A stretch of 64,000 bases of DNA from Microbacterium aurantiacum. GTDB lineage: Bacteria > Actinomycetota > Actinomycetes > Actinomycetales > Microbacteriaceae. Every line of letters begins with the position of its first letter. Positions within the stretch are counted from its first letter, which is position 1. The stretch lies in contig NZ_JAJPDW010000005.1 in assembly GCF_021654035.1 (NCBI RefSeq), positions 1 to 64,000 of the forward strand, read 5' to 3'. The notes under the pieces are model-generated. The model was not told the DNA's origin. It worked only from the letters and a program-made list of their open reading frames with translations, and did not search any database. The position numbers and the translations under genes are program-made. Below are positions 1 through 64,000 of this stretch, piece after piece.

Positions 1-52
1 GCGTAAACAGCACCCCCACGCACTCCGAACCGGTGACGCCACGACCGTGACG

Positions 53-1873
53 TCATCTACCGATCGCGTACCCCTGCATGCCCCGCGGGTTGGCGGCGCC
101 CCACAGGCGGACGCCGTTGGGAAGAACGCCGACGGCCGACAGCCGACCGAGACGCCACGGGCCGGCTCGCATCACGTCGTGCCCGCGTGCCACCAGTTCG
201 TTGATCACGTCGTCTCCGATGCGGTCTTCGACGACCACACCTGCGGGATCCCATTCCCGCGGCCAGAACGAGTCGATCAGGGCCGTGGTGTGGAGGGTCG
301 GGGCGTCGATGGCCTCTTGCGGTTCGTACCCTCCGACCAGGACGCGCAGGAGGAAGGGCAGCTGCCACTGATCCTGCTGGTCGCCGCCGGGTGTCCCGAG
401 CGCCATCCTCCCGCCGTCGACGTCGAAGGCGAGAGTCGGCGACAGTGTCGTCCGCGGTCGTCGTCCCGGCGTCAGCGCGGCGGCGGCGTCGGGATCGAGC
501 CAGGTCATCTGTAGGCGTGTACCGAGACAGAAGCCCAGTTCGGGGATGGTGGGAGACGACTGCAGCCATCCACCGGATGCCGTGACGGATACGAGGTTGC
601 CCCATCGATCGACGACGTCGATATGGCAGGTGTCGCCGCGGGTCTCGCCCGTCGTTTGGACGGTGGGTTCGCCGGTGCCGGCGGCGTCGGCGGCGGTGCC
701 GGCCTGCCGCAGCGGGGGAGCGGCGCGGGAATGGCGCGTCGGACGGCCGGGCCGCCATTCCCGCGCCGCCCGCTCGCCGATCTCGGCCCGTCGGGAGTCG
801 ATGTACTCGTCTGCGAGGAGCGGTGTCACATCGGTCCCATCGCCGAAGTGCGCGTCGCGGTCGGCCAGCGCCAACTTCAGGGCCTCGACGATGGTGTGCG
901 CTCCCGCGCCGTTGCTCGGGTCGAGGAGCTCGTCATCGAGCGGCTCGAGGATCCTCAGCGCTGCGAGAAGGGCGGGCCCTTGGGTCCAGGTTCCCGCCTT
1001 CGCGATGGTGTGACCACGGAACTGCGCGATGACGCTGTCCTCGTAGGTCGCGCGGAAGTCCGTGAAGTCGCTGACTCGGATGACCGCGGCGTGATCGGTT
1101 CCGGAGGAGTGCCGATGGGGCGTGGCGAGGAACGCGGCCGCCGCGTGGGCCACCCGCCCGGTCGCCCATGCGGTCCGGGCGGCGTCGATCCGCTCCTCGC
1201 GGGTCGCGTGGCCGTCAGCGTGTGCGAGGAGGTCTTCGAGCACGTCGGCGTATCGAGGATTGCGGTGCAGGTCTCCCGCGCTCGGGAGAACGCCGTCGGG
1301 CAGCCAGAGCTCCGCGGAGGTGGGCCAGTGTTCTCGGAAGAGGTCGGCCACGCGGGCGATGGTGGCCACGGTGGTGGGGAGGAGCGGGGCGCCGTCGCGC
1401 GCGATCTGGATCACGGGGGCGAGGACATCGGAGAGTTCCATGGAGCCGTGGTCGCGCAGAAGAAGCAGCCAGGCGTCGACGGCGCCGGGGACGGCTGCGG
1501 CCAGGCCCCCCGCGCCGGGTACGAGATCGAGTCCCTCAGCAAGGAAATGCGCGATGTCAGCTCCGGCGGGTGCCGGACCCTGTCCGACGAGCACCTTGGC
1601 GTCCCGCGGGGCGTCCGCGGTGGCGAAGAGGCCGACGAGGTCGCCGCCCGGACCGTTCAGGTGAGGCTCGACCACGTGCAACACGAACCCGCCGGCGACG
1701 ACGGCGTCGAAGGCGTTGCCCCCGCGCTCGAGGATCCCGTGGGCGGCCGCGGACGCCATCCAATGTGTCGAGGCCACCATCCCGAAGGTTCCGCTGAGCG
1801 TCGGGCGGGTGGTGAAGGCAGCGGGAGGAGTGAAGGTCCCGCCTCGGCGGGACGGATCCGCCGCGCTCGTCAC
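53..1873 (-). CDS. Gamma-glutamyltransferase family protein
   Basis: A 606-residue protein of the gamma-glutamyltransferase (Ntn-hydrolase) family, which removes or transfers gamma-glutamyl groups from glutathione-like substrates after autocleavage into two subunits. Near the N-terminus it has GGNAFDA and the N-G-P-G-G-D segment typical of the large subunit. The likely nucleophile is the Thr of GDTCHIDVVD near residue 415, followed by GNLVSVTASGG. The GTG start overlaps the aminopeptidase stop as GTGA, so translation is probably coupled. The open frame runs 82 codons further upstream, but that part lies inside the aminopeptidase gene and looks like out-of-frame translation. No signal peptide is evident, unlike classical periplasmic enzymes. 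The substrate is unknown. Confidence 0.86.
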   Translation of the reverse strand: MTSAADPSRRGGTFTPPAAFTTRPTLSGTFGMVASTHWMASAAAHGILERGGNAFDAVVAGGFVLHVVEPHLNGPGGDLVGLFATADAPRDAKVLVGQGPAPAGADIAHFLAEGLDLVPGAGGLAAAVPGAVDAWLLLLRDHGSMELSDVLAPVIQIARDGAPLLPTTVATIARVADLFREHWPTSAELWLPDGVLPSAGDLHRNPRYADVLEDLLAHADGHATREERIDAARTAWATGRVAHAAAAFLATPHRHSSGTDHAAVIRVSDFTDFRATYEDSVIAQFRGHTIAKAGTWTQGPALLAALRILEPLDDELLDPSNGAGAHTIVEALKLALADRDAHFGDGTDVTPLLADEYIDSRRAEIGERAAREWRPGRPTRHSRAAPPLRQAGTAADAAGTGEPTVQTTGETRGDTCHIDVVDRWGNLVSVTASGGWLQSSPTIPELGFCLGTRLQMTWLDPDAAAALTPGRRPRTTLSPTLAFDVDGGRMALGTPGGDQQDQWQLPFLLRVLVGGYEPQEAIDAPTLHTTALIDSFWPREWDPAGVVVEDRIGDDVINELVARGHDVMRAGPWRLGRLSAVGVLPNGVRLWGAANPRGMQGYAIGR

Positions 1874-3291
1874 GCGGATTCCCGCAGACGTGCGATCCAC
1901 GCCTCGACCTCGTCCGCCGTGCGGGGAATCCCGGCAGACAGATTCACCGGCCCGTCCGCGCCCATCAGGATGTCGTCCTCGATGCGCACTCCGATGCCGC
2001 GGTACTCGACCGGGACGGTCAGATCGTCGATCTGGAAGTACAGCCCGGGTTCGATCGTGAACACCATCCCCGGCTCCAGGACGCCGTCGTAGTACATCTC
2101 GCGACGCGCTTGTGCGCAATCGTGCACGTCGAGACCGAGGTGGTGGCTCGTGCCGTGGACCATGTATCGGCGGTGATGACCGCCGAGGTCGGCGTCGAGC
2201 GCCTCCTGCGCGGTGACAGGGAGAAGTCCCCAGTCCGCGACGCGCTCGGCGATGACGGACATCGCGGCCTCGTGGACCTCACGGAATCGAGCGCCGGGTC
2301 GCGCCGCCGCGAAGGCTGCGTCCGCCGCCTCCCTCACCGCCTCGTAGACACGTCGCTGGACATCGCTGAACCGGCCGTTGATCGGAAGGGTTCGGGTGAT
2401 GTCTGCGGTGTAGAGGCTGTCGACCTCGACGCCGGCGTCGATCAGGATCAGGTCGCCGGGGATGACGCGGCCGTCGTTCCGAGTCCAGTGCAGGTAGCAC
2501 GCGTGGGGGCCTGACGCGGCGATTGTGTCGTATCCGACGCTGTTCCCGTCCGTCCGCGCCCGCTGGTGGAAAAGACCCTCGACGACACGCTCCCCGCGAG
2601 GATGAGCGGCGATGCGCGGAAGGTCGCGGACGATGTCATCGAACCCGCGAGCCGTGGCCTCGACCGCGAGCTTCAGCTGAGCGATCTCGTACTCGTCTTT
2701 GACGAGTCGCATCTCCGAGACGAACCGGGTGAGATCTGGGTGCTCGCCCACGACGAGATCGTCGGCACCGCGAGCGAAGGCGTCCACGGGCGCGGTGTCG
2801 ATGCCGAGCTCCGCGGCGACGGCGGACGCGGAGGGGCGGGGGCCGATCCAGAATTCGCCGACTGTCGCGTCCGCGTAGAACTCGTGGGTCGTCCGATCCG
2901 CACGTTCACGGAAGTACAGGGTCGCCTGGTGCGCTCCGCCCGGTCGCGGATCGAGCACGAGGACCGAGTCGGGTTCGGCGTCGGCGCCCCATCCCGTGAG
3001 ATGGGCGAAGGCGGAGTGAGCCCGGAAGGGGTAGTCGGTATCGTTGCTGCGCTCCTTGAGCGACCCGGCCGGGATCACGACGCGGGCGCCGGGGAATGCA
3101 GCGGCGACACTCGCACGACGTGCGGCGGCGTGTATGGCCGACGGGCGGGCGGGAGGAACGATGTCAGGGCGTTCCGCCCATCCCCGGGAGATCCCGTCGA
3201 GGAAACCCTGACCGAAACGCTGGCGGCGGTTCGTGGCCGCCCTCTCCTCGTCGGTCGCCGTGATCGTGTCCGGCTCGCCTGCTGTGCTCAT
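1870..3291 (-). CDS. pepP: Aminopeptidase P family protein (Xaa-Pro aminopeptidase)
   Basis: A metallopeptidase of family M24B that releases the N-terminal residue preceding proline. The first ~170 residues form the aminopeptidase P N-terminal domain; the pita-bread catalytic domain follows. Dimetal ligands are visible: Asp in LILIDAGVEVD (about residue 285) and in YTADITRT, His in HGTSHHLGLDVHD, Glu in FTIEPGLYF and Glu in GIGVRIEDD. At 473 residues it matches the long bacterial form. The ATG at 3291 is preferred over an adjacent GTG at 3294 because GAGACT lies 6 nt upstream. It is followed directly by the gamma-glutamyltransferase gene (GTGA overlap), so the two form a peptide-catabolic operon. 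Confidence 0.92.
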   Translation of the reverse strand: MSTAGEPDTITATDEERAATNRRQRFGQGFLDGISRGWAERPDIVPPARPSAIHAAARRASVAAAFPGARVVIPAGSLKERSNDTDYPFRAHSAFAHLTGWGADAEPDSVLVLDPRPGGAHQATLYFRERADRTTHEFYADATVGEFWIGPRPSASAVAAELGIDTAPVDAFARGADDLVVGEHPDLTRFVSEMRLVKDEYEIAQLKLAVEATARGFDDIVRDLPRIAAHPRGERVVEGLFHQRARTDGNSVGYDTIAASGPHACYLHWTRNDGRVIPGDLILIDAGVEVDSLYTADITRTLPINGRFSDVQRRVYEAVREAADAAFAAARPGARFREVHEAAMSVIAERVADWGLLPVTAQEALDADLGGHHRRYMVHGTSHHLGLDVHDCAQARREMYYDGVLEPGMVFTIEPGLYFQIDDLTVPVEYRGIGVRIEDDILMGADGPVNLSAGIPRTADEVEAWIARLRESA

Positions 3292-3324
3292 CACCCCAGT
3301 CTCGCACGCACGGATGCCGCGGGA

Positions 3325-4347
3325 TCAGTCGCCCGCGCGCTCGAGTTGCACCACGACGGGGCGGTGGTCGGACGACGAGGAGTCGTTCTGATCGAGTACC
3401 AGGGACCCGGTCGGAATCCACTCGGACGTGGCCATCACATGATCGATGGGTGCTCCGAGGACGCGCGGCGCGTCCGCCGGCCAGGTCCCGACGCTTCCGT
3501 TCCCCGTCTCCGCAGCCGTGTCTCGGCAGAGCCCCAGTGTGCCTCCGTCCACTCCGAGGCCACTCATGTGGTCCACGGTGGCGTTGAAGTCTCCGGCCAG
3601 GATCACGTTGTCGCTCGCACACTGGTCGGCAAGCCAACGCAGGTCCTCGCGCCATTCGCTCATGTAGCTCGGGCGTGGGGCGACGGCGTGGGCGGCCACG
3701 ACGATGGGTCCGTCACCGGAGACGGGCATCGCCACGGCGCTCGGAACGGTGGAGGTGTTGCTGGTGCCGTCCACCGACGATTCGATCACCGCGTAGTCCC
3801 CGAGGTCCGGGCTGATGAGGAGCGTGGTCGATCCCGCGTCCCACTCTGTGGAAGGGTCCTCGGCATGATGCGCCCACATGGGGTGGCCGAGCTCGCGCAT
3901 CGCGATCGCCACCGCCTCTCCCGTCTCGATCGTGGTCTCCGGGAGGGAGACGATGTCCGCCTCCATCGCGACGGCCAGACGTGCCACGGTGTCGGGCGCG
4001 GTCGCGGGGCCGGCGGTGTTCCAGGTCATGACCCGGACGGCGGCGTCGGACTTCGCCGGAAGGGAGTCGGCACCGAGTCCGCGCGCGACGAGGGTCGTAC
4101 CGTTCACCCCTGTCGCCACCGCGGCGATCAGCGCGATCGTGAGCGCGAAGGGTCGAGGCCCGCGCGCCAGCGCGAGGAGCAGGGCGAGGACGACGACCGC
4201 GGCCAGGGCGACCGTCACCGCACCCCGGAAGGAGACGATCTGCGCGACGGGGTAGTAGCGCTCGACCCGGAAGAAGTCCGGCCAGGTCAACACTGCCGCA
4301 CCGACGGTGAACAGCACCGCGACGAGGATCCCGAGGAGGCGTGGCAC
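3325..4347 (-). CDS. Endonuclease/exonuclease/phosphatase family membrane protein
   Basis: A 340-residue protein with about three predicted membrane helices in the first ~95 residues followed by an extracytoplasmic endonuclease/exonuclease/phosphatase domain. Conserved metal-phosphoesterase motifs occur in order: MTWNTAG, IVSLPE, GDFNAT, PIDHV and a terminal SSSDHRPV. The family includes nucleases, sphingomyelinases and lipid phosphatases, so the substrate cannot be assigned. Translation starts at a GTG 6 nt after TAGAGT, indicating a leaderless mRNA. The aminopeptidase P gene follows 33 nt downstream on the same strand and may be cotranscribed. Confidence 0.82.
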   Translation of the reverse strand: MPRLLGILVAVLFTVGAAVLTWPDFFRVERYYPVAQIVSFRGAVTVALAAVVVLALLLALARGPRPFALTIALIAAVATGVNGTTLVARGLGADSLPAKSDAAVRVMTWNTAGPATAPDTVARLAVAMEADIVSLPETTIETGEAVAIAMRELGHPMWAHHAEDPSTEWDAGSTTLLISPDLGDYAVIESSVDGTSNTSTVPSAVAMPVSGDGPIVVAAHAVAPRPSYMSEWREDLRWLADQCASDNVILAGDFNATVDHMSGLGVDGGTLGLCRDTAAETGNGSVGTWPADAPRVLGAPIDHVMATSEWIPTGSLVLDQNDSSSSDHRPVVVQLERAGD

Positions 4348-4353
4348 CCCAAG

Positions 4354-4359
4354 ACTCTA
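4354..4359 (-). promoter_or_regulatory. -10 box TAGAGT, leaderless start of EEP gene
   Basis: TAGAGT ends 6 nt before the GTG at 4347, so transcription should begin at or next to the start codon. No convincing -35 is visible. Confidence 0.6.
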
Positions 4360-4422
4360 GACATGTCCGCTGGGAAATCGGCCAGTGGCGCACGTTCCGA
4401 CGACGGGCTCCGATCGTCGCGA

Positions 4423-4428
4423 TACGCT
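4423..4428 (+). promoter_or_regulatory. -10 box TACGCT, leaderless start of PHP gene
   Basis: TACGCT is followed by six bases and the ATG at 4435. It lies in the 87-bp divergent gap shared with the EEP gene's own -10 box. Confidence 0.6.
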
Positions 4429-4434
4429 CGAGGG

Positions 4435-5298
4435 ATGTCGGCTTCGCAGCGCTTCCAGGGGCCGAGCGACCTGCATCTGCACTCCGTCCACTCGGACGGG
4501 ACCGAATCCGCCGCGGGCGTCCTCGACGCCGCGCATCGTCACGGGGTGCACACCGTGGCGCTCACCGACCACGACACCACCGCCGGGTGGGCGGAGGCCG
4601 CCGATGCCGCAGGTTCGCTGGGGGTGACCTTCATCCCGGGGATGGAGCTCTCCGCGAAGCACGAGTGGCGCAGCGTCCACGTCCTGGCGTATCTCTTCGA
4701 TCCGGATGAGACACACCTGCGCGCCCTCACGGACCGTATCCGCGCCTCGCGCATGGACCGGGCGCGTCTGATGGCCGACCGCATCGCGCGCGATTTCGAC
4801 GTCACCTGGGACGACATCCTCGCCCAGACGTCGGAAGGGGCGACCGTGGGTCGTCCCCACATCGCCGACGCCCTGGTCGCGCGGGGCTTCGTCGCGGATC
4901 GGACGCAGGCGTTCGCCGACATCCTGAGCCCGGCGGGCGACTACTACGTGGCCCTGTATGCACCGGACCCCGTCACGGCGGTACGGCGGGTGACCGAGGC
5001 CGGGGGAGTGGCGATCATCGCGCACCCGGCAGGCCGGGCGGGACTCCTCCCCGCACCGGTCATCGAGCGGATGCTCGAGGCCGGGCTCGCCGGATTCGAA
5101 CTGGGGCACCGGGAGAACCTCCCGGGGGCGACAGAGGCGCTGGCGCGGCTGTGCCGGACGCGGGATCTGATCGTCACCGGTTCGAGTGATTACCACGGCC
5201 TCGGCAAGCCCAACCAGCCCGGCGAGCACACCACATCCGACGAGATGGTGGCGCGGATCATCGAGCGGGGATCGGGCAGCGCGCCCGTCTACCCGTGA
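4435..5298 (+). CDS. PHP domain phosphoesterase (3',5'-nucleoside bisphosphate phosphatase-like)
   Basis: A 287-residue PHP-superfamily metal phosphoesterase of the YciV/TrpH type, whose characterised members remove phosphate from 3',5'-nucleoside bisphosphates and trim RNA 5' ends. The N-terminal motif SDLHLHSVHSDGT supplies the metal-binding histidines, followed by ALTDHDT, a central GRPHIA, IIAHPAGR and the C-terminal SSDYHG. The start at 4435 is set by the TACGCT box 6 nt upstream and by the first residues matching the family; the reading frame stays open far upstream only because it runs antisense to other genes. The gene converges on the DEAD-box helicase across a strong hairpin. Confidence 0.88.
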   Translation: MSASQRFQGPSDLHLHSVHSDGTESAAGVLDAAHRHGVHTVALTDHDTTAGWAEAADAAGSLGVTFIPGMELSAKHEWRSVHVLAYLFDPDETHLRALTDRIRASRMDRARLMADRIARDFDVTWDDILAQTSEGATVGRPHIADALVARGFVADRTQAFADILSPAGDYYVALYAPDPVTAVRRVTEAGGVAIIAHPAGRAGLLPAPVIERMLEAGLAGFELGHRENLPGATEALARLCRTRDLIVTGSSDYHGLGKPNQPGEHTTSDEMVARIIERGSGSAPVYP

Positions 5299-5300
5299 TC

Positions 5301-5328
5301 GGGGTGGAAGCCGTGCGGCTTCCACCCC
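5301..5328. terminator. Bidirectional hairpin terminator between PHP and helicase genes
   Basis: A perfect 12-bp stem (GGGGTGGAAGCC / GGCTTCCACCCC) with a 4-nt loop lies between the two convergent stop codons (5298 and 5335). There is no U-tract, as is common in high-GC actinobacteria. Confidence 0.75.
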
Positions 5329-5334
5329 GGCCGA

Positions 5335-6834
5335 TCACACTCCCGGCGCGGCCGTCTGCCCGCCGCGCGACCCCCGGCGCCGACGGCGGCGCGGTGCCGG
5401 ACGGCCGTCGTGGTGCTCGGCACCGCCGCCGTCATGGGTGCCCGCTCCTTCGGCGTTGCGCTCGGGAGCTGGCTCGTCCGTGCCTGCCGGCGTCGTCCCG
5501 CCGTCCGTCGCGAACGAGGTTCCCACCCGCTCGTCGCCGGAGGCACGCGAGCGACGTCGCCGCCGGCGAGTGGTCCCCGCCGGCTGATCGTCGCCGGCCG
5601 CATCCGCGGCGCGAGCCGGCTGGGTCCGCGCAGGCTGCGTCTTCGGAGCCGTGACGATGCGGCCCTTCGTCCCCGCGGGGATGTCGAGATCGCTGTAGAG
5701 GTGCGGGCTCGACGAGTAGGTCTCCGTGGGCTCGGGCTGCCCGAACTCGAGCGCACGGTTGATCAGCGCCCACTTGTGGAGGTCGTCCCAATCGACGAAC
5801 GTCACGGCGATGCCGGTCTTGCCCGCGCGGCCGGTCCGGCCGGCGCGGTGGAGGTAGGTCTTCTCGTCATCGGGGATGGTGTGGTTGATGACGTGGGTGA
5901 CGTCGTTCACGTCGATGCCGCGGGCGGCGACGTCCGTGGCGATGAGCACGTCCCGCTTTCCCGCTTTGAAAGCGGCCATCGAGCGCTCGCGAGCCTCCTG
6001 GCTCATGTCGCCGTGGACGGCGGCGGCGTTGAACCCCCGATCGCCGAGCTCGTCCACCAGTTTCTGTGCCGCACGCTTGGTGCGGGTGAAGATCACGGTC
6101 TTGCCGCGGCCCTCCGCCTGCAGGATCCGCGCGATCACCTCGTCCTTGTCGAGCGAATGCGCGCGGTAGACGAGGTGCTTGATGTTGGCCTGGGTGAGGC
6201 CTTCGTCGGGATCGTTCGCCCGCATGTGGATCGGGTTCGACATGAAGCGACGAGCCAGCGCCACGATCGGACCCGGCATCGTCGCCGAGAACAGCTGCGT
6301 GTGGCGGACGGCGGGCACCTTCTGGAAGATCTTCTCGATGTCGGCGAGGAAGCCGAGGTCGAGCATCTTGTCGGCCTCGTCGAGGACGACTTCGACGGCT
6401 CCGGAGAGATCCAGGAGCCGCTGGTTGCTGAGATCGATGAGGCGACCGGGGGTGCCGACGACGATCTGCGCTCCCGCCTTGAGCTGATCGATCTGGCCCT
6501 CGTAGGCCTTGCCTCCGTAGATGGCCACGACGCTCGTGGAGCGGTTCGAGGTGAGCATGTCCATGTCCTCGTAGACCTGGACGGCGAGCTCGCGCGTGGG
6601 GACGACGATGAGGGCCTTCACCCCGGGCGCCGGGTCGAGCCCGAGGCGCTGGACGACGGGGATGCCGAAGCCGAAGGTCTTGCCCGTGCCGGTCTTGGCC
6701 TGGCCGATGATGTCCTGCCCCGGGAGACCGAGGGGGATGGTCTGCTCCTGGATCGGGAAGGCATCCACGATGCCCTTGTGCGCGAGCGCATCGACGATGT
6801 CCTGGTCGACCCCGAGGTCGGCGAAAGTGGTCAC
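5335..6834 (-). CDS. DEAD-box ATP-dependent RNA helicase
   Basis: A 499-residue DEAD-box helicase expected to unwind RNA duplexes, probably in ribosome assembly or cold adaptation. It has the Q-motif region FPIQEQTIPLGL, Walker A AKTGTGKT (about residues 46-53), PTRELAVQ, LDEADKMLDLGF, LFSATMP and the C-terminal HRAGRTGRAG. After about residue 390 comes a low-complexity tail rich in Arg and acidic patches, ending in clusters such as RRRRRRGSRGG, a typical RNA-binding extension. The GTG at 6834 (MTTFADLG) is preferred because GGACAGG precedes it and family alignment begins there; 35 further in-frame codons upstream look non-coding. The 208 bp between this gene and the next plus-strand gene hold its promoter region and no gene I can see. 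Confidence 0.93.
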   Translation of the reverse strand: MTTFADLGVDQDIVDALAHKGIVDAFPIQEQTIPLGLPGQDIIGQAKTGTGKTFGFGIPVVQRLGLDPAPGVKALIVVPTRELAVQVYEDMDMLTSNRSTSVVAIYGGKAYEGQIDQLKAGAQIVVGTPGRLIDLSNQRLLDLSGAVEVVLDEADKMLDLGFLADIEKIFQKVPAVRHTQLFSATMPGPIVALARRFMSNPIHMRANDPDEGLTQANIKHLVYRAHSLDKDEVIARILQAEGRGKTVIFTRTKRAAQKLVDELGDRGFNAAAVHGDMSQEARERSMAAFKAGKRDVLIATDVAARGIDVNDVTHVINHTIPDDEKTYLHRAGRTGRAGKTGIAVTFVDWDDLHKWALINRALEFGQPEPTETYSSSPHLYSDLDIPAGTKGRIVTAPKTQPARTQPARAADAAGDDQPAGTTRRRRRRSRASGDERVGTSFATDGGTTPAGTDEPAPERNAEGAGTHDGGGAEHHDGRPAPRRRRRRGSRGGQTAAPGV

Positions 6835-7031
6835 GATGTGTGCCTGTCCGGCAGTGAGAGGCTGCCTGGTCCATGCCCGGGCGTGCTGTCCAGCGGCGCC
6901 GTCGGGGCGGAGTGCGATCCACGCCCTCTTCTCTTCCACAGGCGCGGCATCCCCGATCCGTCGTCGGGGCCGGAGTCCATGCTAGCGCGCCGGGCGCGGA
7001 GCCCTCGGTACGACGCGGAAGGCGGGCGGCG

Positions 7032-7037
7032 TAGGCT
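7032..7037 (+). promoter_or_regulatory. -10 box TAGGCT, leaderless start of ferritin-like gene
   Basis: TAGGCT is followed by six bases and the GTG at 7044. This selects 7044 over the GTGs at 7038 and 7047. Confidence 0.6.
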
Positions 7038-7043
7038 GTGGGC

Positions 7044-7757
7044 GTGGTGAAGTGGTTCTGGCAGAGACGCGAGCCCGGCCGACGTCTTCAGTTGCGGTCC
7101 CGTGACGAGCTCGGCGAGGCGCTCCGCGTGGACTTCGCGCAGCTCGCTCCCGACGTGGACACCTTCCTCGGCCAGGCGGCGTACCTGCAGCTCGGCTACT
7201 TCGAGACGTTGAGCGAACTCATCGCACTCACCCCGGAATTGGCTCAGAAGGAATCCCTGTCGCGAGCCGCCGGCGCGGCGCTGACCAAGCACGAAGCCCT
7301 CGTGGCGATCATCCGCGAACGCGGCGGGGACCCGACGGCCGTCATGCTCCCGTTCCGCGAGCCCTTGGACGCCTTCCGGCGGAGCACGCACGGCGTTCGC
7401 CCGCAGGAGACGATGCTCTCGGTGCACATCACCGCCGGCATGCTCGACGACTTCTATCTCGCGCTCTCGTCCAGCTACGGCGAGACCGGGCGACGCGTGG
7501 CGCGCGCCCTCCTCGCGGACGACGATCGCGAGGCGATCGTCGACATCATCTCCACCACGATCGCGGACGACCCGCAGTGGGCCTGGCTGCTCGCCCTGTG
7601 GGGCAGGCGCCTCGTCGGCGACACGCTGCTGATCGCTCGAGCGGCGCTTCGACCCCTGACGCTCGAATCGGCCGACGAAGCGACGGTCGAGCCGGTCTTC
7701 ACCCAACTGCTGGCCGCGCACTCGCGGAGGATGGACGCGATGGGGCTCGCGGCCTGA
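7044..7757 (+). CDS. Ferritin-like fold protein (MiaE-like family)
   Basis: A 237-residue, largely helical protein resembling the actinobacterial ferritin-like family annotated as tRNA-(ms2io6A)-hydroxylase-like. Supporting segments are LGQAAYLQLGYFETLSELI, a Glu/His pair in LTKHEALVAII, and the C-terminal LAAHSRRMDAMGL. The carboxylate/histidine spacing fits a diiron ferritin-like bundle, but I cannot confirm all metal ligands. Hydroxylation of tRNA is only a family-name inference and is doubtful. It stands alone between divergent and convergent neighbours and is read from its own leaderless promoter. Confidence 0.7.
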   Translation: MVKWFWQRREPGRRLQLRSRDELGEALRVDFAQLAPDVDTFLGQAAYLQLGYFETLSELIALTPELAQKESLSRAAGAALTKHEALVAIIRERGGDPTAVMLPFREPLDAFRRSTHGVRPQETMLSVHITAGMLDDFYLALSSSYGETGRRVARALLADDDREAIVDIISTTIADDPQWAWLLALWGRRLVGDTLLIARAALRPLTLESADEATVEPVFTQLLAAHSRRMDAMGLAA

Positions 7758-7771
7758 CGGTCGGCCGACCG
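7758..7771. repeat. 14-bp perfect palindrome in convergent gap
   Basis: CGGTCGGCCGACCG lies immediately after the ferritin-like stop codon, in the 24-bp gap before the convergent small membrane protein. It could form a weak terminator hairpin, but it has almost no loop. Confidence 0.4.
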
Positions 7772-7781
7772 AGCAGTCGGA

Positions 7782-8072
7782 TCAGCCGATGCGCAGGGCG
7801 TGCCGCATCTGCGCGTCGTTCTCGCGACGACGTCGTGTGATCACCACGGCGAGGACGAGGACCACGGCCGTGGGCACCAGCACCGCCCCCAGCCATGGCC
7901 AGGCGCTGTCGATTCCCGCACCCGCCCATGTGGCCGCCGTCCATGCGATCCCCGCCGAGGCGGCGCCCACCATCGGCAGGAGGGCAGCTCCGCGGACGCC
8001 CCTGTCGCCCAGGGTGAAGTGGACGACGAGTCCGATGACCGCTCCGGCGACCAGCCCGAGAAGGATCTGCAC
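7782..8072 (-). CDS. Small conserved membrane protein
   Basis: A 96-residue protein with about three hydrophobic helices (MQILLGLVAGAVIGLVVHF, an Ala-rich middle segment, and VLVPTAVVLVLAVVI) followed by a basic RRRR stop-transfer motif and a short polar tail. I do not recognise a functional family. It starts at a GTG 3 nt after the DUF3107 stop codon and is therefore almost certainly in an operon with it. Confidence 0.65.
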   Translation of the reverse strand: MQILLGLVAGAVIGLVVHFTLGDRGVRGAALLPMVGAASAGIAWTAATWAGAGIDSAWPWLGAVLVPTAVVLVLAVVITRRRRENDAQMRHALRIG

Positions 8073-8075
8073 GGG

Positions 8076-8300
8076 TCAGGCGACGAAGCCGACGCGACGC
8101 GACTGGTCGCTGCCGAGTTCGATGTAGGCGAGACCGGCGGTCGGGACGAGGTAGGAGCTGCCGCGCGCATCGGTGAACTCGATGTGGGTCGCGCCCGTGG
8201 AGAGGGCGTCGGACACGGTCTTCTTGACCTCCGTCGCCGAATCGTTGGTCTCGAAGGTGAGTTCGCGGCCGGTGTTGGCGATGCCGATGCGGATGTCCAC
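8076..8300 (-). CDS. DUF3107 family protein
   Basis: A 74-residue soluble protein matching the actinobacterial DUF3107 family (MDIRIGIANTGREL, then HIEFTDARGSSYLVPTAGLAYIELG). No function is known to me. The GTG at 8300 is chosen because AAAAGGGG lies about 8 nt upstream; an ATG six codons earlier would overlap that ribosome-binding site. The next gene downstream starts 3 nt after the stop. Unlike many genes here it has a leader of about 45 nt that contains a hairpin. Confidence 0.75.
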   Translation of the reverse strand: MDIRIGIANTGRELTFETNDSATEVKKTVSDALSTGATHIEFTDARGSSYLVPTAGLAYIELGSDQSRRVGFVA

Positions 8301-8325
8301 GGTCGTGCCCCTTTTCACTCTGCGG

Positions 8326-8357
8326 GCCCGCGGTTTCGCGGGCTCCCGGCCACTTTA
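8326..8357 (-). promoter_or_regulatory. -10 box TAAAGT and 5'-leader hairpin of DUF3107 gene
   Basis: TAAAGT (8352-8357, minus strand) precedes a perfect 7-bp stem with a 4-base loop (GCCCGCG / CGCGGGC, 8326-8343), which would sit at the very 5' end of the mRNA ahead of the AAAAGGGG ribosome-binding site. Confidence 0.5.
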
Positions 8358-8424
8358 CGACACGGGGATCGGGGGCGGACGCCGGTCGCGAACGCTCTGG
8401 GCGAACGACGTCGGCGGCTGCGGC

Positions 8425-8430
8425 TAACGT
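8425..8430 (+). promoter_or_regulatory. -10 box TAACGT, leaderless start of adnA
   Basis: TAACGT is followed by CGGAGG and the ATG at 8437. The spacer could also act as a Shine-Dalgarno if transcription started further upstream. Confidence 0.55.
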
Positions 8431-8436
8431 CGGAGG

Positions 8437-11400
8437 ATGCCCGTGTCACCCTCGTCGCCGCTCACGCCGGCGACTCCGGAGAAGGAGACCGACCCGCGCG
8501 AAGACCCTGCGCAGAGTGCGGTGATCGAGCTGCCTCCGGACGCCTCCGGCATCGTCGTGGGCGCAGCGGGATCGGGTAAGACCGAGACGCTGGTGGCGCG
8601 CGCCCGTCGGCTGGTCGCCGACGGGCTCCCGGCCGACGCGGTCCTGACGCTGACCCCTTCCCGGCAGACGGCGACCGCGCTCCGGGATCGGATCGCCCTG
8701 ACCCTCGCGGTGGCGACCTCCGGACCGCCCGTGCGCTCGGTCGCGTCCTTCGCCTATCACCTGGTCCGAGCGGCGAACCTTGCCGAGGGCCGTGAATCAC
8801 CTCAGCTGCTGACCGGTGCCGACGAGGATCAGCTGCTCGAGGACCTTCTCGACGGCGATGCCGAGGACGAGGGTTCCCATGTCTCCCGGTGGCCGTCGAG
8901 CCTGCCCGCGGCCGTACGGTCCTCGCCGGGGTTCCGCGCGGAGCTGCGCGCGTTCTTCGCCGAGTGCACGACGCTCGGCCTCGAACCTGATCGCCTGGAA
9001 GAGCTCGGACACGACCTCGGTCTCGTCGAGTGGACCGCTGCCGCGTCGTTCTTCCGCGAGTATCTCGACGTCCGAGCCGGGATGCGGGGCGCGCACCGCG
9101 ATGCGGCGGGTCTCGTACGGGAGGCGCTCGGCGTGGTGCGCACCGCCGCGGCCGGGTGGGCGCCGCTCGACGACATCCGGGTGCTTCTCGTCGACGATGC
9201 GCAGGAGCTGACGCTCGGAGCGATCGAGCTGCTCGAGGCATGTCGGCGGCGGGGAATCGCGGTCGTGGCCTTCGGCGATCCCGACCTCGGCTCCGGGGCC
9301 TTTCGAGGCGCGAGACCAGAGAACTTCGCTCGAGCGGTGTCGCTCTGGGGCCTGCGCGGCGTCCTCGACGGCTCGCATCGCGGGTCTGCGTGGCAGGGCG
9401 CCGTCGCCCGACGCGTGACGCAGCGCATCGGGGCCGCCGGCGTCGTGGCACACCGGAGAGCGCCCTCGGATGCCCCGGACGACGGGTCCGTCCGCTGCCT
9501 CGTCGCCCGCTCGCCCGCGGAGGAGCACGACGCCATCGCCCGCATCCTCCGGGAGCGTCACGTGCGCGAAGGCGTGGATTGGGAGTCGTGCGCGGTAATC
9601 GCGCACGACGCGCGCCAGGTGGTCGCGCTGGAGCGGGAGCTGACGGCGCGTGAGGTGCCGGCGCGGTCCGACGCTGCAGCCCGACCGCTCGGAACCGTAC
9701 CCGCGGCGCGCGATCTTCTCCGACTGGTGGAAGCGGCGATGGGGGACTTCGACGACATCGACGACGTCATCGCCGTCCTGACGGGGTTGTACGGGCGTCT
9801 GGACGCGATCGAGCTGCGGCGTCTCAGAACGACCCTGCGCACGGCCGAACTCGCCTCCGGCGGTACGCGTCTCGGGAATGAGCTCCTGATCTCCGGGATG
9901 CGCCATCCGGTGGAGTTCGTCCTCGTGGACACCAGGGAGGCGCGGCGCGCGGCATCCGTGGCGACAACCGTGCAGGCGGTGCGCGCGGGCTTGGAGGCCG
10001 GCGACGACGCGCATCAGCTTCTGTGGACCGCGTGGGAGCGCAGTGGGTCCGAACGGGTCTGGGTCGACATGGCGGCGGGGCAGGGCCCGGTTGCGGAGCA
10101 GGCTCACCGGGACCTGGATGCGGTGGTGGCGCTCTTCCAGGCCGCCAAGCGTGCGGTCGACCGGGAACGGGCCGTCGACCCGCGTGTGTTCGTGCGTACG
10201 CTCCTGGACAGTGCTGTGGCCGACGATCGTCTCGAGGCGGCACCTGCGGCGGGCCGCGTCGCCGTCCTCACCCCCGCGGGCTCGCTGGGACGGGAGTTCG
10301 ACACCGTCATCGTCGCCGGTGTCCAGGAGGGCGTCTGGCCGAACACGCGCACGCGCGGCGGTCTCCTGCACACCTGGCGGCTCGCGGATGCGGCCGAGGG
10401 GGTCCGCGAGGCGCCCGCCCCGGTGGACCGGCGGCGCACAGCGCTGCACGACGAACTGCGACTGCTGGTGCGGTCCCTCACCCGTGCGCGCCGTCTGACG
10501 GTCGTCACCGCGGTCGACGATGACGACACGGGGCCCAGCGCATTCTTCGAGCTGCTGCCTCCGCTGCAGCCGTATCGGGGTGAGCATCCGCTGTCGTTGC
10601 GCGGGCAGGTGGCCCGTCATCGCCGGCTCCTCACCGGCGGCCCTGCAGACGCCGAGGCGGACGCGGCGGCGCAGCTCGCGGTGCTCGCGCGGGCGGGAGT
10701 GCCCGGCGCCGCGCCGCGCGAATGGTACGGGGTGCTCCCGGTATCCAAAGCGGGATCCCTCTTCGAAGAGGATCCCCGCCCGGTCCGCGTGTCCCCGTCC
10801 CGGCTTCACGCGCTGGAGGAATGCGAGCTGAACTGGTTGATCGCGGAGCTCGGCGGCGACGCCGGCGGAGCGACCGCGGGACTCGGCACGATCCTCCACT
10901 CCGCCCTGGAGCACGCCGTCGGCAGCGATGAGGACGCCCTCTGGGCGCACGTCGAATCGCGATGGAAGGAGCTGCAGTTCGAATCGGCGTGGCGGGAGCG
11001 CGCCGAACGGACCCGCGCGCGGGAGCTCGTGCATCGCCTGCACCTGTATCTCCGGCGATTCGATGACGCGGGAGGGCGTCTCCTCGGCTCGGAGCCGCAC
11101 TTCGAGGTGCCCGTGGCGACGACGGGCGACGAGATGGATGCGGTGGTTTCGGGCTACATCGATCGCGTCGAGCTCACATCCGACGACCGCGTCGTCATCG
11201 TCGACCTGAAAACCGGCAAGAGCGAGCCGCAGACCGACGCCAAGGTTCAGGACAACCCGCAGCTCGCGGCGTATCAGCTGGCTTTCCACACCGGGGCGAT
11301 ACCCGAGGCGAAGGGGTTCGCGCCCGGCGGTGCGAAACTGCTGGTCCTCCGCCCCACCTCGAAAACCAAGCCCTATGCGGAGCCACGGCAGCCCCCGCTC

Positions 11401-11559
11401 TCGGAGGATGCCCGTGAAGAGTTCCTCTCGCGCGTCCGCTCCGCTGTCGCCGTCATGCGAGGGGAGACGTTCTCGGCCCCGTACGAACAACACTGCCGAG
11501 ACGAGTTCTCCCACGGCCTGTGCCGCATCCACACGGTCGGCGCGGTGAGTCGCGCGTGA
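8437..11559 (+). CDS. adnA: AdnA-like helicase-nuclease subunit
   Basis: A 1040-residue UvrD-like protein with a C-terminal RecB-type nuclease module, matching the size and layout of mycobacterial AdnA, one subunit of the AdnAB end-resection motor that replaces RecBCD in actinobacteria. Walker A is GAAGSGKTET (about residues 42-51); motor motifs include LTPSRQTA, VLLVDDAQELT (a variant of the DExx box), and LVRSLTRARR. The nuclease signature DRVELTS...VDLKTGK lies near residue 920, followed by a QLAAYQLA helix. The variant Walker B (DDAQE) suggests a weaker or auxiliary motor, in keeping with AdnB being the lead ATPase. adnB starts on a GTGA overlap. Confidence 0.88.
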   Translation: MPVSPSSPLTPATPEKETDPREDPAQSAVIELPPDASGIVVGAAGSGKTETLVARARRLVADGLPADAVLTLTPSRQTATALRDRIALTLAVATSGPPVRSVASFAYHLVRAANLAEGRESPQLLTGADEDQLLEDLLDGDAEDEGSHVSRWPSSLPAAVRSSPGFRAELRAFFAECTTLGLEPDRLEELGHDLGLVEWTAAASFFREYLDVRAGMRGAHRDAAGLVREALGVVRTAAAGWAPLDDIRVLLVDDAQELTLGAIELLEACRRRGIAVVAFGDPDLGSGAFRGARPENFARAVSLWGLRGVLDGSHRGSAWQGAVARRVTQRIGAAGVVAHRRAPSDAPDDGSVRCLVARSPAEEHDAIARILRERHVREGVDWESCAVIAHDARQVVALERELTAREVPARSDAAARPLGTVPAARDLLRLVEAAMGDFDDIDDVIAVLTGLYGRLDAIELRRLRTTLRTAELASGGTRLGNELLISGMRHPVEFVLVDTREARRAASVATTVQAVRAGLEAGDDAHQLLWTAWERSGSERVWVDMAAGQGPVAEQAHRDLDAVVALFQAAKRAVDRERAVDPRVFVRTLLDSAVADDRLEAAPAAGRVAVLTPAGSLGREFDTVIVAGVQEGVWPNTRTRGGLLHTWRLADAAEGVREAPAPVDRRRTALHDELRLLVRSLTRARRLTVVTAVDDDDTGPSAFFELLPPLQPYRGEHPLSLRGQVARHRRLLTGGPADAEADAAAQLAVLARAGVPGAAPREWYGVLPVSKAGSLFEEDPRPVRVSPSRLHALEECELNWLIAELGGDAGGATAGLGTILHSALEHAVGSDEDALWAHVESRWKELQFESAWRERAERTRARELVHRLHLYLRRFDDAGGRLLGSEPHFEVPVATTGDEMDAVVSGYIDRVELTSDDRVVIVDLKTGKSEPQTDAKVQDNPQLAAYQLAFHTGAIPEAKGFAPGGAKLLVLRPTSKTKPYAEPRQPPLSEDAREEFLSRVRSAVAVMRGETFSAPYEQHCRDEFSHGLCRIHTVGAVSRA

Positions 11560-14500
11560 GCTCCCCGCGACTGTCCGCGCACACGATTGCGGCCGCCCTC
11601 GGTCAGTTCCCGCCGACGGCGGAGCAGACCGCCGTCATCGAGTCAGGACTCGCCCCGGCCCTCGTGGTCGCCGGCGCGGGCAGCGGGAAGACCGAGACCA
11701 TGGCCTCTCGGGTCGTGTGGCTCGTCGCCAACGGCATCGTCTCGCGCGACGAGATCCTCGGGCTCACCTTCACGCGGAAGGCCGCCGGTGAACTCGCCGA
11801 GCGCATCCAACGGCGTCTGGCCCGCCTGGCCGAGTTCGAGCGGCTCGGCCTCCTCCCGCACCTCGCGGCGCTTCATCGGGACGGCCACCTCGACGTCTTC
11901 GGGACCATCGAGAGATCCTCCGGCGACCGACAGGCATTGCGAGACGCTCACCTCGCGACGCTGGTAGACGCGACCGGGGCGGTGCCGCGCGAGCTCGAGG
12001 GCGACACCCTCCTGCACCGGCCCAGCGTGGCCACCTACAACAGCTTCGCGGATCAGATCGTGCGCGAGCACGCGGTGCGAGTGGGTCGTGATCCCGACGC
12101 CGCGGTGCTGTCGGAGTCCGCCGCCTGGCTCCTCATGCGGCGCGTCGTGCTCGCCTCGGACGACCCGAGACTCGAGACGAGAGGGGAGGCGCTGCGCACC
12201 ATCGTCGACGCCGCGCTGCGGATCGCGCGGGACAGAGTGGACAACCTCGTCTCCTGGGAGGACCTGGCCCGGTTCCCCGAGCGGTTCCGTGATGTGCTCG
12301 AGCGGCCCTCCGTCTCCCGGGGGGTGACGGTCTACGCCGATGTCGCGTCGTCGGTTGAGAGAGTTGAGGCCCTGGCCCTCCTCGCAGGACTGGCGCGCGA
12401 CTACGACGAAGCCAAGCGACGCCGCGGTCTGATCGATTTCTCCGACCAGGTGGCCGGCGCCTTCGAGGCCGTCTCGCGGCACCCGGAGGTGGGCGAGCAG
12501 ATGCGCAGCCGCTACCGGGTCGTCCTCCTGGACGAGTACCAGGACACCTCGGTCGTCCAGACGGACCTTCTGGCGGCATTGTTCGCCGATACCGCGGTGA
12601 TGGCCGTCGGTGATCCCCATCAGGCGATCTATGGGTGGCGCGGCGCGAGCGCAGGGAATCTGGGCGGCTTCGCCGGCGCGTTCGCACGGCACACCGCGTG
12701 TCAGAGCTTCGCGCTCATGACCAGCTGGCGCAATGCCAGCAGAGTCCTCGTCGCCGCGAACGCCGTTCTGGCTCCGCTGACCGACTCCGCTCCGGTCGAC
12801 GTCCCACCGCTGCGGACCCGGCCGGACGCGCCGGAGGGCGACGTGGACGTGGTGTTCGAGCCCGACATCGATACCGAATCCGATCGGGTCGCCGAGTGGT
12901 TCGACCGCGTGCGTGGCGAGCGTGCCGCGGAGGGCCGGGCGACGACGGGCGCCGTGCTCTTCCGCAACAAGAAGCACATGGTGCGGTTCGCGGATGCGCT
13001 CGGCCGACGCGGAATCCCGCACCGCATCCTCGGCCTCGGCGGGTTGCTCTCCACACCGGAGGTCGTGGACGTCGTCGCGGTCCTCCGCGTCCTGAGCGAT
13101 CCGAACGCCGGCTCTGCGCTGCTGCGTCTGCTCAGCGGCCCACGCTGGTCGATCGGGCTCCCCGACCTCCGTGCGCTCCGGGATCTCGCCACCCGTCTGG
13201 CCCGGCACGACGCCGCGCTGGCGCCGCTTCCCCCGGCAGTCGTCGATGCGCTCCGTTCCAGCGCGTCGGACGACGGCGTGTCTCTGATCGATGCGCTCGA
13301 TTTCCTCGCGCGCCAGCCCGTGACCCACGGGTGGTTGTCCGACTTCTCGGAGCAGGGCCGCGTGCGTTTGAAGGAAGCGGGCCTGACGTTCGGCGGGCTC
13401 CGGCGAGCGGTGGGGGCCCCGATCGGCGAACTCGTGCGCCTGATCGAGGCGGAGCTGCGCCTCGATATCGAACTGGCGGCGAACGAGACGCGAGGTCCGG
13501 CGCGCATCGCGTCAGCGCAGCTGCGTGCGTTCGTGGACGAGGTGCACGCCTTCCTCGACGCCGACGACACGGGTACCGTGTCCAGCCTCCTCGCGTGGCT
13601 CGACCACGCGGAACGTCAGGACGACCTCGCACCGCGGACGGAGCCTCCCGAGGAGGATGTGGTCCAGCTGCTGACGATCCACGGATCGAAGGGACTCGAG
13701 TGGGATGCCGTGGCCGTGGTCCGACTGGTCACCGACGAACTGCCCGGAGCGGCGCGCGACACCCGTGGTTGGCTCGGTTTCGGCGTGCTTCCCTACGAGT
13801 TCCGCGGAGACCGCCGTTGGCTCCCCGATCTGGCCTGGGAGGCGGAGCGTGCGGCGACGCAACAGGATCTCCGAGACAACGTCGCGGATTTCGTCGTCGC
13901 ACATCGAACGCGTCAGCTCGAAGAGGACCGGCGTCTGGCGTATGTCGCGGTGACCCGCGCGCGGGATCACCTGCTTCTGAGCGGCGCAACGTGGTCGGGC
14001 ACGCGCAAGCCTCGCGCGCGCAGCGTGTTCCTCGAGGAGATGTGCACCGCCTTGGGACGCGACGTGCCCGCTGCAGCGGACACGGACGATCCTTACGACG
14101 GCGAGCGCCGTACCCTCCGGTGGCCGCTCGATCCGCTGGGCGCACGCCGCGCGGCGGTCACCCGCGCGGCGGACGCCGTGTCGGCGGTGCGCGTGGAGGA
14201 GGTCACACCGGAGGACGACATCCTGTTGTTGCTGCAGGAGCGTGACGCGCGCGCGTCGGCGCGGGAGGTCCGCGCGCCGACGCGGATCGCCGCCTCCCGG
14301 TACAAGGAGTTTCTCGCGGACTACGAGGGCGCCGTCGGGAGGATCGCGCGGCCGCTTCCGGAACGTCCCTACCGCGAGACCCGGTTGGGAACCCTGTTCC
14401 ATTCGTGGGTCGAAGAGCGGTCCGGTCTGGTCGGCCGGCGCAGTGTCTGGGACGAGGCGCTGTGGGAGGACGACGAGGAGACTCTCCACGGTGTGGAGGA

Positions 14501-14873
14501 GGCGACGCCGTCGACGGACGACGCGGCGCGTCTCGCCCGGCTCCAGGCGGCGTTCCTGGCCTCGGAGTGGGCGGACCTGCGCCCCATCGAGGTCGAGTGC
14601 GAGATCGACTTCACCGACACCGAGCTCGACGGCACACCCCGCGTGATCGTCTGCCGAATCGACGCCGTCTACCGTCGGGACGACCGAGGCGGCCGCATCG
14701 AGATCGTGGATTGGAAGACCGGGAGGGCGCCTCGAACCGAGTCCGAGCGTCAGGACCGTCTGGTCCAGCTCGAGCTCTACCGCCGGGCATACCATGCCGC
14801 GCGAGGCATCCCGCTGGGCGAGATCGACGTCGCGCTCTTCTATGTGGCGGACGACCTCGTTCTGCGCGCCTGA
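11556..14873 (+). CDS. adnB: AdnB-like helicase-nuclease subunit
   Basis: A 1105-residue UvrD/RecB-family protein, the second subunit of an AdnAB-type dsDNA end-resection complex for recombination. It opens with FPPTAEQTAVIESG and Walker A GAGSGKTET (about residues 38-46), then GLTFTRKAAGEL, the helicase box VLLDEYQDTS, AVGDPHQAIYGWRGA, LTIHGSKGLEWD and YVAVTRARD. The C-terminal nuclease has IDAVYRRDD...VDWKTGRAP near residue 1051 and the downstream QLELYRRAYH. The start is a GTG overlapping the adnA stop (GTGA), so the subunits are probably made in equal amounts. It ends 18 bp from a convergent gene. Confidence 0.9.
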   Translation: MSSPRLSAHTIAAALGQFPPTAEQTAVIESGLAPALVVAGAGSGKTETMASRVVWLVANGIVSRDEILGLTFTRKAAGELAERIQRRLARLAEFERLGLLPHLAALHRDGHLDVFGTIERSSGDRQALRDAHLATLVDATGAVPRELEGDTLLHRPSVATYNSFADQIVREHAVRVGRDPDAAVLSESAAWLLMRRVVLASDDPRLETRGEALRTIVDAALRIARDRVDNLVSWEDLARFPERFRDVLERPSVSRGVTVYADVASSVERVEALALLAGLARDYDEAKRRRGLIDFSDQVAGAFEAVSRHPEVGEQMRSRYRVVLLDEYQDTSVVQTDLLAALFADTAVMAVGDPHQAIYGWRGASAGNLGGFAGAFARHTACQSFALMTSWRNASRVLVAANAVLAPLTDSAPVDVPPLRTRPDAPEGDVDVVFEPDIDTESDRVAEWFDRVRGERAAEGRATTGAVLFRNKKHMVRFADALGRRGIPHRILGLGGLLSTPEVVDVVAVLRVLSDPNAGSALLRLLSGPRWSIGLPDLRALRDLATRLARHDAALAPLPPAVVDALRSSASDDGVSLIDALDFLARQPVTHGWLSDFSEQGRVRLKEAGLTFGGLRRAVGAPIGELVRLIEAELRLDIELAANETRGPARIASAQLRAFVDEVHAFLDADDTGTVSSLLAWLDHAERQDDLAPRTEPPEEDVVQLLTIHGSKGLEWDAVAVVRLVTDELPGAARDTRGWLGFGVLPYEFRGDRRWLPDLAWEAERAATQQDLRDNVADFVVAHRTRQLEEDRRLAYVAVTRARDHLLLSGATWSGTRKPRARSVFLEEMCTALGRDVPAAADTDDPYDGERRTLRWPLDPLGARRAAVTRAADAVSAVRVEEVTPEDDILLLLQERDARASAREVRAPTRIAASRYKEFLADYEGAVGRIARPLPERPYRETRLGTLFHSWVEERSGLVGRRSVWDEALWEDDEETLHGVEEATPSTDDAARLARLQAAFLASEWADLRPIEVECEIDFTDTELDGTPRVIVCRIDAVYRRDDRGGRIEIVDWKTGRAPRTESERQDRLVQLELYRRAYHAARGIPLGEIDVALFYVADDLVLRA

Positions 14874-14891
14874 GGCGTCAGCGCGGCGTGC

Positions 14892-16154
14892 TCACCGCGC
14901 ACGCCACCGCCGCAGTGCCTCGCGGGATGCCCGGTCGGTCTCCTCGTCCGTATCGGCCGAGTCGGCGGGCGCGCCGGGCCAGGGTGCGAGGGGGCCGGAA
15001 TCCGCGTGCGCGGGGGTCTCGTCCACCACACCCGTCTCGGCGTCGCTCGCCGCGTGCTCCTCTGTGCTGTTCCCGAGGGTCCCGGTGTCGGTGTCCTCCG
15101 TCCAGAACGACAGCTCGGCCGGATCGTAGGCGTCAGTCTGCATGGAGGTGTCGATGCCGGATGCCGCGCCCTCCGGCATCCGATCGATGAAGGTCAGCGC
15201 ATCGTCGACGTCTGGGCCACCGTGACCGAGCACGTCGTCGTCGGCCACGCCCGTGGACAGCGACGCGAGGAGCTCGGCTGCGTCGTCCACCACGTCGGGG
15301 CGTCCGAGAGCGAGTCCGTGCAGGAGCCACTTCGCGAACTCGAGCTCCGCGTAGAAGCGCGAGCGGTCACGCATATGCGGATCGGGAGCGCGATCGCTGT
15401 GCGCGAGGTAGGAGCCGAACACGTCGTCCGCGGCGACCGGCGCTCCGGCGAGCCAGTGCAGATCGAGAGCCGGATCCCCGACCTGGAGTCCGTGCCACTC
15501 AAGCAGCCCTGTCACGCGCGGTACGTCGGCGACGTCATCGAAGACGAACGACGCGGGATTCACCCCGCCGAGCATCACCCGGGGTTCGAATCCCCACAGC
15601 TGTTCCGCGGCGATCGCGCGCCGCCAGCGCCGGAGAAGGGGGAACGGCACGCGGTCGCTTGCCTCAGCACGATCGACGAGTGTCGCCACATCGGCCCGCA
15701 CCTGCTCCGGCGCACGCGAGGGCAGGCCCTCCGACCGCACGATCGAGGTCGGGAGGGCGTGGACGGCTGCCAGGGCCGCGCCGAGGGACGTGGCGGCCCC
15801 CCGCCCGGGGGGCAGGTGGACGGCGTCGACGCGATAGCCGGGAAGGAACTCCACGACGATGCCGGTGGCGCCCTCCAGTCGCATCTCCCCGAGGAGTGTG
15901 GGGGGTCGGAACGGGAGGAGCGCCCGGACCCCGGCGGTGAGCGCCCGGAGAGCGCGCGTCTCGGCGAGGATCTCGGACGCGGCGTCGGCGTCGGCCGGAA
16001 CCCGCGCGACCACCCGTCGGCCGTCGGAGAGATCGACGAGCGCGGAATCGTATCGACCGGCTGTGCCCTCGGTCAACGCCCCTACCGCGACCACGCCCGC
16101 CTGAGGCAGGGCCGAAGTCACAGAGGCGGCTAGAGTGAACGGAGAGCGTGCCAT
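14892..16154 (-). CDS. Aminoglycoside phosphotransferase-fold protein, probable pseudokinase
   Basis: A 420-residue protein of the phosphotransferase (APH) fold. An Ala-Gly-rich N-lobe with RRVVARVPADAD is followed by VVEFLPG and the C-lobe segment LLEWHGLQVGDPALDLHWLAG, which corresponds to the usual D-W-x-x-A-x-x-G-D-P-x-x-D-L motif. The catalytic HGDLHPGN loop reads GGVNPASFVF, lacking the catalytic His and Asp, and the metal-binding Asp of the following motif is Glu. I therefore infer an inactive kinase-like or ligand-binding protein. The last ~100 residues are acidic and low-complexity. The ATG lies 6 nt after TAACCT. It sits between adnB and nudC. Confidence 0.72.
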   Translation of the reverse strand: MARSPFTLAASVTSALPQAGVVAVGALTEGTAGRYDSALVDLSDGRRVVARVPADADAASEILAETRALRALTAGVRALLPFRPPTLLGEMRLEGATGIVVEFLPGYRVDAVHLPPGRGAATSLGAALAAVHALPTSIVRSEGLPSRAPEQVRADVATLVDRAEASDRVPFPLLRRWRRAIAAEQLWGFEPRVMLGGVNPASFVFDDVADVPRVTGLLEWHGLQVGDPALDLHWLAGAPVAADDVFGSYLAHSDRAPDPHMRDRSRFYAELEFAKWLLHGLALGRPDVVDDAAELLASLSTGVADDDVLGHGGPDVDDALTFIDRMPEGAASGIDTSMQTDAYDPAELSFWTEDTDTGTLGNSTEEHAASDAETGVVDETPAHADSGPLAPWPGAPADSADTDEETDRASREALRRWRAR

Positions 16155-16160
16155 GTGCCC

Positions 16161-16166
16161 AGGTTA
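16161..16166 (-). promoter_or_regulatory. -10 box TAACCT, leaderless start of APH-fold gene
   Basis: TAACCT, six bases, then the ATG at 16154. The divergent nudC gene begins only 26 bp away, so its promoter must lie inside this coding region. Confidence 0.6.
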
Positions 16167-16180
16167 GGGAGTGATCCTCG

Positions 16181-17095
16181 ATGACGGCGCCCGACACCCC
16201 GCGCCTTGCGCCCCTCGGTCACCTCGGTGGCGATCGCGCGGCGTCGGAGCGGACCCTTCCGGATCTGCTCGCGGAGGCGCGCGCCCAGGAGGGCGCGAAA
16301 GCCCTCGTCCTCGTCGGCGACCGCGCGCCCCTCGCCGCCGGCGATCGCCTGGCCTGGATTTCCCCGGATCAGGCGCCCGAGGGCGGCGAGTGGGCTTTTC
16401 TCGGCAGAGACGACTCCGGCGCCCCCTTGTTGTTGTGCGCCTTCCCGGGCGACGCCGAGGAGGCGGTCGCCGCCGCGGCGGGTTGGTCTTCTCTCCGCGC
16501 ATCGGGGGGTGCGCTCACGCCGCACGATGCCGCGCGCTTCGTCGAGGCGCTGAGCCTCGGGAGGTGGCTGCTCGACGCTCCGTTCTGCTCGTTCTGCGGC
16601 ACGCGCGCGCACATCCTCGACGGGGGCTGGTCACGACGGTGTCCGGGATGCGGTCGGACGCATTTTCCACGGACCGATCCCGCGGTCATCGTCGCCGTCA
16701 CCCACCCGGACGATTCCGATCTGCTCCTCCTCGGATCGAATGCGGCGTGGGCCCGTGAACGCTACTCGTGCTTCGCGGGCTTCGTCGAGGCGGGGGAATC
16801 CCTCGAGTCCGCCGTGGTTCGGGAGGTGGCGGAGGAAGCAGGCGTGCGTCCCCGATCGGTCCGGTACCACGGCTCCCAGGCGTGGCCCTATCCCCGCTCC
16901 CTGATGCTGGGCTTCTTCGCCGAGGCGGACGACGCCGTCGCGGCCCGAGCGGACGGCGAGGAGATCGCCGATGTCCGATGGTTCTCCCGAGACGAGATCG
17001 GCGCGGCTCTCGACCGCGGAGGGGAGATGATCCTGCCCGGGCCTGCATCCATCGCCCACATGCTCATCACCGACTGGTTCGAGGAGCGCGCATGA
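16181..17095 (+). CDS. nudC: NAD(+) diphosphatase NudC (NADH pyrophosphatase)
   Basis: A 304-residue Nudix enzyme that hydrolyses NAD(H) to NMN(H) and AMP and, in characterised homologues, removes NAD caps from RNA. A zinc ribbon (CSFCG...CPGCG) precedes the Nudix box GFVEAGESLESAVVREVAEEAG, and the NudC-specific SQPWPFP motif appears here as SQAWPYPRSLM. The N-terminal NUDIX-like domain is present, so the length is normal. It overlaps uvrD2 by 4 nt (ATGA) and is likely cotranscribed with it. A GGGAG lies about 8 nt before the ATG, so this gene has a leader. Confidence 0.93.
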   Translation: MTAPDTPRLAPLGHLGGDRAASERTLPDLLAEARAQEGAKALVLVGDRAPLAAGDRLAWISPDQAPEGGEWAFLGRDDSGAPLLLCAFPGDAEEAVAAAAGWSSLRASGGALTPHDAARFVEALSLGRWLLDAPFCSFCGTRAHILDGGWSRRCPGCGRTHFPRTDPAVIVAVTHPDDSDLLLLGSNAAWARERYSCFAGFVEAGESLESAVVREVAEEAGVRPRSVRYHGSQAWPYPRSLMLGFFAEADDAVAARADGEEIADVRWFSRDEIGAALDRGGEMILPGPASIAHMLITDWFEERA

Positions 17096-18873
17096 CCGGC
17101 GGACCTCTGGACGATCTCGACGAGCAGCAGCGGGAGGCGGCAACGGCTCTGCGCGGTCCCGTCGCCGTGCTCGCGGGAGCGGGAACCGGCAAGACACGGG
17201 TGATCACGCGACGGATCGCCCACGGCGTGAACACCGGCACCTACTCGCCCGGTCGGGTGATGGCGGTGACGTTCACCGCGAAGGCCGCGGGGGAGATGCG
17301 CGGCCGCCTGCGCGCGCTCGGGATCGAGGGCGTGTCCGCGCGGACCTTCCATGCGGCGGCTCTGGCGCAGCTGAACTACTTCTGGCCGACGATCGCAGGA
17401 TCCCCGGCACCTGCGGTGGTCGACAACAAGGTACGTCTGCTCGCCCACGCGGCGGACGGCATCGGCATGGCCCCGGACGTCGCAACGCTCCGAGACGTCG
17501 CCGCGCAGATCGAATGGCGGAAGGTCACCATGCGATCGATAGAGCAGTATGCGCAGGCTCGGCCGGAGGGTGCGGGCCGTCTCGGTCTGGAACGCGTGCT
17601 CGACCTGCAGCGTGCATACGAGCGTCTCAAGGACGAACGACGCCAGATGGATTTCGAGGACGTCCTCCTCGCGTGCGCGGGGATGCTGGAAGCCGAGCCG
17701 CGGGTGGCGCGCGCGGTGCACGAGCAGTACCGCCACTTCACGGTCGACGAGTTCCAGGATGTCTCGCCCCTGCAGCACCGATTGCTCGAGCTGTGGCTCG
17801 GGGGACGCCGCGACCTGTGTGTCGTCGGCGATGCCAGCCAGACGATCTACTCCTTCGCAGGGGCCGATGCGCGCTTCCTTCTGGAGTTCGACAGCCGCTA
17901 CGACGATGCGCGCGTGGTTCAGCTGTTGCGGAACTACCGTTCGGAGCAGCCGATCTTGGATGCCGCGAACGAGCTCATGCGTGACCGCCCGGGCGCGCTG
18001 CGTCTGGTTGCAGCGACCGAGGGACGCCCGCCACAGGCGGACGCAGGGGTTCCGGTGACGACGGTGACCGCCTTCGAGGACGACGCGGATGAGGCGAGGG
18101 CGGTCGCTTCGCGCATCATGGCGCAGCAGAAGCAGGGGATCGCCTTGCGCGACATCGCTGTGCTGTACCGATCCCACTCGCAGTCCGCGGAACTCCTGCG
18201 CGCGCTGACGGATGCCGGGATCGCGACCACCGTGCTCGGCGGTCGTCGCTACTTCGACCTGCCCGAGGTCCGTCAAGCGGTCATGGCCCTGCGCGGTGCG
18301 TCCGTCGCCCCTGTGGCGGGCGGACTGGTCGACGCGGTCCGAGACGTCCTCCGCTCGCTCGGGTTGACCGACGAGCCCCCTGCAGCGGGTGGCGCGGTCC
18401 GCGATGCCTGGGAAGCGCGCGCCGCGCTCCTCCAACTGGCGGAGGAGGCTCCGGAGGGAACCACCCTGCGCGCCTTCACCGACGATCTCGCCGCGCGGGC
18501 GCGCGCGCACGATGAACCGGCGTTGTCGACGGTGACGCTGTCGACGTTGCACGCGGCCAAGGGACTGGAGTGGCCGCACGTGCACATGGTCGGTCTCGCG
18601 GAGGGCCTCCTCCCGATCTCGTACGCGCAGACATTCGACGCCGTCGACGAGGAGCGGCGCTTGGCCTACGTGGGGATCACGCGGGCTGCGCGAACCCTCT
18701 CTCTGACCTGGGCTCGCGGATCTCGAGAACGCCATCCCTCCCGGTTCCTCCGAGAGATCGGCACCCGCATCCTGCAGACGGAGCGTGGGTCCGCACCGTC
18801 CGCTGGAGGGAACCGGATCGGACGGTCACGGAATGCGACGTCGCCCCGTGCGCGTCCGCAGCCCTCGCGATGA
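17092..18873 (+). CDS. uvrD2: UvrD2-like superfamily I DNA helicase
   Basis: A 593-residue SF1A helicase. Motifs in order: LAGAGTGKTR (about 25-34), AVTFTAKAAGEM, ARTFHAAAL, VDEFQDVSP (about 218), VVGDASQTIYSF, LLRNYRS, STLHAAKGLEW and YVGITRAA. The position beside nudC matches mycobacterial uvrD2. It is about 100 residues shorter than mycobacterial UvrD2: only ~55 residues follow the last helicase motif, so the HRDC and tetracysteine modules are absent. The last 197 bp are also coding on the opposite strand, where a conserved-looking zinc motif of the convergent gene lies. Confidence 0.9.
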   Translation: MTGGPLDDLDEQQREAATALRGPVAVLAGAGTGKTRVITRRIAHGVNTGTYSPGRVMAVTFTAKAAGEMRGRLRALGIEGVSARTFHAAALAQLNYFWPTIAGSPAPAVVDNKVRLLAHAADGIGMAPDVATLRDVAAQIEWRKVTMRSIEQYAQARPEGAGRLGLERVLDLQRAYERLKDERRQMDFEDVLLACAGMLEAEPRVARAVHEQYRHFTVDEFQDVSPLQHRLLELWLGGRRDLCVVGDASQTIYSFAGADARFLLEFDSRYDDARVVQLLRNYRSEQPILDAANELMRDRPGALRLVAATEGRPPQADAGVPVTTVTAFEDDADEARAVASRIMAQQKQGIALRDIAVLYRSHSQSAELLRALTDAGIATTVLGGRRYFDLPEVRQAVMALRGASVAPVAGGLVDAVRDVLRSLGLTDEPPAAGGAVRDAWEARAALLQLAEEAPEGTTLRAFTDDLAARARAHDEPALSTVTLSTLHAAKGLEWPHVHMVGLAEGLLPISYAQTFDAVDEERRLAYVGITRAARTLSLTWARGSRERHPSRFLREIGTRILQTERGSAPSAGGNRIGRSRNATSPRARPQPSR

Positions 18874-19546
18874 GTTCCATCGCGACGAGTCCGGCCTCCC
18901 ACATCAGTCCGGGACGTACGGTGCCCGAGTCGCGCGTGACGAGCTGAGCAGCCAGCACCGGCCACGCCGGATCGTCACGGGTGCACTCCTCCGCGACGCA
19001 CGCGGCGCAGGCCGTGCGGCCGGGAGCGATCACCGGGCCGACCTCGATCCGCTCGCCCTGAAGGGCGAGCGGGACGTGCGGAACATCGCGCGAGAGCAGG
19101 GTGCGCGCGATCGCAGGGTGCAGGAGGTGGTGCGCGACGACGATCACGACATCCTCCGGCGAGCCGATCATGTTCCATCCGAGCTCGGCTCCGGACCCTT
19201 CGACGCGACCTCCGCCGGCGGAAACTCCGTCGGCGATCGTCCGGGTCGCGGAGGCGGGGACGGCGTCCGCGCCGGCGACGATGATCCGTCCCCCCGATGC
19301 CGGGGGAGAGGAGGGGGACAGCGCAGGAGCGAGACGTGTCAGCAGGAGCGCGCAATCACCGGGTGACGCGCCCCACGACCGGGCGAGAACCTCGGCGGCG
19401 TCCGCGCTGACGCCCGCCTCGAGTTCACGCAGCAGACGTTCCTGCCAGGGGAGCGGATCGCGGAGTACGGCGACCGCGGGCACGCCGAACTGCACCTCCG
19501 TGCCCGATCGCCACAGCGGTGGATGGGCCGGATTCAATCGGAGCAT
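18677..19546 (-). CDS. E1/cyclodehydratase-like protein (TOMM C-protein relative)
   Basis: A 289-residue protein resembling the ThiF/E1-like, leader-peptide-binding cyclodehydratase family seen in thiazole/oxazole-modified peptide clusters, and positioned like Rv3196 of M. tuberculosis. A winged-helix-like N-terminus (MLRLNPAHPPLWRSGTEVQFG) is followed by an E1-like core and a putative zinc site: CAACVAEEC and, about 80 residues later, AGCGC. No precursor peptide or YcaO gene is nearby, so its substrate is unknown. The ATG at 19546 is chosen over an upstream in-frame codon because the preceding 15 residues are Arg/His-rich and unlike protein, and CAGAAT lies 6 nt before it. The C-terminal 65 codons overlap uvrD2. 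Confidence 0.7.
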   Translation of the reverse strand: MLRLNPAHPPLWRSGTEVQFGVPAVAVLRDPLPWQERLLRELEAGVSADAAEVLARSWGASPGDCALLLTRLAPALSPSSPPASGGRIIVAGADAVPASATRTIADGVSAGGGRVEGSGAELGWNMIGSPEDVVIVVAHHLLHPAIARTLLSRDVPHVPLALQGERIEVGPVIAPGRTACAACVAEECTRDDPAWPVLAAQLVTRDSGTVRPGLMWEAGLVAMELIARAADAHGATSHSVTVRSGSLQRTVRTHAPSAGCGCRSLGGTGRDGVLEIREPRSERGFAQPA

Positions 19547-19637
19547 GGCCCGATTCTGGTGGCGCCGGTGGTGCCGGACTCGGCTTTCCACAGGCCGGCG
19601 TCGACAATGGACGCCGGGCCTCTGATGGGGAGGAGGG

Positions 19638-21008
19638 TCAGCCGCGATCTTCGTCCGTGTCGCCAGACCCGTCGGTTTCGGAGTCGGCGAGCAGCTGTGC
19701 CAAAGCGTCGTCCATGGCGTCCGGCGCGGGCTCTTCCCCGCGCGCCCGGGCCTGCAGACGCGCCACGAGCGAGGTCGGGTCGTCGATGTCGTCCGCGCCC
19801 GGCATCAGGTCCGGGTAATCCCACAGCGCGTCCCGCGCCTCCGGTCCCACGGCGTCTGTGATCGCGCGCCACATCGCTGCCGCCTCCCGCATCCGTCGAG
19901 GCCGCAGCTCGAGTCCGACGAGGGAACCGAGGGCGCGCTCCGCCGGCCCACCGACCGCACGGCGGCGGCGGACGGACTCGGCCACGCGATCGGCCTGCGG
20001 CAGCCGTGTCGTCGCGTCGGCGGTGACGACGTCCACCCACCCCTCGATCGTCGCGAGGAGGTTCTCGAGTCGGCGGAGCGCATCCTCCTGGGCCTCCGAT
20101 CGTGCCGGCAGCAGTGCACCGCTCTCCAGGGCGCGGCGCAGCTCCTCCGGTTCCGAGGGGTCGAAGCGAGACGCGAGATCCTCCAGGGCGTCGGTGTCGA
20201 CGCGCACGCCGCGTGCGAATTCCGTCACCTGGGAGATCACGTGCAGGCGGAGCCACTTGGCGTGACGGAACAGGCGCGCGTGGGCCAGTTCCCGGGTGGC
20301 CACGGCGAGAGCCAGCTGGTCCTCCGGGATCTCCAGGTCGCGACCGAAGTCACTGAAGTTCTGGGGGAGGATCGCGGCGCGGCCGTCCGGCATGAGCGGG
20401 ATGCCCACGTCGCCGCCGCTGACGACCTCCTTGGACAGGTTGCCGATGACCTGGCCGAGCTGAGACGCGAACAGGGATCCGCCGACGGACCGCATGAGGC
20501 GTCCGGCGCCCTGGACGAGGTCCTGCATGTCCTCGGGCGCCTGGGACCGCAACGATTCGGTGAGCGCATCCGCGATGCTCGTGGCAACCGGCTCCGCCAG
20601 CTCCTGCCACACCGGCAGGGTGGCCGTGACCCACTCGGCGCGTGTGATGGACCTCGCCGGGCTCGGCAGCTCCGAGATCGTGGTGACCTCGCTGAGCCAC
20701 AGGCCCGCCAGAACGAAGGCCTGATCCAGTTCGCTCCGCTGCCCGTCTCCGATCGCCAGCCCGTGCTGGCCGGCGATGTGGAGAGCCTGCCTCTCGGCCA
20801 TGTCCCAGGAGATCGCACCGTCTCCGCCGCCCGCGAAGGCCTGCTGCATCTGACTCATGATCGTCTGCATCATCGCGGGGTCGATGTTCATGCCCGAGAG
20901 CTGCGAGAGCTGGGACAGCTGTTCGGGGTCGATCGATCCTCCGCCGCCGAGCAGCTGACGGAGGAGGTCCTGGAATTCTTCTTCGGGAGAGCGATCGTCG
21001 TCTTCCAC
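19638..21008 (-). CDS. DUF2342 zincin-like protein (putative zinc-dependent metalloprotease)
   Basis: A 456-residue protein of the DUF2342 / zincin-like family, the neighbour of the PDZ/S16 protease gene in many actinobacteria (Rv3195-like). The acidic N-terminus carries GGGGSIDPEQ and Met/Gln-rich repeats, the central helical part contains LFASQLGQVIGNL and LPQN, and the presumed active-site helix reads ATRELAHARLFRHAKWL. The usual first His of HExxH is Arg, so proteolysis is unproven. A Ser/Glu/Asp-rich C-terminal tail follows. GTG start with GAAAGG about 9 nt upstream, and a 126-bp divergent spacer to the S16 gene. Confidence 0.82.
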   Translation of the reverse strand: MEDDDRSPEEEFQDLLRQLLGGGGSIDPEQLSQLSQLSGMNIDPAMMQTIMSQMQQAFAGGGDGAISWDMAERQALHIAGQHGLAIGDGQRSELDQAFVLAGLWLSEVTTISELPSPARSITRAEWVTATLPVWQELAEPVATSIADALTESLRSQAPEDMQDLVQGAGRLMRSVGGSLFASQLGQVIGNLSKEVVSGGDVGIPLMPDGRAAILPQNFSDFGRDLEIPEDQLALAVATRELAHARLFRHAKWLRLHVISQVTEFARGVRVDTDALEDLASRFDPSEPEELRRALESGALLPARSEAQEDALRRLENLLATIEGWVDVVTADATTRLPQADRVAESVRRRRAVGGPAERALGSLVGLELRPRRMREAAAMWRAITDAVGPEARDALWDYPDLMPGADDIDDPTSLVARLQARARGEEPAPDAMDDALAQLLADSETDGSGDTDEDRG

Positions 21009-21072
21009 TTCAGCCGCCTTTCAGCCGGTCGCGGATCTACGGATCTACGCTAGTCGCAGCATCCCCTTCCCC

Positions 21073-21086
21073 GTCTCGGCCGAGAC
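21073..21086. promoter_or_regulatory. 14-bp perfect palindrome in divergent spacer
   Basis: GTCTCGGCCGAGAC lies between the divergent DUF2342 and PDZ/S16 genes. A second inverted repeat (AGCCGG n11 CCGGCT) sits just before the S16 ribosome-binding site. These are candidate operators; no regulator can be named. Confidence 0.4.
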
Positions 21087-21134
21087 CTGAACCCTTAAGC
21101 CGGCCGCGAACGACCCGGCTGAGAAAGGTCTCCT

Positions 21135-22253
21135 GTGACGCTCTTCGACGATTCCGCACCCGACAGCCCCGGACCCCGACGTCCATCGCGCGCCGTCGTG
21201 GCGGGCATCTGGACCCTCTCGGCCGCCCTCGTCGTCCTGCTCATCCTGACCTTCCTCCCCACCGGTTACGTCATCCAGCGACCGGGGCCGGTGTACAACA
21301 CCCTCGGCTCGGCCCCCGGCCCCGACGGCGAGGAGGTGCCGCTCATCACGGTGCGGGGCGCCGAGACCTACCCCACCGAGGGAGCTCTCGATCTCCTCAC
21401 CGTGCAGGTGGTGGGAAGTCGAGAGCGCACGCCCTCCTGGTTCGAGCTGGCGACGGCGTGGTTCGACCGCACCCGCGCCGTCCTGCCGATCGAGGTGGTC
21501 TTCCCGACCGACCAGACCGTGGAGCAGCGCCAGAGCGAGAACGCCGCGCTCATGGTCGACTCGCAGCAGGAGGCCACGGCGGCCGCACTCAGTGAGCTCG
21601 GTTACGACGTGTCCCCGCAGCTTCGCGTCTACTCCGTCGTGGAGGACTCCGCGGCCGACGGGGTCCTGCGCGAGGACGACGTCATCCTCGCCGCGGACGG
21701 CGAGCAGGTGACGGATGTCGCCGCCCTGCGGGGGATCGTGGACGCGTCCGAGGGGGCGCCTGTCGACCTCACGATCTTGCGCGACGGCGGCACGCGTTCC
21801 CTCGCGCTGGCGCCCCAGCAGGAGGGCGAGGATCCCGACGCGCCCTGGCTGATCGGCGTCACGCTGATGAGCGACTACGACTTCCCCGTCGACGTCGAGA
21901 TCCAGTTGGACAACGTCGGCGGTCCGAGCGCGGGCATGATGTTCGCCCTGGGGATCATCGATGTCCTCACTCCGGGTGAGCTCAACGGCGGCGAACGTGT
22001 GGCCGGCTCCGGGACGATCACCGCCCAGGGGATCGTGGGGCCGATCGGCGGCGTGCGTCAGAAGCTCTGGGGCGCAGTGGGGGACGGCGCCTCGTACTTC
22101 CTCGCGGCGGAAGCGAACTGCCCCGAGATCGTCGGGCACGTCCCCGACGGGCTCCACGTCTTCGCCGTCGAGGACCTCGACGACGCGATGCGGGCGCTGG
22201 ACGCGGTGGCGACGGGCGGCGACCTCGACGCGCTCCCCACATGCGACACGTGA
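21135..22253 (+). CDS. Membrane-anchored PDZ/Lon-type (S16) serine protease, YlbL-like
   Basis: A 372-residue protein with one N-terminal membrane helix (about 20-42), a PDZ domain (about 160-230) and a C-terminal Lon-type proteolytic domain. The catalytic Ser is in GGPSAGMMF and the Lys in IGGVRQKLWGA, giving the Ser-Lys dyad of family S16. Such YlbL-like proteins act outside the membrane on unknown targets. GTG start with GAGAAAGG about 7 nt upstream. The UPF0182 gene follows but has its own leaderless promoter. The order (DUF2342, S16, UPF0182) is as in mycobacteria. Confidence 0.88.
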   Translation: MTLFDDSAPDSPGPRRPSRAVVAGIWTLSAALVVLLILTFLPTGYVIQRPGPVYNTLGSAPGPDGEEVPLITVRGAETYPTEGALDLLTVQVVGSRERTPSWFELATAWFDRTRAVLPIEVVFPTDQTVEQRQSENAALMVDSQQEATAAALSELGYDVSPQLRVYSVVEDSAADGVLREDDVILAADGEQVTDVAALRGIVDASEGAPVDLTILRDGGTRSLALAPQQEGEDPDAPWLIGVTLMSDYDFPVDVEIQLDNVGGPSAGMMFALGIIDVLTPGELNGGERVAGSGTITAQGIVGPIGGVRQKLWGAVGDGASYFLAAEANCPEIVGHVPDGLHVFAVEDLDDAMRALDAVATGGDLDALPTCDT

Positions 22254-22306
22254 CCCGACCGGCTTTCCCTCAGCACACCCTCGGCGACCCTCCAGAACCG
22301 CGCACC

Positions 22307-22312
22307 TAGGAT
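22307..22312 (+). promoter_or_regulatory. -10 box TAGGAT, leaderless start of UPF0182 gene
   Basis: TAGGAT, six bases, then the GTG at 22319. A 7-bp inverted repeat (CCCTCCA / TGGAGGG) brackets the box, the right arm abutting the start codon. Confidence 0.6.
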
Positions 22313-22318
22313 GGAGGG

Positions 22319-25237
22319 GTGACCACGACCTCTGCGCCGGCCCCGGCCACGCCCTCCCGACCTCGACGAATACTCGGCATCACCGTGGCGATCGTCGCCG
22401 CCCTCGTGGTGGCGTTCTTCGTCTTCGCCAGCCTCTACGCCGATTGGCTCTGGTATCGGCAACTCGAGTTCGAGGGGGTGCTGCTGACCCAGTGGGTGGC
22501 GCGGATCGCGATGTTCGCGATCGGATTCCTCGGAATGGCCGTCCCCGTCTGGCTGGCCATCCAGCTCGCCTACCGCCTCCGCCCCGTCTACGCGCGGCTC
22601 AGCTCCCAGCTCGATCGCTACCAGGAAGTGGTCGAGCCGCTTCGTCGACTGGCGATGTGGGGCATCCCGGTCTTCTTCGGCTTCTTCGCGGGATTCGCCG
22701 CGTCCGCCCAGTGGCAGACGACATGGTTGTGGTTCAACGGAGTGCCGACCGGCGACGTCGACCCCGAGTTCGGTCTCGACACCGGGTTCTACCTCTTCGC
22801 CCTGCCCTTCTACGGAGCGGTCGTGGGGTTCGTCTCGGCGGTCCTGCTCATCTGCCTCCTGGTGACCGCCGTCGTGTCCTACCTCTACGGCTCCGTCCGG
22901 GTCGGACAGCGTGAGCTGCGGATCTCGAAGGCGGCGCGGATCCAACTGGCGATCCTCGCCGGCCTCTACCTCGCCGTACAGGCGGTCAGCCTGTTCCTCG
23001 ATCGGTACCGCCTGCTCGTCGAGCAGGGGGACCGCATCACCGGCCCCGGCTACACCGGCGTCAACGCGGTGATCCCCGGGCTCACGATCCTCTCGATCGT
23101 CGCGGCGCTGGTCGCCGTGCTCTTCTTCGTCACGGCCGTCATCGGACGCTGGCGGTACCCGCTCATCGCGACGGCGCTGCTGATCGTCTCGTCGCTCGTG
23201 GTCGGAGTCGGCTATCCCTGGGTCGTCAACACCTTCCAGGTCCTGCCCAACCAGGCAGCCTTGGAGCGGCCGTTCTACGAACGCAACCTCGAGATGACCA
23301 AGAAGGCCTACGGCATCGACGGTCTCGAGAAGATCGAGTTCACGGCCGAGACCTCGGCGGAGGAGGGGCAGCTCCGCGCGGACGCGCAGACGACGACGCA
23401 GATCCGCATCATGGACCCCGCGATCATCGGGCCCACCGTGCGGCAGCTCGAACAGTACCGGGCGTACTACCAGTTCCAGGAGCCCCTGGACGTGGACCGA
23501 TATGAGATCGACGGCGAGATGCAGGACACGATCGTGTCCGTTCGCGAACTCAACGTCGACCAGCTCGGCGCCGGCTCCTCGTGGGTCAACGAGACCCTCG
23601 TCTACACCCACGGATACGGTCTCGTCGCCGCCGCCGGAAACGAGCGGACGAGCGACGGCAACCCCGTCTTCCTCGAGCGGGGCATCCCCGCCCAGGGCTT
23701 CCTCTCGGACAACCCCGACTTCGAACCGCGCGTCTACTTCGGCGAGTACTCGCCGACGTACTCCATCGTCGGTGCGCCCGAGGGCGCGACGCCGATCGAG
23801 CTCGACTACCCGTCGGGCGCCGACGGCGGAGCGGGTCCGCGTGTGACCTTCGAGGGCGACGGCGGTCCTTCCGTGGGCAACATGTTCCACCGCCTGATCT
23901 ACGCGCTCCGCTTCCAGTCCGAGCAGATCCTCTTCTCCGAGGACGTCAACGAGGAATCGCAGATCCTCTACGACCGCGACCCCCTCACCCGCGTCGAGAA
24001 GGTGGCTCCGTACCTCGAGCTGGACAGCGACCCGTACCCGACGGTCGTCGACGGGCGCATCGTCTGGGTCGTGGACGGATACACACTCAGCTCGAACTAT
24101 CCGTACTCCACGACGGTCCCGCTCTCCCAGGCCATCGCGGACTCCAACAACACTCAGCCGCGATTCGCGCTCGACGACATCAACTACATCCGCAACTCGG
24201 TGAAGGCGACCGTCGACGCGTACGACGGTTCGGTGACGCTGTACGCGTGGGATCCTGAGGACCCCCTGCTCCAGGCGTGGCAGAACGTCTACCCGACCGC
24301 GGTGCAGCCGATCAGCGAGATGTCCGCGGACCTGATGAGTCACGTCCGGTATCCGACGGACCTGTTCAAGGTCCAGCGCGCGATGCTGCAGATCTACCAC
24401 GTCGACGACGCGCAGTCCTTCTACGAGCGGGACAACGCCTGGGCGACGCCGGAGGACCCGCAGAACCCCAATCAGCTGCAGCCGCCGTACTACCTGACGA
24501 TGCAGATGCCCGGTCAGGAGGCGCCCTCGTTCTCGATGTTCACGACCTTCATCCCGTCGTCGACCGGGGCGGCGAGTCGGAACGTCCTGATGGGCTACCT
24601 CGCCGTCGATTCCAATGCCGGTCAGGAAGCGGGTGTGAAGGGCGAGGACTACGGAAAGCTCCGTCTTCTCGAGATCGCCGCGTCCACGACCGTGCCCGGA
24701 CCCGGGCAGGTGCAGAACACGTTCGACTCCGACACCGCCGTGTCCTCGCAGATCAACATCCTGCAGCAGGGCCAGTCCGAAGTGCTGAACGGAAACCTCC
24801 TCACCCTTCCGGTGGGTGGCGGTCTGCTCTACGTCCAGCCGGTCTTCGTGCAGGCCTCCCAGGGCACCCAGCTCCCGACGCTCCGTAAGATCCTGGTCGC
24901 CTTCGGTGATGACATCGCCTTCGAGGACACGCTGGCGGAAGCGCTCGACGTCCTGTTCGGTGGGGACTCCGGCGCGACGGCGGGTGACGACGAGGTCGTT
25001 CCGGTGGAGCCGGACGCGACCCCGACCCCTGAGCCGACCGCACCGGCCGAGCCGGGTGACGAGGAGCCGACGCCGGCACCGGAGGCCGGATCCTACGAGG
25101 CCGCACTGCAGGACGCCCGCGAGGCCATGATGGCTCGTGAGGAGGCGCTCCGCGCCGGCGATCTCACGGCTTTCGCCGAGGCGGACGAGCGGCTGACCGC
25201 AGCCGTCGAGCAGCTGCTGGAGCTCAGCGGCGACTGA
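22319..25237 (+). CDS. UPF0182 family large membrane protein
   Basis: A 972-residue protein of the UPF0182 family, widespread in actinobacteria and of unknown function. The first ~310 residues hold about seven membrane helices with the conserved DWLWYRQLEFEGV loop and TTWLWFNG. A large extracytoplasmic domain follows, including PFYERNLEMTKKAYGID, RYPTDLFKVQRAMLQIYH and PYYLTMQMPG. Near residues 885-930 there is a Pro/Glu/Thr-rich linker, then a charged coiled-coil-like C-terminus. The length is typical. It is not visibly in an operon; a strong hairpin follows the stop. Confidence 0.9.
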   Translation: MTTTSAPAPATPSRPRRILGITVAIVAALVVAFFVFASLYADWLWYRQLEFEGVLLTQWVARIAMFAIGFLGMAVPVWLAIQLAYRLRPVYARLSSQLDRYQEVVEPLRRLAMWGIPVFFGFFAGFAASAQWQTTWLWFNGVPTGDVDPEFGLDTGFYLFALPFYGAVVGFVSAVLLICLLVTAVVSYLYGSVRVGQRELRISKAARIQLAILAGLYLAVQAVSLFLDRYRLLVEQGDRITGPGYTGVNAVIPGLTILSIVAALVAVLFFVTAVIGRWRYPLIATALLIVSSLVVGVGYPWVVNTFQVLPNQAALERPFYERNLEMTKKAYGIDGLEKIEFTAETSAEEGQLRADAQTTTQIRIMDPAIIGPTVRQLEQYRAYYQFQEPLDVDRYEIDGEMQDTIVSVRELNVDQLGAGSSWVNETLVYTHGYGLVAAAGNERTSDGNPVFLERGIPAQGFLSDNPDFEPRVYFGEYSPTYSIVGAPEGATPIELDYPSGADGGAGPRVTFEGDGGPSVGNMFHRLIYALRFQSEQILFSEDVNEESQILYDRDPLTRVEKVAPYLELDSDPYPTVVDGRIVWVVDGYTLSSNYPYSTTVPLSQAIADSNNTQPRFALDDINYIRNSVKATVDAYDGSVTLYAWDPEDPLLQAWQNVYPTAVQPISEMSADLMSHVRYPTDLFKVQRAMLQIYHVDDAQSFYERDNAWATPEDPQNPNQLQPPYYLTMQMPGQEAPSFSMFTTFIPSSTGAASRNVLMGYLAVDSNAGQEAGVKGEDYGKLRLLEIAASTTVPGPGQVQNTFDSDTAVSSQINILQQGQSEVLNGNLLTLPVGGGLLYVQPVFVQASQGTQLPTLRKILVAFGDDIAFEDTLAEALDVLFGGDSGATAGDDEVVPVEPDATPTPEPTAPAEPGDEEPTPAPEAGSYEAALQDAREAMMAREEALRAGDLTAFAEADERLTAAVEQLLELSGD

Positions 25238-25252
25238 CGGGGATGCGCGGAC

Positions 25253-25287
25253 GAGGGGCGGAGCGGGTCATTCCCGGTCCGCCCCTC
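25253..25287. terminator. Bidirectional hairpin terminator, UPF0182 / crtEb
   Basis: 10-bp arms GAGGGGCGGA and TCCGCCCCTC enclose a 15-nt loop that itself contains CGGG/CCCG. It lies between the convergent stops at 25237 and 25310 and should end the carotenoid operon transcript as well. Confidence 0.72.
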
Positions 25288-25309
25288 TTCGTCGTGCGGT
25301 GAGGGCAGG

Positions 25310-26200
25310 TCAGCGGGTGAGGATCGCGTACCAGATGAGGAGGAGCGTGACGCCGAAGCCCGTGATCTGGTTGAGCCACAGGAATCGATCCCATCCTCGC
25401 GTCGCGTCCGCCGCGCCGGCATCGGTGATCCTGCGGTACGGCCACACCGTCAGGAGGTAGGGCACGGCGAGGATCGCGGCGAGTGGGCCGGGCCACGCGG
25501 TGGCGAGCATCGCGAGACCCGAGAGCGTGTAGCACGCCAGTGCGAAGCGGACGGTGAAGCGTGCTCCGCGGACAGTGGCGATGGACGCGATCCCCGCCTC
25601 GCGGTCCGCGACGACATCCTGGACCGCGCCGAAGGCGTGCGATGCGACCCCCCAGAGCGCGAAGGACGCCACCACGAGTCCGAGTTGCCACGTCCACGTC
25701 GCACCGGCCAGCACGAGCCCGTACACGGCGGGGGAGAAGAAGTGGATGCTGCTCGTCACCGAATCCGCGAACGGCCGCTCCTTCAATCGCAGGGGCGGTG
25801 CGCTGTAGAAGACGACGAAGAAGAGGCTCGCGGCAAGGACCAACCACGAGGTGGGCGACCCGACGATCACCAGATAGACGACGAAGGGGAGACATGACAG
25901 ACCCGCCGCCCAGAGCGTGACGGGGTGCAGTCGACGGTCGAGGATCGCGCCGTGGGCGCCCCCCTTGCGGGGGTTCCGGAGGTCGGACTCGTAATCGAAG
26001 ACGTCGTTGATCCCGTACATGGCGAGGTTGTACGGCACGAGGAAGAACAGGATTCCGAGGATCAGCGTCAGATCGATCTGTCGGGTCGTCAGCAGATACG
26101 CGGCCGCGAAGGGGAACGCGGTGTTGACCCAGCTGACGGGGCGGGACGAGACGAAGAGCTGCCGGGAGACCGCGGCCGGTCGCAGCGGGAGGGCGGTCAT
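25310..26200 (-). CDS. crtEb: UbiA-family prenyltransferase, lycopene elongase
   Basis: A 296-residue integral membrane prenyltransferase with about eight helices. It has the two Asp-rich motifs of the UbiA family: NDVFDYESD and DVVADREAG. In C50 carotenoid clusters this enzyme adds dimethylallyl units to both ends of lycopene, giving flavuxanthin-type C50 products. It is the last gene of the operon; its ATG overlaps the crtYf stop (ATGA). An open frame continues 69 codons upstream, but that is crtYf in another frame. Confidence 0.9.
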   Translation of the reverse strand: MTALPLRPAAVSRQLFVSSRPVSWVNTAFPFAAAYLLTTRQIDLTLILGILFFLVPYNLAMYGINDVFDYESDLRNPRKGGAHGAILDRRLHPVTLWAAGLSCLPFVVYLVIVGSPTSWLVLAASLFFVVFYSAPPLRLKERPFADSVTSSIHFFSPAVYGLVLAGATWTWQLGLVVASFALWGVASHAFGAVQDVVADREAGIASIATVRGARFTVRFALACYTLSGLAMLATAWPGPLAAILAVPYLLTVWPYRRITDAGAADATRGWDRFLWLNQITGFGVTLLLIWYAILTR

Positions 26201-26511
26201 GACGCTTCCTGGGGGAGACGGGGGGAGAGCAGCTCGAACACGGCGGGGATCAGGAAGGCCGCGCACAGCGGGTAGGAGAAGTCCTCGATGGGAGCGAGGC
26301 CGATCCGCAGCCCGCTGAGGTGCTCCGGAGGGTAGGCGAAAAGGTCGGCGGCGATCATGAGGTTGTCGAAGATCGCCGTGAGGATCAGAAGTCCTCCGGC
26401 TGCCCAACCGGAGGCGACCATACGCTCTCGGAAGCGAGGGCGTCGCCGTGTGGCGAGCGTGACGAGTACCGTGACCACCACGAAGGGGACGACGATCAGC
26501 GGATAGGTCAT
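26197..26511 (-). CDS. crtYf: C50 carotenoid epsilon-cyclase subunit (lycopene cyclase domain)
   Basis: A 104-residue membrane protein with three helices, matching the small lycopene cyclase domain proteins that act as heterodimers. Visible features are the N-terminal helix MTYPLIVVPFVVVTVLV, the segment FDNLMIAADLFAYPPE and the conserved APIEDFSYPL. With CrtYe it should cyclise the elongated C50 chain. Overlaps at both ends: its start overlaps the crtYe stop and its stop overlaps the crtEb start (both ATGA). Confidence 0.88.
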   Translation of the reverse strand: MTYPLIVVPFVVVTVLVTLATRRRPRFRERMVASGWAAGGLLILTAIFDNLMIAADLFAYPPEHLSGLRIGLAPIEDFSYPLCAAFLIPAVFELLSPRLPQEAS

Positions 26512-26867
26512 ACCGCCGATTCTCCCCCCTGACCGCTCACGGGGCGGCGCCCCGCGCGGAGGGCACGCAGACGCATCGCCGCTCCGTGGAGGACGAGGGC
26601 GAGGTAGGACAGGAAGATGAGGAAGACCGGTTCCTCCAGCGGGAGGTGGGGAGCGAGGTCGATCCCGAGCAGGAGCGGACTGTCTCCCTTGACGAAGACG
26701 CCCGTGGCGATTCCGACGGCGTCCCAGATCAGGAAGAACACGGTGCCGAGGATGACGGCGATGATCGTCCGGCGCGGATCTCGCCACGCGGCGAGCTTGA
26801 GGCGCGCGTCGGTGAGCGCCACGCCGGCCAGGGAGAAGAGGAGCGCGGCGAGGTAGAGCCCCGGCAT
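26508..26867 (-). CDS. crtYe: C50 carotenoid epsilon-cyclase subunit (lycopene cyclase domain)
   Basis: A 119-residue membrane protein with three helices and the motifs FLIWDAVGIATGVF and LPLEEPVFLIF, typical of the other half of the heterodimeric lycopene cyclase. With CrtYf it forms the terminal ring. Epsilon, beta or gamma ring type cannot be decided from sequence by eye. It starts one base after the crtI stop codon and overlaps crtYf by 4 nt. Confidence 0.88.
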   Translation of the reverse strand: MPGLYLAALLFSLAGVALTDARLKLAAWRDPRRTIIAVILGTVFFLIWDAVGIATGVFVKGDSPLLLGIDLAPHLPLEEPVFLIFLSYLALVLHGAAMRLRALRAGRRPVSGQGGESAV

Positions 26868-26868
26868 G

Positions 26869-28461
26869 TCAGACTCTCGCGGGCTCCGGGATGGGACCGG
26901 GGGTGCGGTCGCCGCGAAGCCGTTTCACGACGAGCTCGGCGGAGATGAGGCACATCGGGAGTCCGATGCCCGGCAGCGCCGACGTTCCCGCGTAGGCGAG
27001 CGCGTCCACTCTGCGCGAGGTGTTTCGCGGACGGAACATCGCACTCTGGCCGAGGGTGTGCGCCAGACCGAGGGAGTTGCCGCGCCACGAGTGCAGGTCG
27101 GTCGCGAAGTCCGCGGGAGAGATCGTCCGCCGCACGATGATGCGGTCCTTCAGATCGGGGATGCCGCACCACTGCGAGATCTGCTCGATGATGCGGTCAG
27201 CGGCCGCCTCGGTGCGGGGGTCCCCGTCCCCGTCGATTCCGCCGTGTCCGGATCCGGGGTCGGCGGGCACCGGTACCAGGACGAAGAGGTTCTCCGAACC
27301 GGCCGGTGCGACGTCGGCGTCTGTCGCGCTCGGCCGGCAGATGTAGAGGGAAGCGGGGTCGGGGATGCGGGGGCGGTCGCCGAAGATGTCCTCGAAGTTG
27401 GTCCGCCAATCATCGGCGAACAGGAGCGTGTGGTGGGCGAGCTGGGGGAGCTCGCCCTCAACGCCGAGCAGGAGCAGGAGAGCACCCGGACTGGGGGTCT
27501 TCGTGTCCCACCACGACTGCGGATAGGTCTGCAGCTCAGCGGGGAGGAGCGAGGTCTCGGTGTGGTGCAGGTCCGCGGTGGACACCACGAGGTCGGCTTC
27601 GAGCAGTGTGCCGTCCAGGGTGCGGACGCCGGTTGCGCGTGCCCGCGCCCGTGACCCGCGATCGGGTGCTCCCGTGACGATCTCGACGACCTCTGCGCCG
27701 GTGACGATGTCGACACCCCGCGCTGCGGCGAGGCGCTGGATCGCCTTGATCACCTCGACGAACCCACCGCGGGGGTACAGCACCCCGTCATCCAGATCGA
27801 GGTGGCTCATGAGGTGGTACAGGCTCGGGACGCCGTAGGGGGATCCGCCGAGGAACACCGCCGGGTATTCGAGAATCTGGCGCAGCCGGGGATCGGTGAA
27901 CTTCCGATCCACGTGAGAGGCCAGGGAACGCGTGAGCAGAGGCGCCAGGGTCGGGATGCGGCGGAGGATCGCGGGATCGCGCAGTCCCGCGGTGGTCTCG
28001 TAGGTGTCGTAGAGGAAGCGGGACACCGCGAGGTCGTAGGCATCCTCGGCCGAGTCGAGGTAGTCCGCGAGGCGCGCGCCCGCCCCCGGTTCGACACTCT
28101 CGAACAGCTCGGTGGCGAGGTCTCGCCCGGTGCGCACGTCCAGCGGCTGTCGCCCCGTCGCCGGGTCGGAGTAGACCCTGTAGGCGGGGTCGAGGCGGAC
28201 GAGATCGAGCTCGGCGTCGGCGCTGGTTCCGAGCAGGCGGAAGAAGTGGTCGAAGACCTCCGGCATGAGATACCAGCTCGGCCCGGTGTCGAAGCGGAAT
28301 CCGTCCTGATCCCACGACCCGGCGCGCCCCCCCAGATCATCGCGTGCTTCGAGGAGTCGGACGGACCATCCTTCCTCCGCCAGGAGCGCGGAGGTGGCCA
28401 GACCCGCGATGCCCCCGCCGATGACGATGGCCGTGCGCGAAGAGGAAGCAGAGTCGCTCAT
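26869..28461 (-). CDS. crtI: Phytoene desaturase
   Basis: A 530-residue FAD-dependent desaturase that converts phytoene to lycopene in four steps. The dinucleotide-binding motif IVIGGGIAGLATSALLAEEG is near the N-terminus, followed by LEARDDLGGRAGSW and FDTGPSWYLMPEVFD. The family's C-terminal signature appears as ALAYAGTSALPGIGLPMCLISAELV. Its ATG overlaps the crtB stop (ATGA). Confidence 0.95.
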   Translation of the reverse strand: MSDSASSSRTAIVIGGGIAGLATSALLAEEGWSVRLLEARDDLGGRAGSWDQDGFRFDTGPSWYLMPEVFDHFFRLLGTSADAELDLVRLDPAYRVYSDPATGRQPLDVRTGRDLATELFESVEPGAGARLADYLDSAEDAYDLAVSRFLYDTYETTAGLRDPAILRRIPTLAPLLTRSLASHVDRKFTDPRLRQILEYPAVFLGGSPYGVPSLYHLMSHLDLDDGVLYPRGGFVEVIKAIQRLAAARGVDIVTGAEVVEIVTGAPDRGSRARARATGVRTLDGTLLEADLVVSTADLHHTETSLLPAELQTYPQSWWDTKTPSPGALLLLLGVEGELPQLAHHTLLFADDWRTNFEDIFGDRPRIPDPASLYICRPSATDADVAPAGSENLFVLVPVPADPGSGHGGIDGDGDPRTEAAADRIIEQISQWCGIPDLKDRIIVRRTISPADFATDLHSWRGNSLGLAHTLGQSAMFRPRNTSRRVDALAYAGTSALPGIGLPMCLISAELVVKRLRGDRTPGPIPEPARV

Positions 28462-29336
28462 GAGAGAACCTTCCGTGGCGAGAACCCCAGCCAGGCGCGG
28501 GCCGCCAAGCGGGCTTTGACCGGGTCCGGCACCCGCACGCGACCTGAGCCCGGCTCGGCTGCGCGCAGTCGGCGGGACAGTTCCGAGAACAGATCGTGCG
28601 CCGCCGTGACGGCGCGACGACAGTCCTTGGGAAGGTGGGGGACGGTGGCCGCGGCCGCGGCGAGGTCCGCATCGATACGGTCCAGAACGGCGTCGCGGCT
28701 CACAGTTCCTGAGCCTATCCCGAGGTAGTCACGACCGAGCGCGAATGCGTCATGATCGAGGTCCCGGAGGAAGTTGACGTCTTGGAACGCCGCTCCGAGA
28801 CGTCGGGCACCGTCGACCAGTCGGGCGTCGGCGGGGCGGGGGCGAGGCTCCCCGGCGTTGACGAAGACCTGCAGGCACATCAGGCCCACCACCTCCGCGG
28901 ACCCGTACACGTAGTCATCGTGCGAGGCGTCGTCATGGGTCGAGGTGGACAGGTCCGTCCTCATGGAGGCGAAGAAAGGGGCCACGAGGTCTTCCCCGAT
29001 GCCGCACTCGCGGGCGGTGAGGGCGAAGGCGTGGACGACGAGATTCGCGCTGAAGCCCTGTGCGATCGCCCGGTAGGTCTCGGCCTCGAGTTCGTCCAGC
29101 ATCGCTTCGGCTTCCGGCACCGAGAGGCCGGCGGCGACGGCCGGGCCGTCGACGATCTCGTCGGCCACGCGCACAAGCGCGTAGATGGTCCGGACGTGCG
29201 TGCGGGGGCGGGGCCCGAGCAGGCGGCACGCGAGTGCGAAGGATGTCGAGTACCGCGCGATCACGATGTCCGCGGCGTCGCGCGCGGTCTTGTCGTAGAG
29301 GGCCAGCCCCGTGATGCCCTCGGTCTCCTCGGTCAT
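28458..29336 (-). CDS. crtB: Phytoene synthase
   Basis: A 292-residue trans-isoprenyl diphosphate synthase that joins two geranylgeranyl diphosphates head to head. The two Asp-rich substrate motifs are VRVADEIVDG (about residues 55-64) and FQDVNFLRDLDHD (about 183-195). Also seen are STSFALACRLL near the N-terminus and a YVYGSAEVVG segment. The start overlaps crtE and the end overlaps crtI by 4 nt each. Confidence 0.95.
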   Translation of the reverse strand: MTEETEGITGLALYDKTARDAADIVIARYSTSFALACRLLGPRPRTHVRTIYALVRVADEIVDGPAVAAGLSVPEAEAMLDELEAETYRAIAQGFSANLVVHAFALTARECGIGEDLVAPFFASMRTDLSTSTHDDASHDDYVYGSAEVVGLMCLQVFVNAGEPRPRPADARLVDGARRLGAAFQDVNFLRDLDHDAFALGRDYLGIGSGTVSRDAVLDRIDADLAAAAATVPHLPKDCRRAVTAAHDLFSELSRRLRAAEPGSGRVRVPDPVKARLAARAWLGFSPRKVLS

Positions 29337-30385
29337 GGGATGCGACTTTCGACCCCGTCGGCGAGCGCGCGCAGGAGGGACCCCGCGGACGCCGGCAGTG
29401 CGGGATCGGCGGACACTCCGCGCACCTCGGCGAGCGCGCCGTCGACGAGTGCGCGCATCTGCGCCCGGGCTCCACTGGCCTCGAGGATCCGCTGCGCCTC
29501 TTGCACGGCGATGGGACCGGTGTGTGCGACGGCGATCGCGTCGTTGACCTGAGCCCAGGTCGCACTCTCGCGGGCGAGCGAGACCAGCGGTGTCCGTTTG
29601 CCCTCGCGCAGGTCGCCCCCGCTCGCACGTCCTGCCTGATCTTCGGTGCCGAAAGCGCCGATGAGGTCGTCTACGAACTGGAATGCGAGACCGAGCTGAC
29701 CGCCCGCGCGCTCGAGGAGTCCGGTGACCTCCGGGGACGCCCCGGCCAGCGCGGCGCCCGCGCAGAGCGGAGCGCTGAACGAGTAGACGGCGGTCTTGTT
29801 GTACGCCGCGTCGAGGACGGCGTGGTGCGGGGCATCGTCGACGACACTGTTCTCCACGTCCGCCAGCTCGCCGGCCGCGGAGACGTACATGGCCTCGTCG
29901 AGGAGCTCCATCAGTCGCACGCGGGCGGTCAGATCCACCGGTGCGAGGGCGATGAGCCGAAAGGCCTCATGCAGCAGGAGGTCGCCGGCGAGGATGGCCG
30001 CCGCGTCCCCGAGGAGGGCGGCACCCGCGGCATCCGCTCCCTGCTCCTCGGCACGCCGGCGGAACTCCCCGGCGACGTTGGGGATGCCGCGACGGACGGT
30101 GTCGTGATCGATCACGTCGTCGTGGACGACGAATGCCGTATGGAGCAGTTCGAAGGCGGCGGCGACCGGGAACACGCCGGGAGCGGCACCCAGGTCGCCG
30201 CCGAGGCTCTCGAAGGCGGCGACGACGAGCGCGGGACGGAAGCGCTTGCCGCCGCGGGCCGCGCGGTCGGAGGCGTCGATCAATGCGTCGAAAGCCTCGC
30301 CGAGCGCACCACGTCGACATCGCATCCGCGCGAGCGCCTCATGGATCGTGTCGTCGATCTGCGGATGCGGGGACAGCGCGATCAT
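29333..30385 (-). CDS. crtE: Geranylgeranyl diphosphate synthase-type polyprenyl synthase
   Basis: A 350-residue trans-polyprenyl synthase. The first Asp-rich motif is HDDVIDHD (about residue 92) and the second is FVDDLIGAFG (about 241), where the last Asp is replaced by Gly as in several actinobacterial GGPP synthases. GGKRFRPAL and GDLREGKRTPL are also conserved. It supplies GGPP to CrtB. The ATG at 30385 overlaps the idi stop (ATGA); the extra 26 upstream codons lie inside idi. Confidence 0.93.
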   Translation of the reverse strand: MIALSPHPQIDDTIHEALARMRCRRGALGEAFDALIDASDRAARGGKRFRPALVVAAFESLGGDLGAAPGVFPVAAAFELLHTAFVVHDDVIDHDTVRRGIPNVAGEFRRRAEEQGADAAGAALLGDAAAILAGDLLLHEAFRLIALAPVDLTARVRLMELLDEAMYVSAAGELADVENSVVDDAPHHAVLDAAYNKTAVYSFSAPLCAGAALAGASPEVTGLLERAGGQLGLAFQFVDDLIGAFGTEDQAGRASGGDLREGKRTPLVSLARESATWAQVNDAIAVAHTGPIAVQEAQRILEASGARAQMRALVDGALAEVRGVSADPALPASAGSLLRALADGVESRIP

Positions 30386-30930
30386 GACCGGCGCGACCGG
30401 GGAGCGTCGGTGAGCAGCGGAAGCTGCGCGGCCTGCAGGACCAGCCAGGGGCTGAATGCCCACGGCGTCGCACGCACGGCGTCGGCGAGACGCTCGGGCT
30501 CGACCCAGCGGATCTCCATGACCTCATCGGGGTGGGGGACCGGCTCGGATGCCGCACGGGCGGTGTACACGGGGCAGATCTCGTTCTCGACGATCCCGCT
30601 GGCGTCCACGGCGCGGTACCGGAAGTCGGGCAACGTCACGCGGACGTCCTCCACCCGCATCCCGAGCTCGTCCGCAGCTCGGCGGTGCACGGCGGCGGAG
30701 ATGTCCTCACCCGGGCGCGGATGACCGCAGAACGAGTTGGTCCACACGCCCGGCCACGCGACCTTGCTCAGCGCGCGACGCGTGACGAGGACATCCCCTC
30801 GCTCGTTCACGACATGACACGAGAAGGCGAGGTGCAACGCGGTGTCGAGATCGTGCACGCTGCTCTTCGGCGCGGTGCCGATCATCGTCCCCTCGTCGTC
30901 GAGGAGCACCACATCGTCGCCAGCTGTCAT
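30382..30930 (-). CDS. idi: Isopentenyl-diphosphate delta-isomerase, type 1
   Basis: A 182-residue Nudix-fold isomerase interconverting IPP and DMAPP, both needed for chain elongation and for the C5 units added by CrtEb. The catalytic Cys is in NSFCGHP and the catalytic Glu in the HRRAADELGM helix. It is the first gene of the carotenoid operon, with CTGGAG about 6 nt before the ATG. The upstream region holds a probable operator over the promoter. Confidence 0.93.
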   Translation of the reverse strand: MTAGDDVVLLDDEGTMIGTAPKSSVHDLDTALHLAFSCHVVNERGDVLVTRRALSKVAWPGVWTNSFCGHPRPGEDISAAVHRRAADELGMRVEDVRVTLPDFRYRAVDASGIVENEICPVYTARAASEPVPHPDEVMEIRWVEPERLADAVRATPWAFSPWLVLQAAQLPLLTDAPRSRRS

Positions 30931-30949
30931 CACACACTCCAGGTATTTC

Positions 30950-30964
30950 GCTAGTTTATCTAGC
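30950..30964 (-). promoter_or_regulatory. Promoter/operator of the carotenoid operon
   Basis: An inverted repeat GCTAG-n5-CTAGC contains the A/T-rich string TAGATAAACT, the best -10 candidate for idi. A protein bound here would cover the promoter. The layout fits MarR-type repression as known for crtE regulation in Corynebacterium, but no regulator gene lies in the window. Confidence 0.5.
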
Positions 30965-31047
30965 GATCTGCTGTGCCCGATGATACAAGCGGTGCACGGG
31001 AGTGTCCATCCTGCCGCACCGTGGGGCGCCCGGGAGGCAAAAGCGGA

Positions 31048-31078
31048 AACGAAAAGGGCGCCTCTTCCGAGACGCCCT
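31048..31078 (-). terminator. Intrinsic terminator of tRNA-fMet
   Basis: 10-bp stem (AGGGCGTCTC / GAGGCGCCCT, one T-G pair) with a GGAA tetraloop followed on the minus strand by TTTTCGTTT. It starts 11 nt after the tRNA 3' end and is the only U-tailed terminator I found here. Confidence 0.82.
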
Positions 31079-31088
31079 CTTCCTTTTG

Positions 31089-31162
31089 TTGCGGGGACAG
31101 GATTTGAACCTGCGACCTCTGGGTTATGAGCCCAGCGAGCTACCGAACTGCTCCACCCCGCG
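31089..31162 (-). tRNA. tRNA-fMet (CAT), initiator
   Basis: A complete 74-nt cloverleaf without encoded CCA. The acceptor stem is CGCGGGG/CCCCGCA with a C1-A72 mismatch, and the anticodon stem carries three consecutive G-C pairs (CTGGG/CCCAG around CTCATAA). Both are hallmarks of initiator tRNA. The T-arm GGTTCAAATCC is standard. Confidence 0.95.
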
Positions 31163-31274
31163 GCACAAGAAGAAACACTATCACGGCTTCCGAACCGACG
31201 CGAATCGCGGCCCCCCTTCGGGTGCGGGACCGGTCGTGGCAAGGTGGAGGAGCACGCGAGGGCGGGAGACGACC

Positions 31275-32093
31275 ATGGGTACCGAGGACCACGACGACGT
31301 GCGGATCGCCGTCGCACAGTTCGCTCCGGCGTCCGACGAGGAGGTCAACCTCGCCGAGATCGCGGCGCTCGCTGCCCGGGCGAGCGGGCTCGGCGCCGAC
31401 GTCGTGGTCTTCCCGGAGTACTCCAGCTTCTTCATCGATCCGTTCGACGCGAACCTCGCCACGCATGCGCAGTCCCTGGACGGACCGTTCGTCCGTGCTC
31501 TGTGTCGCCACGCCGCTGCGCTCGGCATCACGATCGTCGCCGGATTGCTCGAAGAGGCCTCGGATCCCGGCCTGGTGCGCAACACGGTGGTGGCCGTCGA
31601 CGGGGCAGGGGTGAAGGCGGTCTACCGGAAGGTGCACCTCTACGACGCCTTCGGCCAGCGGGAATCGGACTGGGTGGAGCCCGGTGAGGCGGGCGGAGTG
31701 CAGACCTTCGAGGTCCGCGGACTCCGGTTCGGCCTGATGACCTGCTACGACCTGCGATTCCCCGAGGTCGGTCGGGTGCTGGCGGACGCCGGCGTCGACG
31801 TCTTCGCGATTCCGGCTGAGTGGGTGCGCGGACCGCTGAAGGAGCTCCATTGGCAGACCCTGCTCCAAGCGAGGGCGATCGAGAACACGGTCTTCGTGGC
31901 GGCGGCGGACCACCCGCCGCCGCTCGGAGTGGGCAACTCCGCGATCGTCGATCCGCAGGGCGTCGTCCGCGCGTCCATCGGGACGGGTACCGGCATCGCG
32001 GTGTCGGACCTCGAACGCGCGCAGCTGGAGCGCGTGCGGCGGATCAACCCGGTGCTGTCGCTGCGGCGCTACACCGTCAGCCCGCGGAACTGA
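31275..32093 (+). CDS. Carbon-nitrogen hydrolase (nitrilase superfamily amidase)
   Basis: A 272-residue nitrilase-superfamily amidase. The Glu-Lys-Cys triad is visible: Glu48 in VVFPEYSS, Lys119 in YRKVHLYDAFG and Cys157 in MTCYDLRFPE. The sequence resembles the Nit/omega-amidase branch that hydrolyses alpha-keto amides or deaminated glutathione. The adjacent convergent aminotransferase of the glutamine/methionine transaminase type makes an omega-amidase role plausible but unproven. The ATG at 31275 follows GGGAGA. The last 17 bp overlap the aminotransferase 3' end. Confidence 0.87.
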   Translation: MGTEDHDDVRIAVAQFAPASDEEVNLAEIAALAARASGLGADVVVFPEYSSFFIDPFDANLATHAQSLDGPFVRALCRHAAALGITIVAGLLEEASDPGLVRNTVVAVDGAGVKAVYRKVHLYDAFGQRESDWVEPGEAGGVQTFEVRGLRFGLMTCYDLRFPEVGRVLADAGVDVFAIPAEWVRGPLKELHWQTLLQARAIENTVFVAAADHPPPLGVGNSAIVDPQGVVRASIGTGTGIAVSDLERAQLERVRRINPVLSLRRYTVSPRN

Positions 32094-33294
32094 CGCGTCC
32101 GAGTGCGGCGAGGCGTCCGGACGCTTCGCGGAGGACGTCGACCCGCTTGCATGCCGCGAACCGCAGCATCGTGGCGTAGCGATCGCGGTGTGCGGGGGTG
32201 ACGAAGGCGGTGAGCGGGATGGCCACCACTCCGGCGCGTTCGGGCAGCGTCCGGCAGAACGCGGCGGCATCGCGCACGCCCAGGCCTTCGGCATCCGCCA
32301 CGGTGAAGTAGGACCCCGCGGGTGGTGTCACCGTGAAGCCCGCTGCGCGCAGCCCCTCACCGAGAAGTCGTGCCTTCGCGTGCATCGCCGCGGCGAGTCC
32401 GTCGAAGAAGGCCTGCGGGAGTCGGAGGCCGGCGGCGATCGCAGGCTGGAACGGGCTGCCGTTGACGTAGGTGAGGAACTGTTTGACGGCGAGGATCGCG
32501 TCGATGAGTTCGGGGGACGCGGTGACCCATCCGATCTTCCACCCCGTCACGGAGAAGGTCTTGCCCGCGGAGGAGATCGACACCGTCCGCTCGCGCGCAC
32601 CGGGCATCGTGGCGAGGGGTACGTGCGGTCCCTCGAACACGAGGTGCTCGTAGACCTCGTCGGTCACGACCACCGCGTCGTGCCGTTCGGCGAGGCGGAG
32701 CACCTCCGCCCGCACCTCCGCGGTGAACACCGTTCCGGTGGGGTTGTGGGGGTCGTTGACCAGGATGATCCGAGTGCGGTCCGTGACGGCGTCCCGGAGC
32801 ACCTGGAGGTCGGGCTGGAAGGACGGCGCCACCAGAGGCACCGGGACGAGGCGCGCTCCGGCCATCGCCGCGGCGGCGGCGTACGAGTCGTAGAACGGCT
32901 CGAAGACGACCACCTCGTCGTCGGGGCCGTCGACGAGCGCGAGCAAGGTGGCCGTGAGCGCCTCGGTGGCCCCGGCGGTGACGAGCACCTCGCGTTCCGG
33001 GTCCACCTCCCACTCGTAGAAGCGCCGGTGATGCTCGGCGATCGATACCCGGAGATCGAGGATGCCGCGTCCCGGCGGATACTGATTGCCGCCGTCCGAG
33101 ATGGCTCGGCGCGCCGCCTCCAGGACCACGCCCGGACCGTCCTCATCCGGGAAGCCCTGCCCCAGGTTGATGGCGCCGGTTCGGCCCGCGAGTGCGCTCA
33201 TCTCGGCGAAGATGGTGGGATGCACCGTTCCGTCGGTCCCCAGGAGTCCTGCTCCCGCGGCGACGCGTCGCCAGCCCCCGGTCACTTCGTGCAC
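32077..33294 (-). CDS. Class I/II PLP-dependent aminotransferase
   Basis: A 405-residue fold-type I aminotransferase. INLGQGFPDEDGP, NQYPPGRGILDLR, VTAGATEAL, NDPHNPTG, VVTDEVYEHL and the PLP-lysine segment SSAGKTFSVTGWKIGW are typical of the kynurenine/glutamine/methionine aminotransferase group, which also includes actinobacterial DapC-like enzymes. The substrate is not decided. GTG start with AAAGGA 7 nt upstream. It converges on the nitrilase-family gene, a pairing found for glutamine transaminase and omega-amidase in many genomes. Confidence 0.88.
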   Translation of the reverse strand: MHEVTGGWRRVAAGAGLLGTDGTVHPTIFAEMSALAGRTGAINLGQGFPDEDGPGVVLEAARRAISDGGNQYPPGRGILDLRVSIAEHHRRFYEWEVDPEREVLVTAGATEALTATLLALVDGPDDEVVVFEPFYDSYAAAAAMAGARLVPVPLVAPSFQPDLQVLRDAVTDRTRIILVNDPHNPTGTVFTAEVRAEVLRLAERHDAVVVTDEVYEHLVFEGPHVPLATMPGARERTVSISSAGKTFSVTGWKIGWVTASPELIDAILAVKQFLTYVNGSPFQPAIAAGLRLPQAFFDGLAAAMHAKARLLGEGLRAAGFTVTPPAGSYFTVADAEGLGVRDAAAFCRTLPERAGVVAIPLTAFVTPAHRDRYATMLRFAACKRVDVLREASGRLAALGRVSSAG

Positions 33295-33408
33295 AGCCGC
33301 ATCCTTTCGACGTGCTCACGATGTTCGCATAGTCCGGTCCCACTCCCGGCATAAGCAATCCACAGGATCGGCGACGACAGTGGATCACGCCAGGAAGAAG
33401 GAGCACCC

Positions 33409-34857
33409 ATGAACGATCCGCAGGACGCAGAGCCCATCGACCGCCCCACGGACCCGACGTCCGCGACCGAGGGCATCACGAACCCCGCGGTGCCGCCGCG
33501 TCCTCCGCTGCCGCCGCAGACCGGCTACGCGCCCCCGCAGGGATACGTCCTGCCCGGCGCCGTTCCGCCGCACGCCTCGGGCGCGGCGACCCCGACCGGA
33601 CCCGCGGCGACCATCCCGATGGACTTCGCCGCGACCGCGGCTCCGGCGCCGGCACCCGCTCCGCGTCGGACCTCCGCGGGCGCCGTGGTCGGGCTCCTCG
33701 TGGCCGCGGCGGTCGTCGGTGGCGCCGCGGGCCTCGGAGGCGCCTACGCGGGCGTGAACCTCTTCTCGACGTCGGCGTCCGCGCCGGCATCCGGGCCGGT
33801 GTCGGTGACGGTGAACGACACCGACAGCGTCACCGAGGCGACGGGGATCGCCGCTCGCACACTGCCGAGTGTCGTGACGATCTCGGCGAGCGGGACCAAT
33901 GGCAGCGGCTCCGGTTCCGGTGTCATCCTGAGCGCCGACGGATACGTGGTCACCAACACGCACGTCGTCACGCTCGACGGTGCCAGCGCGGATGCCTCCA
34001 TCCGTGCCACGACCTCGGACGGCCAGGTCTTCGATGCCGAGATCGTCGGCACCGACCCCACCTACGATCTCGCCGTGATCAAGCTCGACGGAGCAGCGGA
34101 TCTGACGCCGATCGAGTTCGCCTCGTCGGCCGATCTCAACGTCGGCGACACCACGGCGGCCGTGGGCGCGCCGCTCGGGCTCTCCAACACCGTCACCACC
34201 GGAATCGTCAGTGCGCTGAACCGGTCCATCGCGATCGCGTCGGCGGCGGCGCCCGAGACGCCCGATGCGGAGGACGGCGAGCAGCAGGGCGAAGGGGACG
34301 CGCCCTTCTACTTCGACTTCGGCCAGGGACGCACGACGCCCGGTTCGGGCGAGACGATCTCGATCGCGGTGATCCAGACCGACGCCGCGATCAACCCCGG
34401 GAACTCCGGCGGCGCGCTGGTGGACAGCGAGGGGCGCCTGATCGGCATCAACGTCGCCATCGCCTCGGCCGGCGGATCATCCGGGCAGGCGGGCTCGATC
34501 GGGGTCGGCTTCGCCATCCCGTCTGACATCGTCCAACGCATCGCCGAGGAGATCATCGACACCGGCGCGGCGACGCACGGTCTGCTCGGTGCCAACGTCC
34601 GCTCCGCGGCATCCGTCGAGGGCTCGCAGATCACCGGCGCCTACATCCAGGAGGCCGTCGCCGGTGGCGCCGCCGAGGCGGCAGGCCTTCGCCAGGGCGA
34701 CATCGTGACGGCGTTCAACGGCGTACCGATCTCCAACGCCACCGATCTCACCGCGCAGGTGCGCGCCGCCGCCGCCGGCAGCACGGCGACGGTGACCTAC
34801 GTCCGGGGCGATGCGACCGAGCAGGTCGACGTGACCCTGGGCACGCTCGGAGGCTGA
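33409..34857 (+). CDS. Membrane-anchored HtrA-like trypsin-fold serine protease with PDZ domain
   Basis: A 482-residue HtrA/DegP-type protease. A Pro-rich cytoplasmic N-terminus (about 1-85) is followed by one membrane helix (about 88-115), the protease domain and a C-terminal PDZ domain (about 390-480). The catalytic triad is His185 (NTHVVT), Asp220 (YDLAVIKL) and Ser333 (NPGNSGGAL). It should degrade or process misfolded envelope proteins. AAGAAGGAG precedes the ATG, so the mRNA has a leader. The gene downstream begins at a hairpin that may also terminate this transcript. Confidence 0.93.
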   Translation: MNDPQDAEPIDRPTDPTSATEGITNPAVPPRPPLPPQTGYAPPQGYVLPGAVPPHASGAATPTGPAATIPMDFAATAAPAPAPAPRRTSAGAVVGLLVAAAVVGGAAGLGGAYAGVNLFSTSASAPASGPVSVTVNDTDSVTEATGIAARTLPSVVTISASGTNGSGSGSGVILSADGYVVTNTHVVTLDGASADASIRATTSDGQVFDAEIVGTDPTYDLAVIKLDGAADLTPIEFASSADLNVGDTTAAVGAPLGLSNTVTTGIVSALNRSIAIASAAAPETPDAEDGEQQGEGDAPFYFDFGQGRTTPGSGETISIAVIQTDAAINPGNSGGALVDSEGRLIGINVAIASAGGSSGQAGSIGVGFAIPSDIVQRIAEEIIDTGAATHGLLGANVRSAASVEGSQITGAYIQEAVAGGAAEAAGLRQGDIVTAFNGVPISNATDLTAQVRAAAAGSTATVTYVRGDATEQVDVTLGTLGG

Positions 34858-34866
34858 CCCGCACGG

Positions 34867-34903
34867 CGCCGCCACCCCGCGATAGGCTCGCGGGGTGGCG
34901 GCG
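34867..34903 (+). promoter_or_regulatory. 15-bp inverted repeat enclosing -10 box and start codon
   Basis: Arms CGCCGCCACCCCGCG and CGCGGGGTGGCGGCG are a perfect 15-bp match around the 7-nt loop ATAGGCT, which holds the TAGGCT -10 box. The right arm includes the GTG start codon at 34895. It can act as terminator for the htrA transcript, as promoter for the next gene, and as a start-codon-masking hairpin in read-through RNA. Confidence 0.75.
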
Positions 34904-36163
34904 TTCTCCTTCGGTTCGGGCAACGCGCGCAAGATCGTCGCTCTTCCCCTCTATGCGGCGGGACGGCTCCTGACCGCCCTCGTTCCCCGGCGTCACGACA
35001 TGTGGGTGTTCGGGTGCGCGACCGGCGTCGGAGAAGGCGCGCTGGCGCTGTGGCAGCAGGTGGCACCGCGGCATCCGGCGCTGTGGCTGGTCGATGACGA
35101 CACGCAGGCACGCGACGCTGCGCGGCTGGGGGTGAGGGCGGTGAGGAAGTCCTCCGTCGCCGGGCTGTGGGCGACCGCCCGCGCGGGCGTCGTCGTGATC
35201 ACGCACGGGTTCGGCGACGTGCACCGCTACGCCGTCTCAGGTGCGTTCGTCGTCCAGCTGTGGCACGGCATCCCCCTCAAGCGCATCGGTCTGGATTCGC
35301 CCGAGACCCTCCGCCCTCCGCGGTGGCTGGACCACGGAGCCTCGCGTCGGCTCTCGCGGCAACTGCTCGCGCTGATGTACCGCGCGGCTGCCTCCCGGAT
35401 CGATGTGATGCCCGCCGCCTCCGGGCTCGTCCGCGGGCGATTGGTCTCCGCGTTCGGAGTGCGGGACCACGTCGTCGTGGAGACCGGTGAGCCCCGTGTG
35501 GACGTTCTGAGCACCGGCGACGCGCCGACACGCCGCGCCGCGGCGCGCGAAGCGATCCTCCGGGCCGCCGGTGCGGAGGGATCCCCGTCCGCGGTCGTGC
35601 TGTACGCCCCCACGTGGCGGGACGGCGCGCCGGACCCGGCGGTGCCCGGCCCGGCCGATTGGCACGCGATCCTCGACGTGCTCGAACGGCGGGATGCCGT
35701 CCTTCTCGTCAGGTCTCATCCCTTGGGCTCCGGGGAGTACGCTCCGCCGGCACCGACGACCCGCGTCCGTGCCGTCCCGTCGGCGGTGGTCCCGGACATC
35801 ACGCCGTTGCTTCCGGGGATCGACGCCCTCATCACCGACTACTCATCGCTGGTGTACGACGCCGCGCTCGTGCCGCTTCCCGTCGTCTTCCTCGCGCCCG
35901 ACGTGGAGGAGTACGCCGAACGCCGGGGCTTCTACGGCCGGTACGAGGATGTGGCGGGAAGCGACATCGCGCGTTCCTGGCATCAGGTTCTGCCCGTCCT
36001 CGACGCGGTGCTCGATCCCGCGACAGGGGAGTCGGAGCGTCGTGTCGCGCGCAGCCGGCGTCTGAGCGACCGCGTCCACCGGCATCGCGACGGGCGCAAC
36101 GCCGAGAGGGTGTACCGTGCCGTGATGGCGCGCCGCGGGCGCGCGACAGAGGGAGATCGATGA
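34895..36163 (+). CDS. CDP-glycerol:glycerophosphotransferase family protein (TagB/TagF-like)
   Basis: A 422-residue glycosyltransferase-fold enzyme of the CDP-glycerol:poly(glycerophosphate) glycerophosphotransferase family, which builds alditol-phosphate cell-wall polymers. Conserved segments: QLWHGIPLKRIG, VLYAPTWRDG, RSHPLGS and the C-terminal DALITDYSSLVYDAALV. It is soluble or peripheral with a hydrophobic N-terminus. The GTG start follows TAGGCT by 6 nt. It overlaps the next gene by 4 nt (ATGA), so the pair probably acts in one polymer pathway. Confidence 0.86.
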   Translation: MAAFSFGSGNARKIVALPLYAAGRLLTALVPRRHDMWVFGCATGVGEGALALWQQVAPRHPALWLVDDDTQARDAARLGVRAVRKSSVAGLWATARAGVVVITHGFGDVHRYAVSGAFVVQLWHGIPLKRIGLDSPETLRPPRWLDHGASRRLSRQLLALMYRAAASRIDVMPAASGLVRGRLVSAFGVRDHVVVETGEPRVDVLSTGDAPTRRAAAREAILRAAGAEGSPSAVVLYAPTWRDGAPDPAVPGPADWHAILDVLERRDAVLLVRSHPLGSGEYAPPAPTTRVRAVPSAVVPDITPLLPGIDALITDYSSLVYDAALVPLPVVFLAPDVEEYAERRGFYGRYEDVAGSDIARSWHQVLPVLDAVLDPATGESERRVARSRRLSDRVHRHRDGRNAERVYRAVMARRGRATEGDR

Positions 36164-37611
36164 CGCAGGCCCGCTTCGACACCGAGGGCGAGCTGACGCT
36201 CGTCCTTTCCGGAACCGGCGCGAGGCCCGCGCGCGCGGAACTCGTCGGGCCGCGCGCGCGCGTGTCGGCGACGCTCACGGGACGAGGGAAGACCTGGAGG
36301 GCGGTTTTTCCGCTCCGTGCGTCGAAGTGGGGTGGGCCCGAGCTCCCGCTGCCCACCGGCGAGTACGCGGTGGTCGTCGTTCCTTCGTCCGAGGCCGACT
36401 CTCCCTCGCCCGTCGACGACGTTCCCCTGGCCACCGGCGCCCTCCTGCGCGCCGAGCTCCGCGACGGTGTCGTGCACGTGGGGCCGCCCCTCGACCCCGC
36501 CTATGATTCGGGCGAGGGCCAGGCGGCGTTGGAGCGGCGCTATGCGACGCGCACGACGCCCCTCGAGAACGCGGTCTTCTTCGAGAGCTTCTACGGACGC
36601 AACGCCGGGTGCAATCCGCTCGCCATCGATCGTGAGCTGGCAGGGGTGGCCCCGCACGTCGTCCGCTACTGGAGCGTCGTCGACCACTCGGTCGTGGTTC
36701 CCGACGGCGCGGTCGCGGTCGTGGAGGGGAGCCCCGAATGGTGGCGAGCCCGAGGCGCCGCGCGACTGCTCGTCGTCAACGATTGGCTGCGACGCCGATT
36801 CGCCCGACGCCCGGGGCAGCGCGTGCTTCAGACCTGGCACGGAACCCCGCTGAAGCGCCTCGCCCTGCACCGACCCGGCTTCGACCCGCGGCGGATGCTC
36901 GCCGTGGCTCGCGAATCGTTGCGCTGGAACGTCCTCCTCGCGCAGAACGCCTACGCGGAGCGGATCCTCCGCAAGGCCTATGCCTTCCTCCGCCGCCCGA
37001 TCTGGGTCGAGGGCTATCCGCGCAACGACGTGCTCGTCACCGGCGACGGCACCGGCATCCGTCGCATGCTGGGGATCGGCGATGAAGAGCGCGTCCTGCT
37101 CTACGCCCCCACCTGGAGGGACGACCGCTCCGAGATGGTCGACTTCCTCGACCCGGCCGCGTTCGCCCGCGAGACGGACGCCGTCGTGCTGGTGCGCGGG
37201 CACTCCCGCACGCTGCTGCCCGGGAGGGACGTCGAGGGGCCCCGGGTGATCGACGTCACGGGCTTTCCGGACACCGCCCAGCTGCTTCTGGCCGCGGATG
37301 CCCTCATCACCGACTACTCGTCCGTGATGTTCGACTTCTCCGTCACCGGGCGCCCCATGTACTTCCTGGTGCCCGACATCGAGCACTACCGCGGCGAGCT
37401 CCGCGGCTTCTACTTCGATCTGGCCCGGCACGCGCCCGGTCCTCTGCTCGGATCCGCGTCCGAACTCGTTGAGGCCATCCGCCACGGCGATCCGGGGGAG
37501 TTCGCCGAGCGCTACGAGCGATGGCGCGCGCGCTTCAACTCCCGCGACGACGGCATGGCGGCGGAGCGCGTGGTCGCGCGCATCCTCGACCAGGGATTCG
37601 TCGAGCGCTGA
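36160..37611 (+). CDS. CDP-glycerol:glycerophosphotransferase family protein (TagB/TagF-like)
   Basis: A 483-residue member of the same family with an extra beta-rich N-terminal domain of about 110 residues. The catalytic part has TWHGTPLKRLALH, VEGYPRNDVLV, LLYAPTWRDDR, RGHSRTLLPG and ITDYSSVMFDFS, closer to canonical TagF than its neighbour. It probably polymerises or primes glycerol- or ribitol-phosphate. GAGGGA precedes the ATG, which overlaps the upstream stop. The stop lies 2 bp from the stop of the convergent glycosyltransferase gene. Confidence 0.88.
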   Translation: MTQARFDTEGELTLVLSGTGARPARAELVGPRARVSATLTGRGKTWRAVFPLRASKWGGPELPLPTGEYAVVVVPSSEADSPSPVDDVPLATGALLRAELRDGVVHVGPPLDPAYDSGEGQAALERRYATRTTPLENAVFFESFYGRNAGCNPLAIDRELAGVAPHVVRYWSVVDHSVVVPDGAVAVVEGSPEWWRARGAARLLVVNDWLRRRFARRPGQRVLQTWHGTPLKRLALHRPGFDPRRMLAVARESLRWNVLLAQNAYAERILRKAYAFLRRPIWVEGYPRNDVLVTGDGTGIRRMLGIGDEERVLLYAPTWRDDRSEMVDFLDPAAFARETDAVVLVRGHSRTLLPGRDVEGPRVIDVTGFPDTAQLLLAADALITDYSSVMFDFSVTGRPMYFLVPDIEHYRGELRGFYFDLARHAPGPLLGSASELVEAIRHGDPGEFAERYERWRARFNSRDDGMAAERVVARILDQGFVER

Positions 37612-37613
37612 CC

Positions 37614-38720
37614 TCAGGGCAGCGGTGTGTTCCGCTGTCCGAGACGTGACGTGTCGACGGTGTCGTCGGCGCCGCGGAGGACCCCGACGAGGAAGCCGGC
37701 GCCCCATGCGAGGTGCATCGTCGGAAGGACCGCTGCTGTCCATAGCCGGTCCCGCCAGCCGGTACCGCCGCCGCGGCCGAGCGCGACCGCGACGATCAGC
37801 ACGATGTAGGCCGCGATCGGAAGGTAGACGAGGGAGGCGATCAGGCCGACGGTCCCGGTGACCAGTCCCGCGGCCTGGGCGACGCCGACGAGGAGCGCCA
37901 GGACCAGATTCAGCACCAGGAGCGGGGGAGCGAAGAACCGCACCGAGTTCCCCCGCCCGAACCGTCGCACCAGTTCGCCACGCCAGCGTCCGGTGGCCAC
38001 GAACTGGCGTGCGAGGCGGGACCAGCTCTCGCGCGGCCAATACGTCACCGAGAGATCAGGGTCGAACCACACCCGGTATCCCGCTCGACGGATCCGGAGG
38101 TTCAGCTCCCAGTCCTCGCCCCGACGGATCGACTCATCGAAGCCGCCGACCTCCTCCAGAACAGATCGTCGGAGAACCCCGAGGTACGCGGACTCGGCCT
38201 CGCCCTCGACGGTTCCCCCGTGGTAGGCGCCGCCGCCCAGGCCGAACGGGGAATTGTAGGCGCGTGCGACCGCTCGCTGGAACGGGGTCCGCCCTTCGGC
38301 CCGCATGACGCCGCCGACGTTTGCGGCGCGGACCCGTGCCAACGTCTCCAGCGCGCGCAGGGCGTAGCCGTCCGCGAGTTCCGAGTGCGCGTCGACGCGG
38401 ATGATCGTCGGGTAGCGGCCCGTGCGGATGGCGAGGTTCAGGCCCACGGGGATGTCGGCGGCCGGGTTGGCCACGAGCACGATCCGCGGGTCAGCCGCTG
38501 CGAGTTCCCGAGCGAGTTCCGTCGTCCCGTCGGTGGACGGACCGAGGGCGAGGATCAGCTCGATCGGCCCGCCGGTCTCCTGCGCGAGAACGGACTCGAC
38601 CGCACGGCGCAGATAGCCGCGCTCGTTCAGCACGGGCATGACGTACGAGACCCCCGCGTCCGCGCGGACCACTGGAGCATCGCGTCGGCCGTCGGATTCG
38701 CGCTGCACGCGTCCGATCAT
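37614..38720 (-). CDS. Family 2 glycosyltransferase with C-terminal membrane helices
   Basis: A GT2 glycosyltransferase of about 368 residues (379 if the upstream GTG at 38753 is used). The GT-A core has YVMPVLNERGYLRRAVESVL, PSTDGTTEL, IIRVDAHSEL (the DxD-like metal site), GGVMRAEGRTPF and the RRGEDWELNLRIRRAG motif. About three membrane helices follow near residues 265-350. It should add a sugar to a lipid-linked or wall-polymer acceptor. The donor is unknown. The start is uncertain: the ATG at 38720 leaves a short divergent gap for promoters. Confidence 0.82.
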   Translation of the reverse strand: MIGRVQRESDGRRDAPVVRADAGVSYVMPVLNERGYLRRAVESVLAQETGGPIELILALGPSTDGTTELARELAAADPRIVLVANPAADIPVGLNLAIRTGRYPTIIRVDAHSELADGYALRALETLARVRAANVGGVMRAEGRTPFQRAVARAYNSPFGLGGGAYHGGTVEGEAESAYLGVLRRSVLEEVGGFDESIRRGEDWELNLRIRRAGYRVWFDPDLSVTYWPRESWSRLARQFVATGRWRGELVRRFGRGNSVRFFAPPLLVLNLVLALLVGVAQAAGLVTGTVGLIASLVYLPIAAYIVLIVAVALGRGGGTGWRDRLWTAAVLPTMHLAWGAGFLVGVLRGADDTVDTSRLGQRNTPLP

Positions 38721-38759
38721 GTCACGCGCATGCCGGCGGCTGCGGTTCGGCACGGTCGG

Positions 38760-38765
38760 TAGGCT
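38760..38765 (+). promoter_or_regulatory. -10 box TAGGCT, leaderless start
   Basis: TAGGCT, six bases, then the GTG at 38772. Confidence 0.6.
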
Positions 38766-38771
38766 CGAAGC

Positions 38772-40061
38772 GTGGGTGTGCTCTCAGACGTCAAGAAGAC
38801 CGTCGCGCTCGTGCGCAAGGCGCTGGACAACCGATCGGCGGCCGTCCACGTCCGGCGTGAAGCGGCTCGTCTGGGTGGGCATCCACGATCCCATTTCCGG
38901 GTTGCGGTGTACTTCGCCGACGGCGATGTGAACATGTACCAGATGCGGCAGTGGTACAAACCGCTCGCCGAGCTCGCCCGCACCTGGCCGGTCGTGGTGC
39001 TGAGCCGGTCGGCGACGGGTGCGCGGGCGCTGATGGCGGAGGACGCGCCGCCGGTGGCCTTCGTCCCGACCGTGCGCGACGTCGAGCGCTTCCTCGCGAC
39101 CCAGGAGATCCGCGTCGTCCTCTACGTGAACCAGAACACGCGGAACTTCCAGATGTTCCGCTACGGCCGCCGCTGGCACGTCTTCATCAACCACGGCGAG
39201 TCCGACAAGATGTACATGACGACGAACCAGTACAAGGCCTACGACTACGCCCTGGTAGCCGGCCAAGCCGCGCGCGATCGGCTGTCCCGCGTCCTCTGGG
39301 ATTACGACGTCACCACACGGACGATCGAGATCGGTCGTCCCCAGGCGGATCATTACTCCGGGGTGTTGCCCTACACGCCCGACGATCGCATCGTGGTCCT
39401 CTACGCGCCCACGTGGGAGGGGGATCGTCCTTCCGCGCACTACGGATCGATCCTCAGCCACGGCGAGTCCCTCGTGTCTGCGCTTCTGGCGACCGGACGC
39501 CATCGCGTCGTGTACCGCCCGCATCCGCGGTCCGGCGTGGTTTCGCCCGCCTACGGCCGTGCGCACCAGCGGATCGTCGCGGCGATCGCCGCCGCCAACG
39601 CCGCGGATGCGCGCGCTCAGCACGTGTACGACGACGGGCCCGAGCTGGGCTGGCAGCTCTCCTCGGCGGATGTCGCGGTCGTGGATGTGTCGGCGATGGT
39701 CTACGACCGCCTGGCGGCGGACAAGCCGCTGCTCATCACGCGCCCGGTCGACCCCGAGGCGGTCGTCGACACGCACGGGTATCTTTCGGACTGCGAATGG
39801 CTCGATGCGTCGCGGTCCGCCGACTTCGTCGGGGACATCGACCGTGTGCGGACCGACCCGGCAGCCGTCGCGAAGCTCGCGCACTGGGTGCACCACTACT
39901 TCGGCGACACCGCGCCGGGCTCGTCCACGCGCCGTTTCCACGCCGCGATCGGTTTCCTCATGACCGAATGGGAACGCTGGTATGCGGCGTCCGCTGATGC
40001 GTCGAGCGCGACGGACGGCGACGAGGACGAGGCTGAGCTCGAGGACGGCGCAGAGACCTGA
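38772..40061 (+). CDS. CDP-glycerol glycerophosphotransferase family protein, divergent
   Basis: A 429-residue protein with the GT-B-like layout of the glycerophosphotransferase family but degenerate motifs: FINHGESDKMYMTTN replaces the WHGTPLK loop and VVDVSAMVYDRLAADKPLL replaces TDYSSVMFD. VVLYAPTWEGDR and YRPHPRSG are preserved. It may transfer a different alditol phosphate or sugar. A short acidic tail closes the protein. It is divergent from the GT2 gene and converges on the kinase gene 9 bp away. Confidence 0.78.
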   Translation: MGVLSDVKKTVALVRKALDNRSAAVHVRREAARLGGHPRSHFRVAVYFADGDVNMYQMRQWYKPLAELARTWPVVVLSRSATGARALMAEDAPPVAFVPTVRDVERFLATQEIRVVLYVNQNTRNFQMFRYGRRWHVFINHGESDKMYMTTNQYKAYDYALVAGQAARDRLSRVLWDYDVTTRTIEIGRPQADHYSGVLPYTPDDRIVVLYAPTWEGDRPSAHYGSILSHGESLVSALLATGRHRVVYRPHPRSGVVSPAYGRAHQRIVAAIAAANAADARAQHVYDDGPELGWQLSSADVAVVDVSAMVYDRLAADKPLLITRPVDPEAVVDTHGYLSDCEWLDASRSADFVGDIDRVRTDPAAVAKLAHWVHHYFGDTAPGSSTRRFHAAIGFLMTEWERWYAASADASSATDGDEDEAELEDGAET

Positions 40062-40070
40062 CCCCGCACC

Positions 40071-41474
40071 TCACCCGCGATCGGACGGGGAGGAGACGCC
40101 GGCGATGAGCCGCTCGACGGCCCCGAGCGGGATCTCCGTCCACGCCGGCCTGTTGCGTACCTCGTAGATCGCCTCGTAGACGGCCTTGTCCATCTCCAAC
40201 GCCGTCAGCAGGGCCGCCACTGTCGTCAGGTCCACGAAGGATGCGGCGGCGTATCCCCGCAGGAAAGACTCGCGCGCCGTGCGGGCCCAGTCCCGGACGG
40301 CGAAGGCCTGGTCGGGACGCTCGAGTTCGACGGAGCCCGCGACGTAATCGAACGACCTCAGCATGCCGGCGACATCTCGCAGAGCGAGATCCGGAAGGGT
40401 GCGCTCGTCCATCGGCCGTAGCGGCTCTCCCTCGAAATCCAGGAGCACCCAGCCGCGGCCCGGTACCCGGAGGACCTGGCCCAGATGATAATCGCCGTGG
40501 ATCCTCTGCAACGCGGGCCACGGCAGCCTCAACGCCGTCGCGTACACGGCCTCGATGTCCGAGCGCCATGGCGAGAGCGCAGGCACCTCGTCGAGCGCGA
40601 TGGACAGGCGGCGGTTCCAGGCGGCCGCGACGGCGTCGCGCTGGGCGGGGGTGCATTCCTGCTGCGGGAACAATCGCGCGAGCGCGACGTGCACATCGGC
40701 CGTCGCGATGCCGAGCTCTTCGGCCGCGGCGCGGAAGTCCGCGCCGGAGGCGGCGGCGTTCAGAGCGACGCGCCAAGCGTCCTGGACGCCGGGGAGGAAC
40801 TCCTGGGCGGAGGCGAGCGACCCGCGGACGACGCTCTCGGTGTCACCGGGGCTCGGCCAGCTGCCCTCGATCCATCCCACGGCCGCGGGGACGTGAGGTG
40901 AGCCGCCGGCCGCGAGAGCTCCGGCGAGCTCGATATCGGGATTGTGCCCCGGATGCAGCTGTCGATAGATCTTGCAGATGACGGGCATGGCCTCGGGCCC
41001 CTCGAACACAAGGGAGGTGTTCGACTGCTCGCCGGTCATCACCCGGTTCGTGCGCTGACGTTCATCGTGTGCGGCGGCAGGATGGCCTGTGGCTTGGGAC
41101 CCCGGCCCGATCGCGGTCCCTCCGCGGGTGACGAGGGAGAGGAGCACCTGCGCGTAGGCGTCGTCGTAGGGACCGTCCCGCAGGATCAGGTCCGGATCGG
41201 GCCTGCCGATCTCATGCGGATCGTCCGCCGCGACCTGCGGGGCCGCGCGCGCGACGACCGGCACCTGGTACAGGACGGCGGGGTCGGAAGCGTCGTCTGC
41301 GACGAGGTAGGTTCGGACGAAGAGGACCTGGTCCGCATCAGAGACGGATTCCGTCGGCCCAGCCGGCTCGAAGTCCCACCACGACACCATCCGCAGGCGC
41401 GGCGACCGCCCTTTGGTCGCGTACCAGCGTTGGCGCGGCATCCAGGCCGTCAGACATGCGAGCGTGCTGTCCAT
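40071..41474 (-). CDS. Maltokinase/glucosamine kinase-like phosphotransferase
   Basis: A 467-residue kinase of the APH fold with the N-terminal cap of maltokinases (MPRQRWYATKGR). The ATP-lobe motif is VMTGEQSNTSLVF, the catalytic loop RIHGDYHLGQVLR and the metal motif LLDFEGEPLRP, all intact. Related actinobacterial enzymes phosphorylate maltose (GlgE pathway) or glucosamine. No treS, glgE or glgB lies nearby, so the substrate is open; an amino-sugar kinase feeding envelope synthesis would fit its neighbours. The ATG follows TACGCT by 7 nt. Confidence 0.82.
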   Translation of the reverse strand: MDSTLACLTAWMPRQRWYATKGRSPRLRMVSWWDFEPAGPTESVSDADQVLFVRTYLVADDASDPAVLYQVPVVARAAPQVAADDPHEIGRPDPDLILRDGPYDDAYAQVLLSLVTRGGTAIGPGSQATGHPAAAHDERQRTNRVMTGEQSNTSLVFEGPEAMPVICKIYRQLHPGHNPDIELAGALAAGGSPHVPAAVGWIEGSWPSPGDTESVVRGSLASAQEFLPGVQDAWRVALNAAASGADFRAAAEELGIATADVHVALARLFPQQECTPAQRDAVAAAWNRRLSIALDEVPALSPWRSDIEAVYATALRLPWPALQRIHGDYHLGQVLRVPGRGWVLLDFEGEPLRPMDERTLPDLALRDVAGMLRSFDYVAGSVELERPDQAFAVRDWARTARESFLRGYAAASFVDLTTVAALLTALEMDKAVYEAIYEVRNRPAWTEIPLGAVERLIAGVSSPSDRG

Positions 41475-41481
41475 ACCCGCG

Positions 41482-41487
41482 AGCGTA
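41482..41487 (-). promoter_or_regulatory. -10 box TACGCT, leaderless start of kinase gene
   Basis: TACGCT, seven bases, then the ATG at 41474. This rejects the start ten codons further upstream. Confidence 0.6.
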
Positions 41488-41588
41488 GGCGGGGCGCGGC
41501 CCACGTGTCGAGCCGTGAGGAGGCCCTGGCGCAGTGGCCATGCACGGGCTAAGGTGACCTGCGCAATGCGCGGACCGTCGAGGAGGAG

Positions 41589-42281
41589 TCAGACGTAGAG
41601 ATTCGCCCGTTCGAGGTCTTCGGCGAAGTCGACCTCCACGGCGTAGAGGTCGGAGATGTCCATCGGCGCGAGCCGCAGGCCGTCTTCCCGGATCGCCAGC
41701 TCCAGGCCACGCTCGAAGTAGTCCTGGTCGCCGACGCGCGCGAGCTGGCGCATGAAGGCCTTCTTGTCGCGCGCGGAGACGTAGTTGATGCCGACCGCTT
41801 CGCCGATCCCGTTCGACACGGTCTTGGAGAGCTCGTCGATGTGGCCGGCTGCATCGACGGTGTACTTGACCTCTTCGTCGGACACCTTCGCGGTGTTCAC
41901 CGTGACGAACGACTGGTCGCGCTCGATGAGGGCGATCGCACGGCCGAGTATCCGCGGGTCGAAGACGACGTCACCGTTCATCCAGAGCACTCCGGCCTTC
42001 CCGGTGGCCGCCAGCGCACGGAGGAGACTCTTGGACGTGTTGGTCTGGTCGTACCGCTCGTTGTAGACGTAGTCGGCGGCCGGGAAGGCCTCCACAATCG
42101 TCTCGGCGCGGTAGCCCACGACAGTCGTGATCTTCGCGTCGTCGCCGAACGCGGCGAAGATGTTGTCGTGCTGCTGGCGCATGATCGTACGGCCGTCGCT
42201 GAGCTCGGTCAGCGGCTTGGGAAGGCTCCGCCCGAGGCGCGAGCCCATGCCGGCGGCGAGGATGACGGTCTGAAGAGTCAC
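41589..42281 (-). CDS. Sugar/alditol nucleotidyltransferase (LicC-like)
   Basis: A 230-residue nucleotidyltransferase with the signature VILAAGMGSRLG-RSLPKPL, followed by NTSKSLLRAL and VLWMNGDVVFDP (metal-binding Asp). It resembles the phosphocholine/alditol-phosphate cytidylyltransferase branch more than dTDP- or UDP-sugar enzymes. With three CDP-alditol transferases nearby, a CDP-activated product is a reasonable inference. GTG start with AGGAGA about 5 nt upstream and a leader that contains an inverted repeat (TCACCG n9 CGGTGA, 42307-42327). Confidence 0.8.
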   Translation of the reverse strand: MTLQTVILAAGMGSRLGRSLPKPLTELSDGRTIMRQQHDNIFAAFGDDAKITTVVGYRAETIVEAFPAADYVYNERYDQTNTSKSLLRALAATGKAGVLWMNGDVVFDPRILGRAIALIERDQSFVTVNTAKVSDEEVKYTVDAAGHIDELSKTVSNGIGEAVGINYVSARDKKAFMRQLARVGDQDYFERGLELAIREDGLRLAPMDISDLYAVEVDFAEDLERANLYV

Positions 42282-42372
42282 GGTCTTCTCCTAAAGAGAG
42301 TGGGATTCACCGGAGATTCATCGGTGAGACACCTCCTCGTGCCGGGGCAATGGTAGCGATGACACCTGGGAA

Positions 42373-42387
42373 CGGACAGAATGTCCG
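42373..42387. promoter_or_regulatory. Operator-like inverted repeat in divergent spacer
   Basis: CGGACA-GAA-TGTCCG, 6-bp perfect arms with a 3-nt spacer, in the 198-bp gap between the nucleotidyltransferase and ABC genes. The rest of the gap holds the TACTTT box and the leader inverted repeat; no gene is seen. Confidence 0.4.
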
Positions 42388-42467
42388 CTCTCCGTTGTGG
42401 ATTCGTGACAATCCGAGGGTTTGCCGACACTCTTCGACGCCGTCTCCGGGGTGTCGGCCCGCCTTGC

Positions 42468-42473
42468 TACTTT
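42468..42473 (+). promoter_or_regulatory. -10 box TACTTT, leaderless start of ABC ATPase
   Basis: TACTTT, then GGAGGG and the GTG at 42480. Confidence 0.55.
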
Positions 42474-42479
42474 GGAGGG

Positions 42480-43922
42480 GTGACTCCCTCTCTCCCGGTG
42501 CCCCGTGACGCCGATCCGGATCAGCCGGACGGAGGCCGAGTCGCGCCCGTCGTGCACCTGCCGCGCGCGGTGGAGATTCCGCCGCGGCCGCCGCTTCCTC
42601 CCCTTCCGAGCGTCGCGACGTCCGACCTCGTCATCCCTCCGCGCCCGCCCCTGCCGACGCCGCGTGACCGGGGTGAGGCTCTCGTCGATGCGGCGACCGA
42701 TGAGACGGACGATCCGATCGAGCCGGAGCTCGTCGACGACACGCCCGAGGGCGTCGACGAGGCGGGCCCGATCGATGCCGGCGCCGAGGCCGACACGGAG
42801 GGGGTCGACCCCGACGACGTCGCTGCCGATGTCGATGGAGACGCAGGTGTCGAAGGGGCTGATTCCGTCGATGTCGATGTCGATGTCGATGATGTCGACG
42901 CCGACAATGTCGATCCTGATGAGCCGGCCGGGGAGGACCTCGGCGCCGACGGCCTTGACGTCGACGACTCCGAGGAGCGCACCGTCGCGGGCGATGTCGT
43001 GGAAGCGCTGCCGGAGATCGCGGACGAGCCGACGAAGCTCGACCGCGACGGCACCGTCGCCGGTGACGAAACCGACCCGGGACCGCTCGCGACCGAGCCA
43101 GCCGGCCAGCAGGCTCTCGCCTTCGTCGACATCGCAGCCCCGCTGACGGCGGCCGAAGGCGACGACGACGTCCTCGTCCTGCGCAGCGTCGTGAAGTCCT
43201 TCGGCAGCACGCGAGCCGTCGATGGCATCGACCTCACCGTGCAGGCGGGAAGCTTCTACGGAATCGTCGGTCCCAATGGGGCCGGCAAGACGACGACCCT
43301 GTCGATGATCGCGGGACTGCTCTCTCCGGACCGGGGGTCGATCCGCGTGGGCGGCGTCGACTTCGCGGCGGATCCGCATGCCGCGAAGCAGATGATGGGG
43401 GTGCTCCCGGATCGGCTGCGCACGTTCGACCGCCTCACCGGCCGACAGCTCCTCTACTACTACGGCGTGCTGCGGGGTCTGCGCCCGGCCGTGGTCGAGA
43501 GCCGCACAGCGGATCTCGCGCGCGCGTTCGACCTCACCGAGGCCCTCGGTCGCGTCGTCTCCGACTACTCGGCCGGCATGGCGAAGAAGGTGATGCTCGC
43601 GGGAGCGATGATCCACTCCCCGAGGCTCCTCGTGCTCGATGAGCCTTTCGAAGCCGTGGACCCCGTCTCCAGCGCCGTCATCCTCGACATCCTCTCGACC
43701 TATGTGGCGCACGGCGGCACCGTCATCCTCTCCAGTCACGGGATGGATCTCGTGGAGCGGGTCTGCTCCCGCGTCGCCGTGATCGTCGCGGGCCAGGTGC
43801 TCGCCGAGGGGTCGATCGAAGAGGTGCGCGGGGAACTCACCCTCGAGCAGCGGTTCGTCGAGCTGGCCGGCGGCCTGAGCGACGTGGAAGGGCTCGAGTG
43901 GCTGCATACATTCTCCGGCTGA
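42480..43922 (+). CDS. ABC transporter ATP-binding protein with long acidic N-terminal extension
   Basis: A 480-residue ABC ATPase. The first ~225 residues are low-complexity: a Pro-rich start (IPPRPPLPPLP, IPPRPPLPTP) and then an Asp/Val/Glu-rich stretch including SVDVDVDVDDVDADNVDPD. The ATPase follows, with Walker A GPNGAGKTT (about residue 263), signature DYSAGMAKKVML in place of LSGGQ, and Walker B LLVLDEPFEAVD. The form resembles exporters of the ABC-2 type. The permease gene overlaps its 3' end by 25 bp. The extension is in frame, conserves codon usage and starts at a leaderless GTG, so I consider it real. Confidence 0.85.
   Translation: MTPSLPVPRDADPDQPDGGRVAPVVHLPRAVEIPPRPPLPPLPSVATSDLVIPPRPPLPTPRDRGEALVDAATDETDDPIEPELVDDTPEGVDEAGPIDAGAEADTEGVDPDDVAADVDGDAGVEGADSVDVDVDVDDVDADNVDPDEPAGEDLGADGLDVDDSEERTVAGDVVEALPEIADEPTKLDRDGTVAGDETDPGPLATEPAGQQALAFVDIAAPLTAAEGDDDVLVLRSVVKSFGSTRAVDGIDLTVQAGSFYGIVGPNGAGKTTTLSMIAGLLSPDRGSIRVGGVDFAADPHAAKQMMGVLPDRLRTFDRLTGRQLLYYYGVLRGLRPAVVESRTADLARAFDLTEALGRVVSDYSAGMAKKVMLAGAMIHSPRLLVLDEPFEAVDPVSSAVILDILSTYVAHGGTVILSSHGMDLVERVCSRVAVIVAGQVLAEGSIEEVRGELTLEQRFVELAGGLSDVEGLEWLHTFSG
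42867..42890 (+). repeat. GTCGAT hexanucleotide tandem repeat in coding sequence
   Basis: Four perfect GTCGAT units encoding Val-Asp repeats, with imperfect copies to about 42914. The unit length is a multiple of three, so copy-number changes would alter length without a frameshift. Confidence 0.75.
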
Positions 43923-45466
43923 GAGCTGCCCTGCTCCTCGGGAGCCTGCGCGGCGATGCCTCTCACGTCACGAGGGTGATGCTTGCGCTCCTGACGCTGG
44001 CCGCCGGTGTCGCGGCGGTCTGCTGGGCGCTCGTGTCGTTTCAGCAGAGCGGGCGCGAGGTCGTCCTCACCGTGACCGTGCTGGCAGGCGCGGCGGTCAC
44101 CGCGGGATTCGCGGCTGCACCGGCGATCGCATCCACGTCCGATCCCCTGGACCCCCGCCGCTTCGCCGTCCTCGGCCTCCGCACCCGTGCTCTCGCCGTC
44201 GTCCTGATCGTGGCGGGTCTCATCAGCCTTCCCGTGCTCGTGCTGGCGGTCATCGCGGGCGCGGCGGGCACGGTCTGGGTCGCGCAGGGCGCCCCCGTGG
44301 TCGGCGCGATCTTCGGAGTGGTCTTCGGCATCCTGACCTGCATGCTCTTCGCGCGCATCGCCATGGCGGGTGCGTCGATGTTCCTCCGCGAGAGGCGGTC
44401 ACGCGAACTCACCGGCCTGTTCCTGCTCGTGGTCCTGGTCGTGGTGATCCCCGGCGTGGTGTTCTTCGCCTCTCTCGAATGGGATGGCCGTGTGCCGAGC
44501 CAACTCGCCGAAGCTGTGGCAGTCCTCTCGGTGACACCGCTGGGTGCGGCCTGGGCTTTTCCGCTCCTCTTCGCCGCGTCGGACGGTACTGCCTGGGTGT
44601 CACTGGCGGTCGCCGTCGGGACGCTGCTGGCACTCGTCGTGATCTGGATCATCGTCGTGGAGCGGGCGCTGACCACGACCGAGCGCCCGTCCGCCGTGCG
44701 TGAGCGCGGGGGACTGGGGTGGTTCGCCGTCGCGCCGGGGACGCCCGGGGGCGTGATCGCCGCGCGAAGCCTGATCTATTGGTTCGGAGACCGCCGGTAT
44801 CTCGTCAACATCATCGTGGTGCCGGTCGCGGCGGCCGTCACGGTTCTGCCCCTGCTCGTGGCCGGTGTGCCCCTCAGCCTGGCCATCCTGATCCCGGTGC
44901 CCTTCATCGCCCTGTTCCTCGGCTGGCTTCCCCACAACGACATCGCCTACGACTCCACCGCCGTGTGGATGCACATCGCGAGCGGTGTCCGCGGTGCCGC
45001 CGACCGCTGGGGCCGTCTCGTTCCCGTCATGCTCATCGGCCTGCCCCTTCTGGCGGTCCTGATTCCGGTCGCCGTCGCGGTACACGGCCGTTGGGCGCTG
45101 TTGCCGGCCATGATCGGTATCTGCGTGGCGCTCTTCTTCTCCGCGCTCGGGCTCTCCAGCATCGCATCCGCGGTGGCGCCGTACGCGGTGTCGCCCCCGG
45201 GGGAGAGTCCGTTCCAGCAACCGCAGCGCACGAGTTCCCGTGGCGTGATCGCACAGGGGCTCGTGTTCTCGGGTGCGATCGCCCTCGCCGCTCCCGCGCT
45301 GTGGTTCGGCTGGGAGGCCCTCACCCGGGACATCGAGGCGGCGGTGTCGGCGCTGTGGTTCGGCGTCGGGGTGGGCGTGGCGGTCCTGGTGGCGGGCACC
45401 GCGATCGGAGCTTTCACGTTCGCGCGCCGCGGGGGACGGATCATGGAGTTCGCGGAAGCCAGCTGA
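43898..45466 (+). CDS. ABC-2-type multispan membrane permease
   Basis: A 522-residue membrane protein with roughly twelve hydrophobic segments and few soluble loops, partner of the preceding ATPase. No substrate-binding protein is present, so export or membrane remodelling is likelier than import. A cytoplasmic loop contains WFAVAPGTPGGVIAARSLIYWFGDRRYL, seen in large actinobacterial ABC permeases. The GTG start overlaps the ATPase gene by 25 bp. The substrate is unknown; proximity to the wall-polymer genes is suggestive only. Confidence 0.82.
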   Translation: MAAYILRLRAALLLGSLRGDASHVTRVMLALLTLAAGVAAVCWALVSFQQSGREVVLTVTVLAGAAVTAGFAAAPAIASTSDPLDPRRFAVLGLRTRALAVVLIVAGLISLPVLVLAVIAGAAGTVWVAQGAPVVGAIFGVVFGILTCMLFARIAMAGASMFLRERRSRELTGLFLLVVLVVVIPGVVFFASLEWDGRVPSQLAEAVAVLSVTPLGAAWAFPLLFAASDGTAWVSLAVAVGTLLALVVIWIIVVERALTTTERPSAVRERGGLGWFAVAPGTPGGVIAARSLIYWFGDRRYLVNIIVVPVAAAVTVLPLLVAGVPLSLAILIPVPFIALFLGWLPHNDIAYDSTAVWMHIASGVRGAADRWGRLVPVMLIGLPLLAVLIPVAVAVHGRWALLPAMIGICVALFFSALGLSSIASAVAPYAVSPPGESPFQQPQRTSSRGVIAQGLVFSGAIALAAPALWFGWEALTRDIEAAVSALWFGVGVGVAVLVAGTAIGAFTFARRGGRIMEFAEAS

Positions 45467-45490
45467 GCACCGTTCGTCGGAGGCGGACGA

Positions 45491-45496
45491 TAGACT
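45491..45496 (+). promoter_or_regulatory. -10 box TAGACT, leaderless start of DUF3039 gene
   Basis: TAGACT, eight bases, then the ATG at 45505. Confidence 0.55.
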
Positions 45497-45504
45497 CGGG
45501 GACC

Positions 45505-45780
45505 ATGAGCACGCCCATCGGAAGCCCCGACGAGGGGGGGATCGCCACCCTCGATCGCGAGTTGGAAGAACTCATCCGCGAAGAGTTGGTGGAACCCGGC
45601 GACCACGAGCGGTTCTCCCACTACGTCAAGAAGGACAAGATCCTCGAGTCCGCTTTGACGGGTAAGCCCGTGCGCGCTCTCTGCGGAAAGAAGTGGACGC
45701 CGGGACGGGATCCGGAGAAGTTCCCCGTGTGCCCAACCTGCAAGGAGATCTACGCCTCGCTCGGCGGCGCGCCCTCCTGA
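45505..45780 (+). CDS. DUF3039 family protein
   Basis: A 91-residue protein of the actinobacterial DUF3039 family. A charged N-terminal helix (ELEELIREELVEPGDHERFSHYV) precedes a small zinc-ribbon-like C-terminus with ALCGKKWTPGRDPEKFPVCPTCKEIY. Function unknown. Its last 31 bp overlap the 3' end of the convergent pncB. Confidence 0.85.
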   Translation: MSTPIGSPDEGGIATLDRELEELIREELVEPGDHERFSHYVKKDKILESALTGKPVRALCGKKWTPGRDPEKFPVCPTCKEIYASLGGAPS

Positions 45781-47090
45781 TACACGGTGGGGATCGCGGG
45801 ATCCGAACGGCTGAGGCCGTATCCACCCAGCGGCAGTTCGGCGCGTACCTGCGCGTGATGGCGACGCGCACCTTCGACGCCGCGCGGCCCCTCGAACGCG
45901 GCATCCGTCTCCCCGGCGTCAACGAGCACGACCTGCAGTGCACGCGTTCCTCGCGGCACGGTGTCCGACACGTCTCCGGCGTCGACGATGCGGAGGAGCT
46001 CCGTGGTGGCCGTCCCCTCCTCGATGACCCTTCCTGCGCGCTTGCGACCGCCACGGGAAGCCTTCTCGGTCGACGCCTTGGCCACCGGGATCCAGTCGCC
46101 TGACGCGCTCTCGCGGGCGACGAGCTTGTAGACCATGCCGGCCGTCGGATGGCCCGAGCCGGTGACGACCGACGTCCCCACGCCGTACGCATCGACGGGG
46201 GAGGCCGCGAGCGCCGCGATCGCGTACTCGTCGAGATCGCTGGTGACCGTGATCTTCGTCCCGGTCGCGCCGAGGGCGTCGAGCTGGGCGCGAACCGCGG
46301 CGGCCACGGTGGGAAGATCGCCGGAGTCGATGCGCACACCCCCGAGCGCCGGCCCGGCGACGCGCACCGCCGTACGCACGCCCTCGGCGATGTCGTACGT
46401 GTCGACGAGGAGGGTCGTCTCCGGGCCCATCGCGTCGACCTGCGAGCGGAACGCCGACTCCTCGTCGTCGTGGAGGAGAGTCCAGGCATGCGCGGCCGTA
46501 CCCATCGTCGGGATGCTCCATCGGCGACCGGCTTCGAGATTCGAGGTCGCAGAGAAGCCCGCGATGTACGCGGCCCGGGCCGCGGCGACGGCGGACTCCT
46601 CGCCGGCGCGACGGGAGCCCATCTCCGCCAGCGGGCGTCCGTCGGCGGCGATGCTCATGCGCGCGGCGGCGGTGGCGATCGCGGAGTCGTGGTTCATGAC
46701 GCTGAGGATCAGGGTCTCGAGGATGACGGCGTCGGCGAAGGTGCCCTCGACGGTGAGGATCGGCGACCCGGGGAAGTAGAGCTCGCCCTCGCGGTAGCCG
46801 GTCACGACCCCGGAGAAGCGGTACGTCTCGAGCCACGCGACGGTGGCGGCATCCACGATGCGTGCGTCGCGCAGGAATCGGAGCTCCTCGGGCCCGAACC
46901 GGAAGTCGCGGATCAGGGAGAGCAGTCGGCCCGTACCCGCCACGACGCCGAAGCGGCGGCCCCCGGGCAGCCGTCGGCCGAACACCTCGAAGACGCATCG
47001 ACGGGACGCAGTGCCGTCGCGGAGCGCCGCGTCGAGCATCGTCAGTTCGTAACGGTCGGTGTGCAAAGCCGTGCTGCGCCCGGAGCTCAT
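45750..47090 (-). CDS. pncB: Nicotinate phosphoribosyltransferase
   Basis: A 446-residue enzyme of NAD salvage that forms nicotinate mononucleotide from nicotinate and PRPP. It shows LHTDRYELTMLDAAL, FEVFGRRLPGGRRFGV, EMGSRRAGEESA, the phosphoribosyl-binding VRIDSGDL, YGVGTSVVTGSG and VYKLVA. The length is normal. The ATG lies 6 nt after TAGGCT. It is divergent from murI, whose own TAGGCT is 14 bp away, so the two promoters sit back to back. Confidence 0.94.
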   Translation of the reverse strand: MSSGRSTALHTDRYELTMLDAALRDGTASRRCVFEVFGRRLPGGRRFGVVAGTGRLLSLIRDFRFGPEELRFLRDARIVDAATVAWLETYRFSGVVTGYREGELYFPGSPILTVEGTFADAVILETLILSVMNHDSAIATAAARMSIAADGRPLAEMGSRRAGEESAVAAARAAYIAGFSATSNLEAGRRWSIPTMGTAAHAWTLLHDDEESAFRSQVDAMGPETTLLVDTYDIAEGVRTAVRVAGPALGGVRIDSGDLPTVAAAVRAQLDALGATGTKITVTSDLDEYAIAALAASPVDAYGVGTSVVTGSGHPTAGMVYKLVARESASGDWIPVAKASTEKASRGGRKRAGRVIEEGTATTELLRIVDAGDVSDTVPRGTRALQVVLVDAGETDAAFEGPRGVEGARRHHAQVRAELPLGGYGLSRSDPAIPTVYQEGAPPSEA

Positions 47091-47096
47091 GGCGCA

Positions 47097-47122
47097 AGCC
47101 TAGTGAGGCGCTGGCGTAGGCT
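47097..47122. promoter_or_regulatory. Divergent paired -10 boxes for pncB and murI
   Basis: AGCCTA (TAGGCT on the minus strand, 47097-47102) and TAGGCT (47117-47122) face outwards with 14 bp between. They drive leaderless pncB (6-nt spacer) and murI (8-nt spacer). Confidence 0.62.
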
Positions 47123-47130
47123 GGTCCACC

Positions 47131-47976
47131 GTGGACGACGCACCGATCGGCATCTTCGACTCGGGAGTCGGAGGCCTCACGGTCGCACGGGCGATCTCGG
47201 CTCAGCTCCCGCGTGAATCTCTGGTCTACATCGGTGACACCGCACGATCGCCCTATGGTCCCAAGCCCATCGCCGACGTACGTCGCTATGCGTTGGAGAT
47301 CCTCGACGACCTCGTCGAACAGGGTGTGAAGATGCTCGTGATCGCCTGCAACACCGCGTCCGCGGCCGTCTTGCGGGACGCGCGGGAACGCTACGACGTC
47401 CCCGTCGTCGAAGTGATCGCCCCCGCGGTGCGGACAGCCATGTCCACGACACGGAACGGTCGCATCGGGGTGATCGGCACGACCGGCACCATCGGCTCGG
47501 GCGTGTACCAGGACATGCTCGAGGTCAACGCGCATCTCACGGTCTTCCCGCGGGCCTGTCCGCGATTCGTCGAGTTCGTCGAGGCGGGCGTCACGGACTC
47601 CGCCGAGGTCCTCGCGGTCGCCGAGGAGTACCTCGCCCCCCTTCGGCACGCCGGCGTCGACACCCTCGTCCTGGGGTGCACGCACTATCCCTTCCTGGAG
47701 GGGGCCATCAGCTACGTGATGGGGTCGGAGGTCAGTCTGGTCTCCAGCGACACCGAGACGGCGAAGGACGTCTACCGGCAGTTGGTCTCGCGCGACCTGT
47801 TGGCCGGCCCCGGCGCGCGGGCACAGCATCTCTATGAGGCGACCGGTGATTCCGCCGACGACTTCCTGCGACTCGCTCATCGTCTGATGGGACGCGAGGT
47901 GCAGGCGGTCCGGCTGGTGCAGACCGGCGCGATCGACCTTCCCGGACGGCACGCCGCCGTGCCGGACCATCCCTGA
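47131..47976 (+). CDS. murI: Glutamate racemase
   Basis: A 281-residue racemase supplying D-glutamate for peptidoglycan. [16 protein letters not shown] is at the N-terminus, and the two catalytic cysteines are in [11 protein letters not shown] and [12 protein letters not shown], with [12 protein letters not shown] between. Full length. rph follows 29 nt later with its own ribosome-binding site, so murI-rph-rdgB is probably one operon, as in many actinobacteria. Confidence 0.95.
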
Positions 47977-48005
47977 ATCGTTCGCCGTCCCCACGGAGGA
48001 GAATC

Positions 48006-48758
48006 ATGACCCACCCGACCACCGAGATCCCTGCCATCCGTCGCGTCGACGGTCGTGCGGCCGACCAGATCCGAGATGTCCGCATCGAGCGCGGCTGGTC
48101 GCGTCAGGCGGAAGGCTCGGCGCTCATCTCCTTCGGTGACACGCGCGTGCTGTGCACGGCGTCCTTCACACCCGGCGTGCCCCGCTGGCTGACCGGCAAG
48201 GGCAAGGGGTGGGTCACCGCGGAATACGCGATGCTGCCGCGCGCCACGAACAGTCGCAACGACCGCGAGAGCGTCAAGGGGCGCATCGGCGGGCGCACCC
48301 ATGAGATCTCTCGTCTGATCGGGCGTTCGCTTCGGGCGGTCGTGGACACGAAGGCGCTCGGCGAGAACACGATCGTCATCGACTGTGACGTGCTGCAGGC
48401 CGACGGGGGGACGCGTACGGCGGCGATCACCGGGGCCTATGTCGCGCTCGCCGACGCCATCGAATGGGGACGCGCGAAGAAGTTCATCGGCCAGAAGTCG
48501 CGGGTCCTGTTCGACTCCGTTTCCGCGGTGTCGGTCGGCATCGTCGACGGGACGCCGCTCGCCGATCTCGCCTACGTCGAGGACGTCCGCGCCGAAACCG
48601 ACATGAACATCGTGATGACCGGTCGCGGCCTCTTCGTCGAGGTGCAGGGAACCGCGGAAGGGGCGCCCTTCGACAAGACGGAGCTCGACGCCCTCCTCGC
48701 GCTGGGGGAGTCCGGCTGCGCGCAGCTGCGCGAGCGGCAGCTGGCGGCGCTCTCGTGA
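48006..48758 (+). CDS. rph: Ribonuclease PH
   Basis: A 250-residue phosphate-dependent 3'-5' exoribonuclease that trims tRNA 3' ends. Typical segments: [79 protein letters not shown] and [19 protein letters not shown] lies about 5 nt before the ATG. The rdgB start overlaps its stop (GTGA). Confidence 0.96.
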
Positions 48759-49390
48759 CCGGCTCCTCCGCGCGGGCGACGGCCCGCGTTGTGCTCGCGA
48801 CGCACAACGCGCACAAGGTGGCCGAGTTCCAGCAGATCGTCGCCGGCGCGCGTCCGGACCTCGAGGTCATCGGATACGACGGCCCAGAACCGATCGAGGA
48901 CGGCGTCACCTTCGCCGAGAACGCGCTGATCAAGGCGCGGGCGGCCGCGGCGCACACGGGGCTTCCGGCGCTCGCCGACGATTCGGGGATCTGCGTGGAC
49001 GTCCTCGGCGGCGCGCCGGGCATCTTCTCCGCGTACTGGGCGGGTCACGCCAAGGATTCCGCCGCGAACCTCGCGCTCCTCCTGGACCAGCTCTCCGACA
49101 TCGCCGACCCCCACCGCTCCGCGCACTTCGCGTGCACGATCGCGTTGGTGGTTCCGGCGGGGGATGGCGCGTATGGCGCTGAGCACGTCGTGGAAGGCCT
49201 GTGGCCCGGTCGCCTCGCCCGCGCCGCGGACGGGGGAGGCGGCTTCGGCTACGACCCGGCCTTCATCCCCGACGGACAGGAACCCGGCGGTGAGCGGACG
49301 GTCGGCCGATGGTCGGCGGAGGAGAAGAACGCGCAGTCGCACCGTGCGCGCGCGTTCGCGGCTCTGCGCCCGCTTCTGGCGTCCCTCTGA
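48755..49390 (+). CDS. rdgB: XTP/dITP diphosphatase (RdgB/HAM1 family)
   Basis: A 211-residue pyrophosphatase that removes non-canonical purine nucleotides from the pool. It shows [15 protein letters not shown], the [15 protein letters not shown] segment, [26 protein letters not shown] and [13 protein letters not shown]. The start is GTG, overlapping the rph stop. It converges on ligD with an 11-bp gap and no evident terminator. Confidence 0.94.
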
Positions 49391-49401
49391 CGCTCGTCCC
49401 G

Positions 49402-51831
49402 TCACCCTGACTGATCGCCCTGCACCTGGACGTCGAGCGGATCTCTGTCCGGCCGCATCCCGCGCCATCGGGCGTGGCGGAGAACGCCGTCAGGCGTGAA
49501 CCGGGCGAACTCCACTTCACCGACGACGACGGGGCGCACCCAGAGGGCGTCCGCCGCGTCGGCGGCCGGGACGTGGTGGAAGGGTACCGCCGATGTGCGC
49601 AGCGGGGTCAGTAGGCGATCGAGCTCGCGCAATGCCGCATCGTCGAAGCCGCTCCCCACGCGCCCCACGTAGCGGAGGCCGTGCTGGTCGGGAATGCCGA
49701 CCAGGAGCGACCCGATGCCTCCCGGCCGGGAGGCGCGCCCGGGACGGATGCCGCCTATGACGACGTCCTGCCGGCGGGTGAACACCACCTTCAGCCACGC
49801 CTCGTCCCGCGCACCGGAGCGGTAGGGGGAGGCGGGGTCCTTGGCCACGATCCCCTCGAGGTCCGTCGCGCGCGACGCCGCGAGGGCCGCCTCGACGTCG
49901 TCGAACACAGGCGTGAGGACGTACGTCGGACCCGCGTCGGCCAGGACGCGTTCGAGGATGCCTCGGCGTTCCCGCAACGGCATGGCGGTGAGGTCGAGGC
50001 CGTCCGCGGCGAGGACGTCGAAGGCGAAGAAGTGCACGCCGATGCGTGCCCTCGCCGCCGCGATCTCGGCGGCGGAGGTGAGGTTCATCCGCTGCTGGAG
50101 GCGGGAGAAGCTCGGGCGGTGCCGATTGTCCAGTGCGACGATCTCACCGTCCAGGATGACGGGAGCGCCGCCGGGTCCCGCCCTCAGCTCCGGATAGATC
50201 GCGGTCATGTCGCGTCCGCTGCGCCCGCGGATGGTCACGTCCTGGCCGTCCCACCGGACGAGTGCCCGGATGCCGTCCCACTTGGCCTCCGCCCACGAGC
50301 CGCGTCGGCTCGCCCGCGCACGTGCCTGAGCCGCTGACGCCGCCACCGCCAGCATGGGCCGCAGCGCCCCCCACGCCGGAAGAGGATCGGGCGGTCCGGC
50401 GTCGGTCCGAGCCTCGACGCGCGCGGCAGGTTGGGTCCGACCGGCGGCATCCGTCTTCATGCGGTGCAGGAGCCAGGTGGACTTCTCGCCGACCCCGGCC
50501 GTCCGGATGAGAGCGAACCGCACCCGCCCGAGAGGACCGCCGGGGCGCCCCTCCGCGGTGAAGATGACTTCGTCGTCCCGCCACTTCTCGAGCTCGTAAC
50601 GACCGGTGTCCCAGATCGTCATGGATCCTGCGCCGTACTCGCCGCGCGGGATCTCGCCCGCGAAGTCGAGGTAGTCGATGGGGTGGTCCTCGGTCATCAC
50701 CGCGAGGGCGTTCTTCGTCGACGTCGCGGGGATCCCGCGCGGCACCGCCCAGCTGACCAGGACGCCGCCGCGCTCGAGTCGGAGATCCCAGTGAAGCCGG
50801 GAGGCGTGGTGCTCCTGGATCACGAAACGGTCGAGCTCCGGCGACGGGATCACGGGTGTCGCGGAAGGGAGCGGCTCGGGCGTGCGCCCGGGGTTGCGTT
50901 TCGCGATGTATGTGGTGAGATCGCCGCCGGCGTGCGCCGGTCGGGAGGGGAGGAGGGCCAGGAGGAGGTCGCCCTCCGCGTCGACGCGGCGCATCACCTC
51001 GGCGAAATCCAGGTGCGCGAGCTCCGGTGCCTCGAGCTCCTGCCAGGTGCGCGGGGCGGCGACGGTCGGACGTTCCCGCCCACGCAGCGAGTAGGGCGCG
51101 ATCGTCGTCTTGGCGCCGTTGTTCTGCGACCAGTCGAGCAGGACGCGCCCCTCGCGCCGCGACTTCGCCATGTCGCTCACGACGAGATCGGGATGGTCCG
51201 CCTCGAGCGCGCGGGCGAGCTCATGGGCGAGTGCGCCGGCATCATCGGTCGTGACCCCGTCCGGAAGGGGGGCGTAGAGATGGATGCCCTTGCTTCCGCT
51301 CGTGACGGGAAGCGGTGGCATCCCCATGTCGTCCAGGACCGCTCTGGCCCAGCGTGCGACCTCCGCGCACTCCGCCAGTCCCACTCCCGGGCCGGGATCG
51401 AGGTCCAACACGAGTCTGTCCGCCTGCCGTGGGCGCTCATCCCCGTCTGCGTCCTCGTGCAGGAACCGCCACTGCGGGGTGTGCAGCTCGAGACTGGCGA
51501 CCTGGGCGAGGTAGACGAGCCCGGCGAGGTCGTCCACCAGCGGGTACATCTTGGGTCCGCGCGAGTGGGCGATGCCGCGGCGTCGCAGCCAGCTCGGCGC
51601 GCCGGCCTCGAGCTCCTTCGCGAAGAACGCCGGCTCCGCCACGCCCTCCGGCCAGCGGATGCGGGTGACGGGGCGATCCCGGAGGTGGGGGAGCATCACC
51701 GGAGCCACACGGGTGTAGTACTCGATGACCTCGCCCTTGGTCGTCCCGGTCGCAGGATAGAGGACCTTGTCGAGATTGGTCAGACGGATCGTGCGGGTGC
51801 CCACCCGTACCGTCTGCGCCTTCCCGCTCAT
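49402..51831 (-). CDS. ligD: Multifunctional ATP-dependent DNA ligase LigD (Pol-PE-Lig)
   Basis: An 809-residue end-joining enzyme with the domain order of mycobacterial LigD. The polymerase/primase domain (about 1-290) has LVLDLDPGPG near 142 and SGSKGIHLYAPL. The 3'-phosphoesterase domain (about 330-480) has HHASRLHWDLRLERGG. The ATP-dependent ligase domain (about 500-809) has the adenylation motif EAKWDGIRALV (Lys near 518), DGEIVALD and a C-terminal OB-fold region. The ATG at 51831 is chosen because TACCCT lies 6 nt upstream; 39 more open codons upstream would run into ku. Divergent from ku. Confidence 0.94.
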   Translation of the reverse strand: MSGKAQTVRVGTRTIRLTNLDKVLYPATGTTKGEVIEYYTRVAPVMLPHLRDRPVTRIRWPEGVAEPAFFAKELEAGAPSWLRRRGIAHSRGPKMYPLVDDLAGLVYLAQVASLELHTPQWRFLHEDADGDERPRQADRLVLDLDPGPGVGLAECAEVARWARAVLDDMGMPPLPVTSGSKGIHLYAPLPDGVTTDDAGALAHELARALEADHPDLVVSDMAKSRREGRVLLDWSQNNGAKTTIAPYSLRGRERPTVAAPRTWQELEAPELAHLDFAEVMRRVDAEGDLLLALLPSRPAHAGGDLTTYIAKRNPGRTPEPLPSATPVIPSPELDRFVIQEHHASRLHWDLRLERGGVLVSWAVPRGIPATSTKNALAVMTEDHPIDYLDFAGEIPRGEYGAGSMTIWDTGRYELEKWRDDEVIFTAEGRPGGPLGRVRFALIRTAGVGEKSTWLLHRMKTDAAGRTQPAARVEARTDAGPPDPLPAWGALRPMLAVAASAAQARARASRRGSWAEAKWDGIRALVRWDGQDVTIRGRSGRDMTAIYPELRAGPGGAPVILDGEIVALDNRHRPSFSRLQQRMNLTSAAEIAAARARIGVHFFAFDVLAADGLDLTAMPLRERRGILERVLADAGPTYVLTPVFDDVEAALAASRATDLEGIVAKDPASPYRSGARDEAWLKVVFTRRQDVVIGGIRPGRASRPGGIGSLLVGIPDQHGLRYVGRVGSGFDDAALRELDRLLTPLRTSAVPFHHVPAADAADALWVRPVVVGEVEFARFTPDGVLRHARWRGMRPDRDPLDVQVQGDQSG

Positions 51832-51837
51832 GCGCTC

Positions 51838-51843
51838 AGGGTA
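51838..51843 (-). promoter_or_regulatory. -10 box TACCCT, leaderless start of ligD
   Basis: TACCCT, six bases, then the ATG at 51831, within the 46-bp divergent ligD/ku spacer. On the other strand TCTACT lies 6 nt before the ku ATG. Confidence 0.6.
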
Positions 51844-51877
51844 GCCCTCGGCGCTGTGGCAGGTGTCTACTGGTGTG

Positions 51878-52726
51878 ATGAGAGCGATCTGGAAGGGTGC
51901 GCTGACCTTCGGGTTGGTGAACGTGCCGGTGAAGGTGTACTCGGCCACCGAAGACCACGACGTCCCGCTGCACCAGGTCCACGCCGCCGACGGGGGACGG
52001 ATCCGGTATCAGCGGATCTGCGAGCTGGACGGCGAGGTCGTGCCGTACGCGGAGATCGACCGCGCCTTCGACGACGGCGAGCGCACGGTGGTCCTGACCA
52101 AGGACGACTTCGCCTCTCTGCCCTCCGAGCGCAGCCGGGAGATCGACGTCGTCGAGTTCGTCCCGACCGAGCAGATCGATCTGCTCACCCTGGACCGCGC
52201 CTACTATCTCGAACCCGACTCGGCTTCGCCCAAGGCCTATGTGCTGCTGCGTCGCACCCTCGAAGCGACCGACCGTACCGCGATCGTCCGCTTCTCCCTT
52301 CGCCAGAAGACCCGCCTGGCGGCTCTGCGCGTGCGGGGTGATGTCCTCGTGCTGCAGACGCTCCTCTGGGCCGACGAGGTGCGGGAAGCAGCGTTCCCCT
52401 CGCTGGACGAGGAGGTCCGGATCTCCGCGAAGGAGCTCGAGCTCTCCGCGTCCCTGGTCGAGAGCTTCTCCGGCGACTTCGATCCCTCGGAGTTCGCCGA
52501 CGAATACCAGCAGGAGCTGCGTGCCCTCATCGATGCGAAGCTCGCCGATGGCGACGCTGTCGACACCGCGGCGACGTTCGGGGAGCCCGACGAGGACGAG
52601 GGCGGGGGAGAGGTCATCGATCTGCTGGCCGCCCTCCGCGCGAGCGTGGAGCGCTCGCGCGCCTCCCGGTCCGCGGAGGAGACGCGCCCCGATGCGACGA
52701 CGGAGAAGCGGAAGAAGAAGGCCTGA
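51878..52726 (+). CDS. ku: Ku protein (NHEJ DNA end-binding)
   Basis: A 282-residue bacterial Ku that encircles DNA ends and recruits LigD. It starts MRAIWKGALTFGLVNVPVKVYSATE, has the bridge region IRYQRICELDGEVVPYAEIDRAF, and RLAALRVRGDVLVLQTL near the middle. The C-terminal tail ends in a basic EKRKKKA cluster. The ATG at 51878 fits the family; an in-frame codon five residues upstream is rejected. Divergent arrangement with ligD allows joint control. Confidence 0.95.
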   Translation: MRAIWKGALTFGLVNVPVKVYSATEDHDVPLHQVHAADGGRIRYQRICELDGEVVPYAEIDRAFDDGERTVVLTKDDFASLPSERSREIDVVEFVPTEQIDLLTLDRAYYLEPDSASPKAYVLLRRTLEATDRTAIVRFSLRQKTRLAALRVRGDVLVLQTLLWADEVREAAFPSLDEEVRISAKELELSASLVESFSGDFDPSEFADEYQQELRALIDAKLADGDAVDTAATFGEPDEDEGGGEVIDLLAALRASVERSRASRSAEETRPDATTEKRKKKA

Positions 52727-52739
52727 TCGGCGCGGCGGA

Positions 52740-53512
52740 TCAGTCGCGTCGGTCGTTCCGCAGCTCCGGGTCGCCGTGCTCGAGCACCTGCGGGTCGAGC
52801 GTCAGCGCCTGGGCTTCTTCGGCGCCGATCGCGGCGCGCCCCTCCGCGGCATCCGTGCGAGCTTTGCGCCGCTCGGCGAAATAGTGCCACACCACGAAGA
52901 TGATGGTGCCGGCCACGGCCGCGAGCAGGATGACGTCGATGTACTCGGCGACGAAGTCGCCGACGAAAGGGATGAAGCCGATCGCGTAGCCGATCATCGT
53001 GAGGCCGAAACCCCAGATGACGGCGCCGATGAAGTTGTACAGCGTGTAACGGCGCCAGGGCATGTGGCCGACGCCGGCGGCGACCGGTGCGAAGGTGCGC
53101 ACGATGGGCACGAACCGGGCGAGGATGATCGTGAGCCCGCCGTAGCGCTCGAAGAACGCGTTCGTCCGCTCCACGTTGCGTCTGCTGAAGACGCCCGACT
53201 CCTTCCGCTCGAACACCGCGGGTCCGCCCTTGTGACCGATGAGGTAACCGACTTCACCTCCGAGGAACGCCGACAGGCCGATGAGGAGCGCGACGACCCA
53301 GGCACTGACGCCGAACACGCCGTTCGGCGCGACGTCGCTCGGATGGGAGAGCAGCCCGCCATGATCAGGAGGGTGTCGGCGGGGAGCAGGAAGCCGACGA
53401 GCAGCCCGGTCTCGGCGAACACGATGAAGCACACCACCAGGAGAGCCCACGGACCCGCGGCCGCGATGATCGCGGCCGGATCCAACCACGGGATGAGAGC
53501 GATCTGGTGCAC
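52740..53512 (-). pseudogene. DedA-family membrane protein gene with a one-base frameshift
   Basis: The 5' part encodes the DedA N-terminus (from GTG at 53512: VHQIALIPWLDPAAIIAAAGPWALLVV in two segments, then GFLLPADTLLIMAG), and the 3' part encodes the rest in another frame (LLSHPSDVAPNG, AFLGGEVGYLIGHKGG, ILARFVPIVRTFAPVAAGV). The two halves join perfectly if one base is inserted next to position 53354, where the plus strand reads GCAGCCCGCC. The coding on both sides looks intact, so this is either a recent mutation or a sequencing error. The intact product would be a polytopic DedA flippase-like protein of about 257 residues. Confidence 0.8.
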
Positions 53513-53541
53513 GGCGGTCCTGTCGGTCGTAGCCTTCGACG

Positions 53542-53561
53542 GTGGCGTGGAGACACGCCAC
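53542..53561 (-). terminator. Hairpin after tRNA-Leu
   Basis: Perfect 8-bp stem GTGGCGTG/CACGCCAC with a 4-nt loop, 4 nt beyond the tRNA 3' end and just upstream of dedA. No U-tract follows. Confidence 0.6.
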
Positions 53562-53565
53562 GACG

Positions 53566-53647
53566 TGCGGAAGGTGGGACTTGAACCCACACGCCCGAAG
53601 GCACAGGAACCTAAATCCTGCGTGTCTGCCGATTTCACCACTCCCGC
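53566..53647 (-). tRNA. tRNA-Leu (TAG)
   Basis: An 82-nt class II tRNA without encoded CCA. The acceptor stem is GCGGGAG/CTTCCGC, the anticodon loop TTTAGGT sits on a CAGGA/TCCTG stem, the variable arm is TGCCTTCGGGCG, and the T-arm is GTGGGTTCAAGTCCCAC. Confidence 0.95.
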
Positions 53648-53687
53648 GAGGTGCGCTCATTCTACTGAGCGCACGGGTCGTGTGTGA

Positions 53688-53900
53688 TCAGCGGCGGATG
53701 CCGAACAGGAAGTACGCAGCCGGGCCGATCCAGTTCACGAGGATGATCGGGACCCAGGCGGGCTTGGGTCCGCGGACGTCGTCCTCGTCCCTGTGGCTGA
53801 GATCCCAGAAGGCCAGGAACGCGAATGCGACCTGGACGACCCCTATCGCTCCGAACGCGACGCGGGCTATCGGGGAGAGGTCTGTCTTCGTGGCGGTCAT
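53688..53900 (-). CDS. Small PLDc_N-type membrane protein
   Basis: A 70-residue protein with two membrane helices (VAFGAIGVVQVAFAFLAFWDL and WVPIILVNWIGPAAYFLFG) and the FWDL...P-x-W-x-x-I-I-L-V-N-W-I-G-P pattern of the phospholipase D N-terminal (PLDc_N) domain found alone in many actinobacteria. The ATG at 53900 is chosen for its AAGGG ribosome-binding site; an ATG eight codons upstream is possible. Function unknown. It is divergent from the Tad locus. Confidence 0.75.
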   Translation of the reverse strand: MTATKTDLSPIARVAFGAIGVVQVAFAFLAFWDLSHRDEDDVRGPKPAWVPIILVNWIGPAAYFLFGIRR

Positions 53901-54020
53901 GGTCGTCCCTTCGTCCGTCGCCATCCTCTCTCGTGGGGATGTCTCTACGGAAGGGGTACCCGGCACCTCGACTGTGGATAACTTTCGGCGCCTCGCGCGC
54001 CCTCTTGCGAGGATGACGGC

Positions 54021-55205
54021 GTGTTCCGAGCCGCCCCTGCCACCGTCGTCGCCGCCGCTGCGCCCTCGGCGACGATCGTGCCGACCGGTGTTCTGGAGCG
54101 CACCCAGCACCGCCTCCGGACAGAAGCGACTGACCGCCTTCCGGCGGAGGAGGCGGCACGGGTCGCCCGCGAGGAGATCCGCCGGCACAACGACATCGCC
54201 GCGGCCCGCGGCCTCACCGTCGTCGAGGACGAGCAAGGATGCGAGCGGGAGATCCTCGCGCGCGTTCTCGGGTACGGACCTCTGCAGCCCTACCTCGACG
54301 ATCCGACGGTCGAGGAGCTGTGGATCAACGCGCCGGACCGTGTCTTCGTCGCGAGGAACGGCACATCGGAGCGCCTGCCGCTGACACTGACGGACGGAAT
54401 GGTGCGCGACCTCGTCGAGCGGATGCTCCATTCCTCCGGGCGCCGGGTGGACCTCAGTCAGCCGTTCGTCGACGCGTCGCTTCCGGACGGCAGCCGGCTG
54501 CATGTCGTCATCCCCGACATCACCCGCCGTCACTGGTCGGTCAACATCCGCAAGTTCCTGCCCCGATACGGCAACCTCGCCGCTCTCGTGGAGTCGGGCT
54601 CGCTGACCCGCGGCGCGGCGCGATACCTCCGTGACGCGGTCCGGGCGGGACGGAGCATCCTCGTGTCCGGCGCGACGCACGCGGGCAAGACGACCATGCT
54701 CGGCGCACTCATCGACGCGTCCACACCCGGAGCCCGGGTGGTCACCGTGGAGGAGACGTTCGAGCTCGCGGTGGCGGTCGACGACGCGGTCGCGCTGCAG
54801 GGGCGACAGCCCAGCCTCGAAGGGACCGGTGAGGTCACGCTCCGGCGTCTCATCAAGGAAGCCCTGCGGATGCGTCCCGATCGCCTCGTCGTCGGGGAGG
54901 TCCGCGATGCGGAAGCGCTCGATCTGGTCCTGGCGCTGAACACCGGCGTTCCCGGGGCGGCGACGATCCACGCGAACTCGGCCCACGAGGCATTGGACAA
55001 GCTCTGCGCGCTGCCGCTCCTCGCGGGTCGGAACATCGACGCCGAGTTCCTGGTGCCGGCGGTCGCACGCGGCGTGCACCTGGTGGTCCACTGCCGCCGA
55101 GACGAGTCGGGGAATCGGTTCGTGCAGGAGATCCTCGAGGTGACCGGGGCCGTCGTCGACGGATCGGTCGCCGCCCACTCCGTCTATCGTGCGGGTGCCG
55201 CATGA
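54021..55205 (+). CDS. tadA: TadA/CpaF-family secretion ATPase
   Basis: A 394-residue VirB11-type ATPase powering Flp/Tad pilus assembly. An N-terminal helical domain (LGYGPLQPYLDDPTVEELWIN, DLSQPFVDASLPDGSRLH) precedes Walker A SGATHAGKTT (about residue 215), VVTVEETFEL, RMRPDRLVVGEVR and the ATIHANSAHEAL helix. GTG start with GAGGA about 7 nt upstream; the GAGG is the right arm of a 6-bp inverted repeat (CCTCGC n10 GCGAGG) that could mask it. It is the first gene of a seven-gene operon with 4-nt overlaps. Confidence 0.92.
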   Translation: MFRAAPATVVAAAAPSATIVPTGVLERTQHRLRTEATDRLPAEEAARVAREEIRRHNDIAAARGLTVVEDEQGCEREILARVLGYGPLQPYLDDPTVEELWINAPDRVFVARNGTSERLPLTLTDGMVRDLVERMLHSSGRRVDLSQPFVDASLPDGSRLHVVIPDITRRHWSVNIRKFLPRYGNLAALVESGSLTRGAARYLRDAVRAGRSILVSGATHAGKTTMLGALIDASTPGARVVTVEETFELAVAVDDAVALQGRQPSLEGTGEVTLRRLIKEALRMRPDRLVVGEVRDAEALDLVLALNTGVPGAATIHANSAHEALDKLCALPLLAGRNIDAEFLVPAVARGVHLVVHCRRDESGNRFVQEILEVTGAVVDGSVAAHSVYRAGAA

Positions 55206-56068
55206 CGATCGTGTGGGGTGCGCTTCTGGCGGCGGGAGTGCTGCTCGTCGTGGCGCCGTGGCTCTGGCCGCGTCGCGACGGCGCACCGGCGGCGACCTCA
55301 CGCGGGAGGGCGTCGGCGATCGATCGGCTCATCGCCGAAGCCGGTGTCTCGTCGCTGACCCCCGCCCGGCTCGCCGCGCTCTGCGGACTGGCGGCGTGCG
55401 TGGCGGGAGCCGTCTTCTGGCTCGTCACCGCGGTCGCCGTCGTCGCCCTCGTGGGCGCTGTGGCCGCGGCGCTCGCTCCGATCGCGTGGCTCCGCGCACG
55501 CCGGTTGCGGCGGCGGAAGGAGCGCCGGGGACTGTGGCCTGACGTCTGCGACCTCCTCATCGCCTCGGTGCGAGCCGGCATGTCGCTGCCGGACGCGGTC
55601 GGCAGTCTCTCGGCATCCGTGCCGGCACCGCTGCGCCCCGCGTTCGAGGGCTTCGCGCGGGATCTGGCCGCGAGCGGCCACTTCTCATCGGCGCTGACGC
55701 GCCTGAAGGGAACACTCGCGGATCCGGTCGCGGATCGCATCATCGAGACGCTGCGGATGGCGCGCGAGGTCGGGGGAACCGATCTGCCCACGGTGCTCCG
55801 TGCCCTTGCAGCGTCCGTCCGCGCCGACGCCGCGCTGCGCGCCGAGGTCGAAGCGCGCCAGTCATGGATCCGTGGGGCTGCTGTCCTCGGCGTCAGTGCG
55901 CCCTGGGTGATCCTCATCCTGCTCTCCTTGCGGCCGGAGGGCGCGGAGGCATACGGGTCGGCGGCCGGAGCCGCGTTGGTCCTCGTCGGAGCGATCGTGT
56001 CGGCGGCGGCCTTCTGGATCATGGTGCGCATCGGGCGGCTTCCGGAGCCGAGGAGGTGGTTCGCGTGA
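55202..56068 (+). CDS. tadB: TadB-like type II secretion F-domain protein
   Basis: A 288-residue inner-membrane platform protein. Membrane helices lie near residues 3-22, 55-100 and two at the C-terminus; the cytoplasmic T2SSF domain includes DVCDLLIASVRAGMSLPDAVGSL and MAREVGGTDLPTVLRALAASVRADAALRAEVEARQ in separate helices. The start overlaps tadA (ATGA) and the stop overlaps tadC (GTGA). Confidence 0.87.
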   Translation: MTIVWGALLAAGVLLVVAPWLWPRRDGAPAATSRGRASAIDRLIAEAGVSSLTPARLAALCGLAACVAGAVFWLVTAVAVVALVGAVAAALAPIAWLRARRLRRRKERRGLWPDVCDLLIASVRAGMSLPDAVGSLSASVPAPLRPAFEGFARDLAASGHFSSALTRLKGTLADPVADRIIETLRMAREVGGTDLPTVLRALAASVRADAALRAEVEARQSWIRGAAVLGVSAPWVILILLSLRPEGAEAYGSAAGAALVLVGAIVSAAAFWIMVRIGRLPEPRRWFA

Positions 56069-56994
56069 CGACGGCGTTGGACGCGGGCGCCGTTTCGATC
56101 GCATGGGGCGTCGCGCTCGGAGTGGGAGTGCTGCTCATCGTGTCGCGCGCCCCTCGGTGGGGAGCGGCGAGCCTCCACCGTCGGATCGCCCCGTACCTTC
56201 GCGACCTCGCCGACCCCCTCGGGATCGAGCCGGTCGCCATGCCCGGTCGGGCGGATGCCGGGGGGAGTCGCGCTCGACTCGGGACGCGCCTCGCGCGATC
56301 CATCGGCGGCGAGGCGGAGATCAGCGGCCGCCTGCGTCGAGCGGCCTGGGCGATCGATGCGGGCGGTTTCCGTCAGCGCCAGCTCCTCTGGGCACTGGCA
56401 GGTCTGTTCGTCGGCGGACTCGCCGCCGTCCTCCTGACCGTGACGCAACGCGGCGGGGCTCTGGTCGGCGCCGTGCCGCTGCTCGCGGCGTTCGCCGCCG
56501 CCGTGGCCTACGACTCCACCCTCACCCGTGCTGCATCCGCGCGGCGTGCGCGGATGCAGGAGGAACTCCCGACCGTTCTGGAGTTCCTCGCGCTGTGCCT
56601 GGCCGCCGGAGAAGGGATGCTCGACGCCGTGCGGCGGGTGAGTGCCGTGGGGTCCGGCGAGCTGGCGGTCGAGCTGCGTCGCGTGGTCCTCGCCGTCGAC
56701 ACGGGCGAGCCCCTTCCGGATGCACTCGCCGCCCTCTCGACGCGGTTCGACCTCCCCGCCCTGACACGAGCGGTGGATCAGCTGGTCGCCGCCCTCGGCC
56801 GTGGAGCCCCGCTCGCCCAGGTCCTCCACGCCCACGCATCGGATGCCCGGGAGGAAGCGAAGCGGGCCCTCATCGAAGGTGCGGGCCGCAAGGAGATCAC
56901 CATGCTGATCCCGCTGGTGTTCGCAATCCTGCCGCTGAGCGTCCTCTTCGCCGTCTTCCCCGGCATCCTCATGCTTCGAATCGGACTCGGCTGA
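56065..56994 (+). CDS. tadC: TadC-like type II secretion F-domain protein
   Basis: A 309-residue second platform protein. Two central membrane helices and a C-terminal one (MLIPLVFAILPLSVLFAVFPG) flank the T2SSF domain with LEFLALCLAAGEGMLDAVRRV, AVDTGEPLPDALAAL and the final AKRALIEGAGRKEI typical of TadC. The GTG start overlaps the tadB stop by 4 nt. The pilin-like gene follows after 20 nt with a strong AAAGGAG. Confidence 0.87.
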   Translation: MTTALDAGAVSIAWGVALGVGVLLIVSRAPRWGAASLHRRIAPYLRDLADPLGIEPVAMPGRADAGGSRARLGTRLARSIGGEAEISGRLRRAAWAIDAGGFRQRQLLWALAGLFVGGLAAVLLTVTQRGGALVGAVPLLAAFAAAVAYDSTLTRAASARRARMQEELPTVLEFLALCLAAGEGMLDAVRRVSAVGSGELAVELRRVVLAVDTGEPLPDALAALSTRFDLPALTRAVDQLVAALGRGAPLAQVLHAHASDAREEAKRALIEGAGRKEITMLIPLVFAILPLSVLFAVFPGILMLRIGLG

Positions 56995-57014
56995 CGCCGA
57001 TGAAAGGAGAAACG

Positions 57015-57224
57015 ATGGACACGCCATCGCAGAACACCCCGCTCGCGGGCCCACCGGCGGACCAGGACATCCCGTCGCTTCTGGAGGATGAGATCGGGGA
57101 CGTACCCGGCTGGGTCCTCATCACCTTGATGACCGCCGGACTCGTGGTCCTGATCTGGGCGCTGGCGGGGCCGGCCCTCGCCGGGCTCTTCGAGTCGGCG
57201 ATCGCCCGCGTCTCCGGGTTGTGA
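57015..57224 (+). CDS. Flp-pilin-like small protein
   Basis: A 69-residue protein with a polar N-terminus of about 30 residues and one hydrophobic helix (PGWVLITLMTAGLVVLIWALAGPAL). Its size and place between tadC and tadE suggest the Flp pilin, with possible processing after Gly in DEIGDVPG. It lacks the usual Glu at position 5 of the mature protein, so the assignment rests mainly on context. AAAGGAG 6 nt upstream is the best ribosome-binding site of the operon, consistent with a structural subunit made in excess. Confidence 0.68.
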   Translation: MDTPSQNTPLAGPPADQDIPSLLEDEIGDVPGWVLITLMTAGLVVLIWALAGPALAGLFESAIARVSGL

Positions 57225-57225
57225 C

Positions 57226-57651
57226 ATGGCGCGCGGCGCGCGTCCTCGAATCGCCGACGGGTCCGACCGCTCGGGCGGCGACGACACCGGGTCCGCTCCG
57301 GTGGAGTTCGTCCTCGTCGGATTGATCCTCACCGCGCTCACCCTGGGCGTGCTGCAGCTCGGCCTCGCGGTGTACGTGCGCAACGTCGTCCACGACGCGG
57401 CGGTCGAGGGTGCGTTCCATGCGGCGCTCGCCGACACCGAGATGCGCGAGGGGGTCGAGCGTACGCGCCAGGTCATCACTCGTGCGATCGGGACCGCGTA
57501 CGCGCAGGACATCGCCGTCACGGAGAGCGTCGTGTCCGGTGCCCCGACGGTCACGATGCGCGTGCGGGCACCCCTGCCGGTCCTCGGCCTGTGGGGTGTT
57601 CCCGGAGCATGGGAGGTGAGCGCGAATGCCCCGGCCGAGTCTTTCGACTGA
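57226..57651 (+). CDS. tadE: TadE-like minor pseudopilin
   Basis: A 141-residue protein with the TadE signature: Gly-Ser-Ala-Pro-Val-Glu-Phe followed by a hydrophobic helix (VLVGLILTALTLGVLQLGLAVYVRN), giving a prepilin-peptidase site before Ser with Glu at +5, then a conserved VVHDAAVEGAFHAAL segment. It starts one base after the pilin-like stop and overlaps the next gene by 26 bp. Confidence 0.84.
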   Translation: MARGARPRIADGSDRSGGDDTGSAPVEFVLVGLILTALTLGVLQLGLAVYVRNVVHDAAVEGAFHAALADTEMREGVERTRQVITRAIGTAYAQDIAVTESVVSGAPTVTMRVRAPLPVLGLWGVPGAWEVSANAPAESFD

Positions 57652-58117
57652 ACGTCCCCGCGATCCGAAGGCCGAGACGCGGGCGGATGCGGAGCGCGGG
57701 TCCGCTTCGTTGGAGTTCATCGTCGTCGGGCTCGTGCTGCTCGTCCCCATCGTCTACCTCATCGTCGCCCTCGGGGCACTGCAGTCCGCAGCACTCGGGG
57801 CCGAGGCGGGGGCGCGCCACGTCGCGCGCGCGATCGCGACGGCCGCCGGTCCGGGTGAGGCGCAGGAACGCGCGGACGACATCCTCGCGACGGTGAACCG
57901 CGAGTATCGGCTGGACCCGGCGGGGACAGCGGTGGCGATCAGTTGCCGGCCCGCCACCGTGACGTGCCCTGCAGCGGGCTCGACCGTGGTGGTCCGGATC
58001 GACACGCGGGTCGCGCTCCCCTTCATGCCGGCGATCTGGGGTCTGGACCGGGTGACCGCGATACCCGTCGAGGCGATGTCCGCGCAGAAGGTCTCGCGGT
58101 TCTGGGGGGAGCCGTGA
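57626..58117 (+). CDS. TadE/TadF-like pseudopilin
   Basis: A 163-residue protein with a second pseudopilin signature, RGSASLEFIVVGLVLLVPIVYLIVALG, again with Glu at +5 after Gly, followed by EAGARHVARAIATA. Two cysteines (SCRPATVTC) lie in the extracytoplasmic part. It overlaps its neighbours at both ends (26 bp and 4 bp). It is likely a minor pilus component. Confidence 0.82.
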   Translation: MPRPSLSTERPRDPKAETRADAERGSASLEFIVVGLVLLVPIVYLIVALGALQSAALGAEAGARHVARAIATAAGPGEAQERADDILATVNREYRLDPAGTAVAISCRPATVTCPAAGSTVVVRIDTRVALPFMPAIWGLDRVTAIPVEAMSAQKVSRFWGEP

Positions 58118-58545
58118 GACGGCCCGCCGGAGCCGCCACGGGCGACGACGAACGCGGCAGTGTGCTCCTGCTCACGCTCGGCTACGGCCTGCTGGCGATC
58201 GCGCTGGTGCTGGTGTGCGTCGAGGCGACGGGGCTCTCCCTCGCCCAGAAGCGGGTGGATGCCGCCGCCGACGGCGCCGCGCTCGCCGCGGCCGACGCGT
58301 TCGTCCTGGAGGTCCGGGACGGGAGGCCGGTCGCCCTCCTGACGACGGCGGCGGTGCGGCGGGAGGCGGTGATGTTCGTGGAGACGCTCGGCACCGACAC
58401 CGCCGTGGTGGACGCGGGCACCCCGGACGGCGTGTCGGCGAGAGTCACGGTCCGGGCGTCGTGGCGACCCCTCGTCGGCGCGCTTTTCGTGCCGGACGGG
58501 CTCGTGCTGGAGTCCACCGCGACCAGCCGCACCGCTCTGCGATGA
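58114..58545 (+). CDS. TadG-like (Rv3660c-region type) pilus-associated protein
   Basis: A 143-residue protein with the TadG/DUF-Tad N-terminus: DERGSVLLLTLGYGLLAIALVLVCVEATGLSLAQKRVDAAADGAALAAADAF in the usual order (helix, then RVDAAADGAALAAA). The C-terminal von Willebrand domain of full TadG is missing, as is common in actinobacterial versions. GTG start overlapping the preceding stop (GTGA). It is the last gene of the Tad operon. Confidence 0.82.
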   Translation: MRRPAGAATGDDERGSVLLLTLGYGLLAIALVLVCVEATGLSLAQKRVDAAADGAALAAADAFVLEVRDGRPVALLTTAAVRREAVMFVETLGTDTAVVDAGTPDGVSARVTVRASWRPLVGALFVPDGLVLESTATSRTALR

Positions 58546-58572
58546 ACCGATGGCGGCCGAGGCGGTATCCGA

Positions 58573-58893
58573 TCACCACCCGTGGGCGTTGAACCACTCC
58601 GCCACACGCGCACGCTCGCGCACGCCGTCGCCGCCCGTCTCGTGGTCGATCACCGCGCCGTCGACGAGCGGGAGGAAACGGAGGCATCGAGGGCAGAGCG
58701 CCCGTCCGTGAGGCCAGCCGTCGAGGAGCGGTACCGCCGCTTCCGCCGGTGCGCCGGAACCCGGACATCGCGCCGGATCGGCTTGGACCCCGCTCCAGAG
58801 GGTCGTGCGGTGCCGGTGCAGACCGGGGTGGCCCTCGGGGCGGGTGCACCGGCGTCCGTACAGTCGACTGCGGCAGAACACGGTGGGCGTCAT
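58573..58893 (-). CDS. Small Cys/His-rich hypothetical protein
   Basis: A 106-residue protein I do not recognise. It has CRSRLYGRRCTRPEGHPGLHRHRT in two halves and LCPRCLRFLPLVDG, giving five cysteines and several histidines that could form one or two zinc sites, and it ends in a helical RVAEWFNAHGW. Its ATG overlaps the MFS stop by 4 nt (ATGA), so it is translationally coupled to the transporter. Confidence 0.65.
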   Translation of the reverse strand: MTPTVFCRSRLYGRRCTRPEGHPGLHRHRTTLWSGVQADPARCPGSGAPAEAAVPLLDGWPHGRALCPRCLRFLPLVDGAVIDHETGGDGVRERARVAEWFNAHGW

Positions 58894-60173
58894 CGCCGCG
58901 TCCGCGGTACCCAGCGGAGGAAGGCAGCGGCGCCGAGGAGACCGACGAGGCCCATCGCCCCGGTGGCGATCGCCAGGCTGCTCATGGACGCGATCGCGGA
59001 CACGGCCAGCGGTGCGGCGGCACCGCCCGCGTCGGTGAGCGTCCGCCACGATCCGAGGAACGGGGCCGGATCGTCCTTCGGGGCGGCATCCGCGCCGAGG
59101 GTGAGAAGGATGCCGCTCGACAACCCGTTGCCGACCCCGAGCACGGCGGCGAACATCGCGAACCACATCGACTGCTGATCGCTGCCGCTCGTGAATGCCA
59201 GGGCCAGGAACCCGGCGCTCATGAGCACCATCGCGGGGAGCGCCGCCCACAGGCGACCGAATCGATCCATCACCTGGCCGCTCGCATAGAAGAGGGCGAA
59301 GTCGATGGCGCCGGAGATTCCGACGACCAGGGCGATCGTCTGAGCGTCGAGTCCGATCCAGACGCCCCACAGCGGGAGCACGACCTGGCGGGCGGATCGC
59401 ACGGCCGACAGGGATGCAGCGGCCAGGCCCAGGCGCCCGAGGACGCTGCGGTGGCGCCACATGGTCCGGAAGACCCCGGCCCTCTCCACGACGGGGATCG
59501 ACCCCGAGACGGGCTCTCCGCTGTCGTCGGCGACGTCGGGCTGCCAGGCGCAGGCGCGTGCCGGGTCGGGTCGCAGGGTGAACCGCGCCTCCGGGTCGGG
59601 ACCGAAGACGACGAGGATCACCGTGGCGACGAGACAGACGGCGAAGAACCAGATCGCCGACGCGTCCGTGCCCGACAGTGCCAGGAGCGCGGCGGCGACG
59701 AAGGGCCCCACGAACATCCCGAAGCGGAAGCTCCCACCGAGCAGTGACAACGCGCGGGCGCGGAACGCCGAAGGAACCCGCGTGGTCATGAACGAATGCC
59801 GGGCGAGACCGAATGCCGCCGCGCAGATCCCGACCACGAGCACGGCGAGGGCGACGAGCCCCAGAGAGGGGGCGAGTGCGAGAACAGCCACGCCGCCCAG
59901 AGCGATCACGCCCGCGACGGCCATGGTGGCGCGCTCGCCGAAGCGCGCGACAGCCCATCCCGCGGGCAGGTTGCCGCACAGCTGCCCGACGACCAGGGCC
60001 GAGGCCACGAGCGCGGCGGTCGGGATATCCGCGCCCAGACGCGACGCGATCACCGGAATCAGGGGCAGGACCGCGCCCTCCCCGAGCGCGAACAGGACCG
60101 TCGGGGCATAGACCATCGGCCCGAAGCCCCAGAGGACCTCGCGAGCGCGGAGGGAATCGGGGCCATCGGTCAC
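58890..60173 (-). CDS. Major facilitator superfamily transporter
   Basis: A 427-residue MFS protein with twelve predicted helices. N-half motifs include [22 protein letters not shown] in two parts, [13 protein letters not shown] (MFS motif A-like) and [25 protein letters not shown]; the C-half has [18 protein letters not shown]. It is probably a drug or metabolite exporter; substrate unknown. TAACGT ends 8 nt before the GTG at 60173, which is preferred to the ATG two codons upstream because the ATG would sit only 2 nt from the box. The small Cys-rich gene is coupled downstream. Confidence 0.85.
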
Positions 60174-60181
60174 GGGCATCC

Positions 60182-60191
60182 ACGTTACGCT
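60182..60191. promoter_or_regulatory. Overlapping divergent -10 boxes, MFS gene and prfB
   Basis: The string ACGTTACGCT contains TACGCT on the plus strand (60186-60191, 8 nt before the prfB ATG) and TAACGT on the minus strand (60187-60182, 8 nt before the MFS GTG). The two hexamers share two base pairs. Confidence 0.6.
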
Positions 60192-60199
60192 GGACTGTC

Positions 60200-61309
60200 A
60201 TGCTCGAACTCGACCTCTCCGACGACATCCAGGCGCTGCGCTCCACCTTCGGCGACATCCGCGCCGTGGTCGACGTCGACGCACTCACCGCCGAGATCGC
60301 GCGCCTCAGCGACGCGGCCGGAGCACCCGACCTCTGGGACGACGTGGACGCCGCGCAGAAGGTCACCAGCGCGCTCAGCCACCGTCAGGCGGAACTCAAG
60401 CGCATCACCGAGATCGAGAGGCGTCTCGACGATCTCGACGTGCTGATCGAGCTCGCCAACGAGATGGAGGACGAGGACTCCGCCGAGGAGGCGCGGCGCG
60501 AGCTCGCCGAGCTCGAGGACCTCATCGGCCAGCTGGAGGTCCAGACCCTCCTCGACGGCGAATACGACGCACGATCGGCGGTCGTGACGATCCGCTCCGG
60601 CGCCGGCGGCGACGACGCCACGGACTTCGCCGAGATGCTCATGCGCATGTACCTGCGGTGGGCCGAGCGTCACAAGTACCCGGTGAAGGTCATGGACACG
60701 TCCTACGCCGAGGGGGCCGGGATCAAGTCGGCCACGTTCGAGATCGACGCTCCCTACGCCTACGGGACTCTTTCCGTCGAAGCCGGGACCCATCGCCTCG
60801 CCCGCATCAGCCCGTTCGGTGGTGCCGACAAGCGGCAGACGAGCTTCGCGGCCGTCGAGGTCATCCCGGTCATGGAGGAGGCGCAGGAGGTGGAGGTTCC
60901 CGAGGGTGACATCCGTGTCGACGTCTTCCGTTCCTCCGGCCCGGGTGGGCAGTCCGTCAACACGACGGACTCCGCCGTGCGCATCACCCACCTTCCGACC
61001 GGCATCGTAGTGTCCATGCAGAACGAGAAGTCGCAGATCCAGAACCGGGCGGCCGCCATGCGGGTGCTTCAGACGCGCCTCATGCTGCTCCAGCGCGAAG
61101 AGGAAGCGGCCAAGAAGAAGGAGCTCGCCGGAACGATGACGGCGAGCTGGGGCGACCAGATGCGCTCCTACTTCCTCTACGGTCAGCAGCTGGTGAAAGA
61201 CCTCCGCACGGGGCACGAGGTGGGAAACCCCGCCGTGGTCCTCGACGGCGATCTGGACGGTTTCATCTCGGCCGGCATCCGCTGGCGCAAGCGCAAGACC
61301 GACGACTGA
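60200..61309 (+). CDS. prfB: Peptide chain release factor 2
   Basis: A 369-residue class I release factor recognising UAA and UGA. The recognition tripeptide SPF is in [16 protein letters not shown] (about residue 205), and the peptidyl-hydrolysis motif is [14 protein letters not shown] (GGQ near 250). The reading frame is continuous from the ATG, with no programmed frameshift near codon 26, as usual in actinobacteria. It lies upstream of ftsEX and smpB, the common actinobacterial order prfB-ftsE-ftsX-smpB. Confidence 0.96.
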
Positions 61310-61368
61310 CCCGGACGACGAAACCCGGGCACGCCCGTGTCGTGCGAGGGCGATCAGGTCGGCGCGCT

Positions 61369-61374
61369 TAGGCT
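61369..61374 (+). promoter_or_regulatory. -10 box TAGGCT upstream of ftsE
   Basis: TAGGCT, nine bases, then the ATG at 61384. The longer spacer makes leaderless initiation less certain here. Confidence 0.5.
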
Positions 61375-61383
61375 CATCAGGTC

Positions 61384-62466
61384 ATGATCCGGTTCGAGAA
61401 CGTCACCAAGCGCTATCGCGGAACCGCGAGGCCCGCCCTGGAGAAAGTCGACTTCGAAGTCCTCCGCGGGGAGTTCGTCTTCCTCGTCGGAGCTTCCGGT
61501 TCGGGGAAGTCCTCGTGTCTGCGGCTGATCCTCCGTGAAGACATCCCGAGCGAAGGGCGCGTCGTCGTCCTGGGGCGTGATCTTCGCACCCTGCCGCATC
61601 GGAAGGTCCCGTATTTCCGTCGCCATGTGGGGGCGGTGTTCCAGGATTTCCGGCTTCTGCCGACCAAGACCGTCTTTCAGAACGTCGCCTTCACCCTCCA
61701 GGTGATCGGTTCATCGCGCGCGTTCATCCAGCAAGCCGTCCCGGAAGTGCTCGCCCTCGTCGGTCTCGCGGGCAAAGAGAAGCGATTCCCCCACGAGCTC
61801 TCCGGGGGTGAGCAGCAGCGCGTGGCCATCGCGCGGGCGTTGGTGAACCGACCTCAGGTGCTCCTCGCCGACGAGCCGACAGGCAACCTGGACCCCGGAA
61901 CCTCCGTAGACATCATGCAGCTCCTCGCCCGCATCAACGACGGCGGGACGACCGTGGTCATGGCCACGCACGAAGCGGGTTTCGTCGATCAGATGCAGCG
62001 ACGGGTCATCGAGCTCCGCGACGGCGTGATGGTGCGCGACGAACGACACGGTGGATACGGCGACACATCGGGGTTGCCGAGCCTCGCCCCGCAGCCCGAA
62101 CGCGGGGCCGCAGCGGTCGCGGCGCTGACGGCGGTCCTGGAACTGCATCGCGAGATCGTCGAGACCGGAACGGTGGAACCCGAAGCGGTGGATGCCGCCG
62201 TGACGGCGGCGAGTGTCGCGGCCGATCCGGCGCGCGAGGCGGAAGCCCACGATGCGCTCGAGGTGGCGCGGGAGGCCGCGGCGGCATCGCTTGCCGAGGC
62301 CGGAGTCGCGCCCGTCGCCGACTCCGCGGACGCATCGCCCGCGCCGCGCACCAATCCGATCCCGGTCGCCGACATCGCGGAGGTGGATGTCGCTGAACTC
62401 GGCGTCGCCGATCGCCTCGGACTCGGCGGAGACCGCGGTCACGAAGAAGTGGGGCCGACCTCGTGA
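61384..62466 (+). CDS. ftsE: Cell division ATP-binding protein FtsE with C-terminal extension
   Basis: A 360-residue ABC ATPase that with FtsX controls septal peptidoglycan hydrolases. Walker A is GASGSGKSS (about 36-44), signature [16 protein letters not shown], Walker [14 protein letters not shown], then [12 protein letters not shown]. Normal FtsE ends near residue 230; here ~130 further residues, Ala/Glu/Val-rich and low-complexity (repeats such as [16 protein letters not shown] and [19 protein letters not shown]), follow before the stop. The extension overlaps ftsX by only 4 nt (GTGA). Confidence 0.94.
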
Positions 62467-63374
62467 GGGGGGGACTGGTCCTCGCCGAGGCTGTCAACGG
62501 ACTCCGTCGGAATGCATCGATGGTGATCTCCATCGTGTTGGTGACGTTCGTCTCGCTCACTTTCGTCGGAGCGGCCATCCTGATGCAGATGCAGATCGGT
62601 CAGATGCGTGCGTTCTGGGTGGATCGGGCGCAGGTCGCGGTGTACATGTGCACCGCGGTGCAGACGCCGACGTGCACGGACGGCGTCGCCACCCAGGAGC
62701 AGCTGGACGCGGTCGAGGCGCAGCTGGAGGGTCCGGCGCTGGCGCCTCTCATCCGCGAAGTGCGATTCGAGACGCGGGAGGAGGCGTACGACAACGTCAT
62801 CGCCCTCGTCGGGGAGGACTACGCGAGCGTCATCACCGCGGACCAGCTGAACGAGACTTTCTGGATCAACCTCGTCGACCAGGACGAATCGGACGTCATC
62901 AGTGAGGCTTTCACCGGGATGGCGGGCGTCGAAGAGGTGCAGGATCAGCTCCAGTACCTCGACCCGCTGTTCTCGGCCCTGACAGTCGCGACCTATATCG
63001 CCGTCGGAATCGCCGTCCTGATGCTGATCGCCGCGGTGCTGCTGATCTCCACCACGATCCGGCTCTCCGCGTACGCGCGTCGGCGGGAGCTGGGCATCAT
63101 GCGGCTCGTGGGCGCCTCGAACCGTTTCATACAGACACCCTTCATCCTCGAAGGGGTGTTCGCCGCGCTCATCGGATCCGTCCTGGCCAGCGCCGCCGTC
63201 CTCGCCGGCGTGCACTTCGGCGTCGAAGAGTACCTCCGGGGTCGCGTCGAGTTCGTCACGACGTGGGTCGGTATGGGAGAGGCGTGGCTCGTCGTGCCCG
63301 TGCTGGTGGCGATCGGGGTCGTCCTCGCGGCCGTCTCCGCCGGCTTCGCGATCCGACGCTGGCTGCGTGCCTGA
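62463..63374 (+). CDS. ftsX: Cell division protein FtsX (permease-like)
   Basis: A 303-residue membrane partner of FtsE. One N-terminal helix (MVISIVLVTFVSLTFVGAAILM), an extracellular domain (about 50-170) with a Cys pair in MCTAVQTPTC, and three C-terminal helices. ARRRELGIMRLVGASNRFIQTPFILEG is the conserved FtsX/MacB loop. GTG start overlapping ftsE. Confidence 0.95.
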   Translation: MRGGLVLAEAVNGLRRNASMVISIVLVTFVSLTFVGAAILMQMQIGQMRAFWVDRAQVAVYMCTAVQTPTCTDGVATQEQLDAVEAQLEGPALAPLIREVRFETREEAYDNVIALVGEDYASVITADQLNETFWINLVDQDESDVISEAFTGMAGVEEVQDQLQYLDPLFSALTVATYIAVGIAVLMLIAAVLLISTTIRLSAYARRRELGIMRLVGASNRFIQTPFILEGVFAALIGSVLASAAVLAGVHFGVEEYLRGRVEFVTTWVGMGEAWLVVPVLVAIGVVLAAVSAGFAIRRWLRA

Positions 63375-63488
63375 CGGGCTTCGGCGACGTGCCGATCCCT
63401 GCCGGACTTTCGGGTAGGGTGAAAGGCTGTCGTCCGGCACGAAAGCCGCCCGAACGTCGACGGAGCGGATCGATCGAGGAGAGTCACC
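63375..63488 (+). promoter_or_regulatory. smpB promoter and leader
   Basis: The ftsX-smpB gap contains TAGGGT (63414-63419) and, before the smpB ATG, a GAGGAGA ribosome-binding site 6 nt upstream. This suggests a leader of about 60 nt, in contrast to the leaderless genes. Confidence 0.5.
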
Positions 63489-63965
63489 ATGCCCAGGGAA
63501 CGCGGGGAGAAGGTCATCGCGACCAATCGTCGCGCGCGCCACGAGTACGCGATCGAGAAGACGTACGAGGCAGGGCTCGTACTCACCGGGACCGAGGTGA
63601 AGTCGTTGCGCCAGGGGCGTGCCAACCTCTCGGACGGCTACGCGTACATCGACGGCGGGCAGGCGTATCTCGATGCCGTGCACATCCCCGAGTACTCGCA
63701 AGGGCATTGGACGAACCATTCGTCGAAACGCACCCGCAAGCTTCTCCTGCACAAGGAGGAGATCGTGAAGCTCTCGCACGCGATCAGCGCCGGGGGCTAC
63801 ACGCTCGTCCCCCTGAAGCTGTACTTCCTGGACGGTCGGGCCAAGGTCGAGATCGCCGTGGCGAAGGGAAAGAAGGACTGGGACAAGCGCCAGACCCTTC
63901 GCGAGCGTCAGGACAAGCGTGAGGCCGAACGCGCGATGCGCACGAAGAACCGGCTGGGCGACTGA
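63489..63965 (+). CDS. smpB: SsrA-binding protein SmpB
   Basis: A 158-residue tmRNA-binding protein for ribosome rescue. It has [31 protein letters not shown] in the first third, then [10 protein letters not shown] and the basic tail [25 protein letters not shown] that enters the ribosomal A site. Complete. The ssrA gene, often just downstream, would lie beyond the window; the final 35 bases show no gene. Confidence 0.97.
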
Positions 63966-64000
63966 CCCGCCCGCCGCCACGGTCAGTGTGCGCGGAAGCG

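Follow-up and report, generated by a model that had tools for sequence, protein, structure and literature searches.

An inverted repeat between an htrA-like protease gene and a TagB/F-like glycerophosphotransferase gene of Microbacterium aurantiacum is likely the terminator hairpin of htrA, with the promoter and start codon of the next gene built into it. Termination of htrA is most likely the main function of the repeat. It is also the function that the comparisons below suggest is most clearly maintained by selection, while occlusion of the start codon in RNA that escapes termination may be a fail-safe. We propose that polymerase coming from htrA would transcribe both arms and that the RNA would form an 18-pair stem. 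Transcription would then halt at the stem or just past it, within the opening codons of the TagB/F-like gene. Separate initiation from the TAGGCT in the loop would give an RNA that begins at the G of GTG and does not include the left arm. In htrA RNA that escapes termination, the TagB/F-like start codon would be paired.

Geometry and uniqueness of the inverted repeat

We refer to the whole stretch of 64,000 nucleotides that was analyzed as the window. In it, htrA (33409 to 34857) is followed by a 37-nt gap and then by the first TagB/F-like gene (34895 to 36163). The features are as follows, in coordinates of the window.

33409 to 34857, plus strand: htrA-like serine protease gene (trypsin-like and PDZ), the upstream transcription unit (Pfam Trypsin_2, 4e-30; PDZ_2, 2e-14; open reading frame)
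34867 to 34881, plus strand: left arm CGCCGCCACCCCGCG, noncoding, predicted to pair with the TagB/F-like start region in htrA-derived RNA (repeat geometry, fold, covariation in relatives)
34882 to 34888, plus strand: loop ATAGGCT, in which TAGGCT (34883 to 34888) is the putative -10 box of the TagB/F-like gene (111 of 113 loci and 56 of 474 genes of the genus sample have TANNNT at 6 nt)
34889 to 34903, plus strand: right arm CGCGGGGTGGCGGCG, with the GTG start and codons 2 and 3 (repeat geometry; comparison of relatives)
34895 to 34897, plus strand: GTG start codon, where a leaderless mRNA is predicted to begin (6-nt spacing; predicted probability of being unpaired 0.00015 in read-through RNA and 0.64 in leaderless RNA)
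34895 to 36163, plus strand: first TagB/F-like glycerophosphotransferase gene (PF04464, 7.7e-50)
34904 to 34912, plus strand: TTCTCCTTC after the stem, with the codons of a conserved F-S-F and a possible weak U-tract (T content of tails)
36160 to 37611, plus strand: second TagB/F-like gene (PF04464, 7.9e-81; gene call)

The start of the second TagB/F-like gene overlaps the stop of the first, and the two may therefore be translationally coupled. The whole TagB/F-like cluster of the window (34895 to 40061) is flanked by htrA and by a maltokinase-like gene (40071 to 41504).

The original prediction of a perfect 15-bp inverted repeat with a 7-nt loop, and with the GTG at 34895 to 34897 inside the right arm, was correct. 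The left arm begins nine bases past the htrA stop (34857), and the arms CGCCGCCACCCCGCG and CGCGGGGTGGCGGCG are exact complements around ATAGGCT. The stem is longer than had been noted: A34882 and T34888 also pair, which brings the perfect pairs to 16, and the base is lengthened by two G-U pairs. The RNA minimum free energy of 34850 to 34930 was -49.9 kcal/mol (z = -3.7), and none of 200 shuffles reached so low a value. Perfect 15-bp arms with a loop of 3 to 10 nt occurred at a single place in the window (two registers of one repeat) and in none of 20 first-order Markov sequences.

We found the exact arms with a gap of 3 to 12 nt at one place in the 3.02-Mb genome, which rules out a repeated element. 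No known RNA family was recognized in 34600 to 35200: the sole Rfam match there (34642 to 34716, on the other strand) scored 19.9 bits, whereas the gathering score of the family is 71.

The loop holds a putative leaderless promoter

Simple sigma-70 and U-tract scans of 33000 to 37000 found nothing. Because the sigma-70 scan was empty, we based the -10 call for the TagB/F-like gene on genus statistics, using a sample of 861 kb from four genus genomes, the window included, with 728 called genes. Among the 474 genes preceded by a gap of at least 25 nt, 56 had TANNNT exactly 6 nt ahead of the called start and 21 had it at 7 nt, while each other distance up to 44 nt accounted for 0 to 7. The commonest hexamer was TAGGCT. 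The excess at 6 nt is a strong sign that leaderless genes are widespread in the genus.

A TANNNT 6 to 7 nt before the start codon characterizes leaderless actinobacterial promoters, and the window locus has one: its TAGGCT lies exactly 6 nt 5' of the GTG, the leaderless spacing of the genus. We found TANNNT at this distance in 111 of the 113 orthologous loci described below, and TAGGCT itself in 103. The two loci without it, L116 (Microbacterium sp. BR1) and L158 (M. lacus), have TAGGCT 19 nt upstream and also carry a GGAAAGGGG stretch resembling a Shine-Dalgarno leader. Together, the spacing in the genus sample and in the 113 loci makes a leaderless start at the GTG, from a promoter in the loop, well supported, and with it the proposal that the -10 box lies within the loop.

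The stem is conserved and covaries in Microbacterium

A match to the TagB/F-like gene was present in 50 of 59 genus genomes, our own included; that in G007 was weak. We compared the upstream regions of the other 49 genomes (the window and L032 included) and of 80 named loci, 129 in all, and obtained 113 distinct loci after removal of L122, where the start was not found, and of 15 duplicates. A stem over the start was called at a hairpin score of at least 24 and a loop below 40 nt. By this measure, 108 of the 113 loci have a strong stem over the start, and L094, L116, L135, L153, and L158 do not.

We counted start pairs and wobbles in 109 rows, with L094, L116, L135, and L158 dropped and L153 kept. 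All three bases of the start codon are paired in 107 rows. The partner base is C in all 86 rows with GTG (partners CAC, 72; CGC, 13; UAC, 1) and U in 21 of the 23 with ATG (CAU, 17; CGU, 4). The other two, L070 and L074, have ATG opposite CAC, a mismatch that leaves the first base unpaired, with a predicted probability of being unpaired of 0.34. Non-pairs were fewer at the start codon and codons 2 and 3 (14 of 981 cells) than near the loop (52 of 654). The distance between the arms ranges from 4 to 37 nt with the arms kept, and it is 55 nt in L153.

The original prediction proposed a search of related genomes for compensatory changes, and we found them in an ungapped alignment, in arm swaps, and in pairs on a tree. 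The ungapped alignment comprised 43 rows (33 distinct) from the 65 loci with a 7-nt loop. In it, six pairs were altered on both sides, against 0.9 in shuffles, and none of 500 shuffles reached six; sliding the partner by 1 to 3 columns lowered the paired cells from 88% to 38 to 60%. For the arm swap we used 110 rows, omitting L116, L135, and L158. Where right arms differed, a locus's own left arm paired in 14,976 of 17,606 comparisons and a swapped one in 6,962. The tree was built from 95 TagB/F-like proteins without their first 15 residues, and 18 loci with truncated genes were omitted. On it (91 rows), the start codon changed at least six times and its partner at least six times. All three supported independent start/partner pairs agree, although three are too few alone for significance. 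Summed over 15 positions, the independent pairs gave 19.5 that agree, 0.8 that oppose, and 12.7 with no partner change.

We also asked on which molecule the constraint acts. The 109 rows contain 60 G-U cells and 20 A-C cells. An A-C cell is a G-U pair on the opposite strand, and the threefold excess of G-U therefore fits a constraint on RNA read in the sense direction, with the sense RNA as the molecule that would fold.

Two records need a remark. L140 and L141 (M. stercoris NEAU-LLB), on two scaffolds of one record, are identical over at least 210 nt around the start, through duplication or assembly redundancy. L115 is a Microbacterium-type locus with the same hairpin in a record titled Planococcus, perhaps a mislabeled or mixed assembly.

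The hairpin probably terminates htrA transcription

The window locus has one of the features expected of an intrinsic terminator, a stable GC-rich stem soon after a stop codon. We surveyed 363 3' ends of genus genes with a gap of 30 nt or more and found GC-rich hairpins of this sort at 85, our own included, compared with 6 of 363 control stretches inside genes. Ten of the 59 genus genomes lack a full-length TagB/F-like match; all ten have htrA, and three of them are less than 90% complete. Three TagB/F-like proteins compared with these ten htrA loci gave no match in the locus. In every one of the ten, a stem of 14 to 22 pairs lies 5 to 41 nt after the htrA stop, and none has TANNNT in the hairpin loop. 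Thus, the stem does not depend on the presence of the gene, whereas the promoter does. These comparisons support the proposal that the element terminates htrA transcription.

In 7 of the 10 gene-less loci, a maltokinase-like gene on the opposite strand (convergent) is next to htrA. On an HtrA tree (FastTree, 123 rows), the gene-less genomes require five changes, four of them forced by supported branches. The TagB/F-like gene beside htrA thus appears to have been gained or lost at least four separate times.

Of 101 loci examined, only L011 has an extra hairpin in the stretch from the htrA stop to the left arm; the htrA stop was not resolved in 8 of the 113. After the stem, TTCTCCTTC has five T in nine positions, is protein coding, and shows no clear U-tract, and the canonical U-tract scan was empty. 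All 113 loci have at least four T in eight at positions +9 to +16, but the protein largely fixes this stretch. The tails of the genus hairpins are themselves T-poor, with at least four T in eight in 10 of 85.

The five loci without the standard stem bear on the same question. L116 and L158 have a separate hairpin between htrA and the promoter, L135 (M. album) has one directly 5' of the promoter, and L094 (M. kyungheense) has one in place of the arms. In L153 (M. azadirachtae), the 75 nt at most before the start hold a complete hairpin and then CTCTTTCC, and the right arm is copied again at the start, an arrangement that looks like a decoupling intermediate. That all five have a separate hairpin points to termination.

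The start codon is predicted to be buried in read-through RNA

The original prediction further held that the hairpin blocks translation of read-through RNA. We therefore compared the predicted probability that the start is unpaired in read-through and in leaderless RNA. Over the 113 loci, the medians were 0.0002 and 0.51, respectively. Thus, the start is predicted to be paired in RNA initiated upstream and far less so in RNA from the near promoter, the arrangement of the phage T4 type discussed below. In a sample of 134 leaderless-like starts, the window's included, the medians were 0.36 for read-through and 0.73 for leaderless RNA, and only 10 starts, the window's among them, fell below 0.01. 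Among the low-scoring starts that we inspected, L177:1514 and L200:8606 had weaker or different folds. Occlusion of the start in read-through RNA is therefore predicted to be near complete, strong, and unusual. However, a low probability is also expected of any terminator that overlaps a start, so the occlusion may be a by-product.

Another of the inspected low-scoring starts, L197:11829 (G054), is a further possible start-covering repeat, where an AT-rich inverted repeat is accompanied by TATCTT and by an ATG in the right arm at 6-nt spacing; the called gene start is 78 nt further on.

Long loops offer one way of weighing the two functions. Of the 19 loci with loops of at least 20 nt, 14 keep near-complete pairing over the start, and 12 of these 14 have an inner helix of at least five pairs; the five without start pairing are the loci with a separate hairpin (L094, L116, L135, L153, and L158). 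Such inner helices could terminate alone, and the outer pairs might then be dispensable for a pure terminator, yet 14 of the 19 loci keep them.

The exceptional loci set a limit on what was lost. In read-through RNA, the predicted probability that the start is unpaired was 0.10 in L135, 0.16 in L153, 0.15 in L158, 0.35 in L116, and 0.73 in L094. The low values in L135 and L153 arise through other partners, so that loss of occlusion there would mean that pairing with the near left arm is lost, not that the start is free. The start is mostly paired in the leaderless RNA of these two loci as well (0.12 in L135 and 0.005 in L153). For the translational proposal, occluding pairing is predicted and covaries, but it is absent from the five loci with separate hairpins. 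By the original prediction, related genomes with the same gene pair and no complementarity would refute the proposal. Such loci number 5 of 113 (L094, L116, L135, and L158, and L153 with respect to its near arm), and the other 108 keep the stem.

Alternatives to a terminator

The strongest alternative is a promoter-dependent translation gate, in which the left arm was selected because it conceals the start codon in htrA read-through RNA, leaving RNA initiated in the loop as the sole translated form. The covariation of the start codon with its partner, with at least six changes in each, agrees with it, as do the depth at which the read-through start is buried, uncommon among the sampled starts, and the start pairing retained at most long-loop loci. 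The better pairing of the coding half of the stem is a further point in its favor, although the protein constrains that half. However, the hairpin is also found in genomes that have no gene to gate, and the five loci with separate hairpins do without the standard stem over the start. We saw no clear Shine-Dalgarno sequence before the GTG by eye, so poor translation of read-through RNA would be expected in any case. L070 and L074 leave the first base of their ATG unpaired, and even in leaderless RNA the start is predicted to be unpaired only about half the time. We consider the gate rather unlikely as the explanation of the left arm, while noting that sequence alone cannot separate it from termination.

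A broader, genus-wide chromosomal switch would combine both functions. The TagB/F-like protein would be translated or silent according to the promoter that made the RNA, htrA RNA would be ended or silenced by the hairpin whose loop starts the leaderless TagB/F-like mRNA, and transcription of htrA under envelope stress would lower TagB/F-like synthesis through promoter crossing together with start occlusion. We put this forward as a tentative and rather unlikely reading. Overall, the original three-part interpretation is partly supported.

Another alternative is promoter interference. Transcription of htrA through the loop would silence the TagB/F-like promoter, envelope stress would lower TagB/F-like output, and the hairpin would limit the reach of the effect. 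The argument for it is geometric, since htrA polymerase crosses the -10 box before the stem is complete. It is compatible with the terminator explanation and does not exclude it, and as the explanation of the repeat we regard it as most improbable.

The near-perfect dyad is conserved and centered on the -10 box, as an operator would be if a regulator bound the palindrome over the promoter. The distance between the arms nevertheless varies from 4 to 37 nt with the arms kept complementary, and G-U cells are three times as frequent as A-C cells. Both observations disfavor a DNA operator, and the compensatory changes and the single copy in the genome also count against it. We find it scarcely credible. 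A chance palindrome in a GC-rich genome, of negligible probability, is refuted by its absence from all 20 random sequences and by a conserved stem over the start that covaries. The terminator hairpin with the next gene's promoter and start built in is the explanation that we prefer.

The arrangement appears particular to this gene and genus

We asked whether the genus uses such hairpins more widely. The 861-kb sample contains 240 co-directional genes preceded by a gap of 25 nt or more, and a strong start hairpin (score of at least 30, loop of at most 14 nt) occurred at just one of them, this locus itself. Among 423 leaderless-like candidates from the 80 named loci, 58 passed the cutoff of 24; 56 of these are this gene, one is an antisense reading of the same repeat, and one is weak. 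A general device of the genus is thus not supported.

At the loci examined outside the genus, the gene mostly lacks the arrangement. Of 249 family genomes searched, 68 had a match with an E value no higher than 1e-40, 64 of them outside the genus. We examined 26 loci of these 64 genomes, and starts were found by script in 23. Only one of the 23 has a stem over the start, and barely (L041, 24.5 against the cutoff of 24), compared with 108 of 113 loci in the genus. No htrA match was found in about 1.5 kb upstream of the gene at the 26 loci. The upstream gene is on the opposite strand in 16, on the same strand in 4, and unclear in 6.

Comparison with known systems

Our literature search, with most subscription journals outside its coverage, found no paper whose title describes this locus or arrangement, and a search on the overlap of a terminator with a start codon gave no match. 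The one paper found that mentions Microbacterium together with transcription start sites and leaderless genes is on Corynebacterium glutamicum. In IS10 and IS50, the transposase start region is masked in read-through RNA, which protects against outside transcription. Unlike the Microbacterium hairpin, these belong to mobile elements in which the end repeat supplies the arm, and the structure is not the terminator of a neighboring gene.

With their T-poor tails, the Microbacterium gene-end hairpins resemble the GC-rich terminators of Streptomyces, which are reported to have long stable stems, few U residues, and covariation in the hairpin consensus (PMC12207403). The hairpin studied here is unlike those described there in having a putative promoter in the loop and a start codon in the 3' arm.

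The closest precedent that we found is in phage T4 and its relatives. For I-TevI, the lysozyme gene e, segB, and Aeh1 mobE, two reports describe a hairpin in upstream-initiated RNA that covers the initiation region, and a nearer promoter, within or beside the structure, that gives a translated RNA without the 5' strand (PMC2988022, PMC3014915). The shared logic is that read-through RNA hides the start and near-promoter RNA exposes it. In T4, as reported there, a ribosome-binding site is hidden, the hairpin serves a developmental switch of the phage, and experimental tests are reported. The Microbacterium locus, in contrast, is chromosomal and probably leaderless; the start codon itself is predicted to be paired, and the hairpin is terminator-like. 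What is new with respect to T4 is the combination of a chromosomal terminator, a probably leaderless start, and genus-wide conservation. A terminator, a promoter, and a start codon appear to be packed into about 40 bases, and nearly all loci keep the stem with compensatory changes. If the terminator part alone is true, the locus remains a clear example of a terminator and a start codon evolving together. If the translational part is also true, the locus would represent the T4 type of hairpin on a bacterial chromosome and would provide a way to ask how leaderless genes behind an active gene stay silent in read-through RNA.
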